Assembly (NCBI GenBank): GCA_937141405.1 | Contig: CAKZQQ010000005.1 | Location: forward strand, 558,001 to 622,000 | Reading direction: 5' to 3' | DNA: 64,000 nucleotides | Source of the DNA: an uncultured Campylobacterota bacterium | Lineage (GTDB): Bacteria; Campylobacterota; Campylobacteria; Campylobacterales; Sulfurovaceae | In this document: one piece after another, positions 1 to 64,000 of the stretch | Numbering within the stretch: the first letter of the stretch is position 1 | How the letters are laid out: each line of letters starts with the position of its first letter | Notes under the pieces: generated by a model | Seen by the model: the letters and a program-made list of their open reading frames with translations, nothing else | What the model was told of the DNA's origin: nothing | Database searches by the model: none | Position numbers and translations under genes: made by a program

Positions 1-732
1 AGTACCGACATAACCGATGACAAGAAGTCCGACAGCAAAAAGAATGATATAGGCTCCACCGCCTCCTTTTTTACTGCTTGATATCCTCACTCTCGACATA
101 GAACGTAAGATAGTCCAACCTGTAAGCCCGATGAGCAATATCCCATGCAAAAGTGCAGTGAGCTGCAAGTTAAGACGCATATCTCCATTGAAGATATGGC
201 TAAACTCATGGGCGATAACCCCTTGAAGCTCATTACGGTCAAGCTTCTCTACTGCACCTCTTGTGACACCTATTACTGCATCATCAAAGCTCAATCCTGC
301 TGCAAAAGCATTGATAGAATCTTCATCCAAAAGATAAACAGCAGGCACCGAGATACCCGCAGCAATCGATATCTCCTCAACAACATTTAAAAGTACACGC
401 TCTTGCGCGGTTGCACTATTATAATTGAGCTGATTGCCACCAAGTCCAAGGGCTACATTTTTACCGCCTGAAGAGAGGGTTAGATATTTATACAATGAAC
501 CTATAGCCACAAAAGCAACAACACCCAATGCGATCTCTACAATCGTTTTATTTTCCATATATCTCAAAGGATCACTAAAGAAAACCACCAAGGGAATATG
601 TATAGCACTAGCATACAATCCCATCAAAAAAAGCAGTACTATTGCTATAAGTGCTAAGACAGCCAAAACAAAAAGAACGACAAGGTAAAAAGTATGTTGC
701 CGTGCTTTTTTCTGTTGCTCAAAAAAATTCAT
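1..732 (-). CDS. M48-family membrane zinc metallopeptidase (HtpX-like), 3' end beyond the window
   Basis: The reading frame is open from an ATG at 732 down to base 1 with no stop, so the C-terminus lies outside the window. The 244 visible residues show a hydrophobic segment at about 16-40, a second at about 68-88, the zinc-binding HEFSH motif at 175-179, and two more hydrophobic stretches at about 190-210 and 226-244. This is the usual layout of inner-membrane M48 peptidases such as HtpX, which degrade damaged membrane proteins on the cytoplasmic side. The third zinc ligand (a downstream Glu) is not visible. It follows LemA by 10 bases, and LemA/M48 pairs are a recurring arrangement. The family call is firm; the exact substrate is unknown. 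Although HtpX-like, it need not be the heat-shock HtpX itself. Confidence 0.9.
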   Translation of the reverse strand, partial: MNFFEQQKKARQHTFYLVVLFVLAVLALIAIVLLFLMGLYASAIHIPLVVFFSDPLRYMENKTIVEIALGVVAFVAIGSLYKYLTLSSGGKNVALGLGGNQLNYNSATAQERVLLNVVEEISIAAGISVPAVYLLDEDSINAFAAGLSFDDAVIGVTRGAVEKLDRNELQGVIAHEFSHIFNGDMRLNLQLTALLHGILLIGLTGWTILRSMSRVRISSSKKGGGGAYIILFAVGLLVIGYVGT

Positions 733-742
733 CTAAGAGTGA

Positions 743-1330
743 CTAAAAACTAACTTTAGGCGCGGCTTGTATAGCTTGCGAATCTTCAAACTCCAACATC
801 TTAGCATCACTTGTAAATCCAAACAATCCCGTAAATAAGTTTTGAGGAAATGATTGACGATAAGTGTTAAATGCGAGCACAAAATCATTATAGGCTTGAC
901 GCGCATAACTGATGCGATTCTCTGTTGTTGAGAGCTCTTCACTCAACTGCATCATATTTTCATTGGCTTTGAGTTCCGGATAGGCTTCCATCACAAAGCT
1001 CATCTTGCTCATAGCACCCGCTAGTCCCTGCTCTGCTTGGTTAAATTCGCTTACAGCCTTAGCATCATCCGAATGCCCTTTCATTTGTGCCAAAGAACTT
1101 GACGCTTCATTACGCGCTGCGATGACTGCTTCGAGTGTCTCTTTCTCATGCGCCATATATTTCTTTGCAACCTCTATAAGATTTGGGATGAGATCATAAC
1201 GGCGTTTGAGCTGCACCTCTATCTGTGCAAAACCGTTATCTATCTGATTTTTCTTTGCAACCAATCCATTATAGATAGCAACAACATATAACGCTACTAC
1301 AACTATGATACCCAATACAACATAACCCAT
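743..1330 (-). CDS. lemA: LemA family protein
   Basis: A 195-residue protein with one N-terminal transmembrane helix (about residues 2-22), followed by the helical LemA domain with the typical NGLVAKKNQID and RYDLIPNLIE segments. I place the start at the ATG at 1330 because AAGGAG lies about 7 bases upstream; a further in-frame ATG at 1354 would add eight residues (MKKARRVI) but has no comparable ribosome site. LemA proteins are membrane-anchored with the helical domain outside the cytoplasmic membrane, and their biochemical role is not settled. The gene precedes the M48 peptidase by 10 bases, so the two are probably cotranscribed and may act together in membrane protein quality control (inference from context). 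Confidence 0.92.
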   Translation of the reverse strand: MGYVVLGIIVVVALYVVAIYNGLVAKKNQIDNGFAQIEVQLKRRYDLIPNLIEVAKKYMAHEKETLEAVIAARNEASSSLAQMKGHSDDAKAVSEFNQAEQGLAGAMSKMSFVMEAYPELKANENMMQLSEELSTTENRISYARQAYNDFVLAFNTYRQSFPQNLFTGLFGFTSDAKMLEFEDSQAIQAAPKVSF

Positions 1331-1483
1331 AATCACTCTCCTTGCCTTTTTCATTTATAATAGCATATTTATAATAAATATTAATGTAAAAGTTCAATTG
1401 TGGTGTATATATGATACTGCTCCAATCAGAGAGATACATTTATTTCAAAATGATATAATAAAACAAAAAAAGGAAGTAAGCCG

Positions 1484-2215
1484 ATGAGGATATGGAGTTT
1501 TGTAACTATAGGAATGTTATGTTTTGGCATGATGGGATGCTCTGAAGATTCAAAAAAAGATACGAATTTATCGAAAAGTACGGAAGAGACACCAACTTTT
1601 ATAAAAGAGTTGGAAGAGAAATGCAACGATAACGACTATGAGGCGTGCACTGATTTAGCCATTGATTATGATTATGGGGATGGCGTTGCGCAAGATATGA
1701 ACAAAGCTGCTCAATTCTATCAAAAAGGGTGTGACGGTGGAGATTTGCTAGGATGTAATAATCTTGGAATACTTTATGAGGATGGTGAAGGTGTAGAAAA
1801 AGATGCCTCTAAATCGGCTCAGCTCTATAAAATAGCTTGTGATGGCGATTATGCTCTTGGTTGTTATAATCTAGGGATATTGTATGATGATGGCACAGGA
1901 GTAGAGCAAGACAAATCTAAAGCTATCGATTTATATAAAGTAGCTTGTGAAGGTGGTGAGCCTCTAGGATGCAATAATCTAGGAGTTATGTATTATAACG
2001 GTGAGGGCATAAAAAAGGATGAAGCCAAAGCTATTGCGTTATATGAAAAAGCTTGCGGAGATGAGGAACCCTTGGGTTGTAGTAATCTAGCAGATATATA
2101 TAGTGATACAAAAAATACCAAGTATGATGTCGAGCTTGCTAAAAAATATTATCAAAAAGCTTGTGATTTAGAAGATGATTATAGTTGTAGAAAATATTAT
2201 AAATTGAATCTATAG
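1484..2215 (+). CDS. Sel1-repeat lipoprotein
   Basis: A 243-residue protein with a lipoprotein signal peptide (hydrophobic core about residues 4-17, then MMGC with the lipidated Cys at about 19). Five or so Sel1-like repeats of about 36 residues follow. Each has an A-x2-Y-x4-C helix, then a G-D/E-x3-GC-x-NLG-x-LY core and a GEGV-x-KD turn. The paired cysteines per repeat resemble the Helicobacter cysteine-rich Hcp proteins, which are periplasmic or secreted. AGGAAG stands about 8 bases before the ATG. It stands alone on its strand between lemA and the proB terminator. Sel1 repeats mediate protein contacts. I would not call it a beta-lactamase even though Hcp homologues are often annotated so. 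Confidence 0.85.
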   Translation: MRIWSFVTIGMLCFGMMGCSEDSKKDTNLSKSTEETPTFIKELEEKCNDNDYEACTDLAIDYDYGDGVAQDMNKAAQFYQKGCDGGDLLGCNNLGILYEDGEGVEKDASKSAQLYKIACDGDYALGCYNLGILYDDGTGVEQDKSKAIDLYKVACEGGEPLGCNNLGVMYYNGEGIKKDEAKAIALYEKACGDEEPLGCSNLADIYSDTKNTKYDVELAKKYYQKACDLEDDYSCRKYYKLNL

Positions 2216-2261
2216 TTATCGCTACGCTCCATACTTCTTTGTTCCCGCATTAAACTGCAGG

Positions 2262-2311
2262 AATAAAAGAAAAAATAAAGAGAAGTGGCTACACACTAAA
2301 AAGTGTGCCAC
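2262..2311 (-). terminator. Rho-independent terminator of the rplU-proB run
   Basis: On the minus strand the last codons of proB form a stem (GTGGC/GCCAC plus ACACT/AGTGT around a TTTT loop, one three-base bulge) at 2285-2311. A T-rich run follows at 2262-2284. The stop codon of proB lies inside the stem. Confidence 0.7.
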
Positions 2312-3050
2312 CTTTTTGTACACCCTCAAGCAGAAAACTCTTCACATCGGTAAGATCAAATCCACTTGCTAAAAACATACTCTTATCTCTTTTGAGAAGA
2401 AATTGTGCGGATTGCAATTTGGTGACGATCCCGCCTGTAGCAAATTCGCTACTTGGCTTGCATGTTTGCTCCAAGAGCTCTTGGTCGATAAAAGAGTGTC
2501 TCTTAAATGCTCTTGCATCGCTATGCTCTCTTGGGTCTTTATCGTAATAGGCATCGATATCAGAGAGGATCACAAGCATATCAGCATCAAAATGGTAAGT
2601 CGTATGCGCAGAGAGTCGATCATTGTCACCAAAGACGAGCTCTTCTGTTGCCGTGACATCGTTTTCATTGATGATAGGCACGACCTTATTGGCAAGCAAA
2701 ACCTCTATAGCAGCTTTAGCATGTTTCGTTCTCTTTCTCGAATCAAAATCAGAAGCACTTAAAAGCACTTGTGAACAGAGCATACCAAATCTCTCAAACT
2801 TATCTTGATACATCTTAAGCAAGAGTGGTTGCCCGATAGCAGCCAGTGCTTGTTTATTTCGAATGAGTGATTTATCGAGCTTGAGCTTTGAGTATCCACT
2901 CGAGACTGCACCGGAACTGACAACGATAACATCCTTGCCACTCTTTTGTACTTGAGCCACGAGCTCAACAAGTGCGAGCATTCGCTCTTTTGATACTTCT
3001 CCTGCTTCGTTTAAAACATGTGATCCAACTTTTATCACTACTCTTTTCAT
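2289..3050 (-). CDS. proB: Glutamate 5-kinase (short form without PUA domain)
   Basis: Phosphorylates L-glutamate to gamma-glutamyl phosphate, the first committed step of proline synthesis, in the cytoplasm. The 253 residues cover only the amino-acid kinase fold: KVGSHVL at the N-terminus for nucleotide, SSGAVSSGY at about 46-54, a NEND segment for glutamate, and a TGG-V-TK element near 207. The E. coli enzyme (367 residues) has an extra C-terminal PUA domain that is absent here; short ProB is usual in Campylobacterota. The ATG overlaps the obgE stop by four bases (ATGA), so translation is probably coupled. It is the last gene of the L21-L27-ObgE-ProB run and ends in a terminator. Confidence 0.95.
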
Positions 3051-4129
3051 TTTACTTCCTTGCTCTCTTTTATCACTGTTTGCAATACAAATTTTAACGC
3101 TTCACTATTGATATGCGATACTGATGATATCGGCAATACAAATCTCGGCATACCCTCACCTTCTGCTCCATAAGAGTAATAGTTCGCATCAACACCAAAT
3201 CGCTCCAATTGTTTGTTTTGTTTTATCCCTATATGAGATAAAAACTGCTCTATCATCACATTGGCTTGATCGACTTCCGTGGAGTCCACCTTTGTCACTG
3301 CGATACCGTATCTTTTGACCGAAGTAAAGTATTTGCCAAGCTCACCCAGCAGTGAGTCATACTGATAACTCATCTCTCTATAATTGCTGATATCTATCAT
3401 TATCAAAAAGAAATTGGTACGCTCAATATGCTTCAAGAACTCAAGCCCAAGCCCTTTCCCTTCGCTTGCTCCCTCGATGATACCCGGGATATCTGCCATG
3501 ATGAAAGAGTCATAATCACCCACATCCACAACGCCAAGTTTTGGGGTAAGCGTCGTAAACTCATAGTCCGCCACTTGTGGTCTCGCATTTGAGATGACTG
3601 ATATGAGTGTCGATTTCCCGACATTTGGATAGCCAACAAGCCCAACATCTGCTATCATCTTAAGCTCAAACCTTACTTGTTTCGTCGCTCCTGCCTCACC
3701 ACTTTGTGCATAGGTAGGTCGTTGATTACTTGAGCTCTTAAAGTGCATATTCCCGAGTCCGCCCTTGCCGCCACTCAAAAATTTGATTTTCTCATCGCTA
3801 CACTCTGTTAGATCAAGCAGTACCTCATCATTTTCTATATCGATAACCTGTGTTCCTGGAGGCACAACGATGATAAGATCTTCACCACTTTTACCGTACT
3901 TCTTTCTACCTTCTCCCGGTCGCCCATTTTTAGCTTTGAGATGTTGTCTTCCGCGAAAAGAGGAGAGTGTGTCTGTGTTATTGTCTACTTTAAAATAGAC
4001 ACTACCGCCCCTTCCGCCATCGCCTCCGTCAGGGCCACCTTGCGCAACGAATTTTTCCGTCCAAAATGAGACAGCACCTGCACCGCCTTTCCCCGAACTG
4101 ATAGTAACTGCAACACTATCTATGAACAT
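3047..4129 (-). CDS. obgE: Obg-family GTPase
   Basis: A 360-residue ribosome-associated GTPase involved in 50S subunit maturation and the stress response. The glycine-rich Obg fold occupies about residues 1-157 (GGxGG and GPDGGDGG repeats). The G domain follows, with G1 GYPNVGKST at about 166, the FTTLTP switch I, G3 DIPGIIEGA and TKVD as the G4 motif. It lies after rpmA and before proB, an order I recall from Campylobacter jejuni as well. AAAGG lies about 8 bases before the ATG. The gap to rpmA (104 bases) holds a hairpin, so some of the transcript may be processed or attenuated there. Confidence 0.97.
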
Positions 4130-4206
4130 ATATATACCTTTAATTGCCCTTATAAGGCTTTTGCTAATCTAATTATAACCAAAATGAAAATGAATTAATA
4201 AGAGGG

Positions 4207-4229
4207 ATAGATAGAGAGACTCTATCTAT
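4207..4229 (-). terminator. Hairpin between rpmA and obgE
   Basis: A perfect 10-bp inverted repeat (ATAGATAGAG and CTCTATCTAT, loop of 3) starts 5 bases after the rpmA stop. There is no strong T run after it on the minus strand, so it could be a weak terminator, an attenuator or an RNA-processing site that lowers obgE expression relative to the ribosomal proteins. Confidence 0.45.
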
Positions 4230-4233
4230 GAAT

Positions 4234-4488
4234 TTATGCAGGGATTACAGAAACTTTTTTCTGTTTTGAAGTTCTATTCTCAAACTTAACAACACCTTCT
4301 ACAAGTGCAAATAGAGTATGATCTTTACCCATACCTACATTAAGACCCGGATGAACTTTTGTCCCTCTTTGTCTAATGATGATATTACCGGGGATTACAC
4401 TCTCTCCACCAAATTTCTTAACGCCTAGTCTACGACCTGCTGAATCGCGATTATTTTGGGTTGAACCTTGACCTTTCTTGTGTGCCAT
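4234..4488 (-). CDS. rpmA: 50S ribosomal protein L27
   Basis: 84 residues, the normal length for bL27. The N-terminus [18 protein letters not shown] is the canonical lysine/glycine-rich arm that reaches toward the peptidyl-transferase centre, followed by GVKKFGGE and the [10 protein letters not shown] core. No N-terminal cleavage extension of the Firmicutes type is present. It lies 9 bases after rplU and is clearly cotranscribed with it. Confidence 0.99.
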
Positions 4489-4497
4489 CGTATCTCC

Positions 4498-4803
4498 TTA
4501 TGCTATCTTAGTAATTCTAACTCTAGTGAAATCTCTTCTAAAACCTCTTTTAAGTTTAGAATCTTTTCTTCTTCTTTTTTTATAAATGATGACTTTTTTG
4601 TCTCTTCCTTCATTTATAACCTCACCTGTAACTACAGCACCTTTTACAAATGGTGTTCCTACAGTCAATTTTCCGTCATCAAGTGCGAGAACTTCTTTGA
4701 ACTCTACTGCACTCTTTGGCTCTAAACTCATATTGTCAAAGCATACGATATCGCCCTCTTTGACCTTAAATTGTTGACCGCTTGCTTTTATGATCGCATA
4801 CAT
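4498..4803 (-). CDS. rplU: 50S ribosomal protein L21
   Basis: 101 residues, matching bL21 ([14 protein letters not shown] at the N-terminus and the basic [14 protein letters not shown] segment near the C-terminus that contacts 23S rRNA). First gene of the rplU-rpmA-obgE-proB run. The 94 bases between it and ppk2 upstream are AT-rich and presumably hold its promoter, though I do not see a clean -35/-10 pair. Confidence 0.99.
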
Positions 4804-4897
4804 TGCAAACCCTTTTTGATTTCTAGATTGTTCTTTTTAAAGTTCGAGATTATATCTAAAATAACTTTAATAATATTTAAATTTTAAATGCATTGTG

Positions 4898-5785
4898 TTA
4901 TTTATAGAGCCTTATGATTTCACTATCAAAATTAAGATCGATATCATTGCTTTGTCCTTTTGCGTACTCTATCTTTGAAAGTAGGTATTTCATCGCTTCA
5001 AGGCGTGCTACTTTTTTGTTGTTACTATCGATGATAACCCATGGAGATTTCTCGCTATGTGTTGTCGTAAACATCGCATCTTTATAGACTGTTACCTCAT
5101 CCCATAGGTTTTTTATCTTCTCATCGATAGGACTTAACTTCCAGTATTTATAAGGATTACTCATGCGCTCCTCAAAACGCTTTAGCTGTGTCTCTCTTTC
5201 TATATCAAACCAAAACTTTATGAGTATGATTCCATCATCAATCAGCGCATTTTCAACTTTGGAAACATTTTTCATAAATCGCCCATACTGATCTTGTGTG
5301 CAAAAACCAAGTAACGGCTCTATGATAGCTCTGTTGTACCAGCTTCTATCAAAAAATGTTATCTCTCCTTCATTTGGAAGGTGAGCAAAATATCTCTGAA
5401 AAAAGAACTGCCCCTGCTCCACTTCGCTTGGTTTTGGCAGAGCAACGACTCTATATTTTCTAGGATTCAGATGCTCTATAAATCGCTTGATTGCACTACT
5501 TTTTCCTGCAGTATCTCTCCCTTCAAAGATCACCATAACTCTTTTGTTGTTTTCATACACCCATCCTTGCAACTTCAATATCTCCAATTGCAACTTAGCA
5601 AGCTCTTTTTCATAGCGTCTCTCTTTGAGTATCTTAGAGAGTCTCTTTTTATTTATAAACTTTTTAAGACCGCTTTTTGTCTCAAGAAGTTTAAGCTTCT
5701 CTTTGACATCCTTAAGTATAGCTTCCACCTTGTCATCATCAACAAGATCTTCTACCTGCTTCAACTCTTTTATGATCTTTTTCAT
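4898..5785 (-). CDS. ppk2: Polyphosphate kinase 2
   Basis: A 295-residue single-domain PPK2. These enzymes transfer phosphate between polyphosphate and nucleotides, usually running as polyphosphate-driven nucleoside phosphate kinases. Walker A GRDTAGKSSAIKR lies at about 89-101 and the Walker B region FDRSWYNRA at about 145-153; a lysine-rich helical N-terminus of about 60 residues precedes the core. Its ATG overlaps the stop of pepD by four bases (ATGA), so the two are translated from one message. The class (AMP- or ADP-phosphorylating) cannot be fixed from sequence alone here. Another polyphosphate enzyme in the window is ppx at 29.3-30.2 kb. Confidence 0.93.
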   Translation of the reverse strand: MKKIIKELKQVEDLVDDDKVEAILKDVKEKLKLLETKSGLKKFINKKRLSKILKERRYEKELAKLQLEILKLQGWVYENNKRVMVIFEGRDTAGKSSAIKRFIEHLNPRKYRVVALPKPSEVEQGQFFFQRYFAHLPNEGEITFFDRSWYNRAIIEPLLGFCTQDQYGRFMKNVSKVENALIDDGIILIKFWFDIERETQLKRFEERMSNPYKYWKLSPIDEKIKNLWDEVTVYKDAMFTTTHSEKSPWVIIDSNNKKVARLEAMKYLLSKIEYAKGQSNDIDLNFDSEIIRLYK

Positions 5786-7050
5786 CTGCTTACCTCTGTT
5801 ATTATAGACTTTACGACCTCAAATGTCTTTTCAACCGATGCTATATCTACCTCTTCTCTTATAGAATGGGGGTATCTAATGGTTGGTCCGATTGATGCAA
5901 AGAGTATATCGGGGTATTTCTCTTTTAGTACTCCACACTCTAGACCGGCATGAATCGCCTTGGTTTTGGCCTCTTTAAATACACTCTTTAAAGATTCTTC
6001 CACTATATTGGTAAAATCATTACGCTCCGGTGTCCATGCCGGATATTTATCTCTTTTTTCTACACTAAATCCGTGATACTCAAAGACAGAAATCATCTTT
6101 TTTGCCTGCATCTCAAGATCAGCCATATCCATTGCTCGTATGCTTAATATGATCTCGAGTGACTTCTCATCACCATGTATGATTGCTAAATTTTGACTAA
6201 CATCCGGGATGTCGAAAGTCTCATTGGCACGAATGACACCATGAGGAATACTCTCTATAATCTTTACGATATCACATTTTGGCTTGAGAAGTTTTCTATA
6301 GATATCTTTGAGTATGATGTCACCTTCGTTTTCCAACTTCACTTTGGAAGATATATGCGCCCTAACATTCGATGGGATAGAGTTTGTTCGCTCTCCACCC
6401 TCAATCGTAATGATAGAAGCATCACTCTTTTCTACAAAAGAGGCAAGCTCCTTGATGGCATTGGGAACACCCTTGTCGATATCGACACCTGAATGCCCTC
6501 CGGGTAAACCCTGAATACTTGCTTCATAGAAATTCTCATCACTATTTTCAACCCATTCTATCTTTTTGTGAGCCTTTATATCAATCCCACCTGCACATCC
6601 GATACAAAGCTCACCTTCCTCTTCGCTATCGAGATTGAGCATATAGCGACTTTTGAGCTCAAAATCTACACTGTTTGCTCCTATGAGGCCCACCTCTTCA
6701 TCGGCAGTTAAAAGAAATTCAAGATCATACCCGTCTTCCATAAGCACCATCATCATAGCGATAGCCATACCATTATCTGCACCTAGCGAAGCATCTTTTG
6801 CTCTTAAACAATCATCTTGCGTATATACTTCTATCTTGGGTGCATCTCCCATACAGACCATATCATAATGTGCTTGCAATGCCAAAATGGGGTGTTCTTT
6901 GCTTATGAGAATATTATCACTCTTGTCAAGATCAGCACTATAGCCGTAACGATTTGCAAAATCAACCAAAAAATCTCTCATGGCTTGCGTATCTTTTGAG
7001 CAGTGAGGAATTTGAGTGAGTGTTATAAAATGCTCTATTATTCTAGACAT
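5782..7050 (-). CDS. pepD: Xaa-His dipeptidase (M20 family)
   Basis: Cytosolic metallo-dipeptidase that hydrolyses Xaa-His and other dipeptides. The 422 residues show the M20C landmarks: LQAHYDMV (first zinc His), KDASLGADNGMAIA (bridging Asp), TADEEVGLIGA (catalytic and metal Glu pair), GLPGGHSGVDI in the dimerisation domain, and HAGLECGVL near the C-terminus. I use the ATG at 7050, preceded by AAGG, rather than an in-frame ATG 33 codons upstream at 7149. That longer version would add a hydrophobic, non-homologous stretch overlapping the divergent trpB start. The usual E. coli length is about 485, so this is a shorter member. ppk2 follows with a 4-base overlap. Confidence 0.9.
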   Translation of the reverse strand: MSRIIEHFITLTQIPHCSKDTQAMRDFLVDFANRYGYSADLDKSDNILISKEHPILALQAHYDMVCMGDAPKIEVYTQDDCLRAKDASLGADNGMAIAMMMVLMEDGYDLEFLLTADEEVGLIGANSVDFELKSRYMLNLDSEEEGELCIGCAGGIDIKAHKKIEWVENSDENFYEASIQGLPGGHSGVDIDKGVPNAIKELASFVEKSDASIITIEGGERTNSIPSNVRAHISSKVKLENEGDIILKDIYRKLLKPKCDIVKIIESIPHGVIRANETFDIPDVSQNLAIIHGDEKSLEIILSIRAMDMADLEMQAKKMISVFEYHGFSVEKRDKYPAWTPERNDFTNIVEESLKSVFKEAKTKAIHAGLECGVLKEKYPDILFASIGPTIRYPHSIREEVDIASVEKTFEVVKSIITEVSR

Positions 7051-7135
7051 CTTCAAGCCTTTTTTGGTGTTGATTATAACATAGATAAAATATCTTTTGA
7101 TACAATACTCAGAAGTAACATTCAAGGAAAAAGAG

Positions 7136-8356
7136 ATGGAAAAATACAATTTTCAATATGCAATACCAAATAAAGAGGGGTATTTTGGTGAATATGGGGG
7201 GAGTTTTATCCCGCCACAACTCCAAGAGATTATGGATGAGATTACAGAAGCATATCTCAAGATAAAAGAAGATGAGAGTTTTTTAGCAGAACTTCATGAT
7301 CTTTATACGCATTATGTAGGGAGACCAAGCCCTATATTTCATGCAAAAAATCTCTCAAAAAAATATGGGGCAGAGATTTTTTTCAAAAGAGAAGATCTCA
7401 ATCACACAGGAGCTCATAAAATCAATCACTGTTTAGGTGAAGCGCTTTTGGCAAAAAAGATGGGAAAGAAAAAACTTATCGCTGAAACAGGTGCCGGGCA
7501 ACATGGTGTTGCGCTTGCAACTGCAGCTGCACTTGTGGGGCTTGAGTGTGATATCTATATGGGTGAAGTGGACATCGCAAAAGAGTATCCCAATGTTGTA
7601 CGCATGAAGATACTGGGCGCTAATGTCATCCCTGCAACACATGGCTTGAAGACTCTCAAAGAGGCTGTTGATGCAGCATTTGATGGCTATCTCAAAGACC
7701 CTGTTACACAATTTTATGCTATCGGCTCAGTCGTTGGTCCTCATCCATTTCCTATGATGGTCAGAGACTTCCAATCCATCGTCGGACAAGAAGCACGGGA
7801 ACAGTTTCAAGCTATGACGGGTAAGCTTCCTGAAAATATCGTCGCATGTGTTGGAGGTGGCTCCAATTCTATAGGGATTTTTACGGCATTTCTAGATGAT
7901 GAAACAGTAGCACTCTATGGTGTTGAGCCTGCAGGAAAAGGGGTTGAAAGAGAAGGCGAACATGCTGCTACTATCACAAAAGGGAAACCGGGGGTAATGC
8001 ATGGATTTAAATCATATATGCTAAGCGATAAAGATGGAGAACCTAGCAAAGTATATTCTGTTGCTAGCGGACTTGACTATCCCTCTGTTGGACCACAACA
8101 TAGTTATCTTAAAGATATAAAAAGAGTTGATTATAGATATATAGATGACACAGAAGCGATGAGTGCATTTTTTGAACTCTCACGCGTTGAAGGAATCATT
8201 CCTGCTATCGAATCAGCACATGCGCTTGCTTACGCCATCAAACTTGCAAAAGAAAAACCTGGCAGCTCAATACTTGTCAATCTCTCAGGAAGAGGCGATA
8301 AAGATATAGATTTTGCAGTAGAAAACTTTGGTGATGAGTTTGGCATAGAACTATGA
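7136..8356 (+). CDS. trpB: Tryptophan synthase beta chain
   Basis: Condenses indole with L-serine to L-tryptophan using PLP. The 406 residues follow the classical TrpB1 pattern: [12 protein letters not shown] at the N-terminus, HTGAHKIN with the PLP lysine at about 95, ETGAGQHG with the catalytic Glu, [10 protein letters not shown], the phosphate-binding GGGSNSIG, and the C-terminal [11 protein letters not shown] and LSGRGDKD. The start is the ATG at 7136 with AAGGA 8 bases upstream; a leftward ATG at 7097 lacks such a site. No trpA or other trp gene is adjacent, which is unusual for TrpB1. It may be a second copy or a relocated gene. It is read divergently from pepD and followed closely by a cytochrome b gene. 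Confidence 0.94.
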
Positions 8357-8393
8357 TATACTATTACATTAATAGATTAACTTGGAGGCGAAA

Positions 8394-8966
8394 ATGAAGC
8401 AGTGGTCTTTATGTTTTAGAATATGGCATTGGTTGACAGCGATTGCAATATTTGGGCTTTTAGGGACGGTACTACTCCGCAAAACATTTTTAAGTTGGAG
8501 AACCAATAGTGATCTTATCGTAACAAAATTATCATCTTATGGAGTAACCATAACACATGATCAAGCAGTATCTATCGCAAAAGCAATACGAGCACCTATG
8601 TGGGATTGGCATATCATATTGGGGTATGTTCTTGTTGCACTTGTTGTCTCTAGGATTATACTCTTCTTCACACAAAGCGGCAGTCAAAACTATATCGATT
8701 TTGACACCAAAGATCTCCATCAAAAAGCGGTAAGTACGGTCTATCTCGTTTTTTACGGCATCATCTTTATCATGAGTATAAGTGGACTTATCCTTATATT
8801 TGAAGATTCGCTTGGCCTAGGTGAAAGTCTTGAACATACGATAAAAGAGACACATGAATTTCTTTTTAACGGAATCTGGATATATGCACTCATTCATATA
8901 GTAGGTGTCATCATCGCAGAAAATAAAGATGAAAAAGGAATCACCTCAACCATGATAGGAAAATAG
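8394..8966 (+). CDS. Cytochrome b561-type diheme membrane protein
   Basis: A 190-residue membrane protein with four hydrophobic helices (about residues 9-27, 63-85, 105-128, 150-170). Histidines in or beside the helices (H in IWHWLTAI, WHIILGY, THEFLF, IHIVGVI) could ligate two b hemes. It resembles the cytochrome b561/Ni-Fe hydrogenase b-subunit superfamily, which moves electrons between quinones and partners. The ATG at 8394 is chosen because GGAGG lies 5 bases upstream; the in-frame TTG at 8382 is part of that ribosome site. It follows trpB by 37 bases and may be cotranscribed. No dehydrogenase or periplasmic partner is beside it, so the electron route is open. Confidence 0.8.
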   Translation: MKQWSLCFRIWHWLTAIAIFGLLGTVLLRKTFLSWRTNSDLIVTKLSSYGVTITHDQAVSIAKAIRAPMWDWHIILGYVLVALVVSRIILFFTQSGSQNYIDFDTKDLHQKAVSTVYLVFYGIIFIMSISGLILIFEDSLGLGESLEHTIKETHEFLFNGIWIYALIHIVGVIIAENKDEKGITSTMIGK

Positions 8967-8967
8967 T

Positions 8968-9270
8968 TTAGCTAGGATCAAAAAACAGTTTTTCAAAATC
9001 TACGATTTTATCATTTTCTACTTGTACTCCTTCTTTTTGAAGGAGTTGTATCTTTTTTTCTACTCCAAAAGCATACCCGCCGACTCTACCGTCACTCTTG
9101 ACAACTCTATGACACGGCACTGTTATAGGATTTTGATTTTTACCGATTGCACTGCCTACGGCTCTATAGGCTTTTGTGTCTAGAGCTTTCGCGATTGCCT
9201 TATATGTACTCACTCTGCCTTCCGGAATCAAAGCAACGAGCTTTAAACAACGCTCTTGAAATGAACTCAT
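8968..9270 (-). CDS. MGMT-family methylated-DNA-cysteine methyltransferase domain protein
   Basis: 100 residues, containing only the C-terminal DNA-binding/active-site domain of O6-alkylguanine-DNA alkyltransferases. The PCHRVV motif holds the acceptor Cys at about residue 53, preceded by the RAVGSAIGKN helix and GRVSTYK. Alkyltransferase-like Atl proteins carry Trp at the Cys position. The Cys here argues for a suicidal methyltransferase that repairs O6-methylguanine, although it lacks the usual N-terminal ribonuclease-like domain (E. coli Ogt is 171 residues). Its ATG overlaps the preceding DUF2238 gene by four bases, and it converges on the cytochrome b gene with one base between them. Confidence 0.87.
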   Translation of the reverse strand: MSSFQERCLKLVALIPEGRVSTYKAIAKALDTKAYRAVGSAIGKNQNPITVPCHRVVKSDGRVGGYAFGVEKKIQLLQKEGVQVENDKIVDFEKLFFDPS

Positions 9271-9872
9271 CGTTTATCCTCGCTCAGCAAGAGTGCGCCC
9301 CTATGGAGTAGATAAAAGATACCTGTCGCAAAAAGTGCACCCAATCCGTCACAAAGCATATCTTTTTGAGCATCCCAAACATCACCTTGGGAGCCTAAAA
9401 CCTCAGCGCCGGCATTTGGATCTGCAAGGAGTGCAAACTGCCACTCAAATATCTCATAGAGTGCTGCTATCGCCAAAATAGCAAATATGGGATAACTCAG
9501 AAGCACAAATGTATTGAAAACTGCTCTCTTGGCTCGAAACATCTCTGCAAGTCCAAAAGCATAGAGCCCCACACTAAAATGTGCGATACGGTCATAATGG
9601 TTACGTTCAAACCCAAAGAAATCAGTAAACCAATCAAACGGCACTCTAGCAAATGTGTAGTGTCCTCCAATCGTGTGCATGATGATAAAGATCGACATCA
9701 AAGCGATAGCGGTATTGGAAAACTTATGATAATAGATATAGATAAGGATGAGTGAGATAACTACGATCCATACAGGAAGATTTTCTGCAAACCACACTTC
9801 TCTCTCAAAAGGATCAAATGCAAAGTAGGTAAAAACTGCGAGGTAAATCGCCAACATTATCTTTGGAAACAT
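9267..9872 (-). CDS. DUF2238 (YjdF-like) inner-membrane protein
   Basis: 201 residues with about six hydrophobic helices and the conserved polar segments of the DUF2238 family: IGGHYTFARVPF, RNHYDRIAHFSVG, YEIFEWQFA and DVWDAQKDMLCDGLGAL. The clustered His, Asp and Glu near the membrane face suggest metal or heme binding, but the function is not known. Its stop overlaps the alkyltransferase start by four bases, so the two are cotranslated. It begins one base after the putative AbiC gene ends. That makes metH, abiC, DUF2238 and MGMT one possible transcript. Confidence 0.85.
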   Translation of the reverse strand: MFPKIMLAIYLAVFTYFAFDPFEREVWFAENLPVWIVVISLILIYIYYHKFSNTAIALMSIFIIMHTIGGHYTFARVPFDWFTDFFGFERNHYDRIAHFSVGLYAFGLAEMFRAKRAVFNTFVLLSYPIFAILAIAALYEIFEWQFALLADPNAGAEVLGSQGDVWDAQKDMLCDGLGALFATGIFYLLHRGALLLSEDKR

Positions 9873-9873
9873 T

Positions 9874-10662
9874 TTAACTATCCTTTATAGATTTTTTTTC
9901 TAATTGTTCAATTACATCTTTGCTTGCAATATTGTCTCCAAATACTTTTTTATCGTACTGTTTGATATCATCGAGCAAATAACTTTCATCTAAAAATAGC
10001 GGTTCAAAAAATGCAAACTCTTCGATTCTTTCTTTTAATTTTCCTTCTCCGTATTTACTAATTGCATGAAAAAATAAAAACACAAGTTCTGTACTTGAGA
10101 ATTGCGCTCTAAATATATCTGCATAAAATTGCTTATTATTAATTTCTGCATTGCTTAAAAATTTTAAAACCTGATAGAGGTTCCTAAAATAATGCCCAAT
10201 CTGTTTTTCGTTTTTTTCATAAAATAAGTGGTATTGATCTAAGCTTTTTTTTGTATTTTCTTTTCCATTAAAATGTACTATAGTACGTAATTTACTAATA
10301 TTTTTTGTGAATATTTTATATATCTCATCCGTCATTTGATTATGTAAATCAACCATTTTAAAAAAAGTATTTTCAAAATTCTGTTGTTGTAAACTTTTAC
10401 TTTGGTCTTGCATAGATTTAAACTGTGTATAGCCAGTAAAGATAACTATTATTAATGTTAATGCACTTAAAGCAGCTGTTAAACCTCCAAAACTATCACC
10501 AAACTGTCCCTTTTCTGCAGTTATAGCATTAGTTTTACCAAGGGTAGTAATTGTAGAATCGTTATATCCTAGTTGATGAACATAAACCATCATAAGTGCA
10601 ATAATAGCTAAAATGATAATCAATAATAATATAGCTGATTCTATATTTCTTTTATATTGCAT
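9874..10662 (-). CDS. Putative phage abortive infection protein, AbiC-like (putAbiC family)
   Basis: 262 residues. Two N-terminal transmembrane segments (about 8-30 and 58-80) are followed by a cytoplasmic helical domain matching the putAbiC family pattern as I know it: FENTFFKMVDLHN at about 100, GHYFRNLYQVLKFL at about 155, and RAQFSSTELVFLFFHAIS at about 183. Family members are scattered accessory genes linked by homology to lactococcal AbiC, which aborts phage infection. The mechanism is unknown. I choose the ATG at 10662 (AGAGG about 9 bases before). It overlaps the last 11 bases of metH in another frame, so it is translationally coupled to a housekeeping gene. The gene is noticeably more AT-rich than metH, which suggests acquisition. 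Confidence 0.75.
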   Translation of the reverse strand: MQYKRNIESAILLLIIILAIIALMMVYVHQLGYNDSTITTLGKTNAITAEKGQFGDSFGGLTAALSALTLIIVIFTGYTQFKSMQDQSKSLQQQNFENTFFKMVDLHNQMTDEIYKIFTKNISKLRTIVHFNGKENTKKSLDQYHLFYEKNEKQIGHYFRNLYQVLKFLSNAEINNKQFYADIFRAQFSSTELVFLFFHAISKYGEGKLKERIEEFAFFEPLFLDESYLLDDIKQYDKKVFGDNIASKDVIEQLEKKSIKDS

Positions 10663-13600
10663 AATAATTTGCCTCTGTATGATGCACAACAAGTGCCGTG
10701 GTACTGAGCTCCGGTACTATCTGATAGGTCTCGCTCAGAGTGATGCCAAACTCCTCGGGACGCAAAAGCTCAAAGATGATCTTGCTTGGTTCAAGATCAG
10801 GGCAAGCAGGATAGCCAAAAGAGTATCGCGCACCCTCATAGCGCTTCATACGCACATCTCTTAGGCTTGCGCCTTCATCATCTCGTAAAATACCAAAATC
10901 AAGGCGTATCTGCTTGTGGACTATCTCCGCCAAAGCCTCGGCAAGCTCTGCTCCAAAGCCGTGAAGCATATTGTATTCTAGATATTCACCGGCATCATAG
11001 AGCTCTTTTTCATACTCGCTAAATTTTGCGCCAACACTCACGCAAGTAAATGCCACGACATCATCTCTTTTGGAAGCAAAATAATCACTCAGAGCTCTAT
11101 GGGGCTCTTTGCGCTGTCTTGGAAACTCAAAAGTATATCGAATATCACTTTTTTGGAGTGCTTTGTCGTTGATATCTGTTTGATTGTGCCATCCTCTGCT
11201 CTCATCAAAAAGATAGAGTTGCTTATCATCACTTCTACAAGGATAATAACCATAAAGAACAACAGGATCAAAAAGCCCTTTCTCTATGATCATTTTCTTG
11301 ATACGCTCATAGGCAGGATAGACTTTAGACTCTAGTATCTTCTCATATTTGCTCTGCTCCATACCGGCTCTTTTATATCCCCAGTGCACTTTGAAAAGAT
11401 TGCGTTTATTGATCCATGATTCAACCATATCAAAATCCAAAAGAGCTTGACTCATAACCCTTCTCCCCCAAAACGGCGGTGTAGGGATAGCAACTTCACT
11501 TGGCATTTTAATCGCATCCAAAGCCGGCAGTACAACTTCTGCTTGCTCCTTTTTAGGTTCACTCACTTCTCTAAGATCACCTGCAAGCCTGACATCAAGA
11601 GACGTGCTTGGATCGGTGAGATGTTTCTCTATCCGACTCATAGCGATCACACCGTCAAAAGCATCACGACAATAAAAGATAGGTCCCTCATAAAGGGGAC
11701 GACAAAACTCATCTACAAAGCTTTTCGTCAATGCTGCCCCACCCAAAAGAACAGGCACTTTGATGCCAAGCTTTGCTAACTGCTCTAAATTTTCACTCAT
11801 AACTGCCGTGGATTTTACAAGCAACCCACTCATGCCAAGTGCATGCACCTCTTCTTTTTTTAGTACCTCAAGATACTCTTCAAGCTCTGTTTTGATGCCG
11901 ATATTGATGACTTTATAGCCATTATTTGAGAGGATGATGTCAACTAAATTTTTACCCACATCATGCACATCACCTTTTACCGTTCCGATAAGTAGAGTCG
12001 TATCGCTCTCTTTTTCTATCTTTGGAAGATATGGCTCAAGTGAATCAACCGTTGCTTTCATCGTCTCGGCACTTTGCAACACAAAAGGAAGCTGCATCTT
12101 ACCGCTTCCAAAAAGTTCTCCCACCTCTTTCATCGCCTCTATGAGTATCTCATTGACGATTCTCTCCGCACCAAGAGTATCTTTGGCTTTGAGTACCAGC
12201 GGAAGTATACGCTCCTTATCGCCGTCAAGCAAAAGCTTATGAATCTTCTGTTCATCACTTAATGTTTCAAAATCCTCATCGACACTACTCTCATCGACAC
12301 TTTTATCTTCAAAATGTTCTATAAATCTAAAAAGCGTAGTATCATCAGCTCGGAAAAGTAACTCTTCGCAGATATCAATGTCTTCTTGTGTCATTTTAGC
12401 AAGTGGGACGATATGTTTCACGTTGATGATAACGCTTGTAAGTCCGGCTTTGATGCAGTGATGCAAAAAGATGCTATTGAGATATTTTCTCGCATTCACA
12501 CTCAATCCAAATGAGATATTGGAAAGTCCAAGTGTTGATCCTACCTCGGGATATTTTGCATGCAATTGCTTCACTGCTTCTATCGTTTGCACGGCAGCAT
12601 CTCTATACTCCACATCCCCACTTCCAACTGTAAATGTAAGCATATCAAAGATGAGATCATGTGGACTTATCCCATGACGATTAACGCAAAGATCATAGAT
12701 CCTCGAGGCGATTCGCATCTTATCTTCCGCCCGCTTTGCCATACCTTTTTCATCAATGACCAAACAGACAAGAGATGTTCCAAACTTTTTTGCTAAATGA
12801 CATATGGCATCAAGCTTTGCTTCACCGTCTTCAAGATTGACAGAGTTAATGATAGGCTTGCCGCCTATACATTTAAGCGCGGCTTCGATAGTGCCGACCC
12901 TTGTTGCATCGGGCATAAGCGGAAGTGCAATCTTTTGATTATAAAGCTGTGTAACTAGACGCATATCATTTGCACCATCTCTCCCTGCAAACTCTACATT
13001 GAGATCAAGTACATGAGCACCATCTCTTACTTGTGCCTGTGCGACACTGAGTGTCCCCTCATAATCACTTGCAAGGATGAGTTCTCTAAAAGCTTTTGAT
13101 CCTGTCGCATTGCTTCGCTCGCCGATAAGCAGGGGGGCGGGTTTTTGGATAAGCTCTATGCTATTAAAGAGTGAAGCGATAGAGGGTTTTATGCTCCCGG
13201 TTGGAGCTTTTGGTTTTTTACCCTTAAGTGCACGAGAAAGTGCTAGAATGTGCTGTGGTGTCGTCCCACAACACCCCCCTAAAAATGAGACACCATTAAA
13301 CTCGGCAAACTCCAACTGCTTCGAAGCAAACTCATCAGGTCCCATGGGATAGTAGGTGTACCCGCCTCTATTTTGAGGTAATCCCGCATTGGCATGGATC
13401 GAAAGAGGAAAAGATGAGAGTTCACTAAGCTTCTTAAGATGCTTTTTGACCTGATCCGGACCCGTACCGCAATTCAGCCCAAGTGAGAGGAGATCAAAAG
13501 GCTCCAAAATAGTCGCCAAAGTTGCCACGTCCGTTCCTATAAGCATCGTACCACTTAGTTCAATAGTCGCACTCACCATAATGGGCAGTTTCACTTTCCG

Positions 13601-14158
13601 CTCTTCGCTGGCGGCTTCACAACCATGGAGCGCTGCTTTAATCTGAAGCGGATCCTGACAAGTCTCAAGCAAAAATATATCGCAACCGCCATCAATCAAG
13701 CCAAGCGCGCTCTCTTTATAGCCCGCAAACATCTCATCATAATCGATATGCCCAAGACTTGGAAGTTTTGTTCCCGGCCCCAAAGAACCAAGCACAAATC
13801 TTGGCTCATCATCACTTTGAAATTGATCACACACCGCTCTTGCAGATTTTGCTCCCGCTTTGGCAATCTCATAAGATTGTGCAGCAAGCCCATATTCATC
13901 AAGCACCCAAGGCATAACTCCAAAAGTATTTGTGGAAATCAAATTTGCGCCCACTTTTACATAACGCGTATATATCTCCTCTATAAGCTCGGGCGCTGTG
14001 AGATTGAGTATCTCGTTACACCCCTCTTGTGAAATACCCTGCTCATCAAGCCAAGCTTCTTTTGGAATCTTTAGATCTTGTATCTGCGTTCCCATCGCTC
14101 CATCTATAATGAGAAAACGTTTTTTAAGAAGTGAGAAGAGAGTATCTTTGGTGCTCAA
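10652..14158 (-). CDS. metH: Cobalamin-dependent methionine synthase
   Basis: Transfers methyl from 5-methyltetrahydrofolate to homocysteine via methylcobalamin. The full 1168-residue protein carries all modules. Homocysteine/zinc domain about 1-310 (zinc Cys in LNCGTG near 227 and GGCCGTTP near 296-297). Folate domain about 330-590. Cobalamin cap and binding domains about 620-860, with GDVHDVGKN near 730 supplying the cobalt-ligating His. AdoMet reactivation domain about 880-1168. The start is TTG at 14158, since no nearby ATG is in frame before the conserved N-terminus and AAGGAC lies about 6 bases upstream. It works downstream of metX and metY, which lie at 58-63 kb. Its last 11 bases overlap the AbiC-like gene. 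Confidence 0.96.
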   Translation of the reverse strand: MSTKDTLFSLLKKRFLIIDGAMGTQIQDLKIPKEAWLDEQGISQEGCNEILNLTAPELIEEIYTRYVKVGANLISTNTFGVMPWVLDEYGLAAQSYEIAKAGAKSARAVCDQFQSDDEPRFVLGSLGPGTKLPSLGHIDYDEMFAGYKESALGLIDGGCDIFLLETCQDPLQIKAALHGCEAASEERKVKLPIMVSATIELSGTMLIGTDVATLATILEPFDLLSLGLNCGTGPDQVKKHLKKLSELSSFPLSIHANAGLPQNRGGYTYYPMGPDEFASKQLEFAEFNGVSFLGGCCGTTPQHILALSRALKGKKPKAPTGSIKPSIASLFNSIELIQKPAPLLIGERSNATGSKAFRELILASDYEGTLSVAQAQVRDGAHVLDLNVEFAGRDGANDMRLVTQLYNQKIALPLMPDATRVGTIEAALKCIGGKPIINSVNLEDGEAKLDAICHLAKKFGTSLVCLVIDEKGMAKRAEDKMRIASRIYDLCVNRHGISPHDLIFDMLTFTVGSGDVEYRDAAVQTIEAVKQLHAKYPEVGSTLGLSNISFGLSVNARKYLNSIFLHHCIKAGLTSVIINVKHIVPLAKMTQEDIDICEELLFRADDTTLFRFIEHFEDKSVDESSVDEDFETLSDEQKIHKLLLDGDKERILPLVLKAKDTLGAERIVNEILIEAMKEVGELFGSGKMQLPFVLQSAETMKATVDSLEPYLPKIEKESDTTLLIGTVKGDVHDVGKNLVDIILSNNGYKVINIGIKTELEEYLEVLKKEEVHALGMSGLLVKSTAVMSENLEQLAKLGIKVPVLLGGAALTKSFVDEFCRPLYEGPIFYCRDAFDGVIAMSRIEKHLTDPSTSLDVRLAGDLREVSEPKKEQAEVVLPALDAIKMPSEVAIPTPPFWGRRVMSQALLDFDMVESWINKRNLFKVHWGYKRAGMEQSKYEKILESKVYPAYERIKKMIIEKGLFDPVVLYGYYPCRSDDKQLYLFDESRGWHNQTDINDKALQKSDIRYTFEFPRQRKEPHRALSDYFASKRDDVVAFTCVSVGAKFSEYEKELYDAGEYLEYNMLHGFGAELAEALAEIVHKQIRLDFGILRDDEGASLRDVRMKRYEGARYSFGYPACPDLEPSKIIFELLRPEEFGITLSETYQIVPELSTTALVVHHTEANYYAI

Positions 14159-14283
14159 AAAAGTCCTTTTTATTAATGGTGTTATTATAGCAAAGTGAAG
14201 AATAAATATGACTAAATAGAGTTTTGTTAAACAAATTTGAATATTTTAAACTATTTTTTTATATTAACACAAAATATTTATGT

Positions 14284-14289
14284 TATAAT
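14284..14289 (+). promoter_or_regulatory. -10 box of the PAS-protein gene
   Basis: TATAAT stands 29 bases before the ATG at 14318, in a very AT-rich divergent gap of 159 bases shared with metH. No good -35 is visible, which is usual for sigma-70 promoters in this phylum (periodic T tracts instead). Confidence 0.5.
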
Positions 14290-14317
14290 TGTGACAACTC
14301 TGATATAAGGGACTCTA

Positions 14318-14821
14318 ATGGGACAAATCGTTAAAAACATTATTACCGGAAAGAAGATAAAAAAGCCTGACCCTGTGGATAGTGGTGTGCCGTTTGATGG
14401 TGGCGTGATGATTACTGAGACTGATAAAGCGGGTATCATCACATATGCAAATCGCAAATTTAGAGAGATGACAGGATACACCAAAGAAGAACTTATAGGA
14501 TCACCTCATAATATTAATCGCCACCCTGATATGCCAAAGGCAGGTTTTCAAGGCATGTGGGACACCATAAAGAGTGGTGAGTATTGGGAAGGGTATGTTA
14601 AAAATATGCGCAAAGATGGTCAATACTATCTTGTCATCGTGTGGGTTAAACCGAAATTTGATGATAATGGTAACATTATCGGTTATATCGCCGGAAGAAA
14701 GATTCCGGATAAAGAGGGTATGGATAAAGCTTTAGCACTCTATAAACAACTTAAGTCTCAAGAAAACCCTAAAGAGGGATACTATACTGATGAGATTCTC
14801 TATGGAGAACTTGGGAAATAA
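14318..14821 (+). CDS. Aer/CetB-like PAS-domain energy-taxis sensor
   Basis: 167 residues, almost all one PAS domain (about 25-140) of the Aer type: ITYANRKFREMTGYTKEEL, then PHNINRHPDMP, GMWDTIKSGEYWEGYVKN and the KDGQYYLVIVWV strand. In E. coli Aer this PAS binds FAD and reports redox state. In Campylobacter jejuni the function is split between the PAS protein CetB and the membrane-bound transducer CetA. Length and lack of membrane or signalling domains fit CetB. No CetA-like gene is beside it, so the partner must be encoded elsewhere. It is monocistronic, between its own -10 and a hairpin. FAD binding is inferred from family resemblance. Confidence 0.83.
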   Translation: MGQIVKNIITGKKIKKPDPVDSGVPFDGGVMITETDKAGIITYANRKFREMTGYTKEELIGSPHNINRHPDMPKAGFQGMWDTIKSGEYWEGYVKNMRKDGQYYLVIVWVKPKFDDNGNIIGYIAGRKIPDKEGMDKALALYKQLKSQENPKEGYYTDEILYGELGK

Positions 14822-14833
14822 TATCTCTTATAA

Positions 14834-14859
14834 CTAAGACAGAACTGATTCTGTCTTAG
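14834..14859. terminator. Bidirectional terminator hairpin
   Basis: A perfect 11-bp inverted repeat (CTAAGACAGAA and TTCTGTCTTAG, loop CTGA) lies between the convergent PAS gene and the 72-residue gene. AT-rich sequence flanks it on both sides. It can serve both transcripts. Confidence 0.6.
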
Positions 14860-14871
14860 CATTTAATAAAA

Positions 14872-15090
14872 TTACAACTCGCTTTTTACTTCTTGAAGTG
14901 CCTCTATCACACTATCGATATTTTCTTTTGGAATATGTATTTTCCAATCAGGCTCATCCATTTTTCCCGCTAAAGAGATGCCGACTGTTGCCACATTATT
15001 ACTCCCGGGGCCATAAGGCTCTTCAATCAAACCTACACCAATCTTACCGCTACTTGTACCAACAAGGTCAAACTCTTTGAACATTTTCAT
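14872..15090 (-). CDS. Small conserved-looking protein of unknown function
   Basis: 72 residues, acidic, soluble, no signal peptide or membrane helix. It contains a glycine-rich stretch (GTSSGKIGVGLIEEPYGPG, about 11-29), a short beta-like middle, and a C-terminal amphipathic helix (KENIDSVIEALQEVKSEL). AAGGAG lies 7 bases before the ATG, which supports a real gene. The C-terminal helix after a strand faintly recalls ssDNA-binding PC4-like folds, but I cannot support that. It sits 28 bases before (upstream of) the terminator shared with the PAS gene and 27 bases after lpxD, so it could be the last gene of the ilvB-ilvH-lpxD transcript. Confidence 0.7.
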   Translation of the reverse strand: MKMFKEFDLVGTSSGKIGVGLIEEPYGPGSNNVATVGISLAGKMDEPDWKIHIPKENIDSVIEALQEVKSEL

Positions 15091-15117
15091 GATAGACTCC
15101 TTTTATCAAGGATTATA

Positions 15118-16074
15118 TCAAGATTTGGACTTTTTTAGCAATGACGATAATTTTGCCTGATTTCTTAGCCACTCTTTATGCTCTATAGCAGGGAAGCCGG
15201 CGTATGTTTTGCCCCCCTCTAAAGATTTGGTCACACCTGACTTGCCTGCAATTTGTACAAAATCACCTATGACAAGATGTCCTGAGGTCGCACTTTGCCC
15301 GCCAAAGACCACATTTCTTCCTACTTTTGTCGAACCGGCAATTCCGGATTGTGCTACAATTAATGAATATGCACCTATATCGCAGTTATGGCCTATCTGA
15401 ATGAGATTATCTAGCTTAACGCCATCTCGTATATAAGTAGTTCCAAAAACGGCTCTATCAATCGCACAGTTTGCACCTATCTCAACATCATCGCCTATAA
15501 TAACATTGCCATTTTGGTAAATCTTGACGTGTGTCCCCTCTTTGGTGTGTGCGAACCCAAAACCATCAGAGCCGATAACAGCACCGGAGTGAATAATACA
15601 ATCTTGTCCAATCTCACAATGATGATAGACAGACACATTTGCGTGCAGTAGTGTCCCGGATTTTATAGTGACATTATCGCCTATATAACAATTTGCAAGC
15701 ACTACAACATCATCTTCGATGACAACATTACTTCCAAAAACCACGCTTTTGTCTATATCACAATTTTTTCCTAAGCTCGGAGTAGATGTCTTGGTGGATA
15801 TTTTATGCGCAAAAATCTTTGAGGCAAATGCAAGTTTGAGATAAGGCTCATTCGTTACAAGAGCAGTAACACCTTTTGGCAAAAGAGAAATATACTTTTC
15901 ATCACACAAAACAGCTGCAGCATTTGTCTTTGAGAGCTGATCTTTATAGCGCACATTATCAAGAAAGCTGATCTGCGTTTTGTCCGCTTCACTGAGTGTA
16001 TGAATCCCCGTTATCTCTACATCTTCACCCTCAAAAGAGACGCCAATCTCTTTTGCAATTTCACTTAAAAGCAT
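15118..16074 (-). CDS. lpxD: UDP-3-O-acylglucosamine N-acyltransferase
   Basis: Adds the second acyl chain to UDP-3-O-acyl-glucosamine in lipid A synthesis, using acyl-ACP, at the cytoplasmic face of the inner membrane. The 318 residues show the N-terminal uridine-binding domain (about 1-95), then a left-handed beta-helix of hexapeptide repeats (about 100-290) with the catalytic His in IQIGHN at about 229, and a C-terminal helical tail. It follows ilvH by 8 bases with AAGGA ahead of the ATG. The ilvB-ilvH-lpxD order is one I recall from Campylobacter jejuni. Lipid A is further altered by the eptA/PAP2 pair in this window. Confidence 0.96.
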   Translation of the reverse strand: MLLSEIAKEIGVSFEGEDVEITGIHTLSEADKTQISFLDNVRYKDQLSKTNAAAVLCDEKYISLLPKGVTALVTNEPYLKLAFASKIFAHKISTKTSTPSLGKNCDIDKSVVFGSNVVIEDDVVVLANCYIGDNVTIKSGTLLHANVSVYHHCEIGQDCIIHSGAVIGSDGFGFAHTKEGTHVKIYQNGNVIIGDDVEIGANCAIDRAVFGTTYIRDGVKLDNLIQIGHNCDIGAYSLIVAQSGIAGSTKVGRNVVFGGQSATSGHLVIGDFVQIAGKSGVTKSLEGGKTYAGFPAIEHKEWLRNQAKLSSLLKKSKS

Positions 16075-16082
16075 ATTTTTCC

Positions 16083-16553
16083 TTATCTCTCTATGGCTAC
16101 AATGCCACCTCTTACTATCTCTATCGGACTATATCTCTGCGCGGCTTCTAGGAAATATTCAATCCTTTTTGACTCATCGGCCGCCATTATGATGATTATA
16201 TCTTCTCCTGCATTTACAATGCCGCCGTTATATGCTTCACAAAGCACTTGGATATCGGCGATATTTTGATCGGATGAAAACTTCACAAGCACCATCTCTT
16301 TTTCAACCATCTCTTCATGCTCGATAACTTTCAGTGTCGGTACGAGTTTATGAAGCTGCTTTGTTATCTGCTCTATCACTCTCTTATTGCCGTTTGTGAC
16401 TATCGTGACGCGAGAAAGGTCGCTGTTTGGAATAGGCGCTACAGTAAGAGATTCGATGTTATAACCTCTTCCAGCAAAAAGCCCGGATACCCTTGCTAAG
16501 ACTGAGCTCTCATTCATGACGATTACAGATATTACTCTTCTTACATCTTCCAT
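16083..16553 (-). CDS. ilvH: Acetolactate synthase small (regulatory) subunit
   Basis: 156 residues, the normal length. An N-terminal ACT domain (about 4-78) opens with RRVISVIVMNESSVLARVSGLFAGRGYNIESL, the valine-sensing fold, and is followed by the C-terminal half typical of IlvH (GGIVNAGEDIIIIM region). It binds valine for feedback inhibition and raises the activity of the large subunit. Its ATG overlaps the ilvB stop (TAATG), so synthesis is coupled. Confidence 0.96.
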   Translation of the reverse strand: MEDVRRVISVIVMNESSVLARVSGLFAGRGYNIESLTVAPIPNSDLSRVTIVTNGNKRVIEQITKQLHKLVPTLKVIEHEEMVEKEMVLVKFSSDQNIADIQVLCEAYNGGIVNAGEDIIIIMAADESKRIEYFLEAAQRYSPIEIVRGGIVAIER

Positions 16554-18247
16554 TACTGATCCTTGTGCTCTAATAACATATTATATAACGCTCCACCCGT
16601 AGGAACCATCGGGAGAACATTCTCAAATCTACTAACAATAACATTCATAAAGCAGACCTTATCTTGCTTTATAGCATCTTTGAGTGCTTTGTCAAACTCC
16701 TCTTTTGTCGTAACATCATAGCCGATACCGCCACAAGCTTCCGCAAGTGCAACGAAATTAGGCTGATAGCTCAAATCGGTCTCGGAATAGCGTTTATCGT
16801 AAAAAAACGTCTGCCACTGTCGAACCATACCCAAAAAGTGGTTGTTAAGTATGACATTGATAACCGGTATCTTATACTCTGATGCCGTAACCAACTCTTG
16901 CATATTCATGAGTATCGAACCATCACCCGTGATGTTAATAACTGTTTTTTCAGGTGCCCCTCTTTTTGCGCCAAGTGCTGCAGGAAATCCAAACCCCATC
17001 GTACCAAGACCTCCGGAGTTGATCCACTGTCTTGGTCTATCAAACGGATAAAACTGTGCTGCCCACATCTGATGCTGTCCAACATCTGAGGTGATAATGG
17101 CATCTTTACCTAAAAGTTTACCGATTTGCTCGATAACCCATTGTGGTTTCAAAACTTCATCACTATCATTGTAGGTCAATGGATGTAGCTCTTCATAGCG
17201 CGCGAGTATCTCTCTCCATGCCTGGTATCTATCTGTATTGATATCCTCTTTGATCAAATCCATAAGTTTTTTAACAACGATAGATACATCACCAACGATA
17301 GGATAATCAACATCAACAAGTTTGCCGATATTTGCAGGATCGATGTCAACATGAATGATATCGGCATAACGTGCAAATTCACTCAATTTACCTGTAACCC
17401 TATCATCAAACCTTGCACCTAAAGAGATGATGAGATCGGTTTCACTCATCGCCATATTTGAAGCATAGCTACCGTGCATTCCGAGCATACCGATAAGGAG
17501 TGGATTGCTATCACCCATTACTCCACGCGCCATCAATGTCTCAACGGTAGGTATCTGCGTCATCTTTGCAAATTTTCTTACAAGATCACTTGCATTGCTC
17601 AAAACCGTACCGCCACCAACATATAAAAGTGGCTTTCTAGCTTTTAGTATCGCTTCTGCTGCTTTTTTAATCTGGCGATCATTGCCCTTATAGTTGGGTT
17701 TATATGTCTCCACAAAAACATCTTTTGGGTATTTAAAATCTGCGATCTCTGCTGTTATGTCTTTTGGTATATCCACCAAAACAGGACCGGATCTTCCCGA
17801 ACTTGCGATATAAAACGCCTCTTTTAAAACCTTTGGAAGTTTGGCGATATCATCAACAAGATAGTTATGCTTCGTGCATGGTCTTGAGATACCCACGGCA
17901 TCAATCTCTTGGAAACCGTCTGTTCCTATAAGAGATGATGAAACCTGCCCTGAGATAACGACAAGCGGTATAGAGTCCGTATAAGCCGTTGCCAATCCAG
18001 TGACTGCATTGGTAAATCCAGGACCACTTGTTACCATAGCGACCCCCACCTTACCTGTTGCTCTCGCATATCCATCTGCAGCATGTACCGCAGCTTGCTC
18101 ATGACGAGTCAAAATATGTTCAAAGCTATTTTGTTTGTATATCTCATCATATACATTCATTATCGCACCACCGGGGTAACCAAAAACGGTCTCAACTCCC
18201 TCGGCGATGAGTGCTTCGCACACCATTTGTGCTCCACTCATTTTCAT
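16553..18247 (-). CDS. ilvB: Acetolactate synthase large (catalytic) subunit
   Basis: Thiamin-diphosphate enzyme making acetolactate or acetohydroxybutyrate for valine, leucine and isoleucine. The 564 residues carry GYPGGAIMNVYDEI at the N-terminus, the catalytic Glu in RHEQAAVHAADGYARATG near 49, the FAD-binding middle domain, and the ThDP motif GDGSILMNMQELVTA...NN near 440-470. GGGAG precedes the ATG. First gene of ilvB-ilvH-lpxD. Threonine deaminase, which supplies 2-oxobutyrate for isoleucine, is in the window at 30-31 kb. Symbols ilvB, ilvI and ilvG are used interchangeably for the single copy in this phylum. Confidence 0.97.
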   Translation of the reverse strand: MKMSGAQMVCEALIAEGVETVFGYPGGAIMNVYDEIYKQNSFEHILTRHEQAAVHAADGYARATGKVGVAMVTSGPGFTNAVTGLATAYTDSIPLVVISGQVSSSLIGTDGFQEIDAVGISRPCTKHNYLVDDIAKLPKVLKEAFYIASSGRSGPVLVDIPKDITAEIADFKYPKDVFVETYKPNYKGNDRQIKKAAEAILKARKPLLYVGGGTVLSNASDLVRKFAKMTQIPTVETLMARGVMGDSNPLLIGMLGMHGSYASNMAMSETDLIISLGARFDDRVTGKLSEFARYADIIHVDIDPANIGKLVDVDYPIVGDVSIVVKKLMDLIKEDINTDRYQAWREILARYEELHPLTYNDSDEVLKPQWVIEQIGKLLGKDAIITSDVGQHQMWAAQFYPFDRPRQWINSGGLGTMGFGFPAALGAKRGAPEKTVINITGDGSILMNMQELVTASEYKIPVINVILNNHFLGMVRQWQTFFYDKRYSETDLSYQPNFVALAEACGGIGYDVTTKEEFDKALKDAIKQDKVCFMNVIVSRFENVLPMVPTGGALYNMLLEHKDQ

Positions 18248-18400
18248 GATTTTCTCCCAATTACTATTTTCGCTTGATTATAGCAAAATTTTTTTAGAAG
18301 GTGGTAATGATACAGAAGATAAGGAAAAGATATTTCTATAAAAAGTGTCGGTCATTTTTCTAATTGCATATTTTTTATACAGTTTTTTTTGTATTTCTTG

Positions 18401-18429
18401 TTGACATCTTAATCGTTATATCATAAAAT
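18401..18429 (+). promoter_or_regulatory. Sigma-70 promoter of the TonB/ABC transport operon
   Basis: TTGACA at 18401-18406 and TAAAAT at 18424-18429 are separated by exactly 17 bases, the best promoter match in the window. The -10 box and part of the spacer lie inside the palindrome at 18412-18439, so a bound repressor would block RNA polymerase. Confidence 0.8.
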
Positions 18430-18439
18430 ATATAACGAA
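18412..18439 (+). promoter_or_regulatory. Palindromic operator 1, ModE-box-like
   Basis: Perfect 9-bp inverted repeat TCGTTATAT / ATATAACGA (18413-18421 and 18430-18438, 8-base spacer), that is CGTTAT-N12-ATAACG. It has the half-sites and spacing of the E. coli modA operator bound by the molybdate sensor ModE, as I recall that site and the published proteobacterial ModE consensus. It covers the -10 box of the operon promoter. The assignment to ModE is by pattern recall, not by a search; the palindrome itself is certain. A second copy of the same form is at 21133-21160. Confidence 0.75.
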
Positions 18440-18459
18440 AACTTAGGGGAATAACAATT

Positions 18460-19371
18460 ATGAAAATAGGACTAATGCTACTCTATGAAAATTGGGGTAA
18501 TGACTATAAAAAAGCTTTTGATAATCAGCATGAGATGATCTTACTTGGCGAACAATTGGGACTCGAAGAGGTATGGATCACAGAACACCACTTTAACAAG
18601 TTTAGTCTCAGTTCATCCATTATTGCCCTCATGGGATATATCGCGGCAATCACAAAAACTATGCGCGTTGGTACGGCTTCGATACTAACACCGATCTATG
18701 ATCCAATCATCGTGGCTGAGGCTGTCGCAACGCTGAGCATTCTAAGTAACGGTAGATTTAATTTTGGTGTAGCAAGAGGCGGTCCTTTTGAAAAACAGTG
18801 TGCAATGTTTGATTTTGAAAACTCACGAGAAAAGATGCTTCAACACCTTGATCAGATTAATAACCATCTCAAAAAAGAGAGTAATGTTGTCCCAAAACCT
18901 CTTAGCAACATCCCAACGTTTATAGCTTCTAAACATGAAAAATCTATACAGTTTGCCGCACAAAGAGGTATCGGACTGATGGCAGCACACCTCTGGTCAA
19001 ATGAGATTATCCAAGAGATGATAAACCAATACAAAAAAGCTCACTCTCAAAATTTGGCTCCACAAATGATGTGTTCAAGAGGCTTTTATATGGCAAAAAC
19101 AAACAATGAAGCAATCAATGAAGCGTTACCTTCTCTTAAGAGATTTAGAGAACAGATGGAAGCTCAAGGCATCAGTAGTCCTATCTTTTATGATGAAAAT
19201 TACTGGATCGATAATGGAGTTATCGGAGATAAAGATACTTGTCTGCAAAAAATCAAAGAACTACAAGCACTAGGCATCACAAACCTTGCATTAAAACCAA
19301 TCGCAAACGATATAGATAAAAACAAAAAATCTTTAGAGCTTTTTGCCAAAGAAGTCATGGTGAACTTATGA
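18460..19371 (+). CDS. LLM-class (luciferase-like) flavin-dependent oxidoreductase
   Basis: 303 residues with the bacterial luciferase-like TIM-barrel: MKIGLMLLYENWG at the N-terminus, EEVWITEHHFN near 37-47, TASILTPIYDPIIVAEAVATLSILSNGRFNFGVARG in the middle, and a C-terminal GITNLALKP strand. Members use reduced flavin and oxygen, or F420, to oxidise small organics. The class includes alkanesulfonate, NTA and EDTA monooxygenases. It is the first gene of a nine-gene metal/chelate import operon and overlaps the permease by four bases. A role in oxidising an imported chelator to free its metal is plausible but inferred. AGGGGA lies 9 bases before the ATG; no flavin reductase is nearby. Confidence 0.85.
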   Translation: MKIGLMLLYENWGNDYKKAFDNQHEMILLGEQLGLEEVWITEHHFNKFSLSSSIIALMGYIAAITKTMRVGTASILTPIYDPIIVAEAVATLSILSNGRFNFGVARGGPFEKQCAMFDFENSREKMLQHLDQINNHLKKESNVVPKPLSNIPTFIASKHEKSIQFAAQRGIGLMAAHLWSNEIIQEMINQYKKAHSQNLAPQMMCSRGFYMAKTNNEAINEALPSLKRFREQMEAQGISSPIFYDENYWIDNGVIGDKDTCLQKIKELQALGITNLALKPIANDIDKNKKSLELFAKEVMVNL

Positions 19372-20363
19372 GATATATTGTAGGACTTATCATCATCTTG
19401 ATACTTGTTGCTCTGTTTTCGCTCTCGTTGGGGCAATATGAGTTGAGTATATCACAAATCATCGACTTCTTTTTATACAAGATGAATATAGGCACTGTAG
19501 ATAATGCTCTGCTTATGCAAAATATCATCGTGGAGATTAGATTCCCACGTATCGCAGGCTCTATTCTCATAGGAGCTTCATTGGCTGTTTCGGGTGTAGC
19601 TTTTCAATCCATGTTTAAAAATCCCTTAGTCTCTCCGGGCATACTGGGTGTACTCTCGGGAGCATCATTCGGCGCTGCACTTGGGATGATCTTATTTAAA
19701 GAGTTTATTTTTATCCAAGCTGCATCTTTGAGTTTTGGAATTTTGGCGGTATTTATAGCACTTTTTATCTCTATGTTCAATAAACAAAATCAACTGATAT
19801 TTCTTATACTTGGCGGCGTGATAAGCTCTGCATTTTTTAGCTCCCTACTTTCCATTACTAAATATATGGCTGACCCATATGATGAACTGCCTGCTATCGT
19901 TTATTGGCTCATGGGAAGCTTGACTCTCATAGACAAACATACTATCTATGTCATCTCCATTCCTATTTTACTTGGAATAGCTTCGATTATCTTCCTCTCA
20001 AAATACCTCAATATCTTGAGTCTAGGGGACGAGGAGGCTAGAAGCTTAGGAGTCAATGTAAAATTGATGCGCTCTATCATTATATTGATAGCAACACTTA
20101 TCAGTGCTTTAACTGTAGTATTGGCCGGAATGATCGGCTGGGTTGGTCTCGTCATCCCGCATATTGCACGACTATTATTTGGCTCGAACAACATCATCAT
20201 CGTACCTATCGCTGCTCTCATAGGCGGAATATATCTTCTGATTATCGATGATCTCTCTCGTACAATGTTTAACATCGAGATACCTATCGGCATTCTTACT
20301 TCGTTGATCGGCATTCCGTTTTTTGCTTATGCACTCAAAAATACAAAAAAAGGATGGGGATAA
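19368..20363 (+). CDS. FecCD/BtuC-type ABC transporter permease
   Basis: 331 residues with about nine to ten transmembrane helices and the landmarks of type II importers: RFPRIAGSILIGASLAVSGVAFQSMFKNPLVSPGILGVLSGASFGAALG (in parts, about 52-105), GDEEARSLGVNV as the coupling region near 222-233, and GLVIPHIARLLFG near 261. This fold transports vitamin B12, siderophores, heme and, in Haemophilus MolBC, molybdate/tungstate. It overlaps the upstream gene by 4 bases (ATGA) and the ATPase by 1 (TAATG). The substrate cannot be read from the permease. The ModE-like operators point to Mo or W. Confidence 0.93.
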   Translation: MRYIVGLIIILILVALFSLSLGQYELSISQIIDFFLYKMNIGTVDNALLMQNIIVEIRFPRIAGSILIGASLAVSGVAFQSMFKNPLVSPGILGVLSGASFGAALGMILFKEFIFIQAASLSFGILAVFIALFISMFNKQNQLIFLILGGVISSAFFSSLLSITKYMADPYDELPAIVYWLMGSLTLIDKHTIYVISIPILLGIASIIFLSKYLNILSLGDEEARSLGVNVKLMRSIIILIATLISALTVVLAGMIGWVGLVIPHIARLLFGSNNIIIVPIAALIGGIYLLIIDDLSRTMFNIEIPIGILTSLIGIPFFAYALKNTKKGWG

Positions 20364-21121
20364 TGTTTAGAGTTGAAGATTTGAAATTTTCTTACGGGAA
20401 AAAAGACATTTTAAAAGGGGTAAACTTTGAGATAGATGCCTCGGATGTAATCTCAATCTTAGGACCAAACGGTTGCGGCAAAACGACTCTTCTTAAGCTT
20501 TTATTGGGATTTTTAAAACTTTCAAGCGGAGAGATTTACTTTGAAGGTAAAGCTATTAGCACTATAAAAACAAAAAGTTTTTTTCAAAGAGTAGCCTACA
20601 CCCCGCAGATACATGAGGGAGCATTCGGATATCTTGTGAAAGATGTTGTTCTTATGGGGAGGATGCCCTATAAATCAATCTTTTCAAACTTCAATGAGGC
20701 AGATAAAAAAATCGCGATGCAAGCTCTCGAGACACTAGGGATTGAACACTTAAGAGATGAGATATATACGACACTCAGCGGTGGACAAAGACAATTAGTA
20801 CTTATAGCAAGAGCGCTTGCTCAGCAAGCCGACATTTTTATCATGGATGAACCCGTCAACGGTTTAGATTTTGGCAATCAGTATAAGCTGCTCAATAAAA
20901 TAAAAGAGCTTTCAAAAAATAATTTGACTTTTATAAAAACGAGTCACTATCCTGACCATGTTTTTTTCGTCTCAAATAAAGCTATTTTTTTAAATAAAGG
21001 GGAAATTTTGGATAAAGGAGACCCAAATGTAATCATCAGAAAAGAGAATATAGAAAAAGTTTATCAATTAAAATCTGAAGTGACTTCTATAAACAATAGA
21101 AAAATCTGCGTAGCAATATAA
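20363..21121 (+). CDS. ABC transporter ATP-binding protein (FecE/BtuD/MolC type)
   Basis: 252 residues. Walker A GPNGCGKTT at about 35, Q-loop TPQIHEG, signature LSGGQRQL at about 136, Walker B ADIFIMDEP at about 154, and an H-loop in TSHYPDHV. I start at the ATG at 20363, which shares its A with the permease stop (TAATG) and has AAGGA 8 bases upstream. The ATG at 20354 follows that site with no gap. It energises the adjacent permease at the inner membrane. Fifty-two bases separate it from the receptor gene; they hold a second promoter/operator. Confidence 0.94.
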   Translation: MFRVEDLKFSYGKKDILKGVNFEIDASDVISILGPNGCGKTTLLKLLLGFLKLSSGEIYFEGKAISTIKTKSFFQRVAYTPQIHEGAFGYLVKDVVLMGRMPYKSIFSNFNEADKKIAMQALETLGIEHLRDEIYTTLSGGQRQLVLIARALAQQADIFIMDEPVNGLDFGNQYKLLNKIKELSKNNLTFIKTSHYPDHVFFVSNKAIFLNKGEILDKGDPNVIIRKENIEKVYQLKSEVTSINNRKICVAI

Positions 21122-21127
21122 AAAATT

Positions 21128-21160
21128 TATAATGCGTTATATATTTTTTTAAATAACGAA
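21128..21160 (+). promoter_or_regulatory. Internal promoter and palindromic operator 2, ModE-box-like
   Basis: TATAAT at 21128-21133 is followed by CGTTAT (21135-21140), 12 bases, and ATAACG (21153-21158). Half-sites and spacing are identical to operator 1. The palindrome ends just before the AAGGAAG ribosome site of the receptor gene, so it would cover the start point of an internal transcript. The poly-T centre differs from operator 1, which makes conservation of the arms significant. The ModE assignment is inferred as for operator 1. Confidence 0.68.
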
Positions 21161-21173
21161 AGGAAGAAGGGGT

Positions 21174-23387
21174 ATGAAAAACTATTTACATCTAATAACA
21201 CTAAGTTTGGTCTGCACAATAGCATCGACACAAGAGAGTGTAGACATCGGAACTATCGATATCAGCGATTCAAAAAATGCTGAATTTTATGATATTAACG
21301 GCGCGAGACAAAAGCATCTCATCAGTAAAGAGGCACTCGAAGCCCTAGAAGGAGTGAGCTCAACCAATTATTTTAAAGCACTTGAGCTCTTACCATCCGT
21401 TAATGTGGAAACGCATGATCCATACAACTTAACCGTTGATCAGAATATGCTAAGAGTAAGGGGGCAATTAGGAGATACTTTTAGCAGATTAAGCGCAACA
21501 ATCGAAGGTGTTCCCTATGGATCAAATGTCGGGAAATCAGGAACGGGATACCTTATTGACAAAGAAAATATCGAAGGTGTTGAGTTCTCCACGGGACTTA
21601 TCGCAGCCAATGAAGGGTTCGGCATGGGAACAACAGCCGGCTCACTCAATCTAAAGATTGCAAAACCAAAGGATGAAGCAAAAGCTACACTCTCGCTTGG
21701 AGGAGGAACAGATAATTATAGAAAAATCTTTGTGCGCGCAGATAGCGGAAAGATAAATGACACTTTTAGCTTCTTTATCTCTACCTCAGCTATGGAAAAT
21801 GCAAAGTGGAAAGGTGAAGGGGATATAAAAAGGAAAAATGTTGAGGGTATGGTCACGATAGATCTAACCGATAACCTTGATATCGAACTTTTTGGCTCAT
21901 ACAATCATTTCGAGAGATATGAGTATATGCCGCTGACTTATGAACAAACACAATCTTTAGGCTCAAACTATAAACTCGATTACAATACAGAGATAACGGG
22001 CAATAAATTTACAGATGCTCTTTATTATGACTACTACAAACAAGATTTTGATGAGTATTTCTATTATGCGGCTGCAAATTATAAAATGGGTGATACAAAG
22101 ATTACGATAAAACCCTACACATTTGGTAGTGAAGGGATGAGGTATCAAGGTGATCCAAGCAAGGGCATCGTTAAAAAAATGAATATCGAACAAGAAGCAT
22201 ACGGAGTAAATGCGGATTTTGAACACCCTTTAGCAGGCGGTAAACTCTATGGTGGGTGGTGGTATCAAAAGATGGAAAGCACTCCCCCGCCTAACATTAT
22301 GAAAACCTATAAGATAAATAGTGATGGTAGCTTAACATATGCTTCTACGGCTATGCTTGTCGATGTAGAAAAAAGAGTTTCAAACTCGCCCTATATAGGG
22401 TATGAAAAAGAAATAGGGAAATTTTATATCAATGCAGGATTGCGCTACATGATGTTTGATTTCCCTGCCGTCACCGGATACAATACGACAGGACTCGCCG
22501 ATCTCTCTTTTGAAGATGCCCTTGCTGCAAGTTCCGGTGTTAAAACCGGTATGGAGGTTGACGCAAGCAGTGAAAAAGTGCTTCTACCGAGTTTGGTACT
22601 CGAATATACTTTTAATGACAGTTGGAAGATAGGCGGAGGTTATGCTAGAAACTATGCAAATCCTTGGCAAGGTCCTCTATGGTCTATATACAATTCAAAA
22701 ACGCAAAAATTTCAAGACGCAGGTATAACGCTCCAAGACTTGTGGGATGAATTAAAGCTTGAAACAAGTGATAATATAGAGTTCTCTACTCAATACACTC
22801 AAGACAATTTTTCCATAAAAAATACACTCTTTTATGGCAAATATAAAAATAAACAGATAACCGTATATGATCCAAATATCAATCTAAGCTATTATAAAAG
22901 TAATGCAGAGGCAACTTCGATGGGAGCAGAGCTAGAAGCTACTTATAAGATCGCTGATTATGCAAGCGTATTTGCTTCTGCTTACTATAATAGATTTGAG
23001 TTTGATGACGATATATTGCTTGCGACAGATAGCTATCTGCACGCAAAAGGCAATCAGATACCGGATATAGCAAAAATAGGCGCGAAAGCCGGCATCAACT
23101 TGACTTTCGGCGATTGTACGCTAACACCTATCGCCAGATATGTCGGTGCTCGTTACGGAGATGCGGAAAATACAGAAAAGGTTGATCCGTATCTTGTCTT
23201 TGATCTCAATTTAAAATACGCATTTAAAAAAGACAAAATTGAACTTTCACTTGCTTTGCAAAATGTATTTGATAAAAAATATGTAGGTGTTGTCTCAAAC
23301 AGCTTAGATGATACAAGAACAGGTTCTACATCATATTATGTAGGTGCACCGTTTGCGGCAGTTGCAAACTTTGTATATAGGTATTGA
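21174..23387 (+). CDS. TonB-dependent outer-membrane receptor 1
   Basis: 737 residues: signal peptide (about 1-19), TonB box-like SVDIGTIDIS near 23-32, plug domain to about 170 (LRVRGQLGDTFSRLSATIEGVPYGS, then a YLIDKENIEGVEFSTG segment), and a 22-strand barrel ending in the aromatic NFVYRY. It takes up scarce solutes across the outer membrane using the proton-driven TonB complex. Plug motifs resemble siderophore/B12-type receptors, but the barrel gives no substrate. It lies directly behind operator 2 and upstream of the binding protein. Only one cysteine is seen (in FGDCTLTP near the C-terminus), so no disulfide is expected within the barrel. Confidence 0.92.
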   Translation: MKNYLHLITLSLVCTIASTQESVDIGTIDISDSKNAEFYDINGARQKHLISKEALEALEGVSSTNYFKALELLPSVNVETHDPYNLTVDQNMLRVRGQLGDTFSRLSATIEGVPYGSNVGKSGTGYLIDKENIEGVEFSTGLIAANEGFGMGTTAGSLNLKIAKPKDEAKATLSLGGGTDNYRKIFVRADSGKINDTFSFFISTSAMENAKWKGEGDIKRKNVEGMVTIDLTDNLDIELFGSYNHFERYEYMPLTYEQTQSLGSNYKLDYNTEITGNKFTDALYYDYYKQDFDEYFYYAAANYKMGDTKITIKPYTFGSEGMRYQGDPSKGIVKKMNIEQEAYGVNADFEHPLAGGKLYGGWWYQKMESTPPPNIMKTYKINSDGSLTYASTAMLVDVEKRVSNSPYIGYEKEIGKFYINAGLRYMMFDFPAVTGYNTTGLADLSFEDALAASSGVKTGMEVDASSEKVLLPSLVLEYTFNDSWKIGGGYARNYANPWQGPLWSIYNSKTQKFQDAGITLQDLWDELKLETSDNIEFSTQYTQDNFSIKNTLFYGKYKNKQITVYDPNINLSYYKSNAEATSMGAELEATYKIADYASVFASAYYNRFEFDDDILLATDSYLHAKGNQIPDIAKIGAKAGINLTFGDCTLTPIARYVGARYGDAENTEKVDPYLVFDLNLKYAFKKDKIELSLALQNVFDKKYVGVVSNSLDDTRTGSTSYYVGAPFAAVANFVYRY

Positions 23388-23389
23388 TT

Positions 23390-24442
23390 ATGAAAAAACT
23401 CTACCTATTTTTAGCACTCATCTTACTCTCATGTAGCCTTTTTGCCGATTCAGAGCATACGGTTATTGATATGACAGGACAAAAAGTTATCGTGCCCGAT
23501 AAGATCGAAGGGGTACTCAGCGTAGGCGGCACTCCGGCTATCAATGCCTTTTTGTTTGCTTTTGGTAAAGCAGATATCATCAAAAACGGTGTACAAAATG
23601 AGCATCTCAAAAAGATGCCGTTTTGGAAACACCAACAGTGGTTTATGCCAAAAATCTTTGAGTTGCCGCAAGTCTCCACAAATCCTCCTTCTTGGACGCC
23701 TGATTTTGAAAAAATGGCACAAACAAAATTTGATCTTGCCTTTGTTAACGATAGTCTCTCGGCTCAAATGTTACAAAAAAGGGGTTACAGGGTTGTTGTA
23801 ATGAATTGGCAAGGCGAAAACATCATAGAAAGAAGTATGACTTTCATGGGCGAACTTTTCAATATGCAAGATCACGCAAAAGAGTATATCGATTACTATC
23901 ACAATATTCTCAAAACGGCAAAAAATAGAACAGAAGATATCAAAGATAGAAAAAGTGCACTCTTTTTGAGACTCAACAACCTAATGATACCCATGGTCTC
24001 AACATCAAATGATATCTTTAAAAAAGCCGGAGGGATTAGCGCATCTGAGCATATCAAGAAAGAGCATGCCCTCATCAACATGGAACAACTCTTTGTATTT
24101 GACCCTGATTATCTCTTTGTTTGGGGCAAAGGAGACTTGAGACTTGCCTATAACGACCCAAAATTTAAAGACCTCAAAGCTGTCAAAAATCATAATGTTT
24201 ACGCCGTACCGCTTGGGGCATTTTTTTGGACAAACTATACACCTGAGCAAGCTCTTTGCATATTATGGGCAGCAAAAAAGATGTATCCGGAAGAATTTAA
24301 AGATATAGATATGCAAAAAGAGACTCAAGATTTCTATAGAAGATTTATGGGAAAAGAGTTAACAGCCCAACAGCTACAAGAGATACTAAGCACTAAAAAA
24401 GATCAAAATCAACCACAACTAATAAAGGAAAACAATGAGTAA
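23390..24442 (+). CDS. Periplasmic substrate-binding protein (FecB/BtuF/MolA type)
   Basis: 350 residues, helical-backbone class (Peripla_BP_2). The signal peptide ends either as LLSC with lipidated Cys15 or by cleavage after LFA (19). Then come DMTGQKVIVPDKIEGVLSVG, the usual opening strand, and a C-terminal lobe with DYLFVWGKGD and VKNHNVYAVP. It delivers ligand to the neighbouring permease. I choose the ATG at 23390, overlapping the receptor stop region; a TTG six bases earlier is unlikely. It overlaps the next receptor by 8 bases. Unlike most operons it sits between two outer-membrane receptors, suggesting both feed it. Confidence 0.88.
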   Translation: MKKLYLFLALILLSCSLFADSEHTVIDMTGQKVIVPDKIEGVLSVGGTPAINAFLFAFGKADIIKNGVQNEHLKKMPFWKHQQWFMPKIFELPQVSTNPPSWTPDFEKMAQTKFDLAFVNDSLSAQMLQKRGYRVVVMNWQGENIIERSMTFMGELFNMQDHAKEYIDYYHNILKTAKNRTEDIKDRKSALFLRLNNLMIPMVSTSNDIFKKAGGISASEHIKKEHALINMEQLFVFDPDYLFVWGKGDLRLAYNDPKFKDLKAVKNHNVYAVPLGAFFWTNYTPEQALCILWAAKKMYPEEFKDIDMQKETQDFYRRFMGKELTAQQLQEILSTKKDQNQPQLIKENNE

Positions 24443-26429
24443 AAAATATAAAAGCTTAGCTGCAGGACTGCTTTTAGGCAGTTCACTTTATGGGACACAA
24501 GAGATTCAAATAGAACAGATAGATGTCACAAGCAATACAAAAATAAAAACAATGCAAGATATTCAAAACGAACAGATCAATAATCCGCTAGCAGCAACGG
24601 TAAGCTCATCTCTTTCAACCGAAACGTTTACAAAAAAGGATATAGAAAATTTGAAACCGGCATCGGTCTTTGATATTTTAAGTAAAGCGCAGAGTGTGAA
24701 TGTTTTATTCATGGGAAGAAAACAAGCCTACACAATCTCTTTTAGGGGGAGTCCTATCGGTGTAGGAAGCAGCTCGTTTGGTATCATTTTGGATGGAGCT
24801 TTGCTCAGTGATAACTCCGGAAGAAGAATCCTTGAGACACTCCCACCGGAGATAATCGAATCCCTAGAGATTGTCAGAGATTCAGGAGCATTAACTCTTG
24901 CACCGATGCAAGCTTTTGGTAATCCAAACGGCTCAACACTACAAGGTTATATCGTCATCAAAACAAAACGACCAAACACAAATGAAGGCGGTATAAAAAT
25001 AGCGTATGAATCTTTCGATACAAAAAAAGCAAACGCCTATTATGGTGGTGTCAACAATGATCTATATTATCTAATCTCAGCAAATGGATTGGACACCGAG
25101 GGGAAGAATGATTTTAATAATGCCAATGAAGGCGGAAGCAGTTTTTTTAAAATAGGAATGAATAAAAATGACTTCAATATAGAGTTGAGCGGATATTACT
25201 CTCGATACTTTCAAGAGATACAAAAAGCAAATCTGCCTATGAGTAAATTTTACAATGCTTATTGGAAATACAAACCTTTTGAAAACAGGCTCATCACTCT
25301 CTCAATGAGTAAAAATTGGTCTGCCAATCAGATAACGAACATCACTCTCTCTCATGCAAAAGCAAGCTGGAAGCATAATCAAGACACAACCGGGGCTACC
25401 GATAACTATTTTTCAGGGGTGCAAAAAAATGATTCTCTCGACATAAAACATACAATGAAATTGTCTGATACTATTGTAAAAATCGGTGGACAAGCCATTT
25501 GGTATGATGCTCCAAATGGAGAGCTCTTTTATGAAGACTATGCAAGAAAAGAACAGATCTACGGAGCCTTTATCCAAGTGCAACACTACATTAACGATCA
25601 ATTTGCGATAGATGGCGCTATACGAGTAGACAAAAAACATATCGATACGCTTCTAGAAAGATATAGCCCGAATGTTACAACCACCTATGGCGGCATGGTC
25701 AACAATACAAAGCTCTCAACCATAGAAGATAAATGGACTAAAGCCGCTTTTAATGTAGCAGCCGGTGCGCTCTATAAACTCGATGAAAGCAATGCCTTTA
25801 CTTTGAAACTCGCTTATACTTCTAATGCGCCCGCAAGTGAAATCAGCACGGCTACGGGATATGATTTAGAAAAGGAGGAGCAGTATAAATATGAGATCGG
25901 TTATGAGTTTGCTCCTAAAAACTTTACGATAGCAGCAAATATCTTTTACTACGATATCAACAACCTCAAATCTCCCTATTATATAGGAACTGCGGCTGAT
26001 CCTGAAATAGTCTTTGGTCAGTATGATCAAAAAAGATATGGCGGAGAGCTATCCCTTGGAGGCAAGATTGACTCTTTTGACTATTTACTCAATTATGCTT
26101 ATGTTAAAGCAGATGAGAAAGACAATGAGATACCAAACCACCTAGCTACGCTCCAACTTGGCTATACACAAGGAAATATAAATACAAATATTACGGCGCA
26201 CTACATAAGTAAGTTCCAATCCAATTTTTTTACTACCGATGGGAAATATCATGATGTAGGTGATTTTGTGACCATAGATGCAGGCTTGGATTATAACCAT
26301 AAATTAAAAGATTACGATGCGGTTGCATCAATCTATGGAAGAAATATAACGAATCAAAAATACATGACAAAGATTGGCTGGGAAAATGTAGGTTCCGTAT
26401 TTGGCATCAGTTATGCAGTAAAATTTTAA
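24435..26429 (+). CDS. TonB-dependent outer-membrane receptor 2
   Basis: 664 residues: signal peptide (about 1-20), TonB box-like EIQIEQIDVTS near 21-31, plug (RQAYTISFRG-like segment, then IILDGALLSDNSGRRILETLPPEIIESLEIVRD, quoted in part, ending TKRP near 182) and a barrel ending with the aromatic YAVKF. The plug contains SGALTLAP and NPNGSTLQGYIVIKTKRP in the family pattern. It is not closely similar to receptor 1 by eye, so the two probably recognise different forms of the ligand. AAAGGA precedes the ATG, which overlaps the binding-protein gene. exbB follows after 10 bases. Confidence 0.9.
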   Translation: MSKKYKSLAAGLLLGSSLYGTQEIQIEQIDVTSNTKIKTMQDIQNEQINNPLAATVSSSLSTETFTKKDIENLKPASVFDILSKAQSVNVLFMGRKQAYTISFRGSPIGVGSSSFGIILDGALLSDNSGRRILETLPPEIIESLEIVRDSGALTLAPMQAFGNPNGSTLQGYIVIKTKRPNTNEGGIKIAYESFDTKKANAYYGGVNNDLYYLISANGLDTEGKNDFNNANEGGSSFFKIGMNKNDFNIELSGYYSRYFQEIQKANLPMSKFYNAYWKYKPFENRLITLSMSKNWSANQITNITLSHAKASWKHNQDTTGATDNYFSGVQKNDSLDIKHTMKLSDTIVKIGGQAIWYDAPNGELFYEDYARKEQIYGAFIQVQHYINDQFAIDGAIRVDKKHIDTLLERYSPNVTTTYGGMVNNTKLSTIEDKWTKAAFNVAAGALYKLDESNAFTLKLAYTSNAPASEISTATGYDLEKEEQYKYEIGYEFAPKNFTIAANIFYYDINNLKSPYYIGTAADPEIVFGQYDQKRYGGELSLGGKIDSFDYLLNYAYVKADEKDNEIPNHLATLQLGYTQGNINTNITAHYISKFQSNFFTTDGKYHDVGDFVTIDAGLDYNHKLKDYDAVASIYGRNITNQKYMTKIGWENVGSVFGISYAVKF

Positions 26430-26439
26430 GGAGTAGATA

Positions 26440-26868
26440 ATGGTGGAATTGATAAAAATATATATTGAATATTCGATAATGGGTGTTTTGGGCTTGATGA
26501 GTTTTTTAACACTTTGGTTTGGATTGGAGCGAATATTCTTTCTCAATAGAGTTGATATAACAAAATTTAAGAAAAAGGGTGAGATTGAAAACAGACTCAC
26601 CGCAAATTTGACAACTATCTCAACAATCGCATCCAATGCCCCCTATATAGGACTCTTTGGAACAGTTTGCGGCATCATGATAACTTTTTATAAGATATCC
26701 CAAGATGCAAATATCGATACAAACAGTGTTATGTTAGGGCTTGCTCTTGCCCTGAAGGCAACAGCTGCCGGAATACTCGTAGCGATCTTTGCAACCGTCT
26801 TTCATAATGCTCTAGCTAGAAAAGCTGAGGTACTGATCACGCAATGGGAAGATTTACATGAAGATTAA
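26440..26868 (+). CDS. exbB: ExbB-type proton channel subunit
   Basis: 142 residues, the compact ExbB form of this phylum, with three transmembrane helices (about 6-28, 65-87, 100-125) and the MotA/TolQ/ExbB core APYIGLFGTVCGIMITFYKIS followed by LALKATAAGILVAI. With ExbD it converts proton flow into TonB motion. TAAGGAG straddles the receptor stop and gives good initiation. It overlaps exbD by 11 bases. The presence of a private motor in the operon means both receptors are energised by its own TonB system. Confidence 0.93.
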   Translation: MVELIKIYIEYSIMGVLGLMSFLTLWFGLERIFFLNRVDITKFKKKGEIENRLTANLTTISTIASNAPYIGLFGTVCGIMITFYKISQDANIDTNSVMLGLALALKATAAGILVAIFATVFHNALARKAEVLITQWEDLHED

Positions 26869-27238
26869 GAAGTTTGACTCCATGAATGTGATTCCCTTTA
26901 TAGATATCATGCTCGTACTTTTAACGATCGTATTGACCTTTTCAACATTTATCGCACAAGGCAGGCTTGATCTTCAACTGCCAAAATCCTCAACAACAGA
27001 AGAGGTTGATCTCAAATTAAAAGAACTTATCATCGATAGATCGGGAGTCATTACACTTGAAGATAAGACGGTTGAACTCCAAGAGCTCAAAACAGAACTT
27101 GCGAGTATGCCAAAAACAACAAATGTCTCCATAAAAGCTGATGAAAATACTCCCTTTAAAACATTTGTAGCGGTAATCAACATCTTCAAAGAGCTTAAGA
27201 TGGAAAAGATATCTATAGTTACGGAGTTGAAGAAATGA
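26858..27238 (+). CDS. exbD: ExbD-type biopolymer transport protein
   Basis: 126 residues: a short cytoplasmic start, one transmembrane helix (about 10-30) carrying the essential proton-conducting Asp in IPFIDIMLVLLTI at about residue 14, then a periplasmic domain ending in ELKKL-type strands (VINIFKELKMEKISIVTELK). It completes the ExbB-ExbD channel. Overlaps with both neighbours (11 bases with exbB, 4 with tonB) show tight translational coupling. Confidence 0.94.
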   Translation: MKIKKFDSMNVIPFIDIMLVLLTIVLTFSTFIAQGRLDLQLPKSSTTEEVDLKLKELIIDRSGVITLEDKTVELQELKTELASMPKTTNVSIKADENTPFKTFVAVINIFKELKMEKISIVTELKK

Positions 27239-27900
27239 ACAGCACTACAAAAGCTTTTTTTATCTCCTTAAGCCTACATCTAGGAGTTTTTGGAGCACTT
27301 GTCCTCTATGAGCCCAAAAAGGAGGAGAAGAAAAAATTAATCGTTCTTAGCATGAATATGGTTGAAAATATTACGCAGATCAAAAAGATAGATACACCAA
27401 AAGAGGTAGACGATACCAAGGAAGAAAAAAAGCAAGAAGAGAGCAAAGAGGAGAAGGTGGAGAAAAAAGTTGAAAAAAAGATTGTAAAAAAACCCTCCCA
27501 ACTAAAAAAGAAAAAGATACAAAAAAAAATAGCGAAAATAAAAAAGATTCAGCCGAAAATAAAACCGAATGATAAAAACAATATCAAGCGTATAAAGAGT
27601 GGAGAAAGCTATCAAGAACAGTATATGAGAACGAATCTGGAAAATATTATTGCCGCTATCAAGAGACATAAAAACTACCCCCACTCGGCAAAAAACAAAG
27701 AGATAGAAGGCAAGGTCGTACTCAAATGCATCATCACTCCAAAAGGTGGCGTAAAGGATATAGGATTTGTAAAAAAATCCTCCTCAAGCATACTCAATCA
27801 AAACAGTATCAATATCTTAAAGAAAGCGTCAAAAGAGTTTATCGCACCGCTTAAAGAGATAGAGATTATCATTCCTTTTAATTATGAACTAATCATGTAA
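27235..27900 (+). CDS. tonB: TonB energy transducer
   Basis: 221 residues: an N-terminal membrane anchor (about 8-24, FFISLSLHLGVFGALVLY with the conserved Ser-His pair), a long periplasmic spacer unusually rich in Lys and Glu (about 30-120, few prolines), and the TonB C-terminal fold (about 130-221: YPHSAKNKEIEGKVVLKCIITPKGGV, in part, and an IPFNYELIM end). It spans the periplasm to touch the TonB boxes of the receptors. The Lys/Glu spacer replaces the Pro-rich one of E. coli; charged helical spacers are common in Campylobacterota. Last gene of the operon. Confidence 0.93.
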   Translation: MNSTTKAFFISLSLHLGVFGALVLYEPKKEEKKKLIVLSMNMVENITQIKKIDTPKEVDDTKEEKKQEESKEEKVEKKVEKKIVKKPSQLKKKKIQKKIAKIKKIQPKIKPNDKNNIKRIKSGESYQEQYMRTNLENIIAAIKRHKNYPHSAKNKEIEGKVVLKCIITPKGGVKDIGFVKKSSSSILNQNSINILKKASKEFIAPLKEIEIIIPFNYELIM

Positions 27901-27972
27901 GTTGGGCACCTGCTTTGCATTATTTATCAAAAATTAGGATAAATCTATAGAGATAATGATCGGTTGTTGCAA

Positions 27973-28524
27973 TCAGCTATCTTGACTCTTGCTCCTCGAA
28001 AAAAAGAAATGCTCGTCTTTATAAAAAATGTCTATTGATCTCTTTGTAGGAGTTTTGATAGTAATGACATAATCAGATCTATCTGTAGCCAATTTTTCAT
28101 CGATATAAACCTTCTCATGATCTAACATAAGTGACAAGTCATTTTGAGCAACTATTTCATCGATATTTGTCCGGTACTTATCGATAAAATCCTTAAAAAA
28201 TGTTCCGTTGAGATATGAGAAAGAGTCCTCATAGGAGTCCTCGCCGCATATATTTTTATCACTAATTTGAGTCACGAGAGTACTATTTTTAGTATCTACA
28301 ACAATAAAATTACAAAACATATCCTCACCTAAAGGAGTACGGTAAAAAAAGGCCCATATATCCTCTTTTGAATATGCATAACTATAGATATCTACATTCT
28401 GTGAACTTTTATCTTTTGCGAAATCATAAACAAGAGAGAGTCTCTTACTCTCATCTGCTTGGGTATGTACAGTAGAGAAAAACAGAAGCAAAATAGATAC
28501 TAAAGTCTTAAAACTGCTCTTCAT
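27973..28524 (-). CDS. Secreted protein of unknown family, copy A
   Basis: 183 residues with a signal peptide (about 1-22, cleavage likely after TQA). The mature part has an EDIWAFFYRTP strand, a VVDTKNSTLVTQIS strand, a Cys pair (in MFCNF and NICGED) that could form a disulfide, and an EDSFSYLNGTFFKDFIDKY helix. I do not recognise the family. The order of these elements mirrors the next gene upstream, so the two look like diverged duplicates. The ATG at 28524 is used; a GTG one codon earlier is also possible (GAGGA upstream). Five bases separate the genes. Periplasmic location is inferred. Confidence 0.72.
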   Translation of the reverse strand: MKSSFKTLVSILLLFFSTVHTQADESKRLSLVYDFAKDKSSQNVDIYSYAYSKEDIWAFFYRTPLGEDMFCNFIVVDTKNSTLVTQISDKNICGEDSYEDSFSYLNGTFFKDFIDKYRTNIDEIVAQNDLSLMLDHEKVYIDEKLATDRSDYVITIKTPTKRSIDIFYKDEHFFFSRSKSQDS

Positions 28525-28529
28525 CACAC

Positions 28530-29243
28530 TTAAAATCCTCTCTTTAAATCACAGCCGATAAATATAAATTTTCCCTCTGTTCCCTCAAATCCATATTTTT
28601 CCTCTCCAACTACAATCAAAATCCTCTCTTCAAAAGGACTCTTAAAGTATCCGGCACTCCAATATGAAAATGCTCCGAGATTCTCCTTGCTATATACTTT
28701 TTTCTTTATAGTTCTATCTTTAAGTACATTTACCTTTAAACTTTTTATATCACCTAAGAAAAAATCCTGAGGATTTTTGGATAATCTTTTTTGGGTCTTT
28801 AGCTCTATCGTGTAAGAAGAACCCTCAAGAGATTTATAAGGAAATTTTTCAAATTTCGTCCCCTCTCCCTGCTCTATCTTAAATTTTTGAAGCGCTTTTA
28901 GAAAGGTGGGTTTAAATTGCTTATATGATTTTTCAAATGAATCCTCAGCACCATCGATGATATCATGCTCTGTAGACCAGACTATCTTGTCGTTTATAGA
29001 ATCAAAAATAACATATGTATATATCACTCCGCCTCTGCCCTCTACCGGTGCCTCTTTAATATATGCAAAATAGCCTGAGCGTGACCACCCGATAGGAATA
29101 ATCGAATCGGTTTGATACATCATACCACTCTCCGGTTTTTGAGAATAGGCCATGAGGTCGATAAATTTTAATGCCTCACTATTTGCTGCTTGAGATGTTA
29201 AAGGAATCAAAAATATACTTATAATTAATATTATGTATTTCAT
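28530..29243 (-). CDS. Secreted protein of unknown family, copy B
   Basis: 237 residues with a signal peptide (about 1-18, SQA before the mature start). It has SRSGYFAYIKEAP, then YVIFDSINDKIVWSTEHD, then GAEDSFEKSYKQFKPTFLKALQKF, and a YTIELKT strand. These parallel the elements of the downstream gene. A C-terminal extension of about 60 residues includes a GAFSYWSAGYF segment and ends with the only mature cysteine (IGCDLKRGF). The ATG at 29243 is preceded by GAAAGAG; an upstream TTG at 29258 is less likely. Function unknown; no close tie to the TonB operon, which is convergent. Confidence 0.72.
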   Translation of the reverse strand: MKYIILIISIFLIPLTSQAANSEALKFIDLMAYSQKPESGMMYQTDSIIPIGWSRSGYFAYIKEAPVEGRGGVIYTYVIFDSINDKIVWSTEHDIIDGAEDSFEKSYKQFKPTFLKALQKFKIEQGEGTKFEKFPYKSLEGSSYTIELKTQKRLSKNPQDFFLGDIKSLKVNVLKDRTIKKKVYSKENLGAFSYWSAGYFKSPFEERILIVVGEEKYGFEGTEGKFIFIGCDLKRGF

Positions 29244-29313
29244 GTACTGCTCTTTCAAATCTAAATTTATAATTGTACCAAAACCGACAAAACAACTTCT
29301 TGATGATCAAAAA

Positions 29314-30216
29314 CTATAACTTTTCCTCGCATGCTTCAAGTGCTACACCTTCGCGAAGACCATCATCGATCACGATACACTCACTAAAGCCACCTGCCTC
29401 ATAGAGTTGCTTTAAGATTAGCACACCTGCGGTGATAATATCTTCTCTGCCCACACCTACTGCTCGAATCTTTTGTGCCTGATCCATACGCAACAATTTT
29501 TCAAGCTGCAACAATGCTTCATCTAAAGTAATGCTCACACCGTTTACATCTTGGGCATTGTACTCTGCTGCGCTTCTACCAAGCTTCATATTTGCTAGAG
29601 TCGTCGGTGTCCCTGCGGTTGCTACAAAGAACTCTATACATCCAAGCTTCTCTTTTGCACTATGTATAAAATCTATGAAGTTATTTTTATAATCATCAAG
29701 ATAGGTTTCCATCGCTTCTTGACTTGTATATTTTTGAGAGAGGGTCACGATACCGACAGGAAAACTCTTTGCTAAAAAATCATTACCGTCACTCAAGATG
29801 ATTTCCGTTGACCCTCCGCCGATATCAACAAGCATAAAACCTTTTCTAAACCCGAGTTGATTAAGCCTAAAATCAACGGCTTTTAATGTAAGCCTTGCCT
29901 CTTCATCTCCACTGATAACTTGAAACGCTACTCCTGTTGCTCTCTTTATGGCAACCAATACATCTTTGGAATTTTTTGCCTCTCGTAACGCTTGCGTTGT
30001 AACAGCTACAACGCTCTCTTTGTGAAAATCAATCTTAGATTGAAAAAGCTTGATTGCCTCTATGACTCTAGTGAGTGCAGAAGATGAAATATTGCCATTG
30101 ATTGCTATACCGTCCGCACTTTTAACGATAATGCTCTCTTCAAAAAGTATCGTTTGTGTACTGCACTCAAAATGTATAAGGCGAATCGTATTGGAACCGA
30201 GATCAATCGCTATCAT
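29314..30216 (-). CDS. ppx: Ppx/GppA-family exopolyphosphatase
   Basis: 300 residues, only the two actin-like subdomains: IDLGSNTIRLIHFEC at the N-terminus (phosphate-binding loop), TQALREAKN, the SGDEEARLTLKAV catalytic Glu segment near 120, and LVDIGGGSTEI near 144. It hydrolyses terminal phosphates from polyphosphate and/or pppGpp. The short form without the helical C-terminal domain is common in this phylum. Its ATG overlaps the ilvA stop by four bases. Polyphosphate is also handled by ppk2 at 4.9 kb. Confidence 0.92.
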   Translation of the reverse strand: MIAIDLGSNTIRLIHFECSTQTILFEESIIVKSADGIAINGNISSSALTRVIEAIKLFQSKIDFHKESVVAVTTQALREAKNSKDVLVAIKRATGVAFQVISGDEEARLTLKAVDFRLNQLGFRKGFMLVDIGGGSTEIILSDGNDFLAKSFPVGIVTLSQKYTSQEAMETYLDDYKNNFIDFIHSAKEKLGCIEFFVATAGTPTTLANMKLGRSAAEYNAQDVNGVSITLDEALLQLEKLLRMDQAQKIRAVGVGREDIITAGVLILKQLYEAGGFSECIVIDDGLREGVALEACEEKL

Positions 30217-31424
30217 AAACTTTCGCTAAATTTAAATCCTGCCTCTTTGAGCTTTGTCCTAACCTCTTCTTGATGCTCTTCGCCTTTAGTCTCAAGTGCA
30301 ACTGAAACATGCGCATCACCAAACTCTAAATCGATAGAAGTTCTATCATAGCCGATATGAACGATATTTGCGCCCACACTTTTGAGCGTCTCTGTAAAAC
30401 GCATCAAAGCTCCCGGTTTATCAACAAGTGTCACTATAAGCTTCATTTTTCTAGCCGATTTTACAAGTCCTTTTTCTATGATGAGTGAGAGCATCGTTAC
30501 ATCGATATTGCCACCACTCACAACAATCCCAACTTTAGAATCTTTTGGAAAATCAAACTTATGATGTATGAGTGCCGCTACTCCAACAGAGCCGGCACCC
30601 TCAACAAGTATCTTTTGATTTTCAAGCAAAAAAAGTATAGCACTTGCTATCTCTTCTTCACTCACCAACAACAAATCATCAACATACTCAAGCAGGTACT
30701 TCAATGTTACTTCTGATGTATCACGCACGGCAATTCCATCAGCGATTGTACGCACACTTATAGTGTCTATCGCCTTTTTTGCATCAAAAGACTGCTTCAT
30801 CGCAGGTGCACCCTCAGCAGCTACACCGATAACTTTTATATTTGGATTGATCCCCTTAGCAGCAACGGCGATACCGGATATGAGTCCGCCGCCACCAACC
30901 GGAGCGATGATATAATCAAGCTCTTTGACCTCGTTAAGCATCTCGAGCGCGACAGTTCCCTGCCCTGCTATCACCTCATCATCAGCAAACGGATGCAAGA
31001 AACTTGCCCCTTTCTCTTTGGCATAGGTAACCGCAAAAGCATATGCTTCATTATAATTTGCACCATGAAGTATGACATCACCGCCAAATCTTTTTACACC
31101 TTGCACTTTAATAAGCGGCGTTGATTCAGGCATAACAATCGTTGCTTTAAGCCCATAATGTGAAGCACTAAACGCCACGCCTTGCGCATGATTACCTGCA
31201 CTTGAAGCAACAACCTCTTTGATATTGCCTGAAGCAACAAGATTTGATATCTTACTGAACGCACCTCGAAGCTTAAATGAGCCTGTTCGTTGTAAATTCT
31301 CTTTTTTAAGATAGACATCAAATCCACTTAAATTACTCAATATCGGAGCATGAGCAAAAGGAGTTTGACTTGCAACTTTATTTACATTTTGCGCCGCTTT
31401 TTGCACATCTGCAACTGTTATCAT
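30213..31424 (-). CDS. ilvA: Threonine ammonia-lyase (threonine deaminase)
   Basis: Converts threonine to 2-oxobutyrate and ammonia, the entry to isoleucine. 403 residues: PLP lysine in RTGSFKLRGA at about 51, SAGNHAQGVA, the phosphate-binding GGGGLISG near 177, and a C-terminal ACT-like domain (about 325-403: KLIVTLVDKPGALMRF). The single ACT domain distinguishes it from the two-domain E. coli IlvA (514 residues) and resembles the short IlvA/TdcB+ACT type. It is upstream of ppx and coupled by the ATGA overlap. Confidence 0.94.
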   Translation of the reverse strand: MITVADVQKAAQNVNKVASQTPFAHAPILSNLSGFDVYLKKENLQRTGSFKLRGAFSKISNLVASGNIKEVVASSAGNHAQGVAFSASHYGLKATIVMPESTPLIKVQGVKRFGGDVILHGANYNEAYAFAVTYAKEKGASFLHPFADDEVIAGQGTVALEMLNEVKELDYIIAPVGGGGLISGIAVAAKGINPNIKVIGVAAEGAPAMKQSFDAKKAIDTISVRTIADGIAVRDTSEVTLKYLLEYVDDLLLVSEEEIASAILFLLENQKILVEGAGSVGVAALIHHKFDFPKDSKVGIVVSGGNIDVTMLSLIIEKGLVKSARKMKLIVTLVDKPGALMRFTETLKSVGANIVHIGYDRTSIDLEFGDAHVSVALETKGEEHQEEVRTKLKEAGFKFSESL

Positions 31425-31508
31425 TTTATTTTCCTAACTTTTAATTATGAAAATTATAGCTAAATTAATTTATAAACGCATCCTATTTTCAAGCCATAAC
31501 GAGATATA

Positions 31509-32207
31509 TCAAGCAACTTTTTCTGGTGATTTATCTTTATAACAAACTATCTTAACAACGATAAGAATGAGGAGCCAACTGAGTAGCATTGTGACTATTG
31601 TATGGCTCAAAAAATGATCGCCTAAAAGCATCTTATAAAGCCCCATAATCCAACCGATGATAATCGTAACAATCAAAGCTCGTTTTTTGTTCTTTGGATT
31701 TTTAAATAAAAAATAGAGGCTCATCAAAGCGAAGCCTCCACTTGCATGACCGGCAGGCCAGCATCTCACATTTGACTTATGAAAAGAATCTTTAGGGTAT
31801 ACATCAAGCACCTTGACATCAGGATAGCTACCGCCATAGTGGACAATGTCATGAGGACATGGGACTTTGGTTGTAGTTTTTAGTGTCCCTACAGTTGCAG
31901 GCACTAACATCATAGAGAGCAAAACAACAAGTAACCCTCTTTTATACTCTCTTACAAAGCTTTTTTTTCTAAAAAACCACAATGAAAAGAGTATAGAAAC
32001 CGCAAACAAAACCAATACAATTTTTAACCCTCTATAGAGAAAAAATCGCATAATAGGCTCTTGCTTATCTATAAGCCAGCTTTGTGTCGCAAAATCATAA
32101 AACCGGTTTTGAACAAAAATATCAACATTACTCCACTGAAAAAATACAATCGTCGCTATCAGTAAAATAAGCGTAATAAATATCTGTATATTAATGTTTT
32201 TTGGCAT
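31509..32207 (-). CDS. PAP2-family membrane phosphatase, possibly lipid A phosphatase
   Basis: 232 residues with about six transmembrane helices. PAP2 signatures are present in modified form: KTTTKVPCP near 109-117, RCWPAGHASGGF near 147-158, and GDHFLSHTIVT near 196 with the nucleophilic His. I choose the ATG at 32207; longer frames run into eptA. It overlaps the eptA 3' end by 17 bases and is therefore coupled. In Helicobacter pylori the 1-phosphatase LpxE and EptA are adjacent genes acting in sequence on lipid A. By analogy this may remove a lipid A phosphate that EptA replaces. Undecaprenyl-pyrophosphate phosphatase is the main alternative. Confidence 0.82.
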   Translation of the reverse strand: MPKNINIQIFITLILLIATIVFFQWSNVDIFVQNRFYDFATQSWLIDKQEPIMRFFLYRGLKIVLVLFAVSILFSLWFFRKKSFVREYKRGLLVVLLSMMLVPATVGTLKTTTKVPCPHDIVHYGGSYPDVKVLDVYPKDSFHKSNVRCWPAGHASGGFALMSLYFLFKNPKNKKRALIVTIIIGWIMGLYKMLLGDHFLSHTIVTMLLSWLLILIVVKIVCYKDKSPEKVA

Positions 32208-33807
32208 TGTATAAAATGTCTTTATTTTTATCGTACACTTTGCTTCCGACTTCAAAAATACCCAAAAGTGTATGGAAAAGGTTATCTTGAGAAAACTCTT
32301 TATCTTTATAGGCATTAAGTTTTTTGGTATCAATATCCTTTTTCATCTCTCCACCAAACCACATGACAGAGGCTATATGCTTTTGTGTCTCAGGTGCGAT
32401 GAGATACGGCATACCGTGAAGATAGAGTCCATTCTCACCCAAACTCTCGCCATGATCGCTCATATAGATCATGGCCGTTTCATGATCTTTTGAGTACGGT
32501 TTTAAAAAATTGATAACTTTTGAGAGAAAATAATCCGTATAAAGAATCGCATTGTCATAGGCATTACTCACCTCTTCTTGGGTGCACTCTTCGAGCTGAT
32601 TTGTTTTGCAGACAGGGGTAAATTTCTCAAACTCTTTTGGATAGCGTTTATAGTATGCGGGACCGTGATTGCCCATTTGATGTAAAACAATCAGTATATC
32701 TTCGCCTTTATGTTTTTTGATATATGTATCTAGCCCAACAAGCATACCCTCGTCTCTACACTCACCACCGTCGCATATTGTATTTGTCTTTGGTGTCCTA
32801 TAGTCTTCAAAATCAACCCTTAAAGCAACACCTTTTGAGTCGGAGTTATTATCACGCCATAAGATATTGACAAAACCCGTATGCTTTAAAACATCTATGA
32901 CATTTTCCGTCGTTATTCCCTTTTCATGGTCATAATCTGCGCGATCAAATACGGAAAACATACATGGTACCGATTGTGCCGTTGCCGTTCCGCAAGAATG
33001 CACATCGGGAAAATTGATGATATCCTCTTTTTTTAGAAGTGGATTGGTCTCTCTCTCATAGCCATTAAGAGAAAATCGATCTGCCCTTGCCGCCTCTCCT
33101 ACGACCATGATTACAAGCTCCGGCCCCTCTGCTTTTCCTAGACCTCCCTCGTGAACGACTTTGGCATCTTCACCCAAAGGTTTGACGATAATCGGACCGC
33201 TATTAAATGTTGCATTTGTATATTTTCCGATACTATATATCCAATAGATAGGGTTTACATGATAGCGTAAAGGTTTATGCTCTCTAAAAAAAGAGGTATA
33301 AAATTTACTAAAAGAGAGCAGGAGAACAACGATAACCAATAAAGAGAATCCAAGTGCTTTTATCTTGCCAATCAACTCTTGCTTGAAAGTTCTTTTCTCT
33401 ATTTTTATTTTATAGATGATCAATGAAGGAACAGCTCCCAACAGTAGAACATAAACAACAAGCTTCCAACTAAATAGATCCAATGATTCATTCAGGTTTG
33501 TCTGCATCGCATTTCTAATCATCTCGCTATCAATGACCACGCTATAAGTATCCATAAAATAAGCAGTGAATGATGAGATAATAAGCGTGATAATCAAGAT
33601 GGGTTTAAAGATAAATCTAGCACTCAATAGCGTAAAGAAAAAGGTGAGAAAAGAGATCAAAACCAACGTAATTGATACGATATAAACAGGACTATAGCCT
33701 GTAAATCCATACACACCCATGACATTTTTAAAAAATGAGTAATTATAAAAAAGTGTGGAAAAGATCGCCACATAAAAAATCACTCTACTCGATGTTATAT
33801 TTCCCAT
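32191..33807 (-). CDS. eptA: Phosphoethanolamine-lipid A transferase
   Basis: 538 residues: five N-terminal transmembrane helices (about 8-28, 41-62, 68-88, 114-132, 152-170) and a periplasmic alkaline-phosphatase-like domain (from about 228). Metal and nucleophile sites are visible: VGEAARADRFS near 236, CGTATAQSVPCMFS near 272-285 with the catalytic Thr, HQMGNHGPAY near 397, and YMSDHGESLGE near 459. It moves phosphoethanolamine from phosphatidylethanolamine to lipid A, lowering negative charge and polymyxin binding. The cysteines near 272, 282 and 342-388 fit the disulfides of the family. Confidence 0.93.
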   Translation of the reverse strand: MGNITSSRVIFYVAIFSTLFYNYSFFKNVMGVYGFTGYSPVYIVSITLVLISFLTFFFTLLSARFIFKPILIITLIISSFTAYFMDTYSVVIDSEMIRNAMQTNLNESLDLFSWKLVVYVLLLGAVPSLIIYKIKIEKRTFKQELIGKIKALGFSLLVIVVLLLSFSKFYTSFFREHKPLRYHVNPIYWIYSIGKYTNATFNSGPIIVKPLGEDAKVVHEGGLGKAEGPELVIMVVGEAARADRFSLNGYERETNPLLKKEDIINFPDVHSCGTATAQSVPCMFSVFDRADYDHEKGITTENVIDVLKHTGFVNILWRDNNSDSKGVALRVDFEDYRTPKTNTICDGGECRDEGMLVGLDTYIKKHKGEDILIVLHQMGNHGPAYYKRYPKEFEKFTPVCKTNQLEECTQEEVSNAYDNAILYTDYFLSKVINFLKPYSKDHETAMIYMSDHGESLGENGLYLHGMPYLIAPETQKHIASVMWFGGEMKKDIDTKKLNAYKDKEFSQDNLFHTLLGIFEVGSKVYDKNKDILYNAKKH

Positions 33808-33938
33808 AAGTTCCCTTTTTATAGAGAAAAATTATATATGAGTAGAATTAATAGCTCAATAATAGAGTATTAACAAAATAAACTTTATATTGTTTTGGCT
33901 ATCATTCCAATAAACAATTAACAAAGAGAGAGACAACT

Positions 33939-34370
33939 ATGGAGTGTGAATTTCCAACCGAAAATGCAACAAGCGAAGAGATAGAAAAGATATTTGAAGA
34001 TACAAAAACTATAGCGATTATCGGCTGCTCACCGGATGAGAGTAAAGCCAGCAATATGGTCGCAAAATATCTTAAAAATGCAGGATTTCAAATCGTACCC
34101 GTCTATCCGAAAGAAGAGGAGATACTTGGAGAGAAAGTCTATAGAAGCTTAAGCGATATCCCTTTTAAAGTCGATATGGTCGATATTTTTAGAAAACCTC
34201 TAGTGATAAAAAGCGTCATTGAAGAGGCGATTAAAAGAGGTGATATCGATACGATCTGGACACAACTCGGGCTTGTCAATAATGAAGCTGCCAAGATGGC
34301 TGAGGCAGCAGGAATGCATGTCGTACAAAACAGATGTACCAAAATAGAACACCAAATGATTATGGCTTGA
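33939..34370 (+). CDS. CoA-binding domain protein (YccU-like)
   Basis: 143 residues forming one Rossmann CoA-binding domain: TKTIAIIGCSPDESKASNMVAKYLKNAGFQIVPVYP (in part, about 26-62), GEKVYRSLSDIP, VDMVDIFRKP and IWTQLGLVNNEAAKMAEAAG with a C-terminal NRCTKIEH. The pattern is that of succinyl-CoA-ligase-type CoA binding. Function is unknown; members are linked to CoA sensing or protein acylation. It stands alone on its strand, with a ribosome site AGAGAGA before the ATG, and its 3' end overlaps trmA convergently by 11 bases. Confidence 0.88.
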   Translation: MECEFPTENATSEEIEKIFEDTKTIAIIGCSPDESKASNMVAKYLKNAGFQIVPVYPKEEEILGEKVYRSLSDIPFKVDMVDIFRKPLVIKSVIEEAIKRGDIDTIWTQLGLVNNEAAKMAEAAGMHVVQNRCTKIEHQMIMA

Positions 34371-35475
34371 TTTTTAAAAAGACTCCGCTCTCCATATGTG
34401 TTGAGTAAGCAAACTGATCAAACATTGCTGCACTCACAACCTCATGTGTCCGGCACAGCTCCTCTAAATCTCTTGCGAGCGTTGCAACATTACAAGAGAT
34501 GTAGATGATATGCTCCATGCCGGCGATAAGTTGAAGCGTATCGCTATCCAACCCTGCTCGCGGGGGATCAACAAGAGCTAGATTAAAATCATAGCTATCA
34601 AGATCAACCCCTTCAAGACGATGAAATACCCTTTTGCGAGCCAAGGCTTCACTCATCTCTTCTGAAGATAATCGTACAAAAGAGATATTATCAATCTTGT
34701 TTGCCTTACAATTCTCTTTAGCATTTTGGATCGACTTTTTAGATACTTCAGCAGCTAAAATTTTACTAAAATAGCGTGAAAGCGGTATCGTGAAATTGCC
34801 GAGCCCACAATAACTCTCAAACATATCCCTGCCCTGAATCGTGCTCGCTTGTTTGCATGCCCAAGTAATCATCTTGGCATTCACGCTTGCATTTGGTTGT
34901 ATAAAACCACCATCCATATAGGTGTACCAATAGCTCTGATCTTCAATCTCAAGCATCTGTATCACAGACTCTTTCGTAAGCACAAGCTTCTGCGCTTTAC
35001 TTCGACCGATGATTAAAATATCGAGTTTTGCCTCTAAGCCTCTTGCCTCTTTTTGCCAATCCTCATCAAGCTTTTTATGGTAAATAAGTGTAACTAAAAC
35101 CTCGCCTAAATTTGATGCAAGAAACTCAATGCTAAAAAGCTTAAAAGAGAGGAGCTTTGAGCTATTGATAAGAGACAACATCTCCCACATCTTCTCCTCG
35201 ATAGGAGGTGCAACCTTTGGACACTCTTCGAGTTTAACGATACCGTTTTTATCAAGATTGGTCATCGCATAAAAAGCTTTGCCGTCCTCGTGCCATATCC
35301 TAAACTCTGCACGGGATCTAAAGTTGGAAGCAGGTGAATCATATACCTCTATACTTCCCTGATAAAAAGGCGCCAACTCACTTTTAAGCTTATGCTCTTT
35401 TATCTTTAGCTGCTCTTCATAATTCTCATTATAAAAATTACAAGAACCACATATTCCGAAATGTTTACACTCCAT
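34360..35475 (-). CDS. trmA: tRNA (uracil-5-)-methyltransferase
   Basis: 371 residues, length of TrmA (E. coli 366). It makes m5U54 in tRNA using AdoMet. Landmarks: [10 protein letters not shown] near 192, [16 protein letters not shown] near 217 (AdoMet), [10 protein letters not shown] near 303, and [15 protein letters not shown] with the nucleophilic Cys near 330. At the N-terminus there are Cys3, Cys9 and Cys12, plus Cys85 further on, arranged as C-x5-C-x2-C...C. That is the [4Fe-4S] pattern of the rRNA enzymes RlmC/RlmD rather than of E. coli TrmA. Overall length and the absence of a TRAM domain favour TrmA, but an rRNA target cannot be excluded. Confidence 0.85.
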
Positions 35476-35562
35476 TTGTACCCTTTGGCGTCAATTAATC
35501 TCATCTTCGTTATAATCACGGTAATAAAAAGAGTATATTTTAACGAACAAAGGTTTAAAACA

Positions 35563-36858
35563 ATGGCAATAGGCATAGTGATTTTAGCAGCGGGTAAAGG
35601 CACGAGGATGAAATCAAACACGCCTAAAGTGCTCCACACTATATCCGGTAAGCCTATGCTATTTCACTCCATAGATGTTGCCAAATCAATAAGTGATGAT
35701 ATAACGATTATCCTCAATCACCAAGCTGAACTTATCAAAGAGCGTGTCACAGAGGTCTATGATGGCATCAAATTTCATATCCAAGATGTAGCCAATTTCC
35801 CGGGAACCGGTGGCGCTTTAAGAGGAGTAGAGCTTGCCGATAAAAAAACACTCATCCTCAACGGCGATATGCCGCTCCTTACTAAAGAAGCACTTGATAC
35901 ACTTCTTGATACAGATGCCGATATCGCCATGAGTGTTATAGAACTTGAAGACCCAAGTGGCTACGGCAGAGTGAGCATAGAAAACGGTAAAGTCCAAAAA
36001 ATCATAGAAGAGAAAGATTGCACGTCTCATGAACTTAACATAAAAAGTGTCAACGCAGGCATCTATGCCATAAAAAGCGAAATCTTAAAAAACTCTATCC
36101 CAAAACTGAGTAATGATAATGCACAAAAAGAGTATTATCTCACTGATATCATCGAAATGGGTGTACACGATGGTCTAGATATCACGGCTGTTTATGGAAA
36201 AGAAGAGTTATTTAAAGGAGTCAATAGCAAGATTGATCTCGCCGATGCTGAAGTCATCCATCAAAGAAGGATCAAAGAGGCGTGGATGGCGCAAGGTGTC
36301 ACTATGCGACTTCCTGAAAGTATCTACATCGAGAGCTCCGTAGAGTTAGAAGGAGAGTGCATCATTGAAAACGGTGTGACGCTCCTTGGAAAAACTCAAA
36401 TCATAAACGCTCACATCAAAACAAACTCCATCATAGAAGATGCGCTTATCAACGAGAGCTCCATCGGCCCCATGGCGAGAATACGCCCACAAAGCGACAT
36501 CAAAAGAAGTCATATCGGTAACTTTGTTGAGGTTAAAAAATCTACGCTCACAGGCGTAAAAGCAGGACACTTGAGTTACCTCGGTGATAGCGAGATAGAT
36601 GAAGGCTCCAATATCGGCGCAGGGGTCATCACTTGTAACTATGACGGGAAAGCAAAATATCAAACCACCATAGGAAAAAATGTATTTGTAGGGAGCGATT
36701 CACAACTTATCGCTCCTCTGAAAATCGAAGATGATGTCTTCATAGCAGCAGGCTCAACTATCACGAAAAATGTTAAAAAAGGCTCACTTGCCATGACAAG
36801 AGCACCTCAAAAGATTATCGCTGATTTTTTCTATAAATTTTTTGGGAGCAAGAAGTGA
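35563..36858 (+). CDS. glmU: Bifunctional GlmU (GlcN-1-P acetyltransferase / GlcNAc-1-P uridylyltransferase)
   Basis: Makes UDP-GlcNAc for peptidoglycan and lipid A. 431 residues: the N-terminal pyrophosphorylase opens with [13 protein letters not shown] and has LNGDMPLL near 97 and a K-NVGIYA-like [11 protein letters not shown]; the C-terminal left-handed beta-helix (from about 240) carries [11 protein letters not shown], the [10 protein letters not shown] catalytic His-region and [13 protein letters not shown]. The start is the ATG at 35563 with AAAGG 9 bases upstream; the longer frame from 35461 overlaps trmA and adds a non-homologous hydrophobic leader. It begins the run glmU-coaBC-uppS-prepilin peptidase-LptF/G-truA, all overlapping by a few bases. 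Confidence 0.97.
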
Positions 36859-38114
36859 TACTCAAAGGCAAAAAGATACTTTTAGGCGTAACCGGAAGCA
36901 TAGCGGCATATAAAGCATGCGATGTGGCAAGAGAATTCATCAAGGCCGGAGCAAGCGTGAAGATAGTGATGAGTGAAGCATCTAAACGCTTTGTGAGTCC
37001 ACTTACCTTTGAAGCACTCACAAGAGAGGGTGTGCTCCATGAGGGGACCGAGAGTTGGGCAAATGAACTCAATCATATTGATATTACAAAATGGGCAGAT
37101 GTTTTTGTGATAGCCCCTGCAAGTGCCAATACTATCAATAAACTCAGCAAAGGGATTGCCGACAATCTCCTCTTGCAGTGTGCCCTTGCGTTTGATAAAC
37201 CAATCCTCATAGCACCTGCTGCAAATACAAAAATGTTAGAAAACCATCAAACAAAAAACTCCATCAAGATGCTTGAAGTGAGTGATATGACTATCATAAA
37301 ATCACAAAATAAACTACTTGCTTGCGGTGATGAGGGCAATGGTGCACTGGCTGAACCAAAAGAGATCTACTACCAAACACTCAAAGTACTACTCAAGGAT
37401 GATTTTTGGAGTGATAGACGCGTGGTCGTTACAAGCGGGGGAACCATAGAAAAGATAGATGATGTCCGATTTATCTCAAACTTTTCAAGTGGCAAAATGG
37501 GTCATGCCATTGCCACCGCACTCTATCTTTTAGGGGCTGATGTCTGCTTGATAACTACAAAAGAGACCAAAGATATCCCGGGTGAGATATACACAATCGA
37601 TGTAGAAGATGCAAAAGAGATGCAAGGCTATCTTACCGATGCAATCAGAGTTGCTAAAAAAGGGGTGATGAGCAAACCGAGCATCAACCATCCTGACTCT
37701 ATTGGGATAATTCAAAAAGAGCCTTATCTCTTTATGGTCGCTGCCGTAGCTGATTATAGAGCAAAATATCCGCAAACAGGCAAGATGAAAAAAGACACTA
37801 CAACAAAAGAGCTTGCCATAGAATTTGAGCTCAATGATGATATATTAAGCTCACTCGACAAACAAGGGATAAAGACAATTGGGTTCAAAGCTGAGATGGA
37901 TGCTAAAAGTGGACTCAAAAATGCAAAAGAGGCGCTTAAAGCAAAAGGTCTTGATGCGATATGCTATAACCTTCTTGAAGATAGTAATAGCTTTGGAAGT
38001 GACGAAAACGCTATAACCTTTATCACAAAAGAGAGTGAGATTGATTTTGGGAAAAAAGAGAAGCTCCTCCTTGCTTTCGATATCCTCCAAGAGGCACAAA
38101 AACTTGGAGACTAA
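36855..38114 (+). CDS. coaBC: Bifunctional phosphopantothenoylcysteine decarboxylase/synthetase
   Basis: Two steps of coenzyme A synthesis in one protein of 419 residues. The N-terminal flavin-dependent CoaC half (about 1-180) has GSIAAYKA, the His-containing [39 protein letters not shown] and the catalytic Cys in [13 protein letters not shown]. The C-terminal CoaB half has [25 protein letters not shown] (in part, near 193) and an AAVADYR segment. It starts with GTG at 36855, overlapping the glmU stop (GTGA), with GGGAG 6 bases before it. Its 3' end overlaps uppS by 11 bases. Confidence 0.96.
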
Positions 38115-38790
38115 AAACAACATAAAACATCTAGCCATCATCATGGATGGCAACGGTAGATGGGCTAAAGCAAAAGGACTTCCTAGATCAAAAGGGCATG
38201 AAGCAGGCGCTAAGACGATAGAGAGTATCACTCGATTTTGTGTAGATCATACGGATATTAAGACACTCACACTCTATGCATTTAGTACAGAAAATTGGAA
38301 GAGACCAAAAAGCGAAGTTGATTTTTTGATGAAACTTTTAGAGCGATATCTCAAAAAAGAGCTACGAACCTATCATGAACACAAGATACGATTTCATGCA
38401 ATCGGTGATATATCAAAGTTCTCAGCCAAACTACAAAAACTAATCCAAGAAATCAAAGATCAAACAAAAGAGTATGATGGGCTTACTCAAGTGCTCGCAC
38501 TTAATTACGGTGCAAGAGACGAGATAATAAGGGCTGTGCAAAAACTCAATGCTACTACCAGCGAGATAAATGAAGCAAATATAGCACAAGCACTCGATAC
38601 CCCCTATGGTGAACTTGACCTGCTCATTAGAACAGGTGGAGAGAGAAGGCTAAGTAACTTTTTGTTGTGGCAGCTTAGCTATAGTGAACTGCACTTTAGC
38701 GATACGCCTTGGCCTGACTTTGATGTTGATGAACTTCAAAATATTATTGATGATTTTAAAAATAGAAAACGAAATTTTGGTGGTTTATGA
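38104..38790 (+). CDS. uppS: Undecaprenyl diphosphate synthase
   Basis: Adds eight cis-isoprene units to FPP to make the carrier lipid precursor of peptidoglycan and O-antigen. 228 residues: HLAIIMDGNGRWAKAKG at the N-terminus with the catalytic Asp, YAFSTENWKRP near 63, NYGARDEI, and LIRTGGERRLSNFLLWQLSYSELHF near 177. The best start is TTG at 38104 with AAGAGG about 9 bases upstream, inside the coaBC 3' end. No ATG lies between that site and the conserved MDGNG block, and the ATG-like start at 38035 would add an unrelated arginine/serine-rich leader. Confidence 0.93.
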   Translation: METKNNIKHLAIIMDGNGRWAKAKGLPRSKGHEAGAKTIESITRFCVDHTDIKTLTLYAFSTENWKRPKSEVDFLMKLLERYLKKELRTYHEHKIRFHAIGDISKFSAKLQKLIQEIKDQTKEYDGLTQVLALNYGARDEIIRAVQKLNATTSEINEANIAQALDTPYGELDLLIRTGGERRLSNFLLWQLSYSELHFSDTPWPDFDVDELQNIIDDFKNRKRNFGGL

Positions 38791-39518
38791 TGATTGAAAT
38801 AGCTGCTGTTCTCATCTTGGGTATCGTTATAGGCTCTTTTTTAAATGTAGTTATTCACAGGATTCCTCTTGAGGAAAATATTGCTTTTCCCGCTTCACAT
38901 TGCCCGAAATGCAAAGAGAAGCTCTATTGGTGGCACAATATTCCTCTGCTATCCTATCTACTTCTTGGAGCAAAATGTCACTTCTGCAAAGAGCCTATCT
39001 CGGCAAGATATCCGATGGTTGAGCTTATAAGCGGTCTGCTTTTTGTGGGTCTCTACCTTAAAGTCGGTCTGCACTGGGAGCTTCTTTTTATCTATGCAAG
39101 TTTTGCGGCACTTTTAGCTCTAAGTATGATAGACTTTGATTATATGGCAGTACCCGATAGCGTCAATTTTGCTGCCCTTGCCTTTGCGCTTATTAATCCT
39201 GATTTTTTAAATTCGCTCAAATATGCAGCAATTGCGGCTTTTGGACTTTTTGTGATCGGTTTTATCGCCTCAAAGATAGCCAAAAAAGAGGCGCTTGGCA
39301 GTGCCGACATCATTGTAGCTGGAACCATGGGAGCGCTCTTAGGATTCCCACTCTTTTTTGTTGCACTTTTTCTCTCCGCGCTTTTAGCAATGATCCCATC
39401 TTTGATCTATAGAGAAAAAGGTGTGCCTTTTGTGCCATTTTTAGCACTTGCAACGCTCATTGTTTATATCTTTGATGGATATTTCTCACATCTATTAGAG
39501 GAGATACTCCATGTCTAA
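38787..39518 (+). CDS. Type IV prepilin peptidase (A24 family)
   Basis: 243 residues with about eight membrane helices. It cleaves prepilin-like leader peptides and methylates the new N-terminus. The cytoplasmic loop carries two CxxC pairs (CPKC and CHFC, about 34-71) that bind zinc. The catalytic aspartates are in SMIDFDYMAVPD near 112-122 and GSADIIVAG near 171 (GSAD in place of the usual GxGD). The ATG overlaps the uppS stop (ATGA). No pilin genes are in the window. The same position between uppS and truA is one I recall from Campylobacter jejuni. pilD, gspO and comC are equivalent names. Confidence 0.92.
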   Translation: MMIEIAAVLILGIVIGSFLNVVIHRIPLEENIAFPASHCPKCKEKLYWWHNIPLLSYLLLGAKCHFCKEPISARYPMVELISGLLFVGLYLKVGLHWELLFIYASFAALLALSMIDFDYMAVPDSVNFAALAFALINPDFLNSLKYAAIAAFGLFVIGFIASKIAKKEALGSADIIVAGTMGALLGFPLFFVALFLSALLAMIPSLIYREKGVPFVPFLALATLIVYIFDGYFSHLLEEILHV

Positions 39519-40530
39519 GATAACAAGTTATCTCTCTGCAAATTTTTCAAAGAGTTTCTTTACGATCATCACGCCTTTTTTTATCATCGTCTCTTTAGTC
39601 TATTTTGTAAGAATATCAATCATGACATCAAAGATTCAGATGAGCTTTTTGGAGCTTGTTACGCTGTATCTCTACTTTACACCTTCGATTCTTTTCTATA
39701 CGATCCCATTTTCATTTGTTGCTTCTTTGGCAATTACCTTAACTCGTCAATCTCAAGATAATGAACTGCCGGCTCTTTACTCTCTGGGTATACGATCTTC
39801 AAATATCATGCGATATTTCTTGGTGCTTTCCGTGCTTTTTTCAAGCCTTCTATTTGCACTCTCTTTCTTTGCAATTCCTGCCTCCAAGCAAGAGTATAAA
39901 ACATTCTTAGCAGAAAAAAGGGCTGAAGCAAAACTCAATATCAACTCCGGCTCGCTCGGGCAAAGGTTCGGTGATTACTATATATTTGTTGAAGACAAAA
40001 ACAATACCAAGCTCAATGAAGTCGTTATCTATAGCAAAAAAGGCGAAGGCAAAGAGCAGATATTCGCTGCAAAAAGTGGAGAGGTAAAACAAGACCAAAA
40101 ACCCTACTCTTTAGTGCTCAACAATGGATATGGCTATACATACAATAAAGATAAACTCATGCAAGTCAACTATAAAAGTTTAAGCGTCTTTGACAATACT
40201 AAAATCGGAAATTATACGCTCGATAGTATCATCGAATATTGGAAAAAAGCACAAAAATTTAAGGGCATCCTAGAAGATGCTATCTTTTTTCTCTTTGTAA
40301 GCCTGATACCATTCTCTTCACTCTATCTTATCGCGGCTTTTACGATGATTCACTCAAGATATGAAGCAAATATATCTTTCCTAGTTATCTTTGTCATAAC
40401 ACTTTTTTACTACACTATAGCCTCTGTCATCAAAGAGAGTAATTCGATTATTTTCACTTTGGTGCTGAGCCTCCTCTTGGCGATAGTTGGTAGGATAGTT
40501 TTTGAGAGAAAAGTTGCAAGGTTTTTTTGA
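39511..40530 (+). CDS. LptF/LptG-family lipopolysaccharide export permease
   Basis: 339 residues of the YjgP/YjgQ family: three membrane helices at the N-terminus (about 12-32, 50-72, 98-120), a periplasmic beta-jellyroll-like middle (about 125-250), and three helices at the C-terminus (about 256-330). With LptB it extracts LPS from the inner membrane and hands it to LptC/LptA. Sequence alone does not settle LptF against LptG; a single-gene neighbourhood without its partner suggests the other subunit is elsewhere. It overlaps the prepilin peptidase by 8 bases and truA by 1. Confidence 0.88.
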   Translation: MSKITSYLSANFSKSFFTIITPFFIIVSLVYFVRISIMTSKIQMSFLELVTLYLYFTPSILFYTIPFSFVASLAITLTRQSQDNELPALYSLGIRSSNIMRYFLVLSVLFSSLLFALSFFAIPASKQEYKTFLAEKRAEAKLNINSGSLGQRFGDYYIFVEDKNNTKLNEVVIYSKKGEGKEQIFAAKSGEVKQDQKPYSLVLNNGYGYTYNKDKLMQVNYKSLSVFDNTKIGNYTLDSIIEYWKKAQKFKGILEDAIFFLFVSLIPFSSLYLIAAFTMIHSRYEANISFLVIFVITLFYYTIASVIKESNSIIFTLVLSLLLAIVGRIVFERKVARFF

Positions 40531-41252
40531 TGCGCATCAAAGCTACTTTGGAGTATGACGGCTCACTCTTTAAGGGATTCCAGAGTCAAAAAAATACAAA
40601 AAATACTGTAGCACAGCACCTCCAAAATGCCCTCTCGTCACTTGAAATAAAAGATAAAATCATAGCAAGCGGAAGAACAGATGCCAATGTGCACGCCTCC
40701 AATCAAGTCGTTCACTTTGATATACCTAATTTTTGGAGCGATATTGGAAAACTACAACATGAGATCAATCGAAAATTAATAGGGATACGCATCAAGAAAG
40801 CAGAAATCGCCAGTGATGATTTTCACGCAAGATACAGCGCAAAAAAACGACGGTACAGGTATCTGTTCCAAACAAAAAAACCCGATGTATTTCATGAACG
40901 CTATGTAAGCTTTTATGAAAATGTGGATGTAAAATTGCTTCAAGAAGCACTCTCTTGCTTTGTAGGAGAGCATGATTTTCACAACTACTCAAAGAGTGGA
41001 TCTCAACCAAAAAGCACTACAAGAGAGATATACAAAGCAATTACTTACAGATATAAAGGGTATTCTATTATTACGATAGAAGCAAACGGCTTTTTAAGAT
41101 CTCAAGTAAGAATGCTCTGCGCGGATGCCTTAGCATATGCACAAAAAAAGATAGAACTCTCAGCCATAAAAGATAAGCTTACAACCTCACATTCGATAAG
41201 CTCTAAACCGGCTTGTGCAAATGGGCTCTATCTTAGCAAGGTTTTTTACTAA
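40530..41252 (+). CDS. truA: tRNA pseudouridine(38-40) synthase
   Basis: 240 residues. Isomerises uridines 38-40 in the anticodon stem. The catalytic Asp is in SGRTDANVHAS at about residue 50; other family blocks are LEYDGSLFKGFQSQ at the N-terminus, FHARYSAKKRRYRYL near 92, and FLRSQVRMLC near 185. I take the ATG at 40530, which shares its A with the upstream stop (TGATG). Last gene of the glmU run. Confidence 0.96.
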   Translation: MRIKATLEYDGSLFKGFQSQKNTKNTVAQHLQNALSSLEIKDKIIASGRTDANVHASNQVVHFDIPNFWSDIGKLQHEINRKLIGIRIKKAEIASDDFHARYSAKKRRYRYLFQTKKPDVFHERYVSFYENVDVKLLQEALSCFVGEHDFHNYSKSGSQPKSTTREIYKAITYRYKGYSIITIEANGFLRSQVRMLCADALAYAQKKIELSAIKDKLTTSHSISSKPACANGLYLSKVFY

Positions 41253-41296
41253 GATGACCATTAAACTTCGTTAATCAAAGGATATAAAATAGTTGC

Positions 41297-41302
41297 TATA
41301 AT
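41297..41302 (+). promoter_or_regulatory. -10 box of the RND efflux operon
   Basis: TATAAT preceded by TTGC (extended -10-like) stands 30 bases before the ATG of the outer-membrane channel gene, in the 80-base gap after truA. No clear -35 or operator palindrome is seen. Confidence 0.5.
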
Positions 41303-41332
41303 GCAAAAAAGAGTTTGAAGGTGAAGCAGAGT

Positions 41333-42715
41333 ATGAAGATAAAAGCAAGATCGTTTATCGCGATATGTTTAGCTTTAAATTTTATTGGCTGTATGGAAAA
41401 CAACTATACTTTGCCGAAAAATATAGAAAAAAATGAGAAACTCACTCAATATACAAAAGCGACGCAAGAGAACATCGATCAATGGTGGGAAAATTTTAAC
41501 GATAAAAATCTCAATACCCTCATAGAAAAATCGCTCCATCAAAACCTATCTCTTCTGGCAACTAAAGAGCAGATAACACAAGCGTATGCTGCTCTAGGTG
41601 CTTCAAGATCTAGTCTCTATCCCTCCGTCAATGCAATAGCAAAAAATCAACGAGATAGAGATATCACACAAAATGACGAGTGGAGCAAAAATTATAGCGC
41701 CACAGTAGAGCTTGATCTCGCTATCGACCTTTGGGGGAAACTTAGACATGAGAGCAGATCAAGCTACTACAGCTATCTCATGACCGAGGAGTCCTATAGA
41801 TACTCCGCACTCTCTCTTGCAAAAGAGATATCAAAGCAATATATGGCACTCGCAGCCCATGTAGAAAAAACAAAACTCCTGCGAGAACAGCTTAGAATCG
41901 CAAAAAATATCTTGAGTGCACTTAATATACGATTTAATTACGGGAAAACAGATTATGCCAATATACTCGAGCAAAAGCGGCAAGTACAGATACTAGAAGC
42001 AACAATCATCTCCAATAAAACAAATATCATATCCAATCAAAAGGCACTTGCTCTACTTCTTGGGAGATCACCCGTCGAAGGCTTAAACCTCAACCCTACA
42101 CTTCCAAAAGCAGGCACTCTCCCTGCTACTGAGTTTAGCTCTCAAATTCTTATCAAAAGAGCCGATGTTCGCTCTGCATATTTTGCACTTTTGAGTGCTG
42201 ATGAAAGTGCGGCAGCGGCACTTCTGGAGAGATTTCCAAATATCAATCTCAACTTCAATGTAACAAGCACTGCTACAAAATCAGGAAATCTCTTTGAGGA
42301 TTGGCTTGCAACTGCACTTGGAAGCGTAGTCGCACCTATTTTTCAAGGGGGTGCTATACAATCCAAGATAACAAAAAATAGATCGCTCGCCCAAGAAGCA
42401 GCCTATACATATGCCGATACTTTTATGAATGCGCTGAGTAACATAGAAGAGGCAAGCTTAAGGGAAAAAGAGCAAAGAGAACTTTTAAAAAACAAAAAAA
42501 GACAAGTGGCTCTTATAGAATCGAGAGTCAAGAGAGTTCAAGATCAGTATGATAACGGAACACTCGATTACATTGATTATATTGGGATTATTCAAACATG
42601 GCAGGCTCTTCGTCAAGAGTATATCGACTATAAAAAGAATTATCTCAATGCACAAATAGATCTCTATTTTGCACTCGGATCAAATTGGTTAAGCGAACAA
42701 CAGGAGAAAAAATGA
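41333..42715 (+). CDS. TolC-like outer-membrane efflux lipoprotein
   Basis: 460 residues of the NodT/OprM class. A lipoprotein signal (hydrophobic about 9-17, then FIGC with the lipidated Cys) is followed by two repeats of the outer-membrane efflux domain with long coiled-coil helices (QWWENFNDKNLNTLIEKSL at about 42, later NGTLDYIDYIGIIQTWQALRQEYIDYKKNYL in part, near 405). It forms the trimeric exit duct of the tripartite pump encoded by this and the next two genes. The ATG at 41333 gives the proper lipoprotein signal; an upstream TTG would lengthen it by six residues. Confidence 0.92.
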   Translation: MKIKARSFIAICLALNFIGCMENNYTLPKNIEKNEKLTQYTKATQENIDQWWENFNDKNLNTLIEKSLHQNLSLLATKEQITQAYAALGASRSSLYPSVNAIAKNQRDRDITQNDEWSKNYSATVELDLAIDLWGKLRHESRSSYYSYLMTEESYRYSALSLAKEISKQYMALAAHVEKTKLLREQLRIAKNILSALNIRFNYGKTDYANILEQKRQVQILEATIISNKTNIISNQKALALLLGRSPVEGLNLNPTLPKAGTLPATEFSSQILIKRADVRSAYFALLSADESAAAALLERFPNINLNFNVTSTATKSGNLFEDWLATALGSVVAPIFQGGAIQSKITKNRSLAQEAAYTYADTFMNALSNIEEASLREKEQRELLKNKKRQVALIESRVKRVQDQYDNGTLDYIDYIGIIQTWQALRQEYIDYKKNYLNAQIDLYFALGSNWLSEQQEKK

Positions 42716-43860
42716 AAATAGCAACAAAAAGAAGTCTTACCACCGCTTTTGTCATTGTTATCATTGGTATAATCATAGCCGGAATTATCATGCTAACAGC
42801 ACCTACAGCTCAAAAAAGATCACACGAAGAAAATAGAGTTCGTATCGAAACTGTCACACTTAAACCTCAAAATATCAATGCTATTATCGAAACGACAGGC
42901 ACGACACAAACAGCACAAGAGAGTACAATAACGGCTGAAGTCAGTGGTACGGTCGTCTATGTCAATCCGACACTCAAGCCCGGTGCCATCATAAAAAAAG
43001 ATGAAATCCTCTTTAAAATCGATGATGCCAATTACCAAGCAGCACTTAAAGAGGCTGAAGCTTCACTACAAAGTGCACAAGCCAATCTTGCCATAGAGCT
43101 TGGCTCGCAAGAGGTATCAAAGAATGAACTCAAACTCTCAGGAAGAAAGCTAACACCAACACAAAAGAGCTTGACCTTAAGAGAGCCTCAATTGCAAACG
43201 GCACAAGCAAATGTAACAAAAGCAGAAGCAGCGCTCCAAAAAGCAAAAAAAGATTTGGAGCGAACCATCATCAAAGCACCTTATGATTCTGTTGTCTCAG
43301 ATACTCCGGTTTCACTTGGAACCACGGCAACATCAGGAACAACTCTTGTAAGTCTTGTTGATAATAGTAACTTTTGGGTTCTTGCGGAAATAGATACACA
43401 TCTTCTAAAGTATCTCAAATTTAGCAATAAAGATAATGAGGGCTCAAAAGCAACTATAACTGCGCTCTCAGATAAAGATGGACTGAAATATAAAGGTGTC
43501 GTCAAGTCTCTCCTCCCAAAAACCGATGCCTCCTCAAGAAGACCTATCGTTTTGGTTGAATTTACACTCGAGGACCATCAAACACAAACAATATTTGATG
43601 GCGATATAGCCTCCGTCACTATAGAAGGCGAAGTGATACACGATGCCTATAAGCTTCCTTGGAATTTACTAAAAAACTCTAAAGAGGTTTGGCTCTACAA
43701 AGAGGGTGTTTTAAAAATACAAGATATCAATATCATTCACAGAAATTCTTCTGAGATTATCATAAGTGGACTTAGCCCCAAAGATGAGATTATCACAACA
43801 TCTATCGGTGGCGCAAAAGATGGATTAAAACTACAAAAGGTTACAGATGGAGACAAATAA
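42712..43860 (+). CDS. RND efflux periplasmic adaptor subunit
   Basis: 382 residues of the HlyD/AcrA family: N-terminal membrane anchor (about 10-30), a lipoyl half (TAEVSGTVVYVNPTLKPGAII near 72), a coiled-coil hairpin (about 105-180, alanine/glutamine-rich), the second lipoyl half (IIKAPYDSVVSDTPVSLG) and a beta-barrel domain with membrane-proximal strands. It links the inner-membrane pump to the outer channel. AGGAG precedes the ATG, which overlaps the channel gene by four bases (ATGA). Confidence 0.93.
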   Translation: MKIATKRSLTTAFVIVIIGIIIAGIIMLTAPTAQKRSHEENRVRIETVTLKPQNINAIIETTGTTQTAQESTITAEVSGTVVYVNPTLKPGAIIKKDEILFKIDDANYQAALKEAEASLQSAQANLAIELGSQEVSKNELKLSGRKLTPTQKSLTLREPQLQTAQANVTKAEAALQKAKKDLERTIIKAPYDSVVSDTPVSLGTTATSGTTLVSLVDNSNFWVLAEIDTHLLKYLKFSNKDNEGSKATITALSDKDGLKYKGVVKSLLPKTDASSRRPIVLVEFTLEDHQTQTIFDGDIASVTIEGEVIHDAYKLPWNLLKNSKEVWLYKEGVLKIQDINIIHRNSSEIIISGLSPKDEIITTSIGGAKDGLKLQKVTDGDK

Positions 43861-46800
43861 CAGAGGTTCCATCTCGTGGATGGCGCGCCATAAAGTCGCA
43901 GCCAACTTACTCATGATGGTATTTTTGATTGGGGGACTCTTCTTCTCTTATAGTATAAAAAAGGAGGTTTTCCCGGATTTTGAAGTCGATACCATAACGA
44001 TAAGAGTTGCCTATCCCGGAACAACGCCTTCTGAGATAGAACAGAGTGTTGTTTTAGCAGTTGAACAAGCGATTGACGGAATTGACGGTATCGAAGAGGT
44101 TATATCAGCATCAAGAGAAGGTTCAGGTGTTGTCTCTGTCGAGCTTATCAATGGCGCAGATAAACAACAAGTCTATCAGGATATACAGCAAGCCGTTGAT
44201 GCCATTACTACATTTCCAAGCGAAGCCGAACGCCCCATTGTCTCCATGGCAACCAACACAAGAAATGTTATTACGGCTATTCTTTATGGAGATGAAGACG
44301 AATGGACTCTCAAACAAAAAGCTTATGAGCTAAAAAATCGCCTTACAGCTCAAAAAAATATCACACAAGCTATGGTTGAGGGCGATAGAAATTATGAGGT
44401 AAAAATAGAGGTAAAAAGAGAAATTTTAGAGAAGTACGGCATTACTTTAAAAGATATTTCCGATAAAATCGCAAGTGAATCCGTAGAACTCTCAAGCGGT
44501 ATCATTAGGTCTGATTCCGGTGATATATTGGTACGACTCAATGAGAGGAGACTCTATGCAAATCAGTTTGCAGATATCCCCATCATCACAACAACGAGTG
44601 GAAATGTTATAAAACTCTCAGAGATTGCAACGATAACGGATGGTTTTTCTGATGATAAAATACTCACAACCTATAACGATAAATTAGCGATATCTTTCAA
44701 TATCTTTAGAAGCGGGAATCAAACACCCTCAGAGGTCTCAGAAGCTGCGAAAGCAACATTAGCTGCATTTAACAAAGAGAATGGACCAAAACTTCAAGCA
44801 GTGATTACTAGAGATATGACAGATGTCTACCAACAAAGACTTGAGCTCCTCTTAAAGAACGGTTTTATGGGTTTGATACTTGTCATTATCATGTTAGGTC
44901 TCTTCTTGGATTTCAAACTTGCTATGTGGGTTGCTATGGGGATACCTATCTCATTTTTGGGTGCCTTTATATTTTTGCCCATGTTTGATGTCTCTGTCAA
45001 TATGATCTCCATGTTTGCTTTTATCATCTCGCTCGGGATTGTTGTTGACGATGCTATTATTGTCGGAGAAAATATTCATGAATACAGGCTTAGGGGTATG
45101 GATACGCTTGAAGCCTCTATTGAAGGTGTTAAAGATATGGTAATGCCTTTAACCTTTGCTATCTTAACCAATATCGTAGCATTTTCTCCACTCTTTTTTA
45201 TACCGGGCGGTCTTGGTAGTCTCTTCTCTGTTATACCGGCAGTTGTAACTTCTGTATTTATAATATCCTGGATAGAAGCTGTCTATATACTTCCGAGACA
45301 TCTTGCGACGACAAGTAAAAAAGATTCCATCCCTTTTATCAAAAAAATGCACGATAAGCAGAAGCGTTTTGCAAAAAGTTTTGACACCTTCGTTGAGACC
45401 CGCTATAAACCTTTTTTAGAATACACTATAAAACACAGATATATCACAATTGCCGTAGGATTCATCACCCTTCTTATCGTTTTATCATATGCCGAAAGTG
45501 GAAGACTTGGCTTTAGTATGATGCCAAGGGTTGAGAGCAATAGAGCGGTCGCGATGGCAACTCTACCTGTCGGAGCACCAATGAATAAGGCGATTGAGAT
45601 CAGAGATAAACTGATAAGTGCGGGCAAAAAGATCAATGAAAATATAGACGATAGACTTCTCATAGGCTACCTAGCAATGATCAATGAAAATAGCGTTCGA
45701 GTAGATTATTTCTTTGATGATACGCTTGGACTTGATTTTTCCGTACAAGATTTCAATAACAGATGGAGGAGTAAATTAGGCACGCTTCTTGGTGTAGATT
45801 CTATCTTATTTAAATCCGATATCGGAGGTCCTGGCGGTGGAGCTACATCTTTGGGTCTTGAGCTCTCACATAGCGACAATGACATATTAGAAAGCGCGAG
45901 TACAAAACTTGCAAATACTCTCAAAGATACCGAATTTGTCACAGATGTTCAAGAAGGCTACAAGGAGGGAAAGGAGGAGTTTACTATCACTCTATTGCCT
46001 TATGCTGAAACACTTGGTATTAGCGCTGTCTCGATAGCCACCCAACTAAGATCATCCTATTTTGGAAGTGAAGCCATCAGGCAACAAAGAGGAGAGCATG
46101 AAGTAAAAGTAAGAGTTATGCTCCCAAAAGACCAAAGAGATAACCTCAAAGATCTTTACAAGCTCAAAATTACTGCGCCAAACGGTTCACAAATCCCTTT
46201 GAGTCTTTTGACAAAATTCAAAAGTGGCACATCCTATTCGGTCATCAATAGAAGGGATGGAGCAAGAGCATTTGGAGTCAATGCCAATGTAGTGCCTGAA
46301 AAAAATCTTCCCCAGGTAATTAGCAAACTCAACAGCGAGATTTTCCCCGAACTCAAAAAAGAGTTTCCCGGCCTCAAAGTTAGTTTTCAAGGCAGACAAG
46401 CCGATACCCAAGAGAGTATGGCATCACTTACACAGGGCTTTATACTCATGCTCATTATTGTCTATGTCATGTTGGCACTCCCTTTTGGTAGCTATTTTCA
46501 GCCTATTATTGTTATGATCGCTATCCCCTTTGGTGTTGTTGGGGCTTTTATAGGGCATCTTCTCATGGGTTATAGTCTGAGTGTCATTAGTGTCATGGGT
46601 ATCGTTGCGCTCGCCGGAGTTGTCATCAATGATACTTTAGTTTTACTCGATTATTCAAACAAACTAAGGGCACAAAACAATGATGCACACAAATCAATCG
46701 TACTTGCAGGAGTACGGAGATTTAGGCCGATTATGCTTACAACCATTACCACTTTCGGTGGGCTTGCACCTATGATATTTGAGCAATCTATTCAAGCAAA

Positions 46801-46954
46801 ATTTATGATACCAATGGCGATATCACTAGGGTTCGGGATACTTTTTGCGACCTTAATAACACTAATATTTATCCCATCGCTCTATATGATACTCGAAGAC
46901 CTCTCTGATTACATTCGTAATCAATTCAACAACTTGAATCTCTCTCCCAAATAG
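43847..46954 (+). CDS. RND-family efflux pump, inner-membrane permease
   Basis: 1035 residues, full AcrB-like length. Twelve helices in two halves, each with a large periplasmic porter domain. Landmarks: YPGTTPSEIEQSVVLAVEQAI near 58, the helix 4 GIVVDDAIIVGENI near 397-410 with the proton-relay Asp pair, and GIVALAGVVINDTLVLLDY near 925. It exports hydrophobic or toxic compounds driven by protons; the substrate cannot be inferred. It overlaps the adaptor gene by 14 bases. The three genes form one efflux operon with the -10 at 41297. Confidence 0.95.
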   Translation: METNNRGSISWMARHKVAANLLMMVFLIGGLFFSYSIKKEVFPDFEVDTITIRVAYPGTTPSEIEQSVVLAVEQAIDGIDGIEEVISASREGSGVVSVELINGADKQQVYQDIQQAVDAITTFPSEAERPIVSMATNTRNVITAILYGDEDEWTLKQKAYELKNRLTAQKNITQAMVEGDRNYEVKIEVKREILEKYGITLKDISDKIASESVELSSGIIRSDSGDILVRLNERRLYANQFADIPIITTTSGNVIKLSEIATITDGFSDDKILTTYNDKLAISFNIFRSGNQTPSEVSEAAKATLAAFNKENGPKLQAVITRDMTDVYQQRLELLLKNGFMGLILVIIMLGLFLDFKLAMWVAMGIPISFLGAFIFLPMFDVSVNMISMFAFIISLGIVVDDAIIVGENIHEYRLRGMDTLEASIEGVKDMVMPLTFAILTNIVAFSPLFFIPGGLGSLFSVIPAVVTSVFIISWIEAVYILPRHLATTSKKDSIPFIKKMHDKQKRFAKSFDTFVETRYKPFLEYTIKHRYITIAVGFITLLIVLSYAESGRLGFSMMPRVESNRAVAMATLPVGAPMNKAIEIRDKLISAGKKINENIDDRLLIGYLAMINENSVRVDYFFDDTLGLDFSVQDFNNRWRSKLGTLLGVDSILFKSDIGGPGGGATSLGLELSHSDNDILESASTKLANTLKDTEFVTDVQEGYKEGKEEFTITLLPYAETLGISAVSIATQLRSSYFGSEAIRQQRGEHEVKVRVMLPKDQRDNLKDLYKLKITAPNGSQIPLSLLTKFKSGTSYSVINRRDGARAFGVNANVVPEKNLPQVISKLNSEIFPELKKEFPGLKVSFQGRQADTQESMASLTQGFILMLIIVYVMLALPFGSYFQPIIVMIAIPFGVVGAFIGHLLMGYSLSVISVMGIVALAGVVINDTLVLLDYSNKLRAQNNDAHKSIVLAGVRRFRPIMLTTITTFGGLAPMIFEQSIQAKFMIPMAISLGFGILFATLITLIFIPSLYMILEDLSDYIRNQFNNLNLSPK

Positions 46955-46979
46955 AGTAAAATAGAGATACATTTTACTC
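46954..46979 (+). repeat. Inverted repeat between the RND pump and sodB
   Basis: Perfect 9-bp arms (GAGTAAAAT and ATTTTACTC, 8-base spacer) start at the last base of the pump stop codon and end just before the AAAGGAGG ribosome site of sodB. It could be a leader hairpin, an attenuator or an operator. There is no T run for a terminator. Confidence 0.6.
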
Positions 46980-46993
46980 AAAAGGAGGAAAAG

Positions 46994-47566
46994 ATGGCCA
47001 TTACATTAGATGCACTACCCTATGCGTATGATGCGCTTGAGCCTCATATATCCAAAGAGACTTTAGAGTTTCATCATGACAAACACCATGCTGGGTATGT
47101 CAACAATACAAACAATCTTAGCAAAGACACAGAATTTGAAGGCAAAGAATTGGAATACATTATCCTCAACGCAAAAGGTGGACTCTTCAATAACTCCGCC
47201 CAGACCTTTAATCACTCATTTTATTGGCGCTGTATGTCTCCGAAGAAAACTGCACCGAGTGCAAAACTCCAAACGATGATAGAGCATTCATTCGGCTCCA
47301 TGGAGCAATTTAAAGAGGCATTTATAACATCTGCTACGACACTCTTTGGATCGGGTTGGACTTGGCTTATACAAGATGGGAATGAGCTTGCTATCATCAA
47401 TGGTTCAAATGCTTATACACCAATCATTGATCATAAAAAACCACTTCTTGTTTGTGATGTATGGGAACATGCCTATTATATTGATCATAGAAATGCCAGA
47501 GCTCAATATCTAGAAGGGTTTTGGTCACTGATTAATTGGGATTTTGTAGCATCAAATCTTAGCTAA
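46994..47566 (+). CDS. sodB: Superoxide dismutase (Fe type)
   Basis: 190 residues. Dismutates superoxide in the cytoplasm. Metal ligands are visible in EFHHDKHHAGYVNN near 26, NHSFYWRCM near 75, and DVWEHAYYIDHRNAR near 156. QTFNHSFYW and the GGLFNNSAQ segment point to the iron rather than the manganese form. A strong AAAGGAGG site precedes the ATG. Only 39 bases separate it from the RND pump, so it may be partly read from that operon. Confidence 0.97.
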   Translation: MAITLDALPYAYDALEPHISKETLEFHHDKHHAGYVNNTNNLSKDTEFEGKELEYIILNAKGGLFNNSAQTFNHSFYWRCMSPKKTAPSAKLQTMIEHSFGSMEQFKEAFITSATTLFGSGWTWLIQDGNELAIINGSNAYTPIIDHKKPLLVCDVWEHAYYIDHRNARAQYLEGFWSLINWDFVASNLS

Positions 47567-47591
47567 TCTAGACGCTAAAAAGCGTCTAGAT
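47566..47591 (+). terminator. Terminator of sodB
   Basis: Perfect 11-bp stem (ATCTAGACGCT and AGCGTCTAGAT, loop AAAA) starting at the sodB stop, followed by a T-rich stretch on the plus strand. It ends just before the stop of the convergent DUF2231 gene and may partly serve that too. Confidence 0.8.
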
Positions 47592-47594
47592 ATC

Positions 47595-48419
47595 TTATTT
47601 TTTAGTGCTCTCTTCGACACTCTCTTTGACTTTTTCTATCTTTGCATCAACTTTATTTTTAATTTCAACAACTTCTTTTTTTATTTTTTCTATAGTGTCA
47701 GGCTTTTGAGTGGCATTTGATTCACTCTCTTTCTTGGGAGTGTCCTCTGTCGCACTTGCATTGGCATCACTCTTTTTTTGCTCTACATCCAAAGAGGCAT
47801 TTACATCTTCGCCCTTCTCTTCTTTGGGAGCAGCTGTCGGCTCTTGCGGTGCCGCTCCTGAGGTTTGCACATTTGATTTTTCATCATTGCTTTTAAGCTC
47901 GTCAAGTTGCATCTCAAGATCAAACAGCTTATCATCAAGCGCTTTTACCTGCGAAACATTAGCTCCATGCTCATATACGAGTTCACCGCCATCTTTACCC
48001 TGCTTCAATGTTGCACCCACAAAAAGAGCAAGCACCAAGATATAAACAGTGCGAACCAAAGGATGCGAAGAGAGAACTGTTATAAATTTGAAAATCAACA
48101 CAACAAAAGCACCGATAACAATCAAAGAGCCAAGTGCCTTGTGCGCTTTAAGCTCTTCTTGTCCGGCAGCCGAGAGTGCATCAAATGCCGCCTTACCGTC
48201 AACAGAACCGGCTGCATAGGCCGCAAGAACGATAAAACACAAGATAAATAAAAATGTAAATGCAAATCCGCTCAGTGCTCTTCTATTGAAGATGATATTG
48301 ATGATCTCTATAAGCAGTACGATTACCGGTATTGCTACAACAAAATGAACAATCGGCGGATGAAGCAGATGGGGTATCGCTTCAATATTTTCCAAAAAAC
48401 CTAAGCTGATTCCGGACAT
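47595..48419 (-). CDS. DUF2231-like membrane protein with a long charged tail
   Basis: 274 residues: four membrane helices (about 20-42, 50-72, 92-116, 120-137) resembling the DUF2231 family, with HPPIVHFVVAIP near the N-terminus (conserved His residues that could ligate heme or metal). A coiled-coil-like KALDDKLFDLEMQLDELK helix follows. The last 110 residues are low-complexity, rich in Lys, Glu, Ala and Ser, predicted disordered. Function unknown. The tail may be extracytoplasmic and act as a tether; this is inference. It converges on sodB. Confidence 0.8.
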   Translation of the reverse strand: MSGISLGFLENIEAIPHLLHPPIVHFVVAIPVIVLLIEIINIIFNRRALSGFAFTFLFILCFIVLAAYAAGSVDGKAAFDALSAAGQEELKAHKALGSLIVIGAFVVLIFKFITVLSSHPLVRTVYILVLALFVGATLKQGKDGGELVYEHGANVSQVKALDDKLFDLEMQLDELKSNDEKSNVQTSGAAPQEPTAAPKEEKGEDVNASLDVEQKKSDANASATEDTPKKESESNATQKPDTIEKIKKEVVEIKNKVDAKIEKVKESVEESTKK

Positions 48420-48466
48420 GATATCTCCTTTTGATTTTTAATCATTATAACATAAAAGTATCTATA

Positions 48467-48898
48467 CTAAAATGGCTTTATAACAACCATAATGACAATA
48501 CCTATTGCTAAAAGTGTCGGCATCTCATTGTAAAATCGAAAAAATTTCCCGCTCATTATATTTGGATTATCTGCGAGTGCTCTTCTATAATATTCAAGCG
48601 AATAGTGATATGCGATAAGCAAGGCCGCAAGAAATATCTTAAGATAGATCCAACCCATATTGAACCAATCCGGTCTGATAGCTAACATCGCTGCACCGCT
48701 TAGTATCGTTGCCCACATGGCAGGTGAACCTATATATTTATAGAGTTTATACTCTTGAATCTTCACGACACTTACAAACTCCTCTTTATCTGCATGTTCT
48801 CTGTGATAAACAAAAAGTCTAGGGAGATAAAAAAGCATCGCCATCCAACTTAAGAAACTCAAAACATGAAAGGTTAATATCCAATTATAATACGCCAT
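48467..48898 (-). CDS. hemJ: Protoporphyrinogen IX oxidase HemJ-like
   Basis: 143 residues, four membrane helices, UPF0093 family. FHVLSFLSWMAMLFYLPRLFVYHREH at the N-terminus (in part) holds the conserved His and the Leu-Pro-Arg; a KLYKYIGSPAMWATILSG segment and HYSLEYYRR follow. HemJ oxidises protoporphyrinogen IX in heme synthesis in bacteria lacking HemG and HemY, and binds heme through a conserved His. The ATG at 48898 (overlapping the upstream stop as TGATG, GGAG 5 bases before) is better than the GTG one codon earlier. Tightly coupled to the preceding nuclease gene. Confidence 0.88.
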   Translation of the reverse strand: MAYYNWILTFHVLSFLSWMAMLFYLPRLFVYHREHADKEEFVSVVKIQEYKLYKYIGSPAMWATILSGAAMLAIRPDWFNMGWIYLKIFLAALLIAYHYSLEYYRRALADNPNIMSGKFFRFYNEMPTLLAIGIVIMVVIKPF

Positions 48899-50454
48899 CA
48901 CTTCTCCAAATAGATAAAATCACTTCGATCATAAACGACCAACTCTAGTTTTTTATGATACCCCAAATGCGCGTAAAATAGCTTTATTTTATCTCCATTT
49001 TCCGGTGGTATGATCTTATTTTTAAAAAATATTGGAAATGTCCCGCATTTTGTAACCAATTTACCACTCCTATAAATGCCATTTATATCTTTAAATATCT
49101 CATTTTGTCTCTTGTAAAATTGGCACGAATCAAGCCTTTGGTAATATCTCTCTAGCCCCTGCACGTCTCCTTTGAGCACGGCAGCGACATGGGTTGCCTC
49201 TTTGAGTCCCTTATAGCTCTTTATATCATGAACGGTAATATCATAACGCTTCCCCTCTTTGAGATTGCCCGCACAATTAAAAAGAAATATTCCTCTTGAA
49301 TCGGGAGTCTCTTTGATAAGCGCATGGAAGCCTCTTTTGTAGATGACACTTACATTTTTAAGCTTAACACTCCTCTCTAACTTGTCAATATCATAGAGGG
49401 ACTCTATAGAGCTCTTTTTTGGTATCTCTTGTGCCTGCTGTTTATAAACATAGGGGTGCGTCGAGAATTTAGCAACAATAGGAAGGTGATCAGAATAACC
49501 ATAGGGGTAATGTTTACCGCCTTGATAACTTGACCTGTAGATAGTGCCGTATTTATCAAAAAGATAATTGGGTTTAAATACAAAGAATGAGTCGTTGATA
49601 TAATCAATATTACTCCCATCAATCATACTCTTTGGTATCAAGATATGATCGATCGTAGATCTTTCTCTTTGAAATTGATGATTCCATCGCTCTTTGAGTT
49701 GCAACTCACTCCAAAGGTTATAGTGTAAAAAATCATTACTCTTGCGAAGCATCTCTTCGTTGATGAGCAGATCATCTTTTATCGTTGCCATAACATCACC
49801 AAGTGCTGTTTTCCCTCCTGTGTCATTGAATCTTTTTTCAAGTGTTCTGTGCACATCATAATCACTATTAAGATCACCGATGATGATATACTCATCGCCT
49901 TTTTTTAAATGCTTGATGCGATCTTTGAGTGCGTACGCATACGAAAGCCTTTTACTCTCTTGTCCATTATTTGCTCGAGACTTCCAGTGATTAGCAAATA
50001 TCCTCAAAGGGAACCCATCAATAGATATGACAACCTCCAGGATATTTCTTACGCGTGGACTTCGATTTACAATGATCTCATTTTTGCTTTTGATTTGAAA
50101 TTTAGAGAGCAATGCTACTTGTATGGGTGCGCTTTTTTTTGAGGTAATCGCGCTAAATGGGTAGGCACAACCGACTTTTGTAAGACGCTCTTTGAGCCGA
50201 TTAAGTACATAGCTGTTTTCTATCTCCTCAAGCGCTATAATGTCAGCATCAAGATCACAGATGACCTCTGCTGTATGATTGAGCTTTGCCTCAAACATCT
50301 CATGATTCCAGCCGTGTTGGTTATTGGGGATATAGTCATCATATTCGCTCCCCTGCTTGATATTATCAAAGAGATTTTCTACATTGTAATTTGCGATGCT
50401 AAAATCTTTGGGATAAAGCAGTGTAGTAAAAAGTAGAAAAAGCAAAAAACGCAT
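48898..50454 (-). CDS. Secreted endonuclease/exonuclease/phosphatase-family protein
   Basis: 518 residues with a short signal peptide (about 1-15). The EEP domain (about 20-330) has NYNVENLF near 22, IALEEIEN with the metal Glu, FANHWKSR near 155, IIGDLNSDYD near 193 and GYSDHLPIVA near 326. These are the residues for Mg-dependent phosphodiester cleavage. The last 180 residues form a separate beta-rich domain (HDIKSYKGLKEATHVAAV) resembling OB-fold DNA-binding modules, not certain. Probable extracellular or periplasmic nuclease. I use the ATG at 50454 preceded by GAGG; the GTG at 50466 would put a few more residues before the signal. A long hairpin precedes it. Confidence 0.85.
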   Translation of the reverse strand: MRFLLFLLFTTLLYPKDFSIANYNVENLFDNIKQGSEYDDYIPNNQHGWNHEMFEAKLNHTAEVICDLDADIIALEEIENSYVLNRLKERLTKVGCAYPFSAITSKKSAPIQVALLSKFQIKSKNEIIVNRSPRVRNILEVVISIDGFPLRIFANHWKSRANNGQESKRLSYAYALKDRIKHLKKGDEYIIIGDLNSDYDVHRTLEKRFNDTGGKTALGDVMATIKDDLLINEEMLRKSNDFLHYNLWSELQLKERWNHQFQRERSTIDHILIPKSMIDGSNIDYINDSFFVFKPNYLFDKYGTIYRSSYQGGKHYPYGYSDHLPIVAKFSTHPYVYKQQAQEIPKKSSIESLYDIDKLERSVKLKNVSVIYKRGFHALIKETPDSRGIFLFNCAGNLKEGKRYDITVHDIKSYKGLKEATHVAAVLKGDVQGLERYYQRLDSCQFYKRQNEIFKDINGIYRSGKLVTKCGTFPIFFKNKIIPPENGDKIKLFYAHLGYHKKLELVVYDRSDFIYLEK

Positions 50455-50463
50455 ATAAATCCT

Positions 50464-50574
50464 CACAATAGATGTGTAAGATTTTAGCGTTTTTTATTGA
50501 AAGAAGCGAGAAGATTACTTAAGCATTTTTCCTAAAATATCCACCATACCCTCTGCGCTAAAGCATCTATTGTG
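50464..50574 (-). other. Long-range leader hairpin before the secreted nuclease gene
   Basis: In the 240-base gap upstream, CACAATAGATG and TTTAGCG (50574-50556, minus strand) pair with CGCTAAA and CATCTATTGTG (50489-50464), separated by about 66 bases. The second arm ends right at the GAGG ribosome site. Between the arms a 10-codon frame (ATG GTG GAT ... AAG TAA) can be read, too short to rely on. Remaining bases 50575-50706 are AT-rich and contain the desulforubrerythrin promoter on the plus strand. Confidence 0.45.
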
Positions 50575-50658
50575 TTTATTGCTTCTCTCCGGTTTTAAAA
50601 TTTTATCATATCAAAAATATAGTGGCAAAAAATAAATATTCTAATGGAAAAAAATTAT

Positions 50659-50673
50659 TATTTAAGTTAAATA
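50659..50673 (+). promoter_or_regulatory. Palindrome in the desulforubrerythrin promoter
   Basis: Perfect TATTTAA-G-TTAAATA, with ragged extension on both sides, lies about 35-48 bases before the ATG and just ahead of a TATTATACAAT -10 region. Its AT-rich, Fur/PerR-like look suits a peroxide- or iron-responsive operator, but no assignment can be made. Confidence 0.4.
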
Positions 50674-50706
50674 TTATACAATTTATAAAAACCAAAAGGA
50701 GATACA

Positions 50707-51366
50707 ATGAGACAATATGAATCATACAAGTGTAGTATTTGCGGCAACGAAGTTGAAGTAAGCCATGTGGGCGGAGGGAAGCTCGTCTGCTGTGGAAAAG
50801 AGATGGAGTGCACCACTGAAAATCTCACAGCCGTCAATCTTATGAAAGCATTTGCGGGTGAGTCTATGGCGAGAAACAAATATGAGTTTTTCTCCTATAT
50901 TGCCAAAGAAGAAGGATATCATAGAATCGCTAGATTTTTTCAAGAGGCTGCCGACAATGAGAAGTATCATGCACATGCTGAGTTTAAAGCCTACAATAAA
51001 TTGCTTAACGATGTAGAGCTTGATACCACACAGAAAAATCTTCAATATGCAGCTGATGGCGAGCATTATGAGCATGAGAGTATGTACCCGAACTTTGCTG
51101 CTATTGCTAAAGAGGAGGGACTTAAAGAAATCGCTAGAATGTTTAATGCCATTGCCAAAGTAGAAGTCGAGCATGAAGCAGAATACCTAGCACTAAAAAA
51201 AGCACTCGAAGAGGATGGGTTTTTTAATTCCGACGAAGAAGAAGCGTATGTCTGTGAAGTCTGTGGACATGTCCATAAAGGGAAAAAACCACCGGCGCAA
51301 TGTCCATTATGTGGGGTAAGTAAAGAGTACTTTAAAAAACGAAGTAGCGACGCAACTATCGGTTAA
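50707..51366 (+). CDS. Desulforubrerythrin (desulforedoxin-rubrerythrin-rubredoxin fusion)
   Basis: 219 residues in three domains: an N-terminal desulforedoxin-like iron site with Cys9, Cys12, Cys28 and Cys29; a four-helix di-iron rubrerythrin domain (about 40-180) with GESMARNKYEFF, EAADNEKYHAHAEF and AKVEVEHEAEY; and a C-terminal rubredoxin site (CEVCGH...CPLCG, about 186-207). Campylobacter jejuni has the same fusion, called desulforubrerythrin, a peroxide reductase. It reduces hydrogen peroxide with electrons passed through the rubredoxin-type centres. It converges with znuB, overlapping by 11 bases. Confidence 0.94.
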   Translation: MRQYESYKCSICGNEVEVSHVGGGKLVCCGKEMECTTENLTAVNLMKAFAGESMARNKYEFFSYIAKEEGYHRIARFFQEAADNEKYHAHAEFKAYNKLLNDVELDTTQKNLQYAADGEHYEHESMYPNFAAIAKEEGLKEIARMFNAIAKVEVEHEAEYLALKKALEEDGFFNSDEEEAYVCEVCGHVHKGKKPPAQCPLCGVSKEYFKKRSSDATIG

Positions 51367-51376
51367 GATAGTGCGT
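51350..51376. terminator. Hairpin over the convergent desulforubrerythrin/znuB ends
   Basis: ACGC-A-ACTATC and GATAGT-GCGT (one bulged base, loop GGTTAA) form a stem that includes the stop codons of both convergent genes. A T-rich stretch follows on the plus strand (51377-51388). Confidence 0.5.
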
Positions 51377-52177
51377 ACTTATCTTTTCATATATTAAAAA
51401 CATTATAAGCACGCAAGCGCCTACCATGATGATGGTAGCGCCTGCAGTAAGATCGAACTTGTATGAAAAAAACAATCCGACAAAAGTAAATAGTATAGAA
51501 AAAAGCGATGATAAAAACATCATCATTGCAAGCGAACTTGAAAGCTTAATAGCAAGATATATCGGTATTGTAAGCAGTGCAATCACAAGTATGAGACCAA
51601 CAAGCTTGATCGCCATAACGATACTTAAAGCCGAGAGCATAAGTATAAAAGTATAAAAAAACTTAACATTCACCCCTCTTAAAGCAGCATACTCACTATC
51701 ATATGAAACCGCCAAGAGATCTTTATAGAAAAAGATCACGCAAAGAACTATAATCGCCAAAAGCGCACTCATATAATAGATATCTTCTTGACTTACTGCT
51801 AAGATAGAGCCAAAAAGATAGCTCATAAGATCCACATTATATCCGGGAGTCATATCGATAAAAAGGATACCTATCGCCATTCCAACCGACCAAACAAGCC
51901 CTATATAGATATCTAGCTTTTCACGGTTATTAATCGTGATATATGCCATAAGTATAGACGCAGCCAAACTAAAAAGTGTCGCTCCAAAAAATACGGGAAT
52001 ACCAAAATATATTGCAAGTCCTATACCACCATAAGATGTATGAGCAATGCCCCCTGCTAAAAAAACCATACGATTGACAACGATAAGTGATCCTATGATA
52101 CCGCTTGCGATACTGACTAGCATACCGGCAATCAATGCATTTTGAAAAAAACCATACCCCAAAGCTTCAACTATCAT
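51356..52177 (-). CDS. znuB: Zinc ABC transporter permease
   Basis: 273 residues with about eight membrane helices, ABC-3 family: GMLVSIASGIIGSLIVVNRMVFLAGGIAHTSYGGIGLAI (in part, about 17-55), DMTPGYNVDLMSYLFGSIL near 107 and AALRGVNVKFFY near 172. It moves zinc across the inner membrane. The ATG overlaps znuC by four bases (ATGA). Manganese or iron transporters use the same fold. The histidine-rich binding protein and Zur-like boxes favour zinc. Confidence 0.92.
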   Translation of the reverse strand: MIVEALGYGFFQNALIAGMLVSIASGIIGSLIVVNRMVFLAGGIAHTSYGGIGLAIYFGIPVFFGATLFSLAASILMAYITINNREKLDIYIGLVWSVGMAIGILFIDMTPGYNVDLMSYLFGSILAVSQEDIYYMSALLAIIVLCVIFFYKDLLAVSYDSEYAALRGVNVKFFYTFILMLSALSIVMAIKLVGLILVIALLTIPIYLAIKLSSSLAMMMFLSSLFSILFTFVGLFFSYKFDLTAGATIIMVGACVLIMFLIYEKISTHYLNR

Positions 52178-52938
52178 TTCTGACCCCCAAGCATCTGCAT
52201 CAACTCGACCTCACAAAAATGCCCCTCATGCTTTGTAACTTTATTGATATTTTTTTGCATATCATGAAAAACAAGTCTTTTATTGATATGCACAACCTTG
52301 TTTGCGTACTCCAAAATAACAGAGATGTCATGAGAGATAACCACAATGGTGATATGCTCATTCAATTTTTTTAAAAGTTCATAAATGCTTCTTTGACCTT
52401 CTGCATCTATATTGGAAGTTGGTTCATCAAGAAGGAGTATCTTTGGATTGGAACAGAGTGCTCTTGCTATCATTACCCTTTGTCGCTGCCCTCCTGAAAG
52501 TGTTGCTATCTTCTTATAGGCATACGCTTCCATTCCAACTTCTTTGAGTGAACCAAGTGCGCATTGTATCTCATGGGGTTTTGAAAAAATGTTAAAAAAC
52601 CTATTTTTTGATACCGCTCCTTCATGCGCACAGGTATCAACATGCCCCATCATCACGACATCAATCACACGGATTGGAAAATCGATGTTGATATTTGTAT
52701 TTTGCGGTACATATCCAATCATCTCGAGTGACTTGAGATTTTCCTTACCAAATATCTTAATGCTCCCTTTTTTTGGAGTGATGATGCCTAAAATACTCTT
52801 AAGTAGTGTCGATTTTCCTCCGCCGTTTGGTCCGATAATCGCTAAAAAATCTCGCTCTTTTACATCCAGATTGATATCTTCAAGCACTTTTTGTTCATCA
52901 TAAAAACAGGTAAGATTTTTTATATTAATAGCGTCCAC
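52174..52938 (-). CDS. znuC: Zinc ABC transporter ATP-binding protein
   Basis: 254 residues: Walker A GPNGGGKST near 35, Q-loop VPQNTNINIDFP, signature LSGGQRQRVM near 142, Walker B ILLLDEPTSNID near 161 and an H-loop in VVISHDIS. The C-terminus adds a short region with HINKRLVFHDM. It starts with GTG at 52938 overlapping the znuA stop by one base, with GGAG about 9 bases upstream. It powers ZnuB. Confidence 0.94.
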   Translation of the reverse strand: MDAINIKNLTCFYDEQKVLEDINLDVKERDFLAIIGPNGGGKSTLLKSILGIITPKKGSIKIFGKENLKSLEMIGYVPQNTNINIDFPIRVIDVVMMGHVDTCAHEGAVSKNRFFNIFSKPHEIQCALGSLKEVGMEAYAYKKIATLSGGQRQRVMIARALCSNPKILLLDEPTSNIDAEGQRSIYELLKKLNEHITIVVISHDISVILEYANKVVHINKRLVFHDMQKNINKVTKHEGHFCEVELMQMLGGQK

Positions 52939-53801
52939 TACTCGCTACTCCTTGCTATTGCTTGTGCTAATGTGATGAGATTCTCACTCCAATTAGAAGC
53001 AAGCGGACTGATCTTCAATACCGGAATACCAACCTCTTTTGCAATCTGCTTTGCGGCAATATCACTAAACTCCGGCGATGTAAAAACAGCGTGTACTTGC
53101 TCCTCTTTTGCCTCATCTATCAGATAAGCAATCTGTTGAGGTTTCGGATTTTTCCCTTCTGCCTCGATGGCTAATTGTTCAAGATTATAATCTCTTGCAA
53201 AATATCCCCACGAAGGATGAAAAACCATAAATTTAGCCCCTTTTGGAGTTTTTGCAAGTATCTCTCTTATCTCTTTATCCGTTGCATCGATACTTTGTAA
53301 AAAATGCTCATGTCTCTGCTTATAATAATCACCATTTTGTGCATCAAGAACGATAAGTGCCTCATAGATATTTTTTGCGATAATTCTCACATTGGCAGGA
53401 CTTACCCATATATGTGGATCAAGACTCTCTTCATCTTCATGATGATGCTCGCCTTCTCCCTCATGATGATGCTCTGCTATGGGTATCTTTATGATTCCAT
53501 TTGAGAGATCAAAGAGCTTCATAGAGCTATTTTGCGCTTTGATTCTCTCCATCCAACTCTTTTCAAACTCGACCCCGATAGTAAAATAGGCATCGGCCTC
53601 GGTAATTGCTACCATCTGTGAGGGCTTTGGCTCATAGGTATGGGGTGAATCACCGGGTTGTACCATTACTGAAACTTTGACTTTATCTCCGCCTATTGCC
53701 TCAACAAAACTCTTTTGCGGGATGATGCTCACAGCAACAGCAACATCGGCACTCACAAGCGAACAAACAAAAGAGAACAAAACTATAATTTTTTTCATCA
53801 C
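52938..53801 (-). CDS. znuA: Zinc-binding periplasmic protein
   Basis: 287 residues, cluster A-I binding protein: signal peptide (about 1-18), DSPHTYEPKPSQM near 52 with the first metal His, a His/Glu-rich loop (HHHEGEGEHHHEDEE, about 113-127), DPHIWVSPANV near 131, and VFHPSWGYFARDY near 198 for the third ligand. The acidic-histidine loop is typical of zinc rather than manganese binding proteins. First transport gene of the znuABC run; the OMP gene lies 7 bases upstream. Confidence 0.94.
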   Translation of the reverse strand: MMKKIIVLFSFVCSLVSADVAVAVSIIPQKSFVEAIGGDKVKVSVMVQPGDSPHTYEPKPSQMVAITEADAYFTIGVEFEKSWMERIKAQNSSMKLFDLSNGIIKIPIAEHHHEGEGEHHHEDEESLDPHIWVSPANVRIIAKNIYEALIVLDAQNGDYYKQRHEHFLQSIDATDKEIREILAKTPKGAKFMVFHPSWGYFARDYNLEQLAIEAEGKNPKPQQIAYLIDEAKEEQVHAVFTSPEFSDIAAKQIAKEVGIPVLKISPLASNWSENLITLAQAIARSSE

Positions 53802-53808
53802 AATACTC

Positions 53809-54651
53809 CTAATAATTATATTTTAAAGCAACGCTCCATGCGTTTGTCTTCACATTGTCTCTATTGCTTGGCAACTCTTTGGCATCTCTGTAGAGATATC
53901 CCAAGATTATATCAAATCTATCAATCTTTTTGCCAATATTGAGACTATAGGTATCTCGCATCATCATTGCGTGATGTTCAACACTCTTTCCATCATTCAA
54001 CACACCAAAAAGCCTTTTACCGTATGTTGCATGAAGCCCGAAGAAATAGTTTTCATATGCGCCTCCTACATGGAAACTCAAAGAGTTATAATGCTTCTGC
54101 TTAAGCGTATAGACACCATACAAGCCACTATCTACATCTATATATCTAGCGCGTATTCCCGTTTTGAGCTTAAGCCCGCCAAGAGGTAGCTTCTTTGTGA
54201 GTGCAACTTCATATTGATTACAATCGAAACCATCATAAAGTCCTCGATATATAGCACTATCTACGATGTATCCGTTCCCTACATTTCGCATAACCCCAAG
54301 GCCGTAAACCTCTCCCTCGTCGGTAGGTGCTACATTATCATCAATCCGAATATAGCGCGTCTTTACTACCCAATTGTTATCAACATCATAATCAACCCCA
54401 AAAGCATACTTTTGCACATCAAGCGTCTCGATGGGTGTTCGTAAAGCGGGATGCAATCTCTTAACCTTTTGATCCGAAATCGAACCAAAAAGCTTGAAGT
54501 CTCCAAGTTGATGCTCAAGCATATAGATATTTGCAAATCCGCTATCTTTTGTATATGCATTATCAAAATCAACAAAAAGTCTTTTATAGAGCATACTCCC
54601 TTCTGCTTGAATAAGGGTACTCAATATTACCATACCGATAAATGATCTCAT
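53809..54651 (-). CDS. Outer-membrane beta-barrel protein of the zinc operon
   Basis: 280 residues: signal peptide (about 1-17), then regular alternating amphipathic strands with many Tyr/Gly/Asn turns (YAFGVDYDVDNNWVVKTRYIRIDD, in part; GIRARYIDVDSGLYGVYTLK), ending in an aromatic C-terminus SVALKYNY as barrels do. I do not recognise the family; it is much too short for a TonB-dependent receptor, closer to a 14- to 16-strand porin. The ATG at 54651 has AAGGA 7 bases upstream. It lies first in the znu transcript, directly behind two Zur-like boxes. A zinc-regulated pore for the outer membrane is the natural inference. Confidence 0.75.
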   Translation of the reverse strand: MRSFIGMVILSTLIQAEGSMLYKRLFVDFDNAYTKDSGFANIYMLEHQLGDFKLFGSISDQKVKRLHPALRTPIETLDVQKYAFGVDYDVDNNWVVKTRYIRIDDNVAPTDEGEVYGLGVMRNVGNGYIVDSAIYRGLYDGFDCNQYEVALTKKLPLGGLKLKTGIRARYIDVDSGLYGVYTLKQKHYNSLSFHVGGAYENYFFGLHATYGKRLFGVLNDGKSVEHHAMMMRDTYSLNIGKKIDRFDIILGYLYRDAKELPSNRDNVKTNAWSVALKYNY

Positions 54652-54662
54652 ACGAATCCTTT

Positions 54663-54677
54663 TGCGACTTAGTTGCA
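54663..54677. promoter_or_regulatory. Zur-like operator, copy 1
   Basis: The 15-bp near-palindrome TGCGACTTAGTTGCA lies 12 bases before the barrel-protein ATG; an 18-bp identical stretch including TTT after it recurs 45 bases further on. The AAATGC...GCATTT form resembles Fur-family zinc-regulator (Zur) sites in other proteobacteria, as I recall. Confidence 0.7.
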
Positions 54678-54707
54678 TTTTTGATATAGTAATCTTTTTT
54701 TATTAAA

Positions 54708-54722
54708 TGCGACTTAGTTGCA
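54708..54722. promoter_or_regulatory. Zur-like operator, copy 2
   Basis: Second, fuller copy (AAATGC before and CATTT after the centre, 54705-54725) between the divergent barrel-protein and Fur-family genes. The 45-base offset puts both copies on about the same helix face. It lies just upstream of a TATTAT at 54736 that may be the -10 of the regulator, so it could also control the regulator itself. Confidence 0.72.
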
Positions 54723-54755
54723 TTTAATTTTATTCTATTATGCTACAATCAATCT

Positions 54756-55127
54756 ATGGATATCAAAAAAATGATTAAAGAAAAAGGTCTCTCATATACA
54801 CAAGCAAGGGAAGAGCTTATCAATCTATTGCTTCATGCAAGCACACCGTTGAGTTATGATAATATTAAAAATTCCCTCTCGATGGATAAAGCAACATTCT
54901 ATAGAAATACGGCTCTTTTTGAAGCAGCAGAGATTATTAGCAGTTTTGAGTCAAATGATAAAAAAAGATATTACTTCATTGAGCAAAACCTCCATCCTCA
55001 TTTTATCTGCACAAATTGCAACTCCATCGAATGCCTCAAAGAAGATATTATCTATGCACTTGACGGCTATAAAATTGAGAGTATAACCATAAAAGGTCTC
55101 TGTCCGGAGTGTCAAAAAGAGAACTAA
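54756..55127 (+). CDS. zur: Fur-family regulator, probably the zinc repressor Zur
   Basis: 123 residues: winged-helix half (KGLSYTQAREELINLLLHA, then SYDNIKNSLSMDKATFYRNTALFEAAEII in part) and dimerisation half with HPHFICTNCNSIECL near 85 and CPECQ at the C-terminus, two CxxC pairs for structural zinc. A Fur-family protein placed divergently from znuABC and two palindromes is typical of Zur. No Shine-Dalgarno is visible before the ATG, so initiation may be weak or leaderless. Sensing of iron or peroxide (Fur, PerR) is the alternative. The gene symbol is inferred from context. Confidence 0.82.
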   Translation: MDIKKMIKEKGLSYTQAREELINLLLHASTPLSYDNIKNSLSMDKATFYRNTALFEAAEIISSFESNDKKRYYFIEQNLHPHFICTNCNSIECLKEDIIYALDGYKIESITIKGLCPECQKEN

Positions 55128-55166
55128 ATATTTTTGCTATAATGAGCTTATCGTAAAGGCAAACAA

Positions 55167-55757
55167 ATGAAAAATATACTCATCATCAATGGACATCAAT
55201 ACTACCCCGTTGCAGCAGAGGGAAAACTCACACAAAACATCATCAACTTTTTAGAAGATTTTTGTAAAGAAAGAGGCTTTGAGGTAAAATCAACGCAAAT
55301 AGACAAACAATACATCATCAAAGATGAGCTTGAAAAATTTGCCTGGGCCGATGCGATTATCTTGCAATATCCTGTCTATTGGATGGGAGTTCCGTGGATT
55401 ACTAAAAAATATATTGACGAGATTTTTAGCTATGGGAAAGATAAGGTCACTTATGTAGATGATGGCAGAAGTCGCAAAGATCCTTCAAAAAAATATGGAA
55501 GCGGTGGACTGATGCAAGGAAAACACTACATGCTCTCACTTACATACAATTGTCCGCTTAGTGAGTTTGATAACAAAGAGGGATTTTTTGAGGGGCTTAG
55601 TGTAGACCAAGCAAATATTTCCGTGCATAAAACATTTCAATTTTGCGGAGCACAACAGCTCGAAACCTACTCTATCCATAATGTCTTCAAAGGCGATCTT
55701 GATCTAGGGCAAGAGCTTCAAAGACTTGGAAAAATTTTGGAGAAAAATTTTAGCTAA
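55167..55757 (+). CDS. mdaB: NADPH:quinone reductase MdaB-like flavoprotein
   Basis: 196 residues with the flavodoxin-like fold: ILIINGHQYYPVAAEGKLTQ at the N-terminus, FAWADAIILQYPVYWMGVPWITKKYID near 69 (in part), GGLMQGKHYMLSLTYN near 112 and CGAQQLETYSIHN near 164. It reduces quinones by two electrons with FAD/FMN and NADPH; in Helicobacter pylori MdaB protects against oxygen. It follows the Fur-family gene by 39 bases on the same strand and converges with ridA, overlapping by 4 bases. Confidence 0.9.
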   Translation: MKNILIINGHQYYPVAAEGKLTQNIINFLEDFCKERGFEVKSTQIDKQYIIKDELEKFAWADAIILQYPVYWMGVPWITKKYIDEIFSYGKDKVTYVDDGRSRKDPSKKYGSGGLMQGKHYMLSLTYNCPLSEFDNKEGFFEGLSVDQANISVHKTFQFCGAQQLETYSIHNVFKGDLDLGQELQRLGKILEKNFS

Positions 55758-56131
55758 GCCTTACATCGAGCAATGCATTCTATCTCCACAAGTGCATTTT
55801 TCGGCAAGCTTTTAACGGCAACCGTACTCCGTGCAGGTTTATGCTCTTTAAAATAGATCATATAGACCTCATTAACCCTATCAAAATCACTCATATCATC
55901 AAGAAAGATAGTCGTCTTGATAACATCTTGAAGCGAACTTCCCGCTTCGCCTAAAACGGCAGAGAGATTTTTAAGCACCTGATGCGTCTGCTCCTCTACA
56001 CTCCCTTGAAGCATCACGCCCTCAGGAGTAATCGCAATCTGACCCGAGGTATAAACAACTCCGTCTACTGCCATGGCTTGAGAATATGGCCCTATAGCTT
56101 GAGGGGCATTTTTTGTGTTGATATTTTGCAT
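55754..56131 (-). CDS. ridA: RidA-family reactive imine deaminase
   Basis: 125 residues, the normal length. It hydrolyses 2-aminoacrylate and related imines released by PLP enzymes such as IlvA. GPYSQAMAVDGVVYTSGQIAI at the N-terminus (in part) and ARSTVAVKSLPKNALVEIECIA near 98 include the active-site Arg. AGAGG precedes the ATG. IlvA and CysK, both sources of such imines, are in this window. Confidence 0.94.
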   Translation of the reverse strand: MQNINTKNAPQAIGPYSQAMAVDGVVYTSGQIAITPEGVMLQGSVEEQTHQVLKNLSAVLGEAGSSLQDVIKTTIFLDDMSDFDRVNEVYMIYFKEHKPARSTVAVKSLPKNALVEIECIARCKA

Positions 56132-56133
56132 AT

Positions 56134-56490
56134 TTACCTCTTTTTTTTCATCATTGAATTATCTTCATAAAAGATATAGCTTGTCGAATAATCTGAAAAT
56201 TCAAAATATACCTTCTTTGCATCTGCAGGGATATTACCGTCTAAATTGACATCATGATATCCATACCCGTATCTATAAGGTCTTGAATCACCCTCTGTTG
56301 TTGATGCAGCTGTTGATATCTTGTCGATCTCTATAAATCTATGCACCAATTTATCACCGGCATATATCTCCAAAACTCCGTTTGTTCCCGTCCAATTTTG
56401 GATCGATCTGCTAAAAGAGTTTTGTGTCTCTTGCGTACAACCTGCCATAAAAAACATTACAAAAATTATATAAAATATACTTTTTTTCAA
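56134..56490 (-). CDS. Small lipoprotein of unknown function
   Basis: 118 residues: lipoprotein signal with FMAGC (Cys about 18), then a beta-rich mature part with GVLEIYAGDKLVHRFIEID, a SRPYRYGYGYHDVNLDGNIPAD segment (in part), and VYFEFSDYSTSYIFYEDN. I do not recognise a family. The start is TTG at 56490 (AAGGA 7 bases upstream); no in-frame ATG or GTG lies nearby. It follows thiF after 57 bases and precedes ridA by 2. Confidence 0.72.
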   Translation of the reverse strand: MKKSIFYIIFVMFFMAGCTQETQNSFSRSIQNWTGTNGVLEIYAGDKLVHRFIEIDKISTAASTTEGDSRPYRYGYGYHDVNLDGNIPADAKKVYFEFSDYSTSYIFYEDNSMMKKKR

Positions 56491-56542
56491 ACCATATCCT
56501 TTATGATAATATCATGGGATTGTAACACAGTTTTGCAAATGA

Positions 56543-56559
56543 TTCACTCAAAGAGTGAA
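56543..56559 (-). terminator. Hairpin at the thiF 3' end
   Basis: TTCACTC-TTT-GAGTGAA on the minus strand includes the thiF stop codon. The T content after it is modest, so it is only a candidate terminator or attenuator before the lipoprotein gene. Confidence 0.35.
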
Positions 56560-57216
56560 ACTTTTAAAATCAAATTTTCCCTCACTATTGTACTGCATAT
56601 AGTAGAGTGTATCTCTTGCAACCTCTGCGCCGATAAGATAGCGAAGCGCAAGATTTGCCTCAAAAGAAGCAACTTGCATCACGATAGGTGCAGCGATACC
56701 TCCCGGATTATGTGCTTTTGTATTGAATGTTTCAAAACCGGCATGCTCAAAGAAACAGACCTGCCCCATAAACTCTTCAACACTTGCGTATATCCAAGGA
56801 ATACCGCTCTGTTTGCTATATGTGTCTATCTGCTCTCGTGCGCTAAAATTATCGGTAGCATCAAGAAGGAGATCATATCGCTTTTCAAGTTTTATAAAAT
56901 CTTCAAAATGCATCTCAAAACTTCTACTTTTTATAAAAGGGTTGCGTGCCCTGATAAGATCACTTACCACCTTTGCTTTATACTTCTCTTCATCCTCGAG
57001 TCTAAAAGCAATCTGCCTGTGGATATTATGCAGCGAGACTCTATCAAAATCAACCACATCGATATCGCCAATCCCACTACCACTAAGCGCAAGAGCAAGT
57101 GATGAACCAAGTCCTCCTGCGCCGATAATCGCTATGCTTTTATCTTGCAAGGCTTCTTGTTTTTGTGCTCCCCAAAGCTCAATCTGTCTTTTAAAATACT
57201 CTGCTTTTTCCACCAT
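56548..57216 (-). CDS. ThiF/MoeB-like E1 adenylyltransferase
   Basis: 222 residues. GAGGLGSSLALAL near 33 is the nucleotide loop; DFDRVSLHNIHRQIAF near 56 holds the Asp, Asn and Arg-Gln that bind ATP and Mg; DATDNFSAREQ near 116 is the third block. These enzymes adenylate the C-terminal Gly-Gly of small sulfur carriers such as ThiS or MoaD. There is no CxxC zinc motif and no rhodanese domain. No carrier gene is beside it. The ATG directly follows the nitrilase-like stop. Its natural partner (thiamin, molybdopterin or another) remains open. Confidence 0.86.
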   Translation of the reverse strand: MVEKAEYFKRQIELWGAQKQEALQDKSIAIIGAGGLGSSLALALSGSGIGDIDVVDFDRVSLHNIHRQIAFRLEDEEKYKAKVVSDLIRARNPFIKSRSFEMHFEDFIKLEKRYDLLLDATDNFSAREQIDTYSKQSGIPWIYASVEEFMGQVCFFEHAGFETFNTKAHNPGGIAAPIVMQVASFEANLALRYLIGAEVARDTLYYMQYNSEGKFDFKSFTL

Positions 57217-58026
57217 CTATTTAGACTCTCTCTCTTTGATTGATTTTGTAAACTTCCAGCTTTTTCTATGCTCACTTAGTGCCTCTTTATCTATCTCTTC
57301 GATGAGCATTGACTCTTTATCTTCAAGCATCATCTCCACTTCACCTTCAGGATTTACAAGCATACTATCGCCATAAAATCGCCATTTTGTCTTCGCGTCG
57401 CTATACTCTCCAAGTCTATTGGCACGTAACACATAACACCCATAGATAAATGCCTGCGTCTTGATAATCTCTCGCCACCTATCGTGTGAGCCGAAAGTTG
57501 AAGATGTGGGGATAAGCACAAGGTCGATACTCTTTTCTTTTACATAACTCCAAATCTCAGGAAAATGTAGCTCAAAACCTGCCATAACCATGACTCTAAA
57601 GCCATCAATATTAAATGTCATAGGAGGACTGATTGGCTCTTTAGGGTTAGCAAAAAACTCCTCTTCATTCCAATGGCTATAAGATATCAATATCTGTTGG
57701 TCATAATAGTTTATCTTTTTCGCACTAATCTTTGCTACAGACTTGTAAAGCTTTTCACCTTTGATTCTAATGATTGGTGCGATGATGACCATATCGTATC
57801 TCTTTGCATAGTCTTTGAGAATATTCAGATGTCTTGAGCTTTGTTCTTTAAGCATACTAAGCGGAATACTTTTAATCTCCTTAAAGAAGTGATTGAGCAC
57901 ATACTCGCCAAAAAGCACTACTCTCGCGCCTCTTTTGGCTGCATTCTTAAAATAAAACTCCAACCTTGTTGCGTTGATGCCAAGAGTCGGGAGCTGTAAG
58001 GCTGCTACGATAAGCTCTTTAGTCAT
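57217..58026 (-). CDS. Nitrilase-fold protein lacking two of three catalytic residues
   Basis: 269 residues of the carbon-nitrogen hydrolase fold. The catalytic Glu is present (LFGEYVLN, Glu41). The catalytic Lys site reads YYDQQIL with Gln110 where Y-R-K-x-x-L is usual. The nucleophile site reads MAGFELHFPE with Gly150 where the Cys of the CYDLRFPE type belongs. So the triad is Glu-Gln-Gly. The rest of the fold, including the FPE turn and the RANRLGE and GDSMLVNPEGEV strands, is intact, so it is not a decaying pseudogene. A non-hydrolytic role is likely. It overlaps xseB by 8 bases and abuts thiF. Confidence 0.85.
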   Translation of the reverse strand: MTKELIVAALQLPTLGINATRLEFYFKNAAKRGARVVLFGEYVLNHFFKEIKSIPLSMLKEQSSRHLNILKDYAKRYDMVIIAPIIRIKGEKLYKSVAKISAKKINYYDQQILISYSHWNEEEFFANPKEPISPPMTFNIDGFRVMVMAGFELHFPEIWSYVKEKSIDLVLIPTSSTFGSHDRWREIIKTQAFIYGCYVLRANRLGEYSDAKTKWRFYGDSMLVNPEGEVEMMLEDKESMLIEEIDKEALSEHRKSWKFTKSIKERESK

Positions 58027-58222
58027 CTTTTTTCGTTTTATCTTGTTCTATGGTCTTTATCTTGAGCTTTGCCTCTTCAAGCATCACTCTAGCCTCTTCT
58101 ATAGATTGGAGTCCCTCTTCATAAAGCTTAACACTTGCTTCAAGCGTCATCTCGGGATCCATAAGCTTCTCTAAAATCTCTTTTGAATATTGCAATTTCT
58201 GCTCAAAAGTTTTCTTCTCCAT
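58019..58222 (-). CDS. xseB: Exodeoxyribonuclease VII small subunit
   Basis: 67 residues, the usual size. A coiled-coil-like protein: FEQKLQYSKEILEKLMDPEMTLEASVKLYEEGLQSIEEA (in part), matching XseB where several small subunits wrap the large subunit helices. The large subunit XseA is not in the window. It starts 9 bases after metX and overlaps the nitrilase-fold gene. Confidence 0.9.
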   Translation of the reverse strand: MEKKTFEQKLQYSKEILEKLMDPEMTLEASVKLYEEGLQSIEEARVMLEEAKLKIKTIEQDKTKKDD

Positions 58223-58231
58223 AAAGACCTC

Positions 58232-59326
58232 CTATTCTAAAATATCTCGTATATACTCTTCAAAAAGAGGCAGCTCAACCAAAAAAGCATCATGCCCATA
58301 ATCACTCTGAATCTCTTTATAAGTACACTCTTTCTTGTCTCTTTTCATCATATTGTAGATATGCTCCATCTCTTCGGGCAAAAAGAGAAAGTCAGAACTA
58401 AAGCTAAAAAGATGTGTCTTTGCCTTGATGCGACTCACAGCATCATAGAGCGAATCATATCCACGCGAGAGACTAAAAGTATTGATAGCTTTAACAAGAT
58501 AGAGATAACTGAGCGGGTCAAATTTTTTACTAAAGTTTGCAGTGTTGTACTCCATATAACGCTCTACCTCATAACGCCCGAAAAGCTCAAATAAACCATC
58601 AGTACTGACATAATTTCTACCAAATTTCTTATCCATCGAACGTGGCGCAAGATAAGATATATGCCCTGCAATTCTTCCGATAGCAAGCCCACTTAATCCC
58701 TCTTCCTCAAAGGCGTCTTTTTTGTAATTGCCGTTTTCAAATCTAGGATCATTACGAATCGCCTCAACAGCAACCTTATTGAACGCTACCGTCCAAGGTC
58801 TTGTCGCATATGTTGTTGCAAGCGAGATGATATGCTCTGCTAAATTTGGGTAATCAACTCCAAATTGAAGCGCCTGCATACCGCCCATAGAACCACCAAC
58901 AATCGCTTTGAGCTTATAGATACCAAGCTGTGAGAGCAGATGCATCTGCGCGCGTATCATATCTTTGATTGTTACAACGGGAAAGCCGAGTCTGTAGGCA
59001 TTTTCACTTGGATAGTTTGGACTCATAGGGCCCGTGGAACCGTAACAACTCCCTATAACGTTAGAGCAGATGACAAAATATTTTGTTGTGTCAATCGCTT
59101 TTCCATCGCCGATTAAGCCATCCCACCAACCAGGCTTTTTATCGCCCTCATAAAGCCCTGCTGCATGATGCGAACCACTCAGTGCATGGCATACGAGTAC
59201 TACATTATTTTTCTCTTCGTTCATCTCACCGTATGTCTCATAAGCTATCTGATACGGCTCAAGTATCCTACCGCTCTCAAGATATAGTGGATTGCTAAAA
59301 TTGGCTATGTTTGTCTCTATACGCAT
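58232..59326 (-). CDS. metX: Homoserine O-acetyltransferase
   Basis: Activates homoserine for methionine synthesis. 364 residues of the alpha/beta-hydrolase fold: VVLVCHALSGSHHAAG near 42 (oxyanion loop), GGSMGGMQAL near 144 with nucleophile Ser146, and SDYGHDAFLVE near 345 with the Asp/His pair. Acetyl rather than succinyl donor is typical of the MetX sequence type, though some MetX-like proteins use succinyl-CoA. Together with metY (62-63 kb), which takes O-acetylhomoserine, and metH it gives a complete route to methionine in this window. Confidence 0.95.
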   Translation of the reverse strand: MRIETNIANFSNPLYLESGRILEPYQIAYETYGEMNEEKNNVVLVCHALSGSHHAAGLYEGDKKPGWWDGLIGDGKAIDTTKYFVICSNVIGSCYGSTGPMSPNYPSENAYRLGFPVVTIKDMIRAQMHLLSQLGIYKLKAIVGGSMGGMQALQFGVDYPNLAEHIISLATTYATRPWTVAFNKVAVEAIRNDPRFENGNYKKDAFEEEGLSGLAIGRIAGHISYLAPRSMDKKFGRNYVSTDGLFELFGRYEVERYMEYNTANFSKKFDPLSYLYLVKAINTFSLSRGYDSLYDAVSRIKAKTHLFSFSSDFLFLPEEMEHIYNMMKRDKKECTYKEIQSDYGHDAFLVELPLFEEYIRDILE

Positions 59327-59448
59327 ACACTACTTTTGTATTTTTTGTATATTTTATCTTATTTGGACTTTAATGCTTGTTACCTTTTAAAAAATAGATA
59401 ACCACTTTCCCTAAAATAGATTGTGCTATTATAACAAAAAGGATGATT

Positions 59449-60213
59449 GTGAGAAATAAAAAATGGCTAGCACTTGCGATACTCATCATCGCTTTACTTG
59501 TCGCATCAATGCCACTTGAAAGATTTAGTTACAGCTATCATGACGCGGCATTTAAAAAAGCTATTGCCACATTTGCCATTGCCAAGACGCTCAACGCAAG
59601 CATCTCTTTTTTACAAGGAACCGAGATAGAAGGCTCGCTTGTTTTTGCAAGTGCGACTTTTAGTGTCGGCGAGATACTCGATCCGCTCAATGACCTTGTG
59701 GAGCGCTTTTCATGGATCATGCTCGCAAGTGCCGTAGCATTAGGTATAGAAAAATTGCTTATTGACTTTAGTGGGGCGATGGGTTTAAAAATCTTTATAG
59801 TGTTTTTTGGGATATTTACATCCTTCTTGCTCTGGAAAAAGAGCAGCTCTAAGATATCGACTTATGCATTGCAACTCTTTGGTATTCTTTTGATCTTAAG
59901 GCTCCTTATGCCTCTCACAGAGGGAACAAATATACTCATATATAACCTCTATAGTAAAGATATTTACCAGAAGGCCTCTCTCTCGCTAGATACAACAACG
60001 GATGATTTTAAAAAATTTAAAGAGGTATTACCGCAAAAAGAGCTCAGTTTTTTTGAATCAATCAATAAAAAATTTGAGCAGACATCTTCAGATATCATAT
60101 CGATGATTGTTATCTTTTTGCTCCATACCGTTTTGTTGCCAATCTTCTTTTTGTGGCTCGGTATTAAAGCGATATCTGCTCTTATACGCTTCCCGCACAC
60201 TGATACGCGATAA
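59449..60213 (+). CDS. Membrane protein of unknown function
   Basis: 254 residues with about five membrane helices (about 7-24, 83-106, 107-125, 137-160, 217-245) and a soluble stretch (about 160-215) with TDDFKKFKEVLPQKELSFFESINKKFEQ. I do not recognise the family. A start at GTG 59449 fits the AAGGA 5 bases upstream; ATG at 59443 lies inside that site and is less likely. It is monocistronic and divergent from metX. The 3' side is the repeat-rich patch. Confidence 0.72.
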   Translation: MRNKKWLALAILIIALLVASMPLERFSYSYHDAAFKKAIATFAIAKTLNASISFLQGTEIEGSLVFASATFSVGEILDPLNDLVERFSWIMLASAVALGIEKLLIDFSGAMGLKIFIVFFGIFTSFLLWKKSSSKISTYALQLFGILLILRLLMPLTEGTNILIYNLYSKDIYQKASLSLDTTTDDFKKFKEVLPQKELSFFESINKKFEQTSSDIISMIVIFLLHTVLLPIFFLWLGIKAISALIRFPHTDTR

Positions 60214-60247
60214 GGGTTGTTTTATGATTAAGCGCGCTCTCTTCGTC

Positions 60248-60306
60248 ACCCTGAACTCGTTTCAGGGTCTAAAAATATAAAAGAGATGCTGAAACAAGTT
60301 CAGCAT
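60248..60306. repeat. Pair of inverted-copy palindromic units
   Basis: ACCCTGAA-CTCGT-TTCAGGGT (60248-60268) and ATGCTGAA-ACAAG-TTCAGCAT (60286-60306). The second, read in reverse complement, has the same TGAACT(C/T)GTTTCA core as the first. Units of this CTGAACTTGTTTCAG type occur as dispersed repeats in many bacterial genomes. Confidence 0.75.
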
Positions 60307-60317
60307 GACAAAATGAC

Positions 60318-60400
60318 TGTCATTGCGAGAAGTTTACGACGAAGCAATCCATAGATTTTACCAATAGATTGCCACAAAGCTAAAGCTTCTCGCAATGACA
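60318..60400. repeat. MITE-like element with 15-bp terminal inverted repeats
   Basis: TGTCATTGCGAGAAG at 60318-60332 is the exact reverse complement of 60386-60400. Nested inside are GCAATC (60344-60349) and GATTGC (60367-60372). The 83-base unit can fold into one long stem. The TCATTGCGAG boundary is a familiar dispersed repeat in diverse bacteria. No transposase is nearby. Confidence 0.75.
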
Positions 60401-60736
60401 ACGCTCTTTCTGTCGCTTTCACACTTCTTGTGCAGTTGTGAATGCGAGCACTGGGAAGAGAGGAGCGAACAACGCCCGCACAATTGTGAAACGACGATTT
60501 TCTTTTCTAAAGAAACTTTTTGCTTTGCAAAATCGCTATTCGCTAGTTTTCTTACTTTTCTTTACTAAAAAGAAAAGTTATAGAGATTTCTTTTTCTTCT
60601 TTCCACTTTTTAGAAAAGTGGAGTAAAAGCGTCATGCTCACAAAGTCGCGGGCGGCATATCCCTGCTTGCTATCTGTACCGCCGCGGATATGCCTGCTTT
60701 ACAAGGATGCTCGCATGACAATTATTTGATGATATG

Positions 60737-60854
60737 GAGCTACAAAGACAAAGCAGTTTGTCTTTGCTTAACGCTTGCCTTCGGCTGTGCAAAGTGCACA
60801 TCGCCTTTGGTTTCAGAGCTACAAAGACAAAGCAGTTTGTCTTTGCTTAACGCT
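60737..60854. repeat. Two 39-bp direct repeats, each a hairpin, one over the cysK 3' end
   Basis: Copies at 60737-60775 and 60816-60854 are identical and 79 bases apart. Each carries AAGACAAA-GCAG-TTTGTCTT (10-bp arms if flanking C/G are counted) and ends with the last codons and stop of cysK in reverse complement (AGCGTTAA). The distal copy therefore contains a duplicate of the cysK tail. Confidence 0.85.
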
Positions 60855-61773
60855 CTTCATCATAAAGTGTGGTGCTAAGATACCGCTCGCCGGTATCACA
60901 AAGGATCGTGACGATTACCTTACCCCTATTCTCTTCTCGGCCGGCAACCTGAGCAGCAGCATAAACATTTGCGCCTGCAGAGATACCCACAAGCAATCCC
61001 TCATTTTTTGCAAGCTCACGCGATGTTGCATAGGCATCTTCGTTTGAGACCTTAATAACCTCATCATAGATGTCAACATTGAGTACATCAGGGATAAACC
61101 CGGCACCTATCCCTTGTATCTTGTGAGCTCCGGGAGCACCGCCGCTAAGCACAGGAGAATCCTCAGGTTCCACAGCGATTATTTTGATATTTGGATTATG
61201 CTCTTTGAGCTTCTCGCCAACACCCGTGATCGTTCCTCCCGTTCCGATTGCCGCTACAAATACATCTACCCTCCCCTTAGTATCTTCCCATATCTCTTTG
61301 GCGGTTGTGAGCCTATGTATCTGGGGGTTTGCTCCATTTGCAAACTGCTGTAAGATGATTGCATCTTTATTATCACTCATAAGTTCAACAGCTTTTTCAA
61401 CGGCACCTTTCATCCCCTTGATAGGCTCAGTAAGGACGATCTCGGCTCCAAGTGCTTTGAGCAATTTTTGTCGCTCTATACTCATCGAACTTGGCATAGT
61501 CAAGATAAGCTTAAACCCTTTTGCAGCACATGTTGCAGCAAGCGCTATACCTGTATTGCCGCTTGTGGGTTCGATAATGATAGTGTCACTGTTTATGAGC
61601 CCCTTCTCGAGTGCATCATCAATCATCGCGCTCCCGATTCTATCTTTGACGGAGTGTGTTGGATTCATAAACTCACATTTTCCAAGTACAAGCGTACCTT
61701 GGCTTGAAGCCTTTTGCAACTCCACAAGTGGCGTGTTACCTACAAGGTCTATTACATTTTTTGCATATTTCAT
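60847..61773 (-). CDS. cysK: Cysteine synthase (O-acetylserine sulfhydrylase)
   Basis: 308 residues. Makes cysteine from O-acetylserine and sulfide with PLP. PLP lysine in [10 protein letters not shown] at about 43, the TSGNTGIAL loop near 69, [10 protein letters not shown] near 177 and [17 protein letters not shown] near 216 are as in CysK. The C-terminus ends ...YDEER; the E. coli type ends in a longer tail. It closes the metY-rrf2-cysK operon, 9 bases after the regulator. The stop lies in a 39-bp repeat hairpin that may act as terminator. Confidence 0.96.
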
Positions 61774-61782
61774 ATAAACTCC

Positions 61783-62196
61783 TTATATACTATAGTTAAA
61801 AGATTCTGTATAGATATCTTGATATTTTTTCAGATCTTCCAAAGAGATATCTAGAAATTTTTTAATCTTCTCATTGATATCAAGAAAAAAGAGTTCTAAA
61901 AGATTCTCATTGCAACTTTTATTACTTACAAATATATCGCCCTCTAGTGCCAAGAGGATATCTTTGACGCTAATCTCTTTTGGATTTTTCCCAAGTACAA
62001 AGCCACCATTTTTACCTCGAATGCTTCGTATCAAATCTGCTTTTTTGAGTTTTATCATCAATTGATTAAGATAGTTTTTTGGGATATTGGCATTTTTTGC
62101 TATCGTAGTAGCATCCATCGGAGTAGTCCCATCATGATTTGCAAGCTCAAACATGGCACGTAAACCATACCTCCCCGCCGAAGTGATCAAAGCCAT
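61783..62196 (-). CDS. Rrf2-family regulator, CymR-like
   Basis: 137 residues: winged helix (ITSAGRYGLRAMFELANHDG, then TIAKNANIPKNYLNQLMIKLKKADLIRSIRGKNGGFVLGK in part) and a C-terminal dimerisation helix. The region after GGF contains only one Cys (KSCNEN), not the three of iron-sulfur IscR/NsrR, so it probably has no cluster. Its position between metY and cysK matches CymR, which represses cysteine-metabolism genes and uses CysK as a sensor partner in Bacillus. That role here is inference. Confidence 0.85.
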   Translation of the reverse strand: MALITSAGRYGLRAMFELANHDGTTPMDATTIAKNANIPKNYLNQLMIKLKKADLIRSIRGKNGGFVLGKNPKEISVKDILLALEGDIFVSNKSCNENLLELFFLDINEKIKKFLDISLEDLKKYQDIYTESFNYSI

Positions 62197-62200
62197 ACTA

Positions 62201-63466
62201 TTATCCTAGTGCCCGCTGAAGATCTTTTATGAGGTCAGAGGTATGCTCAAGCCCGATACTCAGTCTTATCGTCGTTGGATTGATTCCGGCAACTTTAAGC
62301 TCATCTTCGCTCATCTGTGAGTGTGTCGTGCTTGCAGGATGAACGATAAGTGATTTGCTATCGCCTATATTCACCACGATACTCAAAAGCTCAACGCTAT
62401 CAATGATACGCTTTGCCTCCTCAAAGGAGCCGACTTCAAAGGAGATAAGCCCGCTTGCTTTACCCCCTTTAAAATACTTCTGTGCTTTTTTATAATCACT
62501 ATGACTTTCTAATCCCGGGTAATTGACCGCTTTTACTTTCGGGTGTGATTCTAAAAATTTTGCAATTTCAAGCGCATTATCAGAATGTTTTTCTATCCTT
62601 AAAGCGAGTGTCTCTAGTCCTTGGATAAAGAGCCAACCATTAAATGCACTCTGGGCTGCTCCTATGTCTCTTAGAAGAGAGAGTCGGATGCGTAATGTAA
62701 AGTTTGGAAGCGGCACATCAGTATAGACAAGTCCATGATAACTCACATCCGGTGTATTAAAATGATAATAGCGTTTTGAATCTTTAAAAAATTCATTGAG
62801 TCCTTCTCTCTCAACAATGATACCTCCAAGTGCCGTTCCTTGACCATTTGTATACTTTGAAGTTGAATGGACAACCACATCAACGCCAAATGCGATCGGG
62901 TTACATAAAATTGCTGTCGCAACCGTATTATCACAGATTGTCAAAACACCATGTTTTTTAGCGATACTGACAACTGCATCAATATCCGTGATAGCTATCT
63001 GAGGATTTGAGAGCGATTCAAAAAATATCGCTTTTGTCTTCTCGTCTATCAACCCCTCAAGATCACTTGCATCACTGCTTTTAAATACCCTCGCCTCAAT
63101 ACCAAATCTTTTGAGCGTATAGGTTGCAAGTGTAGCTGTACCTCCATAGAGTTTATCAGAGATGATGATATTATCTCCCGCTTCTGCTACATTGGCAATC
63201 GCATAAAATACCGCAGCTGCGCCCGAGGCGACAGCGATTGCTGCCGCACCGCCTTCAAGCTCGGCAAATCTTGCTTCAAGTATATCATTGGTTGGATTTG
63301 TAAGCCTACTATAGATGGGTCCAAGCTCTTTAAGTGCAAAAAGATCTGCTGCATGTTCGGCATCTCGAAAAGCATAGGCCGTGCTCTGGTAGATAGGAAC
63401 ACTCATTGTTCCAAAGCCTTGCTTTGTGTCATATCCGGCATGCAAAGCTATCGTCTCTTTTTCCAT
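62201..63466 (-). CDS. metY: O-acetylhomoserine sulfhydrylase
   Basis: 421 residues of the Cys/Met-metabolism PLP family. Makes homocysteine directly from O-acetylhomoserine and sulfide. ETIALHAGYDTKQGFGTMSVPIYQSTAY at the N-terminus (in part), YSRLTNPTND near 51, VHSTSKYTNGQGTALGG near 200 with the PLP lysine, and a C-terminal SIGLEHTSDLIKDL. Length and the N-terminal insertions fit MetY rather than MetB/MetC. First gene of the operon, 4 bases before the regulator, driven by the promoter at 63498-63526. Confidence 0.95.
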   Translation of the reverse strand: MEKETIALHAGYDTKQGFGTMSVPIYQSTAYAFRDAEHAADLFALKELGPIYSRLTNPTNDILEARFAELEGGAAAIAVASGAAAVFYAIANVAEAGDNIIISDKLYGGTATLATYTLKRFGIEARVFKSSDASDLEGLIDEKTKAIFFESLSNPQIAITDIDAVVSIAKKHGVLTICDNTVATAILCNPIAFGVDVVVHSTSKYTNGQGTALGGIIVEREGLNEFFKDSKRYYHFNTPDVSYHGLVYTDVPLPNFTLRIRLSLLRDIGAAQSAFNGWLFIQGLETLALRIEKHSDNALEIAKFLESHPKVKAVNYPGLESHSDYKKAQKYFKGGKASGLISFEVGSFEEAKRIIDSVELLSIVVNIGDSKSLIVHPASTTHSQMSEDELKVAGINPTTIRLSIGLEHTSDLIKDLQRALG

Positions 63467-63497
63467 ATCTCATCCTTTTTTTAATTTCATTACCCAA

Positions 63498-63526
63498 ACT
63501 ATAGTAAAATAAAATGTTAATGTCAA
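63498..63526 (-). promoter_or_regulatory. Promoter of metY-rrf2-cysK
   Basis: On the minus strand TTGACA (63526-63521) and TATAGT (63503-63498) are 17 bases apart. The -10 lies in the palindrome ACTATAGT (63498-63505), which may be part of a regulator site. The rest of the 138-base gap is AT-rich with no further clear motif. Confidence 0.75.
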
Positions 63527-63604
63527 GTATTTCTATTATATTTATTAAATATTACTATTTTAAGGGGATTATAAATCAATAGTAAATTACTTAAGTATAT
63601 TATG

Positions 63605-64000
63605 TCAAAAGCTTTTTGCTAAATCTTCCAATGCTTTTTTCTCGCCACTCTCAAAGTTGCCCCATCTAAAGAAAACTACCTTTTTTGGTCTCTTCATAAT
63701 TGGCTTCAAATTATCAATCGCCTCTTGAAGCATCGGGATTGAGACACTATCAAATCGCACCCTATCACCCTCGTAGAGTAGTTTGCCTTTAAGATAATGC
63801 TCTTTGGTGACTTGATATAAATTATCTGAGAGATGTTTAAAATTTTTCCCGATGATCTCATCTTTGCTGACGCCCTCTATCGCCCCAACAACTTTAGAGA
63901 AACGAATAATCGTCGCTTGTGTATAAAGTGGCAACGCCAAATCTAACGCTAAAGGATAGGTGTCAAAATTGTAGTGATACCTCTTTGCAACATCAATATC
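63605..64000 (-). CDS. Protein of unknown function, 5' end beyond the window
   Basis: 132 C-terminal residues are visible and the frame is open to the right edge, so the start lies outside. The sequence includes HYNFDTYPLALDLALPLYTQ, IEGVSKDEIIGKNFKHLSDNLYQ and a final KKVVFFRWGNFESGEKKALEDLAKSF (in part). It is soluble and basic, with no signal or membrane segment in this part. I do not recognise the family. A TTG at 63940 could be mistaken for its start, but the homologous-looking frame continues upstream. It is transcribed toward metY and ends 138 bases before it. Confidence 0.75.
   Translation of the reverse strand, partial: DIDVAKRYHYNFDTYPLALDLALPLYTQATIIRFSKVVGAIEGVSKDEIIGKNFKHLSDNLYQVTKEHYLKGKLLYEGDRVRFDSVSIPMLQEAIDNLKPIMKRPKKVVFFRWGNFESGEKKALEDLAKSF

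Follow-up and report, generated by a model that had tools for sequence, protein, structure and literature searches.

Gene content of the operon

The window (the whole stretch of DNA that was analysed, 64,000 nucleotides) contains, at 18460-27900, nine + strand open reading frames that overlap or are separated by short gaps. A Pfam search matched all nine products to families above cut-off (Bac_luciferase, FecCD, ABC_tran, two TonB receptor barrels, Peripla_BP_2, MotA_ExbB, ExbD and TonB_C). These positions and matches bear out an earlier note on this DNA, which had predicted nine co-directional genes of such families. The genes and their putative control elements are as follows.

18401..18429, + strand: sigma-70-like promoter, TTGACA-17-TAAAAT; 11/12 consensus bases, best match in the region
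18414..18437, no strand assigned: ModE box 1, perfect palindrome CGTTATATCATAAAATATATAACG, matching CGTTAT-N12-ATAACG
18460..19371, + strand: luciferase-like (FMN-type) monooxygenase, MsnO8-like; PF00296, 145 bits
19368..20363, + strand: FecCD/BtuC-type permease; PF01032, 272 bits; nearest solved structure MolB (HI1471)
20354..21121, + strand: ABC ATPase; nearest solved structure MolC (HI1470), 2NQ2_C, 153 bits
21135..21158, no strand assigned: ModE box 2, CGTTATATATTTTTTTAAATAACG, a perfect match to CGTTAT-N12-ATAACG, 5' of receptor 1
21174..23387, + strand: TonB-dependent outer-membrane receptor 1, 737 aa; PF00593, 111 bits
23384..24442, + strand: type II (Peripla_BP_2) substrate-binding protein; PF01497, 71 bits
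24435..26429, + strand: TonB-dependent outer-membrane receptor 2, 664 aa; PF00593, 65 bits, and Plug, 38 bits
26440..26868, + strand: ExbB; TIGR02805, 169.5 bits, above cut-off
26858..27238, + strand: ExbD; PF02472, 83 bits
27235..27900, + strand: TonB; PF03544, 50.5 bits

The binding-protein gene begins with TTG and overlaps that of receptor 1 by 4 bases. The parts of a TonB-dependent system are present, namely plug-barrel receptors together with ExbB-ExbD-TonB, the plug domain of receptor 1 being only weakly matched in Pfam. The receptor families themselves do not reveal the substrate.

ModE-type boxes at the operon and across the genome

The −10 element of the promoter falls within ModE box 1, and the motif of both boxes is identical to the published E. 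coli ModE consensus, ATCGNTATATA-N6-TATATANCGAT (PMC545781). Genome-wide box scans were run as pattern searches. Perfect copies of CGTTAT-N12-ATAACG number two in the 1.75-Mb genome, where ~0.19 would be expected, and both lie in the operon; as the sole perfect pair in the genome, they uphold the earlier assignment of the palindromes to the ModE operator type. A looser scan of the window (≤2 mismatches over 12 fixed bases) returned 3 sites against 2.3 expected, which taken alone is not significant. When longer half sites of the E. coli type were used in a 16-base form, CGTTATAT-N8-ATATAACG, the genome gave 8 sites at ≤2 mismatches, all within four Mo-related or receptor loci, and dinucleotide shuffles of these four loci (n=100) gave none. 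Against the boxes counts a reversed control pattern, which at ≤2 mismatches had 5 matches in two of six relatives.

Two other sites were set aside as chance: one at C3:156136, inside a flavoprotein gene, and one at C5:453900, with 3 mismatches to the long box.

The palindromes had also been said not to be Fur boxes, and this was confirmed: no Fur-like box was found before the operon, where the best match has 7 mismatches. Boxes with 3-5 mismatches do precede four further receptors of this genome, which are of iron type.

A ModE protein and its predicted regulon

A search for modE in the same genome, one of the checks that the earlier note had called for, found a full-length gene encoding a 259-aa protein with HTH and molybdate-binding TOBE domains. 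The product scores 93.3 bits against TIGR00637, slightly below the curated cut-off of 98.5, aligns with positions 11-259 of 263 of NF007957 (127.8 bits; cut-off 369), and has a Mop/TOBE domain match. However, modE occurs in 153 of 200 genomes of the class, so its mere presence says little, and genome-level co-occurrence of receptor and modE is uninformative; adjacency was used instead.

The gene adjoins porin-modA-mop-modB-modC, an operon that includes its own OprD-type porin for small solutes, and boxes at C3:179873 and 179938 lie between modE and this operon. Together the box loci comprise the studied operon, that of modE/mod, a second operon with a receptor and a permease, and a third with a receptor and a TupA-like protein. 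The other suggested check, a genome-wide scan, also favoured the earlier reading, the further sites lying before mod genes or receptor operons, one of them with the TupA-like gene. The paired boxes 5' of the mod operon and of the second receptor operon stand in homologous promoter DNA.

The TTTS motif and Arg118 have been implicated in tungstate binding by TupA (PMC5517513). Both are replaced in the TupA-like protein of the third operon (C8) and in its relatives, and both are kept in the true TupA of another locus (L073). The third operon also encodes a helical protein for which a fold search gave no match at E≤0.001, from a poor model (mean pLDDT 60). A homologue of this protein in genome G223 has no evident Mo context.

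Relationship to the MolBC-A importer

Against solved structures, the permease matched 2NQ2_A (MolB) with 230 bits, FhuB with 194 and BtuC with 126, and 2NQ2 was the best match for both permease and ATPase. The control, this genome's Fur-associated permease, was nearest HmuU. The suggestion that the inner-membrane part is compatible with a type II importer for molybdate is therefore supported, the permease and ATPase being nearest to MolB and MolC.

The binding protein is less decisive. It has the same fold as MolA, which ranks third (3PSA) among its fold neighbours and fourth in a profile search, after 4PAG, 4OVK and 4HN9; it is equally close to iron-chelate proteins (4HN9, YiuA, 2ETV) and to MolA.

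MolBC-A (HI1470-1472) is a type II ABC importer for molybdate/tungstate in Haemophilus influenzae, where molB expression drops with molybdate, a likeness to the control proposed here (PMC4031551). That system has low affinity, and the same paper describes neither a dedicated outer-membrane receptor nor a TonB motor with it (PMC4031551). To this plan the operon adds two receptors, ExbBD-TonB, the monooxygenase and ModE boxes.

Related clusters in other genomes

In other Campylobacterota (Sulfurovum UBA7648, G010, G107, G167, G054 and others), the gene set with ModE boxes adjoins modABC, tupABC or wtpABC, and in six or more further genomes boxes stand at genes of these kinds. Neighbouring genes include mod, tup, wtp, mop, modD and fmdE. 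Relatives of receptor 1 adjoin mod/modE genes and relatives of receptor 2 occur in the same clusters; among receptor-bearing genomes, the receptor lies within 7 kb of modE in four of seven. The monooxygenase relatives likewise adjoin the same transport genes, and elsewhere the enzyme is accompanied by methyltransferases and a globin.

More distantly, a related receptor adjoins modE-mop-modA in Burkholderiales and modC/modA/modB with FmdE in Desulfobacteraceae. ModE boxes are absent at the Sulfuricurvum, Burkholderiales and Desulfobacteraceae loci. Distant receptor relatives that are box-free (L068, L071, L072) were left out of the member count. One isolated box, in genome G013 (L050), has neither a Mo nor a receptor gene downstream and is unexplained.

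Proposed function and alternative readings

We conclude that the operon is quite probably a ModE-controlled importer of Mo or W, leaving aside the chemical form of the metal; there are no transport, binding or expression data. Sequence shows the genes and boxes, modE, membership of the regulon, the closeness to MolBC and the conserved clustering with Mo/W genes; repression by ModE at the boxes is inferred, without molybdate-dependent binding or expression data. In the proposed mechanism, when molybdate (or tungstate) is plentiful in the cytoplasm, ModE would sit on the boxes at 18414-18437 and 21135-21158 and block transcription; under metal scarcity the operon would be expressed. Receptors 1 and 2, powered by the operon-encoded ExbB-ExbD-TonB, would then bring the metal compound through the outer membrane, and the binding protein would deliver it to the permease/ATPase of MolBC type. 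Most probably the cargo would be Mo or W on an organic ligand produced by other organisms, and the monooxygenase may cleave or alter this ligand in the cytoplasm, freeing the metal. The parts of this scheme are inferred with unequal confidence: Mo or W as the cargo is held with good confidence, an organic chelate over the bare oxyanion is only slightly favoured, and the monooxygenase as a cytoplasmic ligand-breaking or ligand-modifying enzyme is doubtful.

The chelate is favoured on account of the separate porin of the mod operon and the TupA-like protein without oxyanion-binding residues. These same features weigh against the rather unlikely alternative in which regulon and metals are unchanged and the cargo is bare molybdate/tungstate or an inorganic thio- or poly-oxo form, with the receptors acting as high-affinity scavengers at very low free Mo/W, for example in sulfidic water. 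Bare oxyanions cross porins, and it is not obvious what the monooxygenase, methyltransferases and globin would do for an inorganic ion. This alternative nonetheless draws support from Haemophilus MolBC-A, which carries bare molybdate (PMC4031551), from the Burkholderiales receptor that adjoins modA, an oxyanion binder, and from the tupABC and wtpABC neighbours elsewhere.

Uptake of an iron siderophore (or haem, B12 or nickel) under ModE, for instance to supply iron for molybdoenzymes, is improbable. Its protein families are indeed those of siderophore uptake, and iron-chelate binders are among the structural neighbours of the binding protein; yet the operon lacks the Fur box that other receptors of the genome have, its permease and ATPase are nearest to MolB and MolC, and its counterparts in other genomes neighbour Mo/W genes. 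A further account, that chance AT-rich palindromes accompany ordinary iron uptake, has next to nothing left in its favour. The loose scan of the window is about what chance would give, but this account is already contradicted by the excess of perfect sites and by the recurrence of boxes at genes of similar kind in other genomes. Chance matching and plain iron uptake were both rejected on the perfect sites, the boxes at four loci, their absence from shuffles and the lack of a Fur box.

Comparison with known systems and significance

The siderophore systems Fec, Fhu, Fep and Hmu share with the operon a receptor, TonB-ExbB-ExbD, a Peripla_BP_2 protein, a FecCD permease and an ATPase; unlike them, the operon has ModE-type instead of Fur boxes and adjoins Mo/W genes elsewhere. 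The modABC operons of E. coli and Geobacter have the same operator consensus and regulator, and no TonB-dependent receptor is reported in these ModE regulons, as far as the available parts of the sources go (PMC545781, PMC2700814). The H2-T6SS ModA-IcmP route of P. aeruginosa is likewise a dedicated outer-membrane route for molybdate, but uses secreted ModA and outer-membrane IcmP with no TonB-dependent receptor (PMC8602904).

Organic chelation of Mo has a precedent in Azotobacter, whose catechol siderophores azotochelin and protochelin carry Mo as an organic chelate. No ModE-controlled dedicated receptor for them was found in the literature searched. In the genome studied here, neither NRPS condensation nor IucA/IucC genes were found, so any chelator would need an outside source or be of another type.

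Iron, haem, B12, nickel, zinc, copper, manganese and lanthanides all have known TonB-dependent carriers (covered only in part by PMC8602904). None for Mo or W was found in the open literature searched; subscription journals lay mostly outside this search, and an earlier mention is possible. We tentatively raise the possibility, in which our confidence falls somewhat short of even, of an undescribed class of TonB-dependent Mo/W metallophore systems, with ModE-controlled receptors, foreign organic chelators, a MolBC-like importer and metal-releasing cytoplasmic enzymes (luciferase-like monooxygenase, methyltransferases, globin), in several Campylobacterota families and some Desulfobacteraceae and Burkholderiales.

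Nitrogen, sulfur and formate metabolism is driven by Mo and W. In sulfidic water, the habitat of such sulfur-cycling bacteria, these metals can be in short supply or thiolated. If the proposal is true, some receptors now annotated for siderophores would be Mo/W receptors, and the operon would offer a direct genetic handle for finding environmental molybdophores.

Operon structure and promoter

The main operon comprises nine co-directional open reading frames, which overlap by a few bases or stand no more than 52 bases apart. Pfam placed each of the nine in the family that the earlier note had given it, and the two palindromes described there are real and perfect.

18401-18429: best promoter-like site of the region, TTGACA-17-TAAAAT
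18414-18437: first palindrome
18460-27900, + strand: luciferase-like monooxygenase, FecCD permease, ATPase, TonB-dependent receptor 1, Peripla_BP_2 binding protein, TonB-dependent receptor 2, ExbB, ExbD and TonB, in that order
21135-21158: second palindrome

The first palindrome overlaps the promoter-like site, whose -10 hexamer sits within it. For this predicted promoter, such an arrangement is the geometry of a repressor.

ModE-type operators across the genome

A loose palindrome scan of the window alone gave a count not above chance, so the case needed a genome-wide test. In the draft assembly (GCA_937141405.1; 1.75 Mb, 98% complete), perfect CGTTAT-N12-ATAACG occurs at only two sites, both in the main operon, against 0.19 expected from base composition. 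Full E. coli-type half sites (CGTTATAT-N8-ATATAACG, at most two mismatches) were found eight times, all within four loci, shuffled copies of which contained none.

ModE-type boxes in the genome
Main operon: two sites
Between modE and the porin-modA-mop-modB-modC operon: pair, 65 bases apart
5' of the second uptake operon: pair, 66 bases apart
5' of the third operon (on another contig): pair, 66 bases apart

The aligned sites match the published ModE consensus, ATCGNTATATA-N6-TATATANCGAT (PMC545781). The genome-wide operator scan proposed in the earlier note, when run with the full half sites, places the other boxes at the modE/mod operon and two further receptor operons, and modE, without which its reading would fail, is present and adjoins porin-modA-mop-modB-modC. 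The modE product aligns almost end to end with the full-length family model and has a Mop/TOBE domain, but falls below strict cut-offs (DNA-binding domain model, 93.3 versus 98.5 bits). The promoters of the mod and second uptake operons share homologous DNA spanning both boxes. The paired boxes at three promoters (L012 8748-8837 and 13874-13962; L013 6688-6777; excerpts of contigs C3 and C8, respectively) lie about six helical turns apart, a spacing that suggests cooperative binding or looping.

Eleven TonB receptors are encoded in the genome. Upstream of the main operon and of the other two receptor operons with ModE boxes, no Fur-like match is better than 6-7 mismatches, which is background level and upholds the earlier reading that the operator is not a Fur box. 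Four other receptors have Fur-like matches with 3, 4, 4 and 5 mismatches and no ModE box 5' of them. The receptors of this genome thus fall into a Fur set and a ModE set, with some left unassigned.

The second uptake operon, next to the mod operon, encodes a binding protein, TonB receptor, cytochrome-b-like membrane protein, second binding protein, permease, ATPase, methyltransferase and globin. The third (L013 2948-6744) encodes a TonB receptor, a TupA-like binding protein and a wholly helical protein that belongs to no known family; no other TupA relative turned up in the genome. In this TupA-like protein and its relatives, the TTTS motif and Arg118, which have been implicated in the binding of tungstate, are lost, while the true TupA of L073 retains both.

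The first gene of the mod operon, under paired boxes, encodes an OprD-type porin (L012 12404-13864), and related porins stand alone under ModE-type boxes in genomes G232 and G107 (L083, L082, L048, L049); this suggests a porin dedicated to molybdate. The genome also encodes, in a sulfur-metabolism region (L011 8370-10835), an 821-aa protein judged molybdopterin-oxidoreductase-like from reading its sequence, a likely consumer of Mo.

Relatives of the importer proteins

The closest solved relatives of the permease and ATPase are MolB (HI1471) and MolC (HI1470) of the Haemophilus influenzae molybdate importer; the permease scores 230 bits with MolB, then 194 with FhuB, 151 with HmuU and 126 with BtuC. 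A control permease, taken from a cluster of this genome whose receptor is Fur-associated, is instead closest to the haem permease HmuU (258 bits; MolB, 173). The binding protein is less telling evidence for Mo/W than the permease and ATPase: MolA comes third in the comparison by predicted fold (model mean pLDDT 85) and fourth in that by profile, and the relatives around it include iron-chelate proteins such as YiuA.

Related clusters in other genomes

The receptor family occurs in 7 of 200 sampled genomes of the class, and scanning genome contigs with both receptors gave ten loci. A 19-kb stretch of Sulfurovum sp. UBA7648 is arranged as follows.

First part: mop-modB-modC, globin, box, tonB-like gene, binding protein, receptor
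Middle: permease, ATPase, binding protein, box, globin, receptor-1 relative, binding protein
End: methyltransferase, monooxygenase, third-operon receptor, TupA-like protein, methyltransferase, box

Variants of this cluster occur in G010 (same genus), a Sulfurimonas MAG and a Helicobacteraceae MAG; the Sulfurimonas locus carries modD (above cut-off) between ATPase and binding protein. In three of the six receptor-bearing genomes other than the window's own, the receptor lies within 7 kb of a modE, with boxes (G107, beside modE-modABC; G167, beside wtpA-wtpC and exbB-exbD-tonB; G232), and in G054 tupABC lies alongside the related permease operon.

In six relatives, boxes that depart from the motif by no more than one base mostly fall within receptor/Mo-W clusters. 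The remainder precede an OprD-like porin (G232) or cluster-family methyltransferases (G054), with one in G054 lacking an evident link. A reversed control pattern, run at two mismatches, still gave hits in two relatives, where a weak single box is therefore unreliable alone. A Burkholderiales locus (modE, receptor, mop, modA, modBC-like genes) and a Desulfobacteraceae locus (receptors, binding proteins, permease, ATPase, FmdE, DUF364, modC, modB, modA) contain no E. coli-type boxes, and their link to Mo genes is adjacency alone.

Several further features were observed. In the Desulfobacteraceae cluster, FmdE and DUF364 (putative heavy-metal chelation) lie between binding protein and permease (L045 4977-6477). 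Nearly all of the uptake clusters with ModE boxes contain a Bac_globin that has invariant histidines (L012 799-1380; L040 1937-2491 and 9366-9971; L049, L043, L042, L066, L070, L073), its Mo/W role unexplained. One G054 protein (L085 3-1469) apparently joins a radical-SAM-like part to a region resembling the cluster's binding proteins; its gene overlaps a methyltransferase gene start, with a ModE-type box between. A perfect palindrome in G013 (L050 6202-6225) neighbours a beta-CASP hydrolase and a P-type ATPase, with no adjoining Mo or receptor gene.

Discussion

ModE control, type II molybdate importers and TonB-dependent metal receptors are already known. Their combination in a ModE-controlled, TonB-dependent outer-membrane Mo/W route was not found in the open literature searched; subscription journals and regulon databases were outside that scope, and a prior prediction is possible. 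The only dedicated outer-membrane molybdate route met in the literature searched is that of P. aeruginosa, formed by type VI-secreted ModA and IcmP (PMC8602904).

The receptor cargo is inferred rather than shown, with an organic chelate as the favoured candidate. Free molybdate would be served by the porin that the mod operon already has; the residues implicated in tungstate binding are missing from the TupA-like protein and its relatives; it is not obvious what the cluster enzymes (luciferase-like monooxygenase, methyltransferases, globin) would do with an inorganic ion; and this class of importer usually carries chelates. Against a chelate stands MolBC-A itself, which moves bare molybdate with low affinity (PMC4031551). 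Since neither an NRPS condensation domain nor an IucA/IucC enzyme was found in the genome, any chelator would be foreign or of other chemistry.

The best-supported model for the main operon, drawn from sequence without experiment, combines ModE repression with TonB/MolBC-like import. Metal-loaded ModE would repress the operon, and Mo/W shortage would induce it; the two receptors would then provide TonB-powered passage for the cargo, which the binding protein would capture for ATP-driven entry via the MolBC-like importer.
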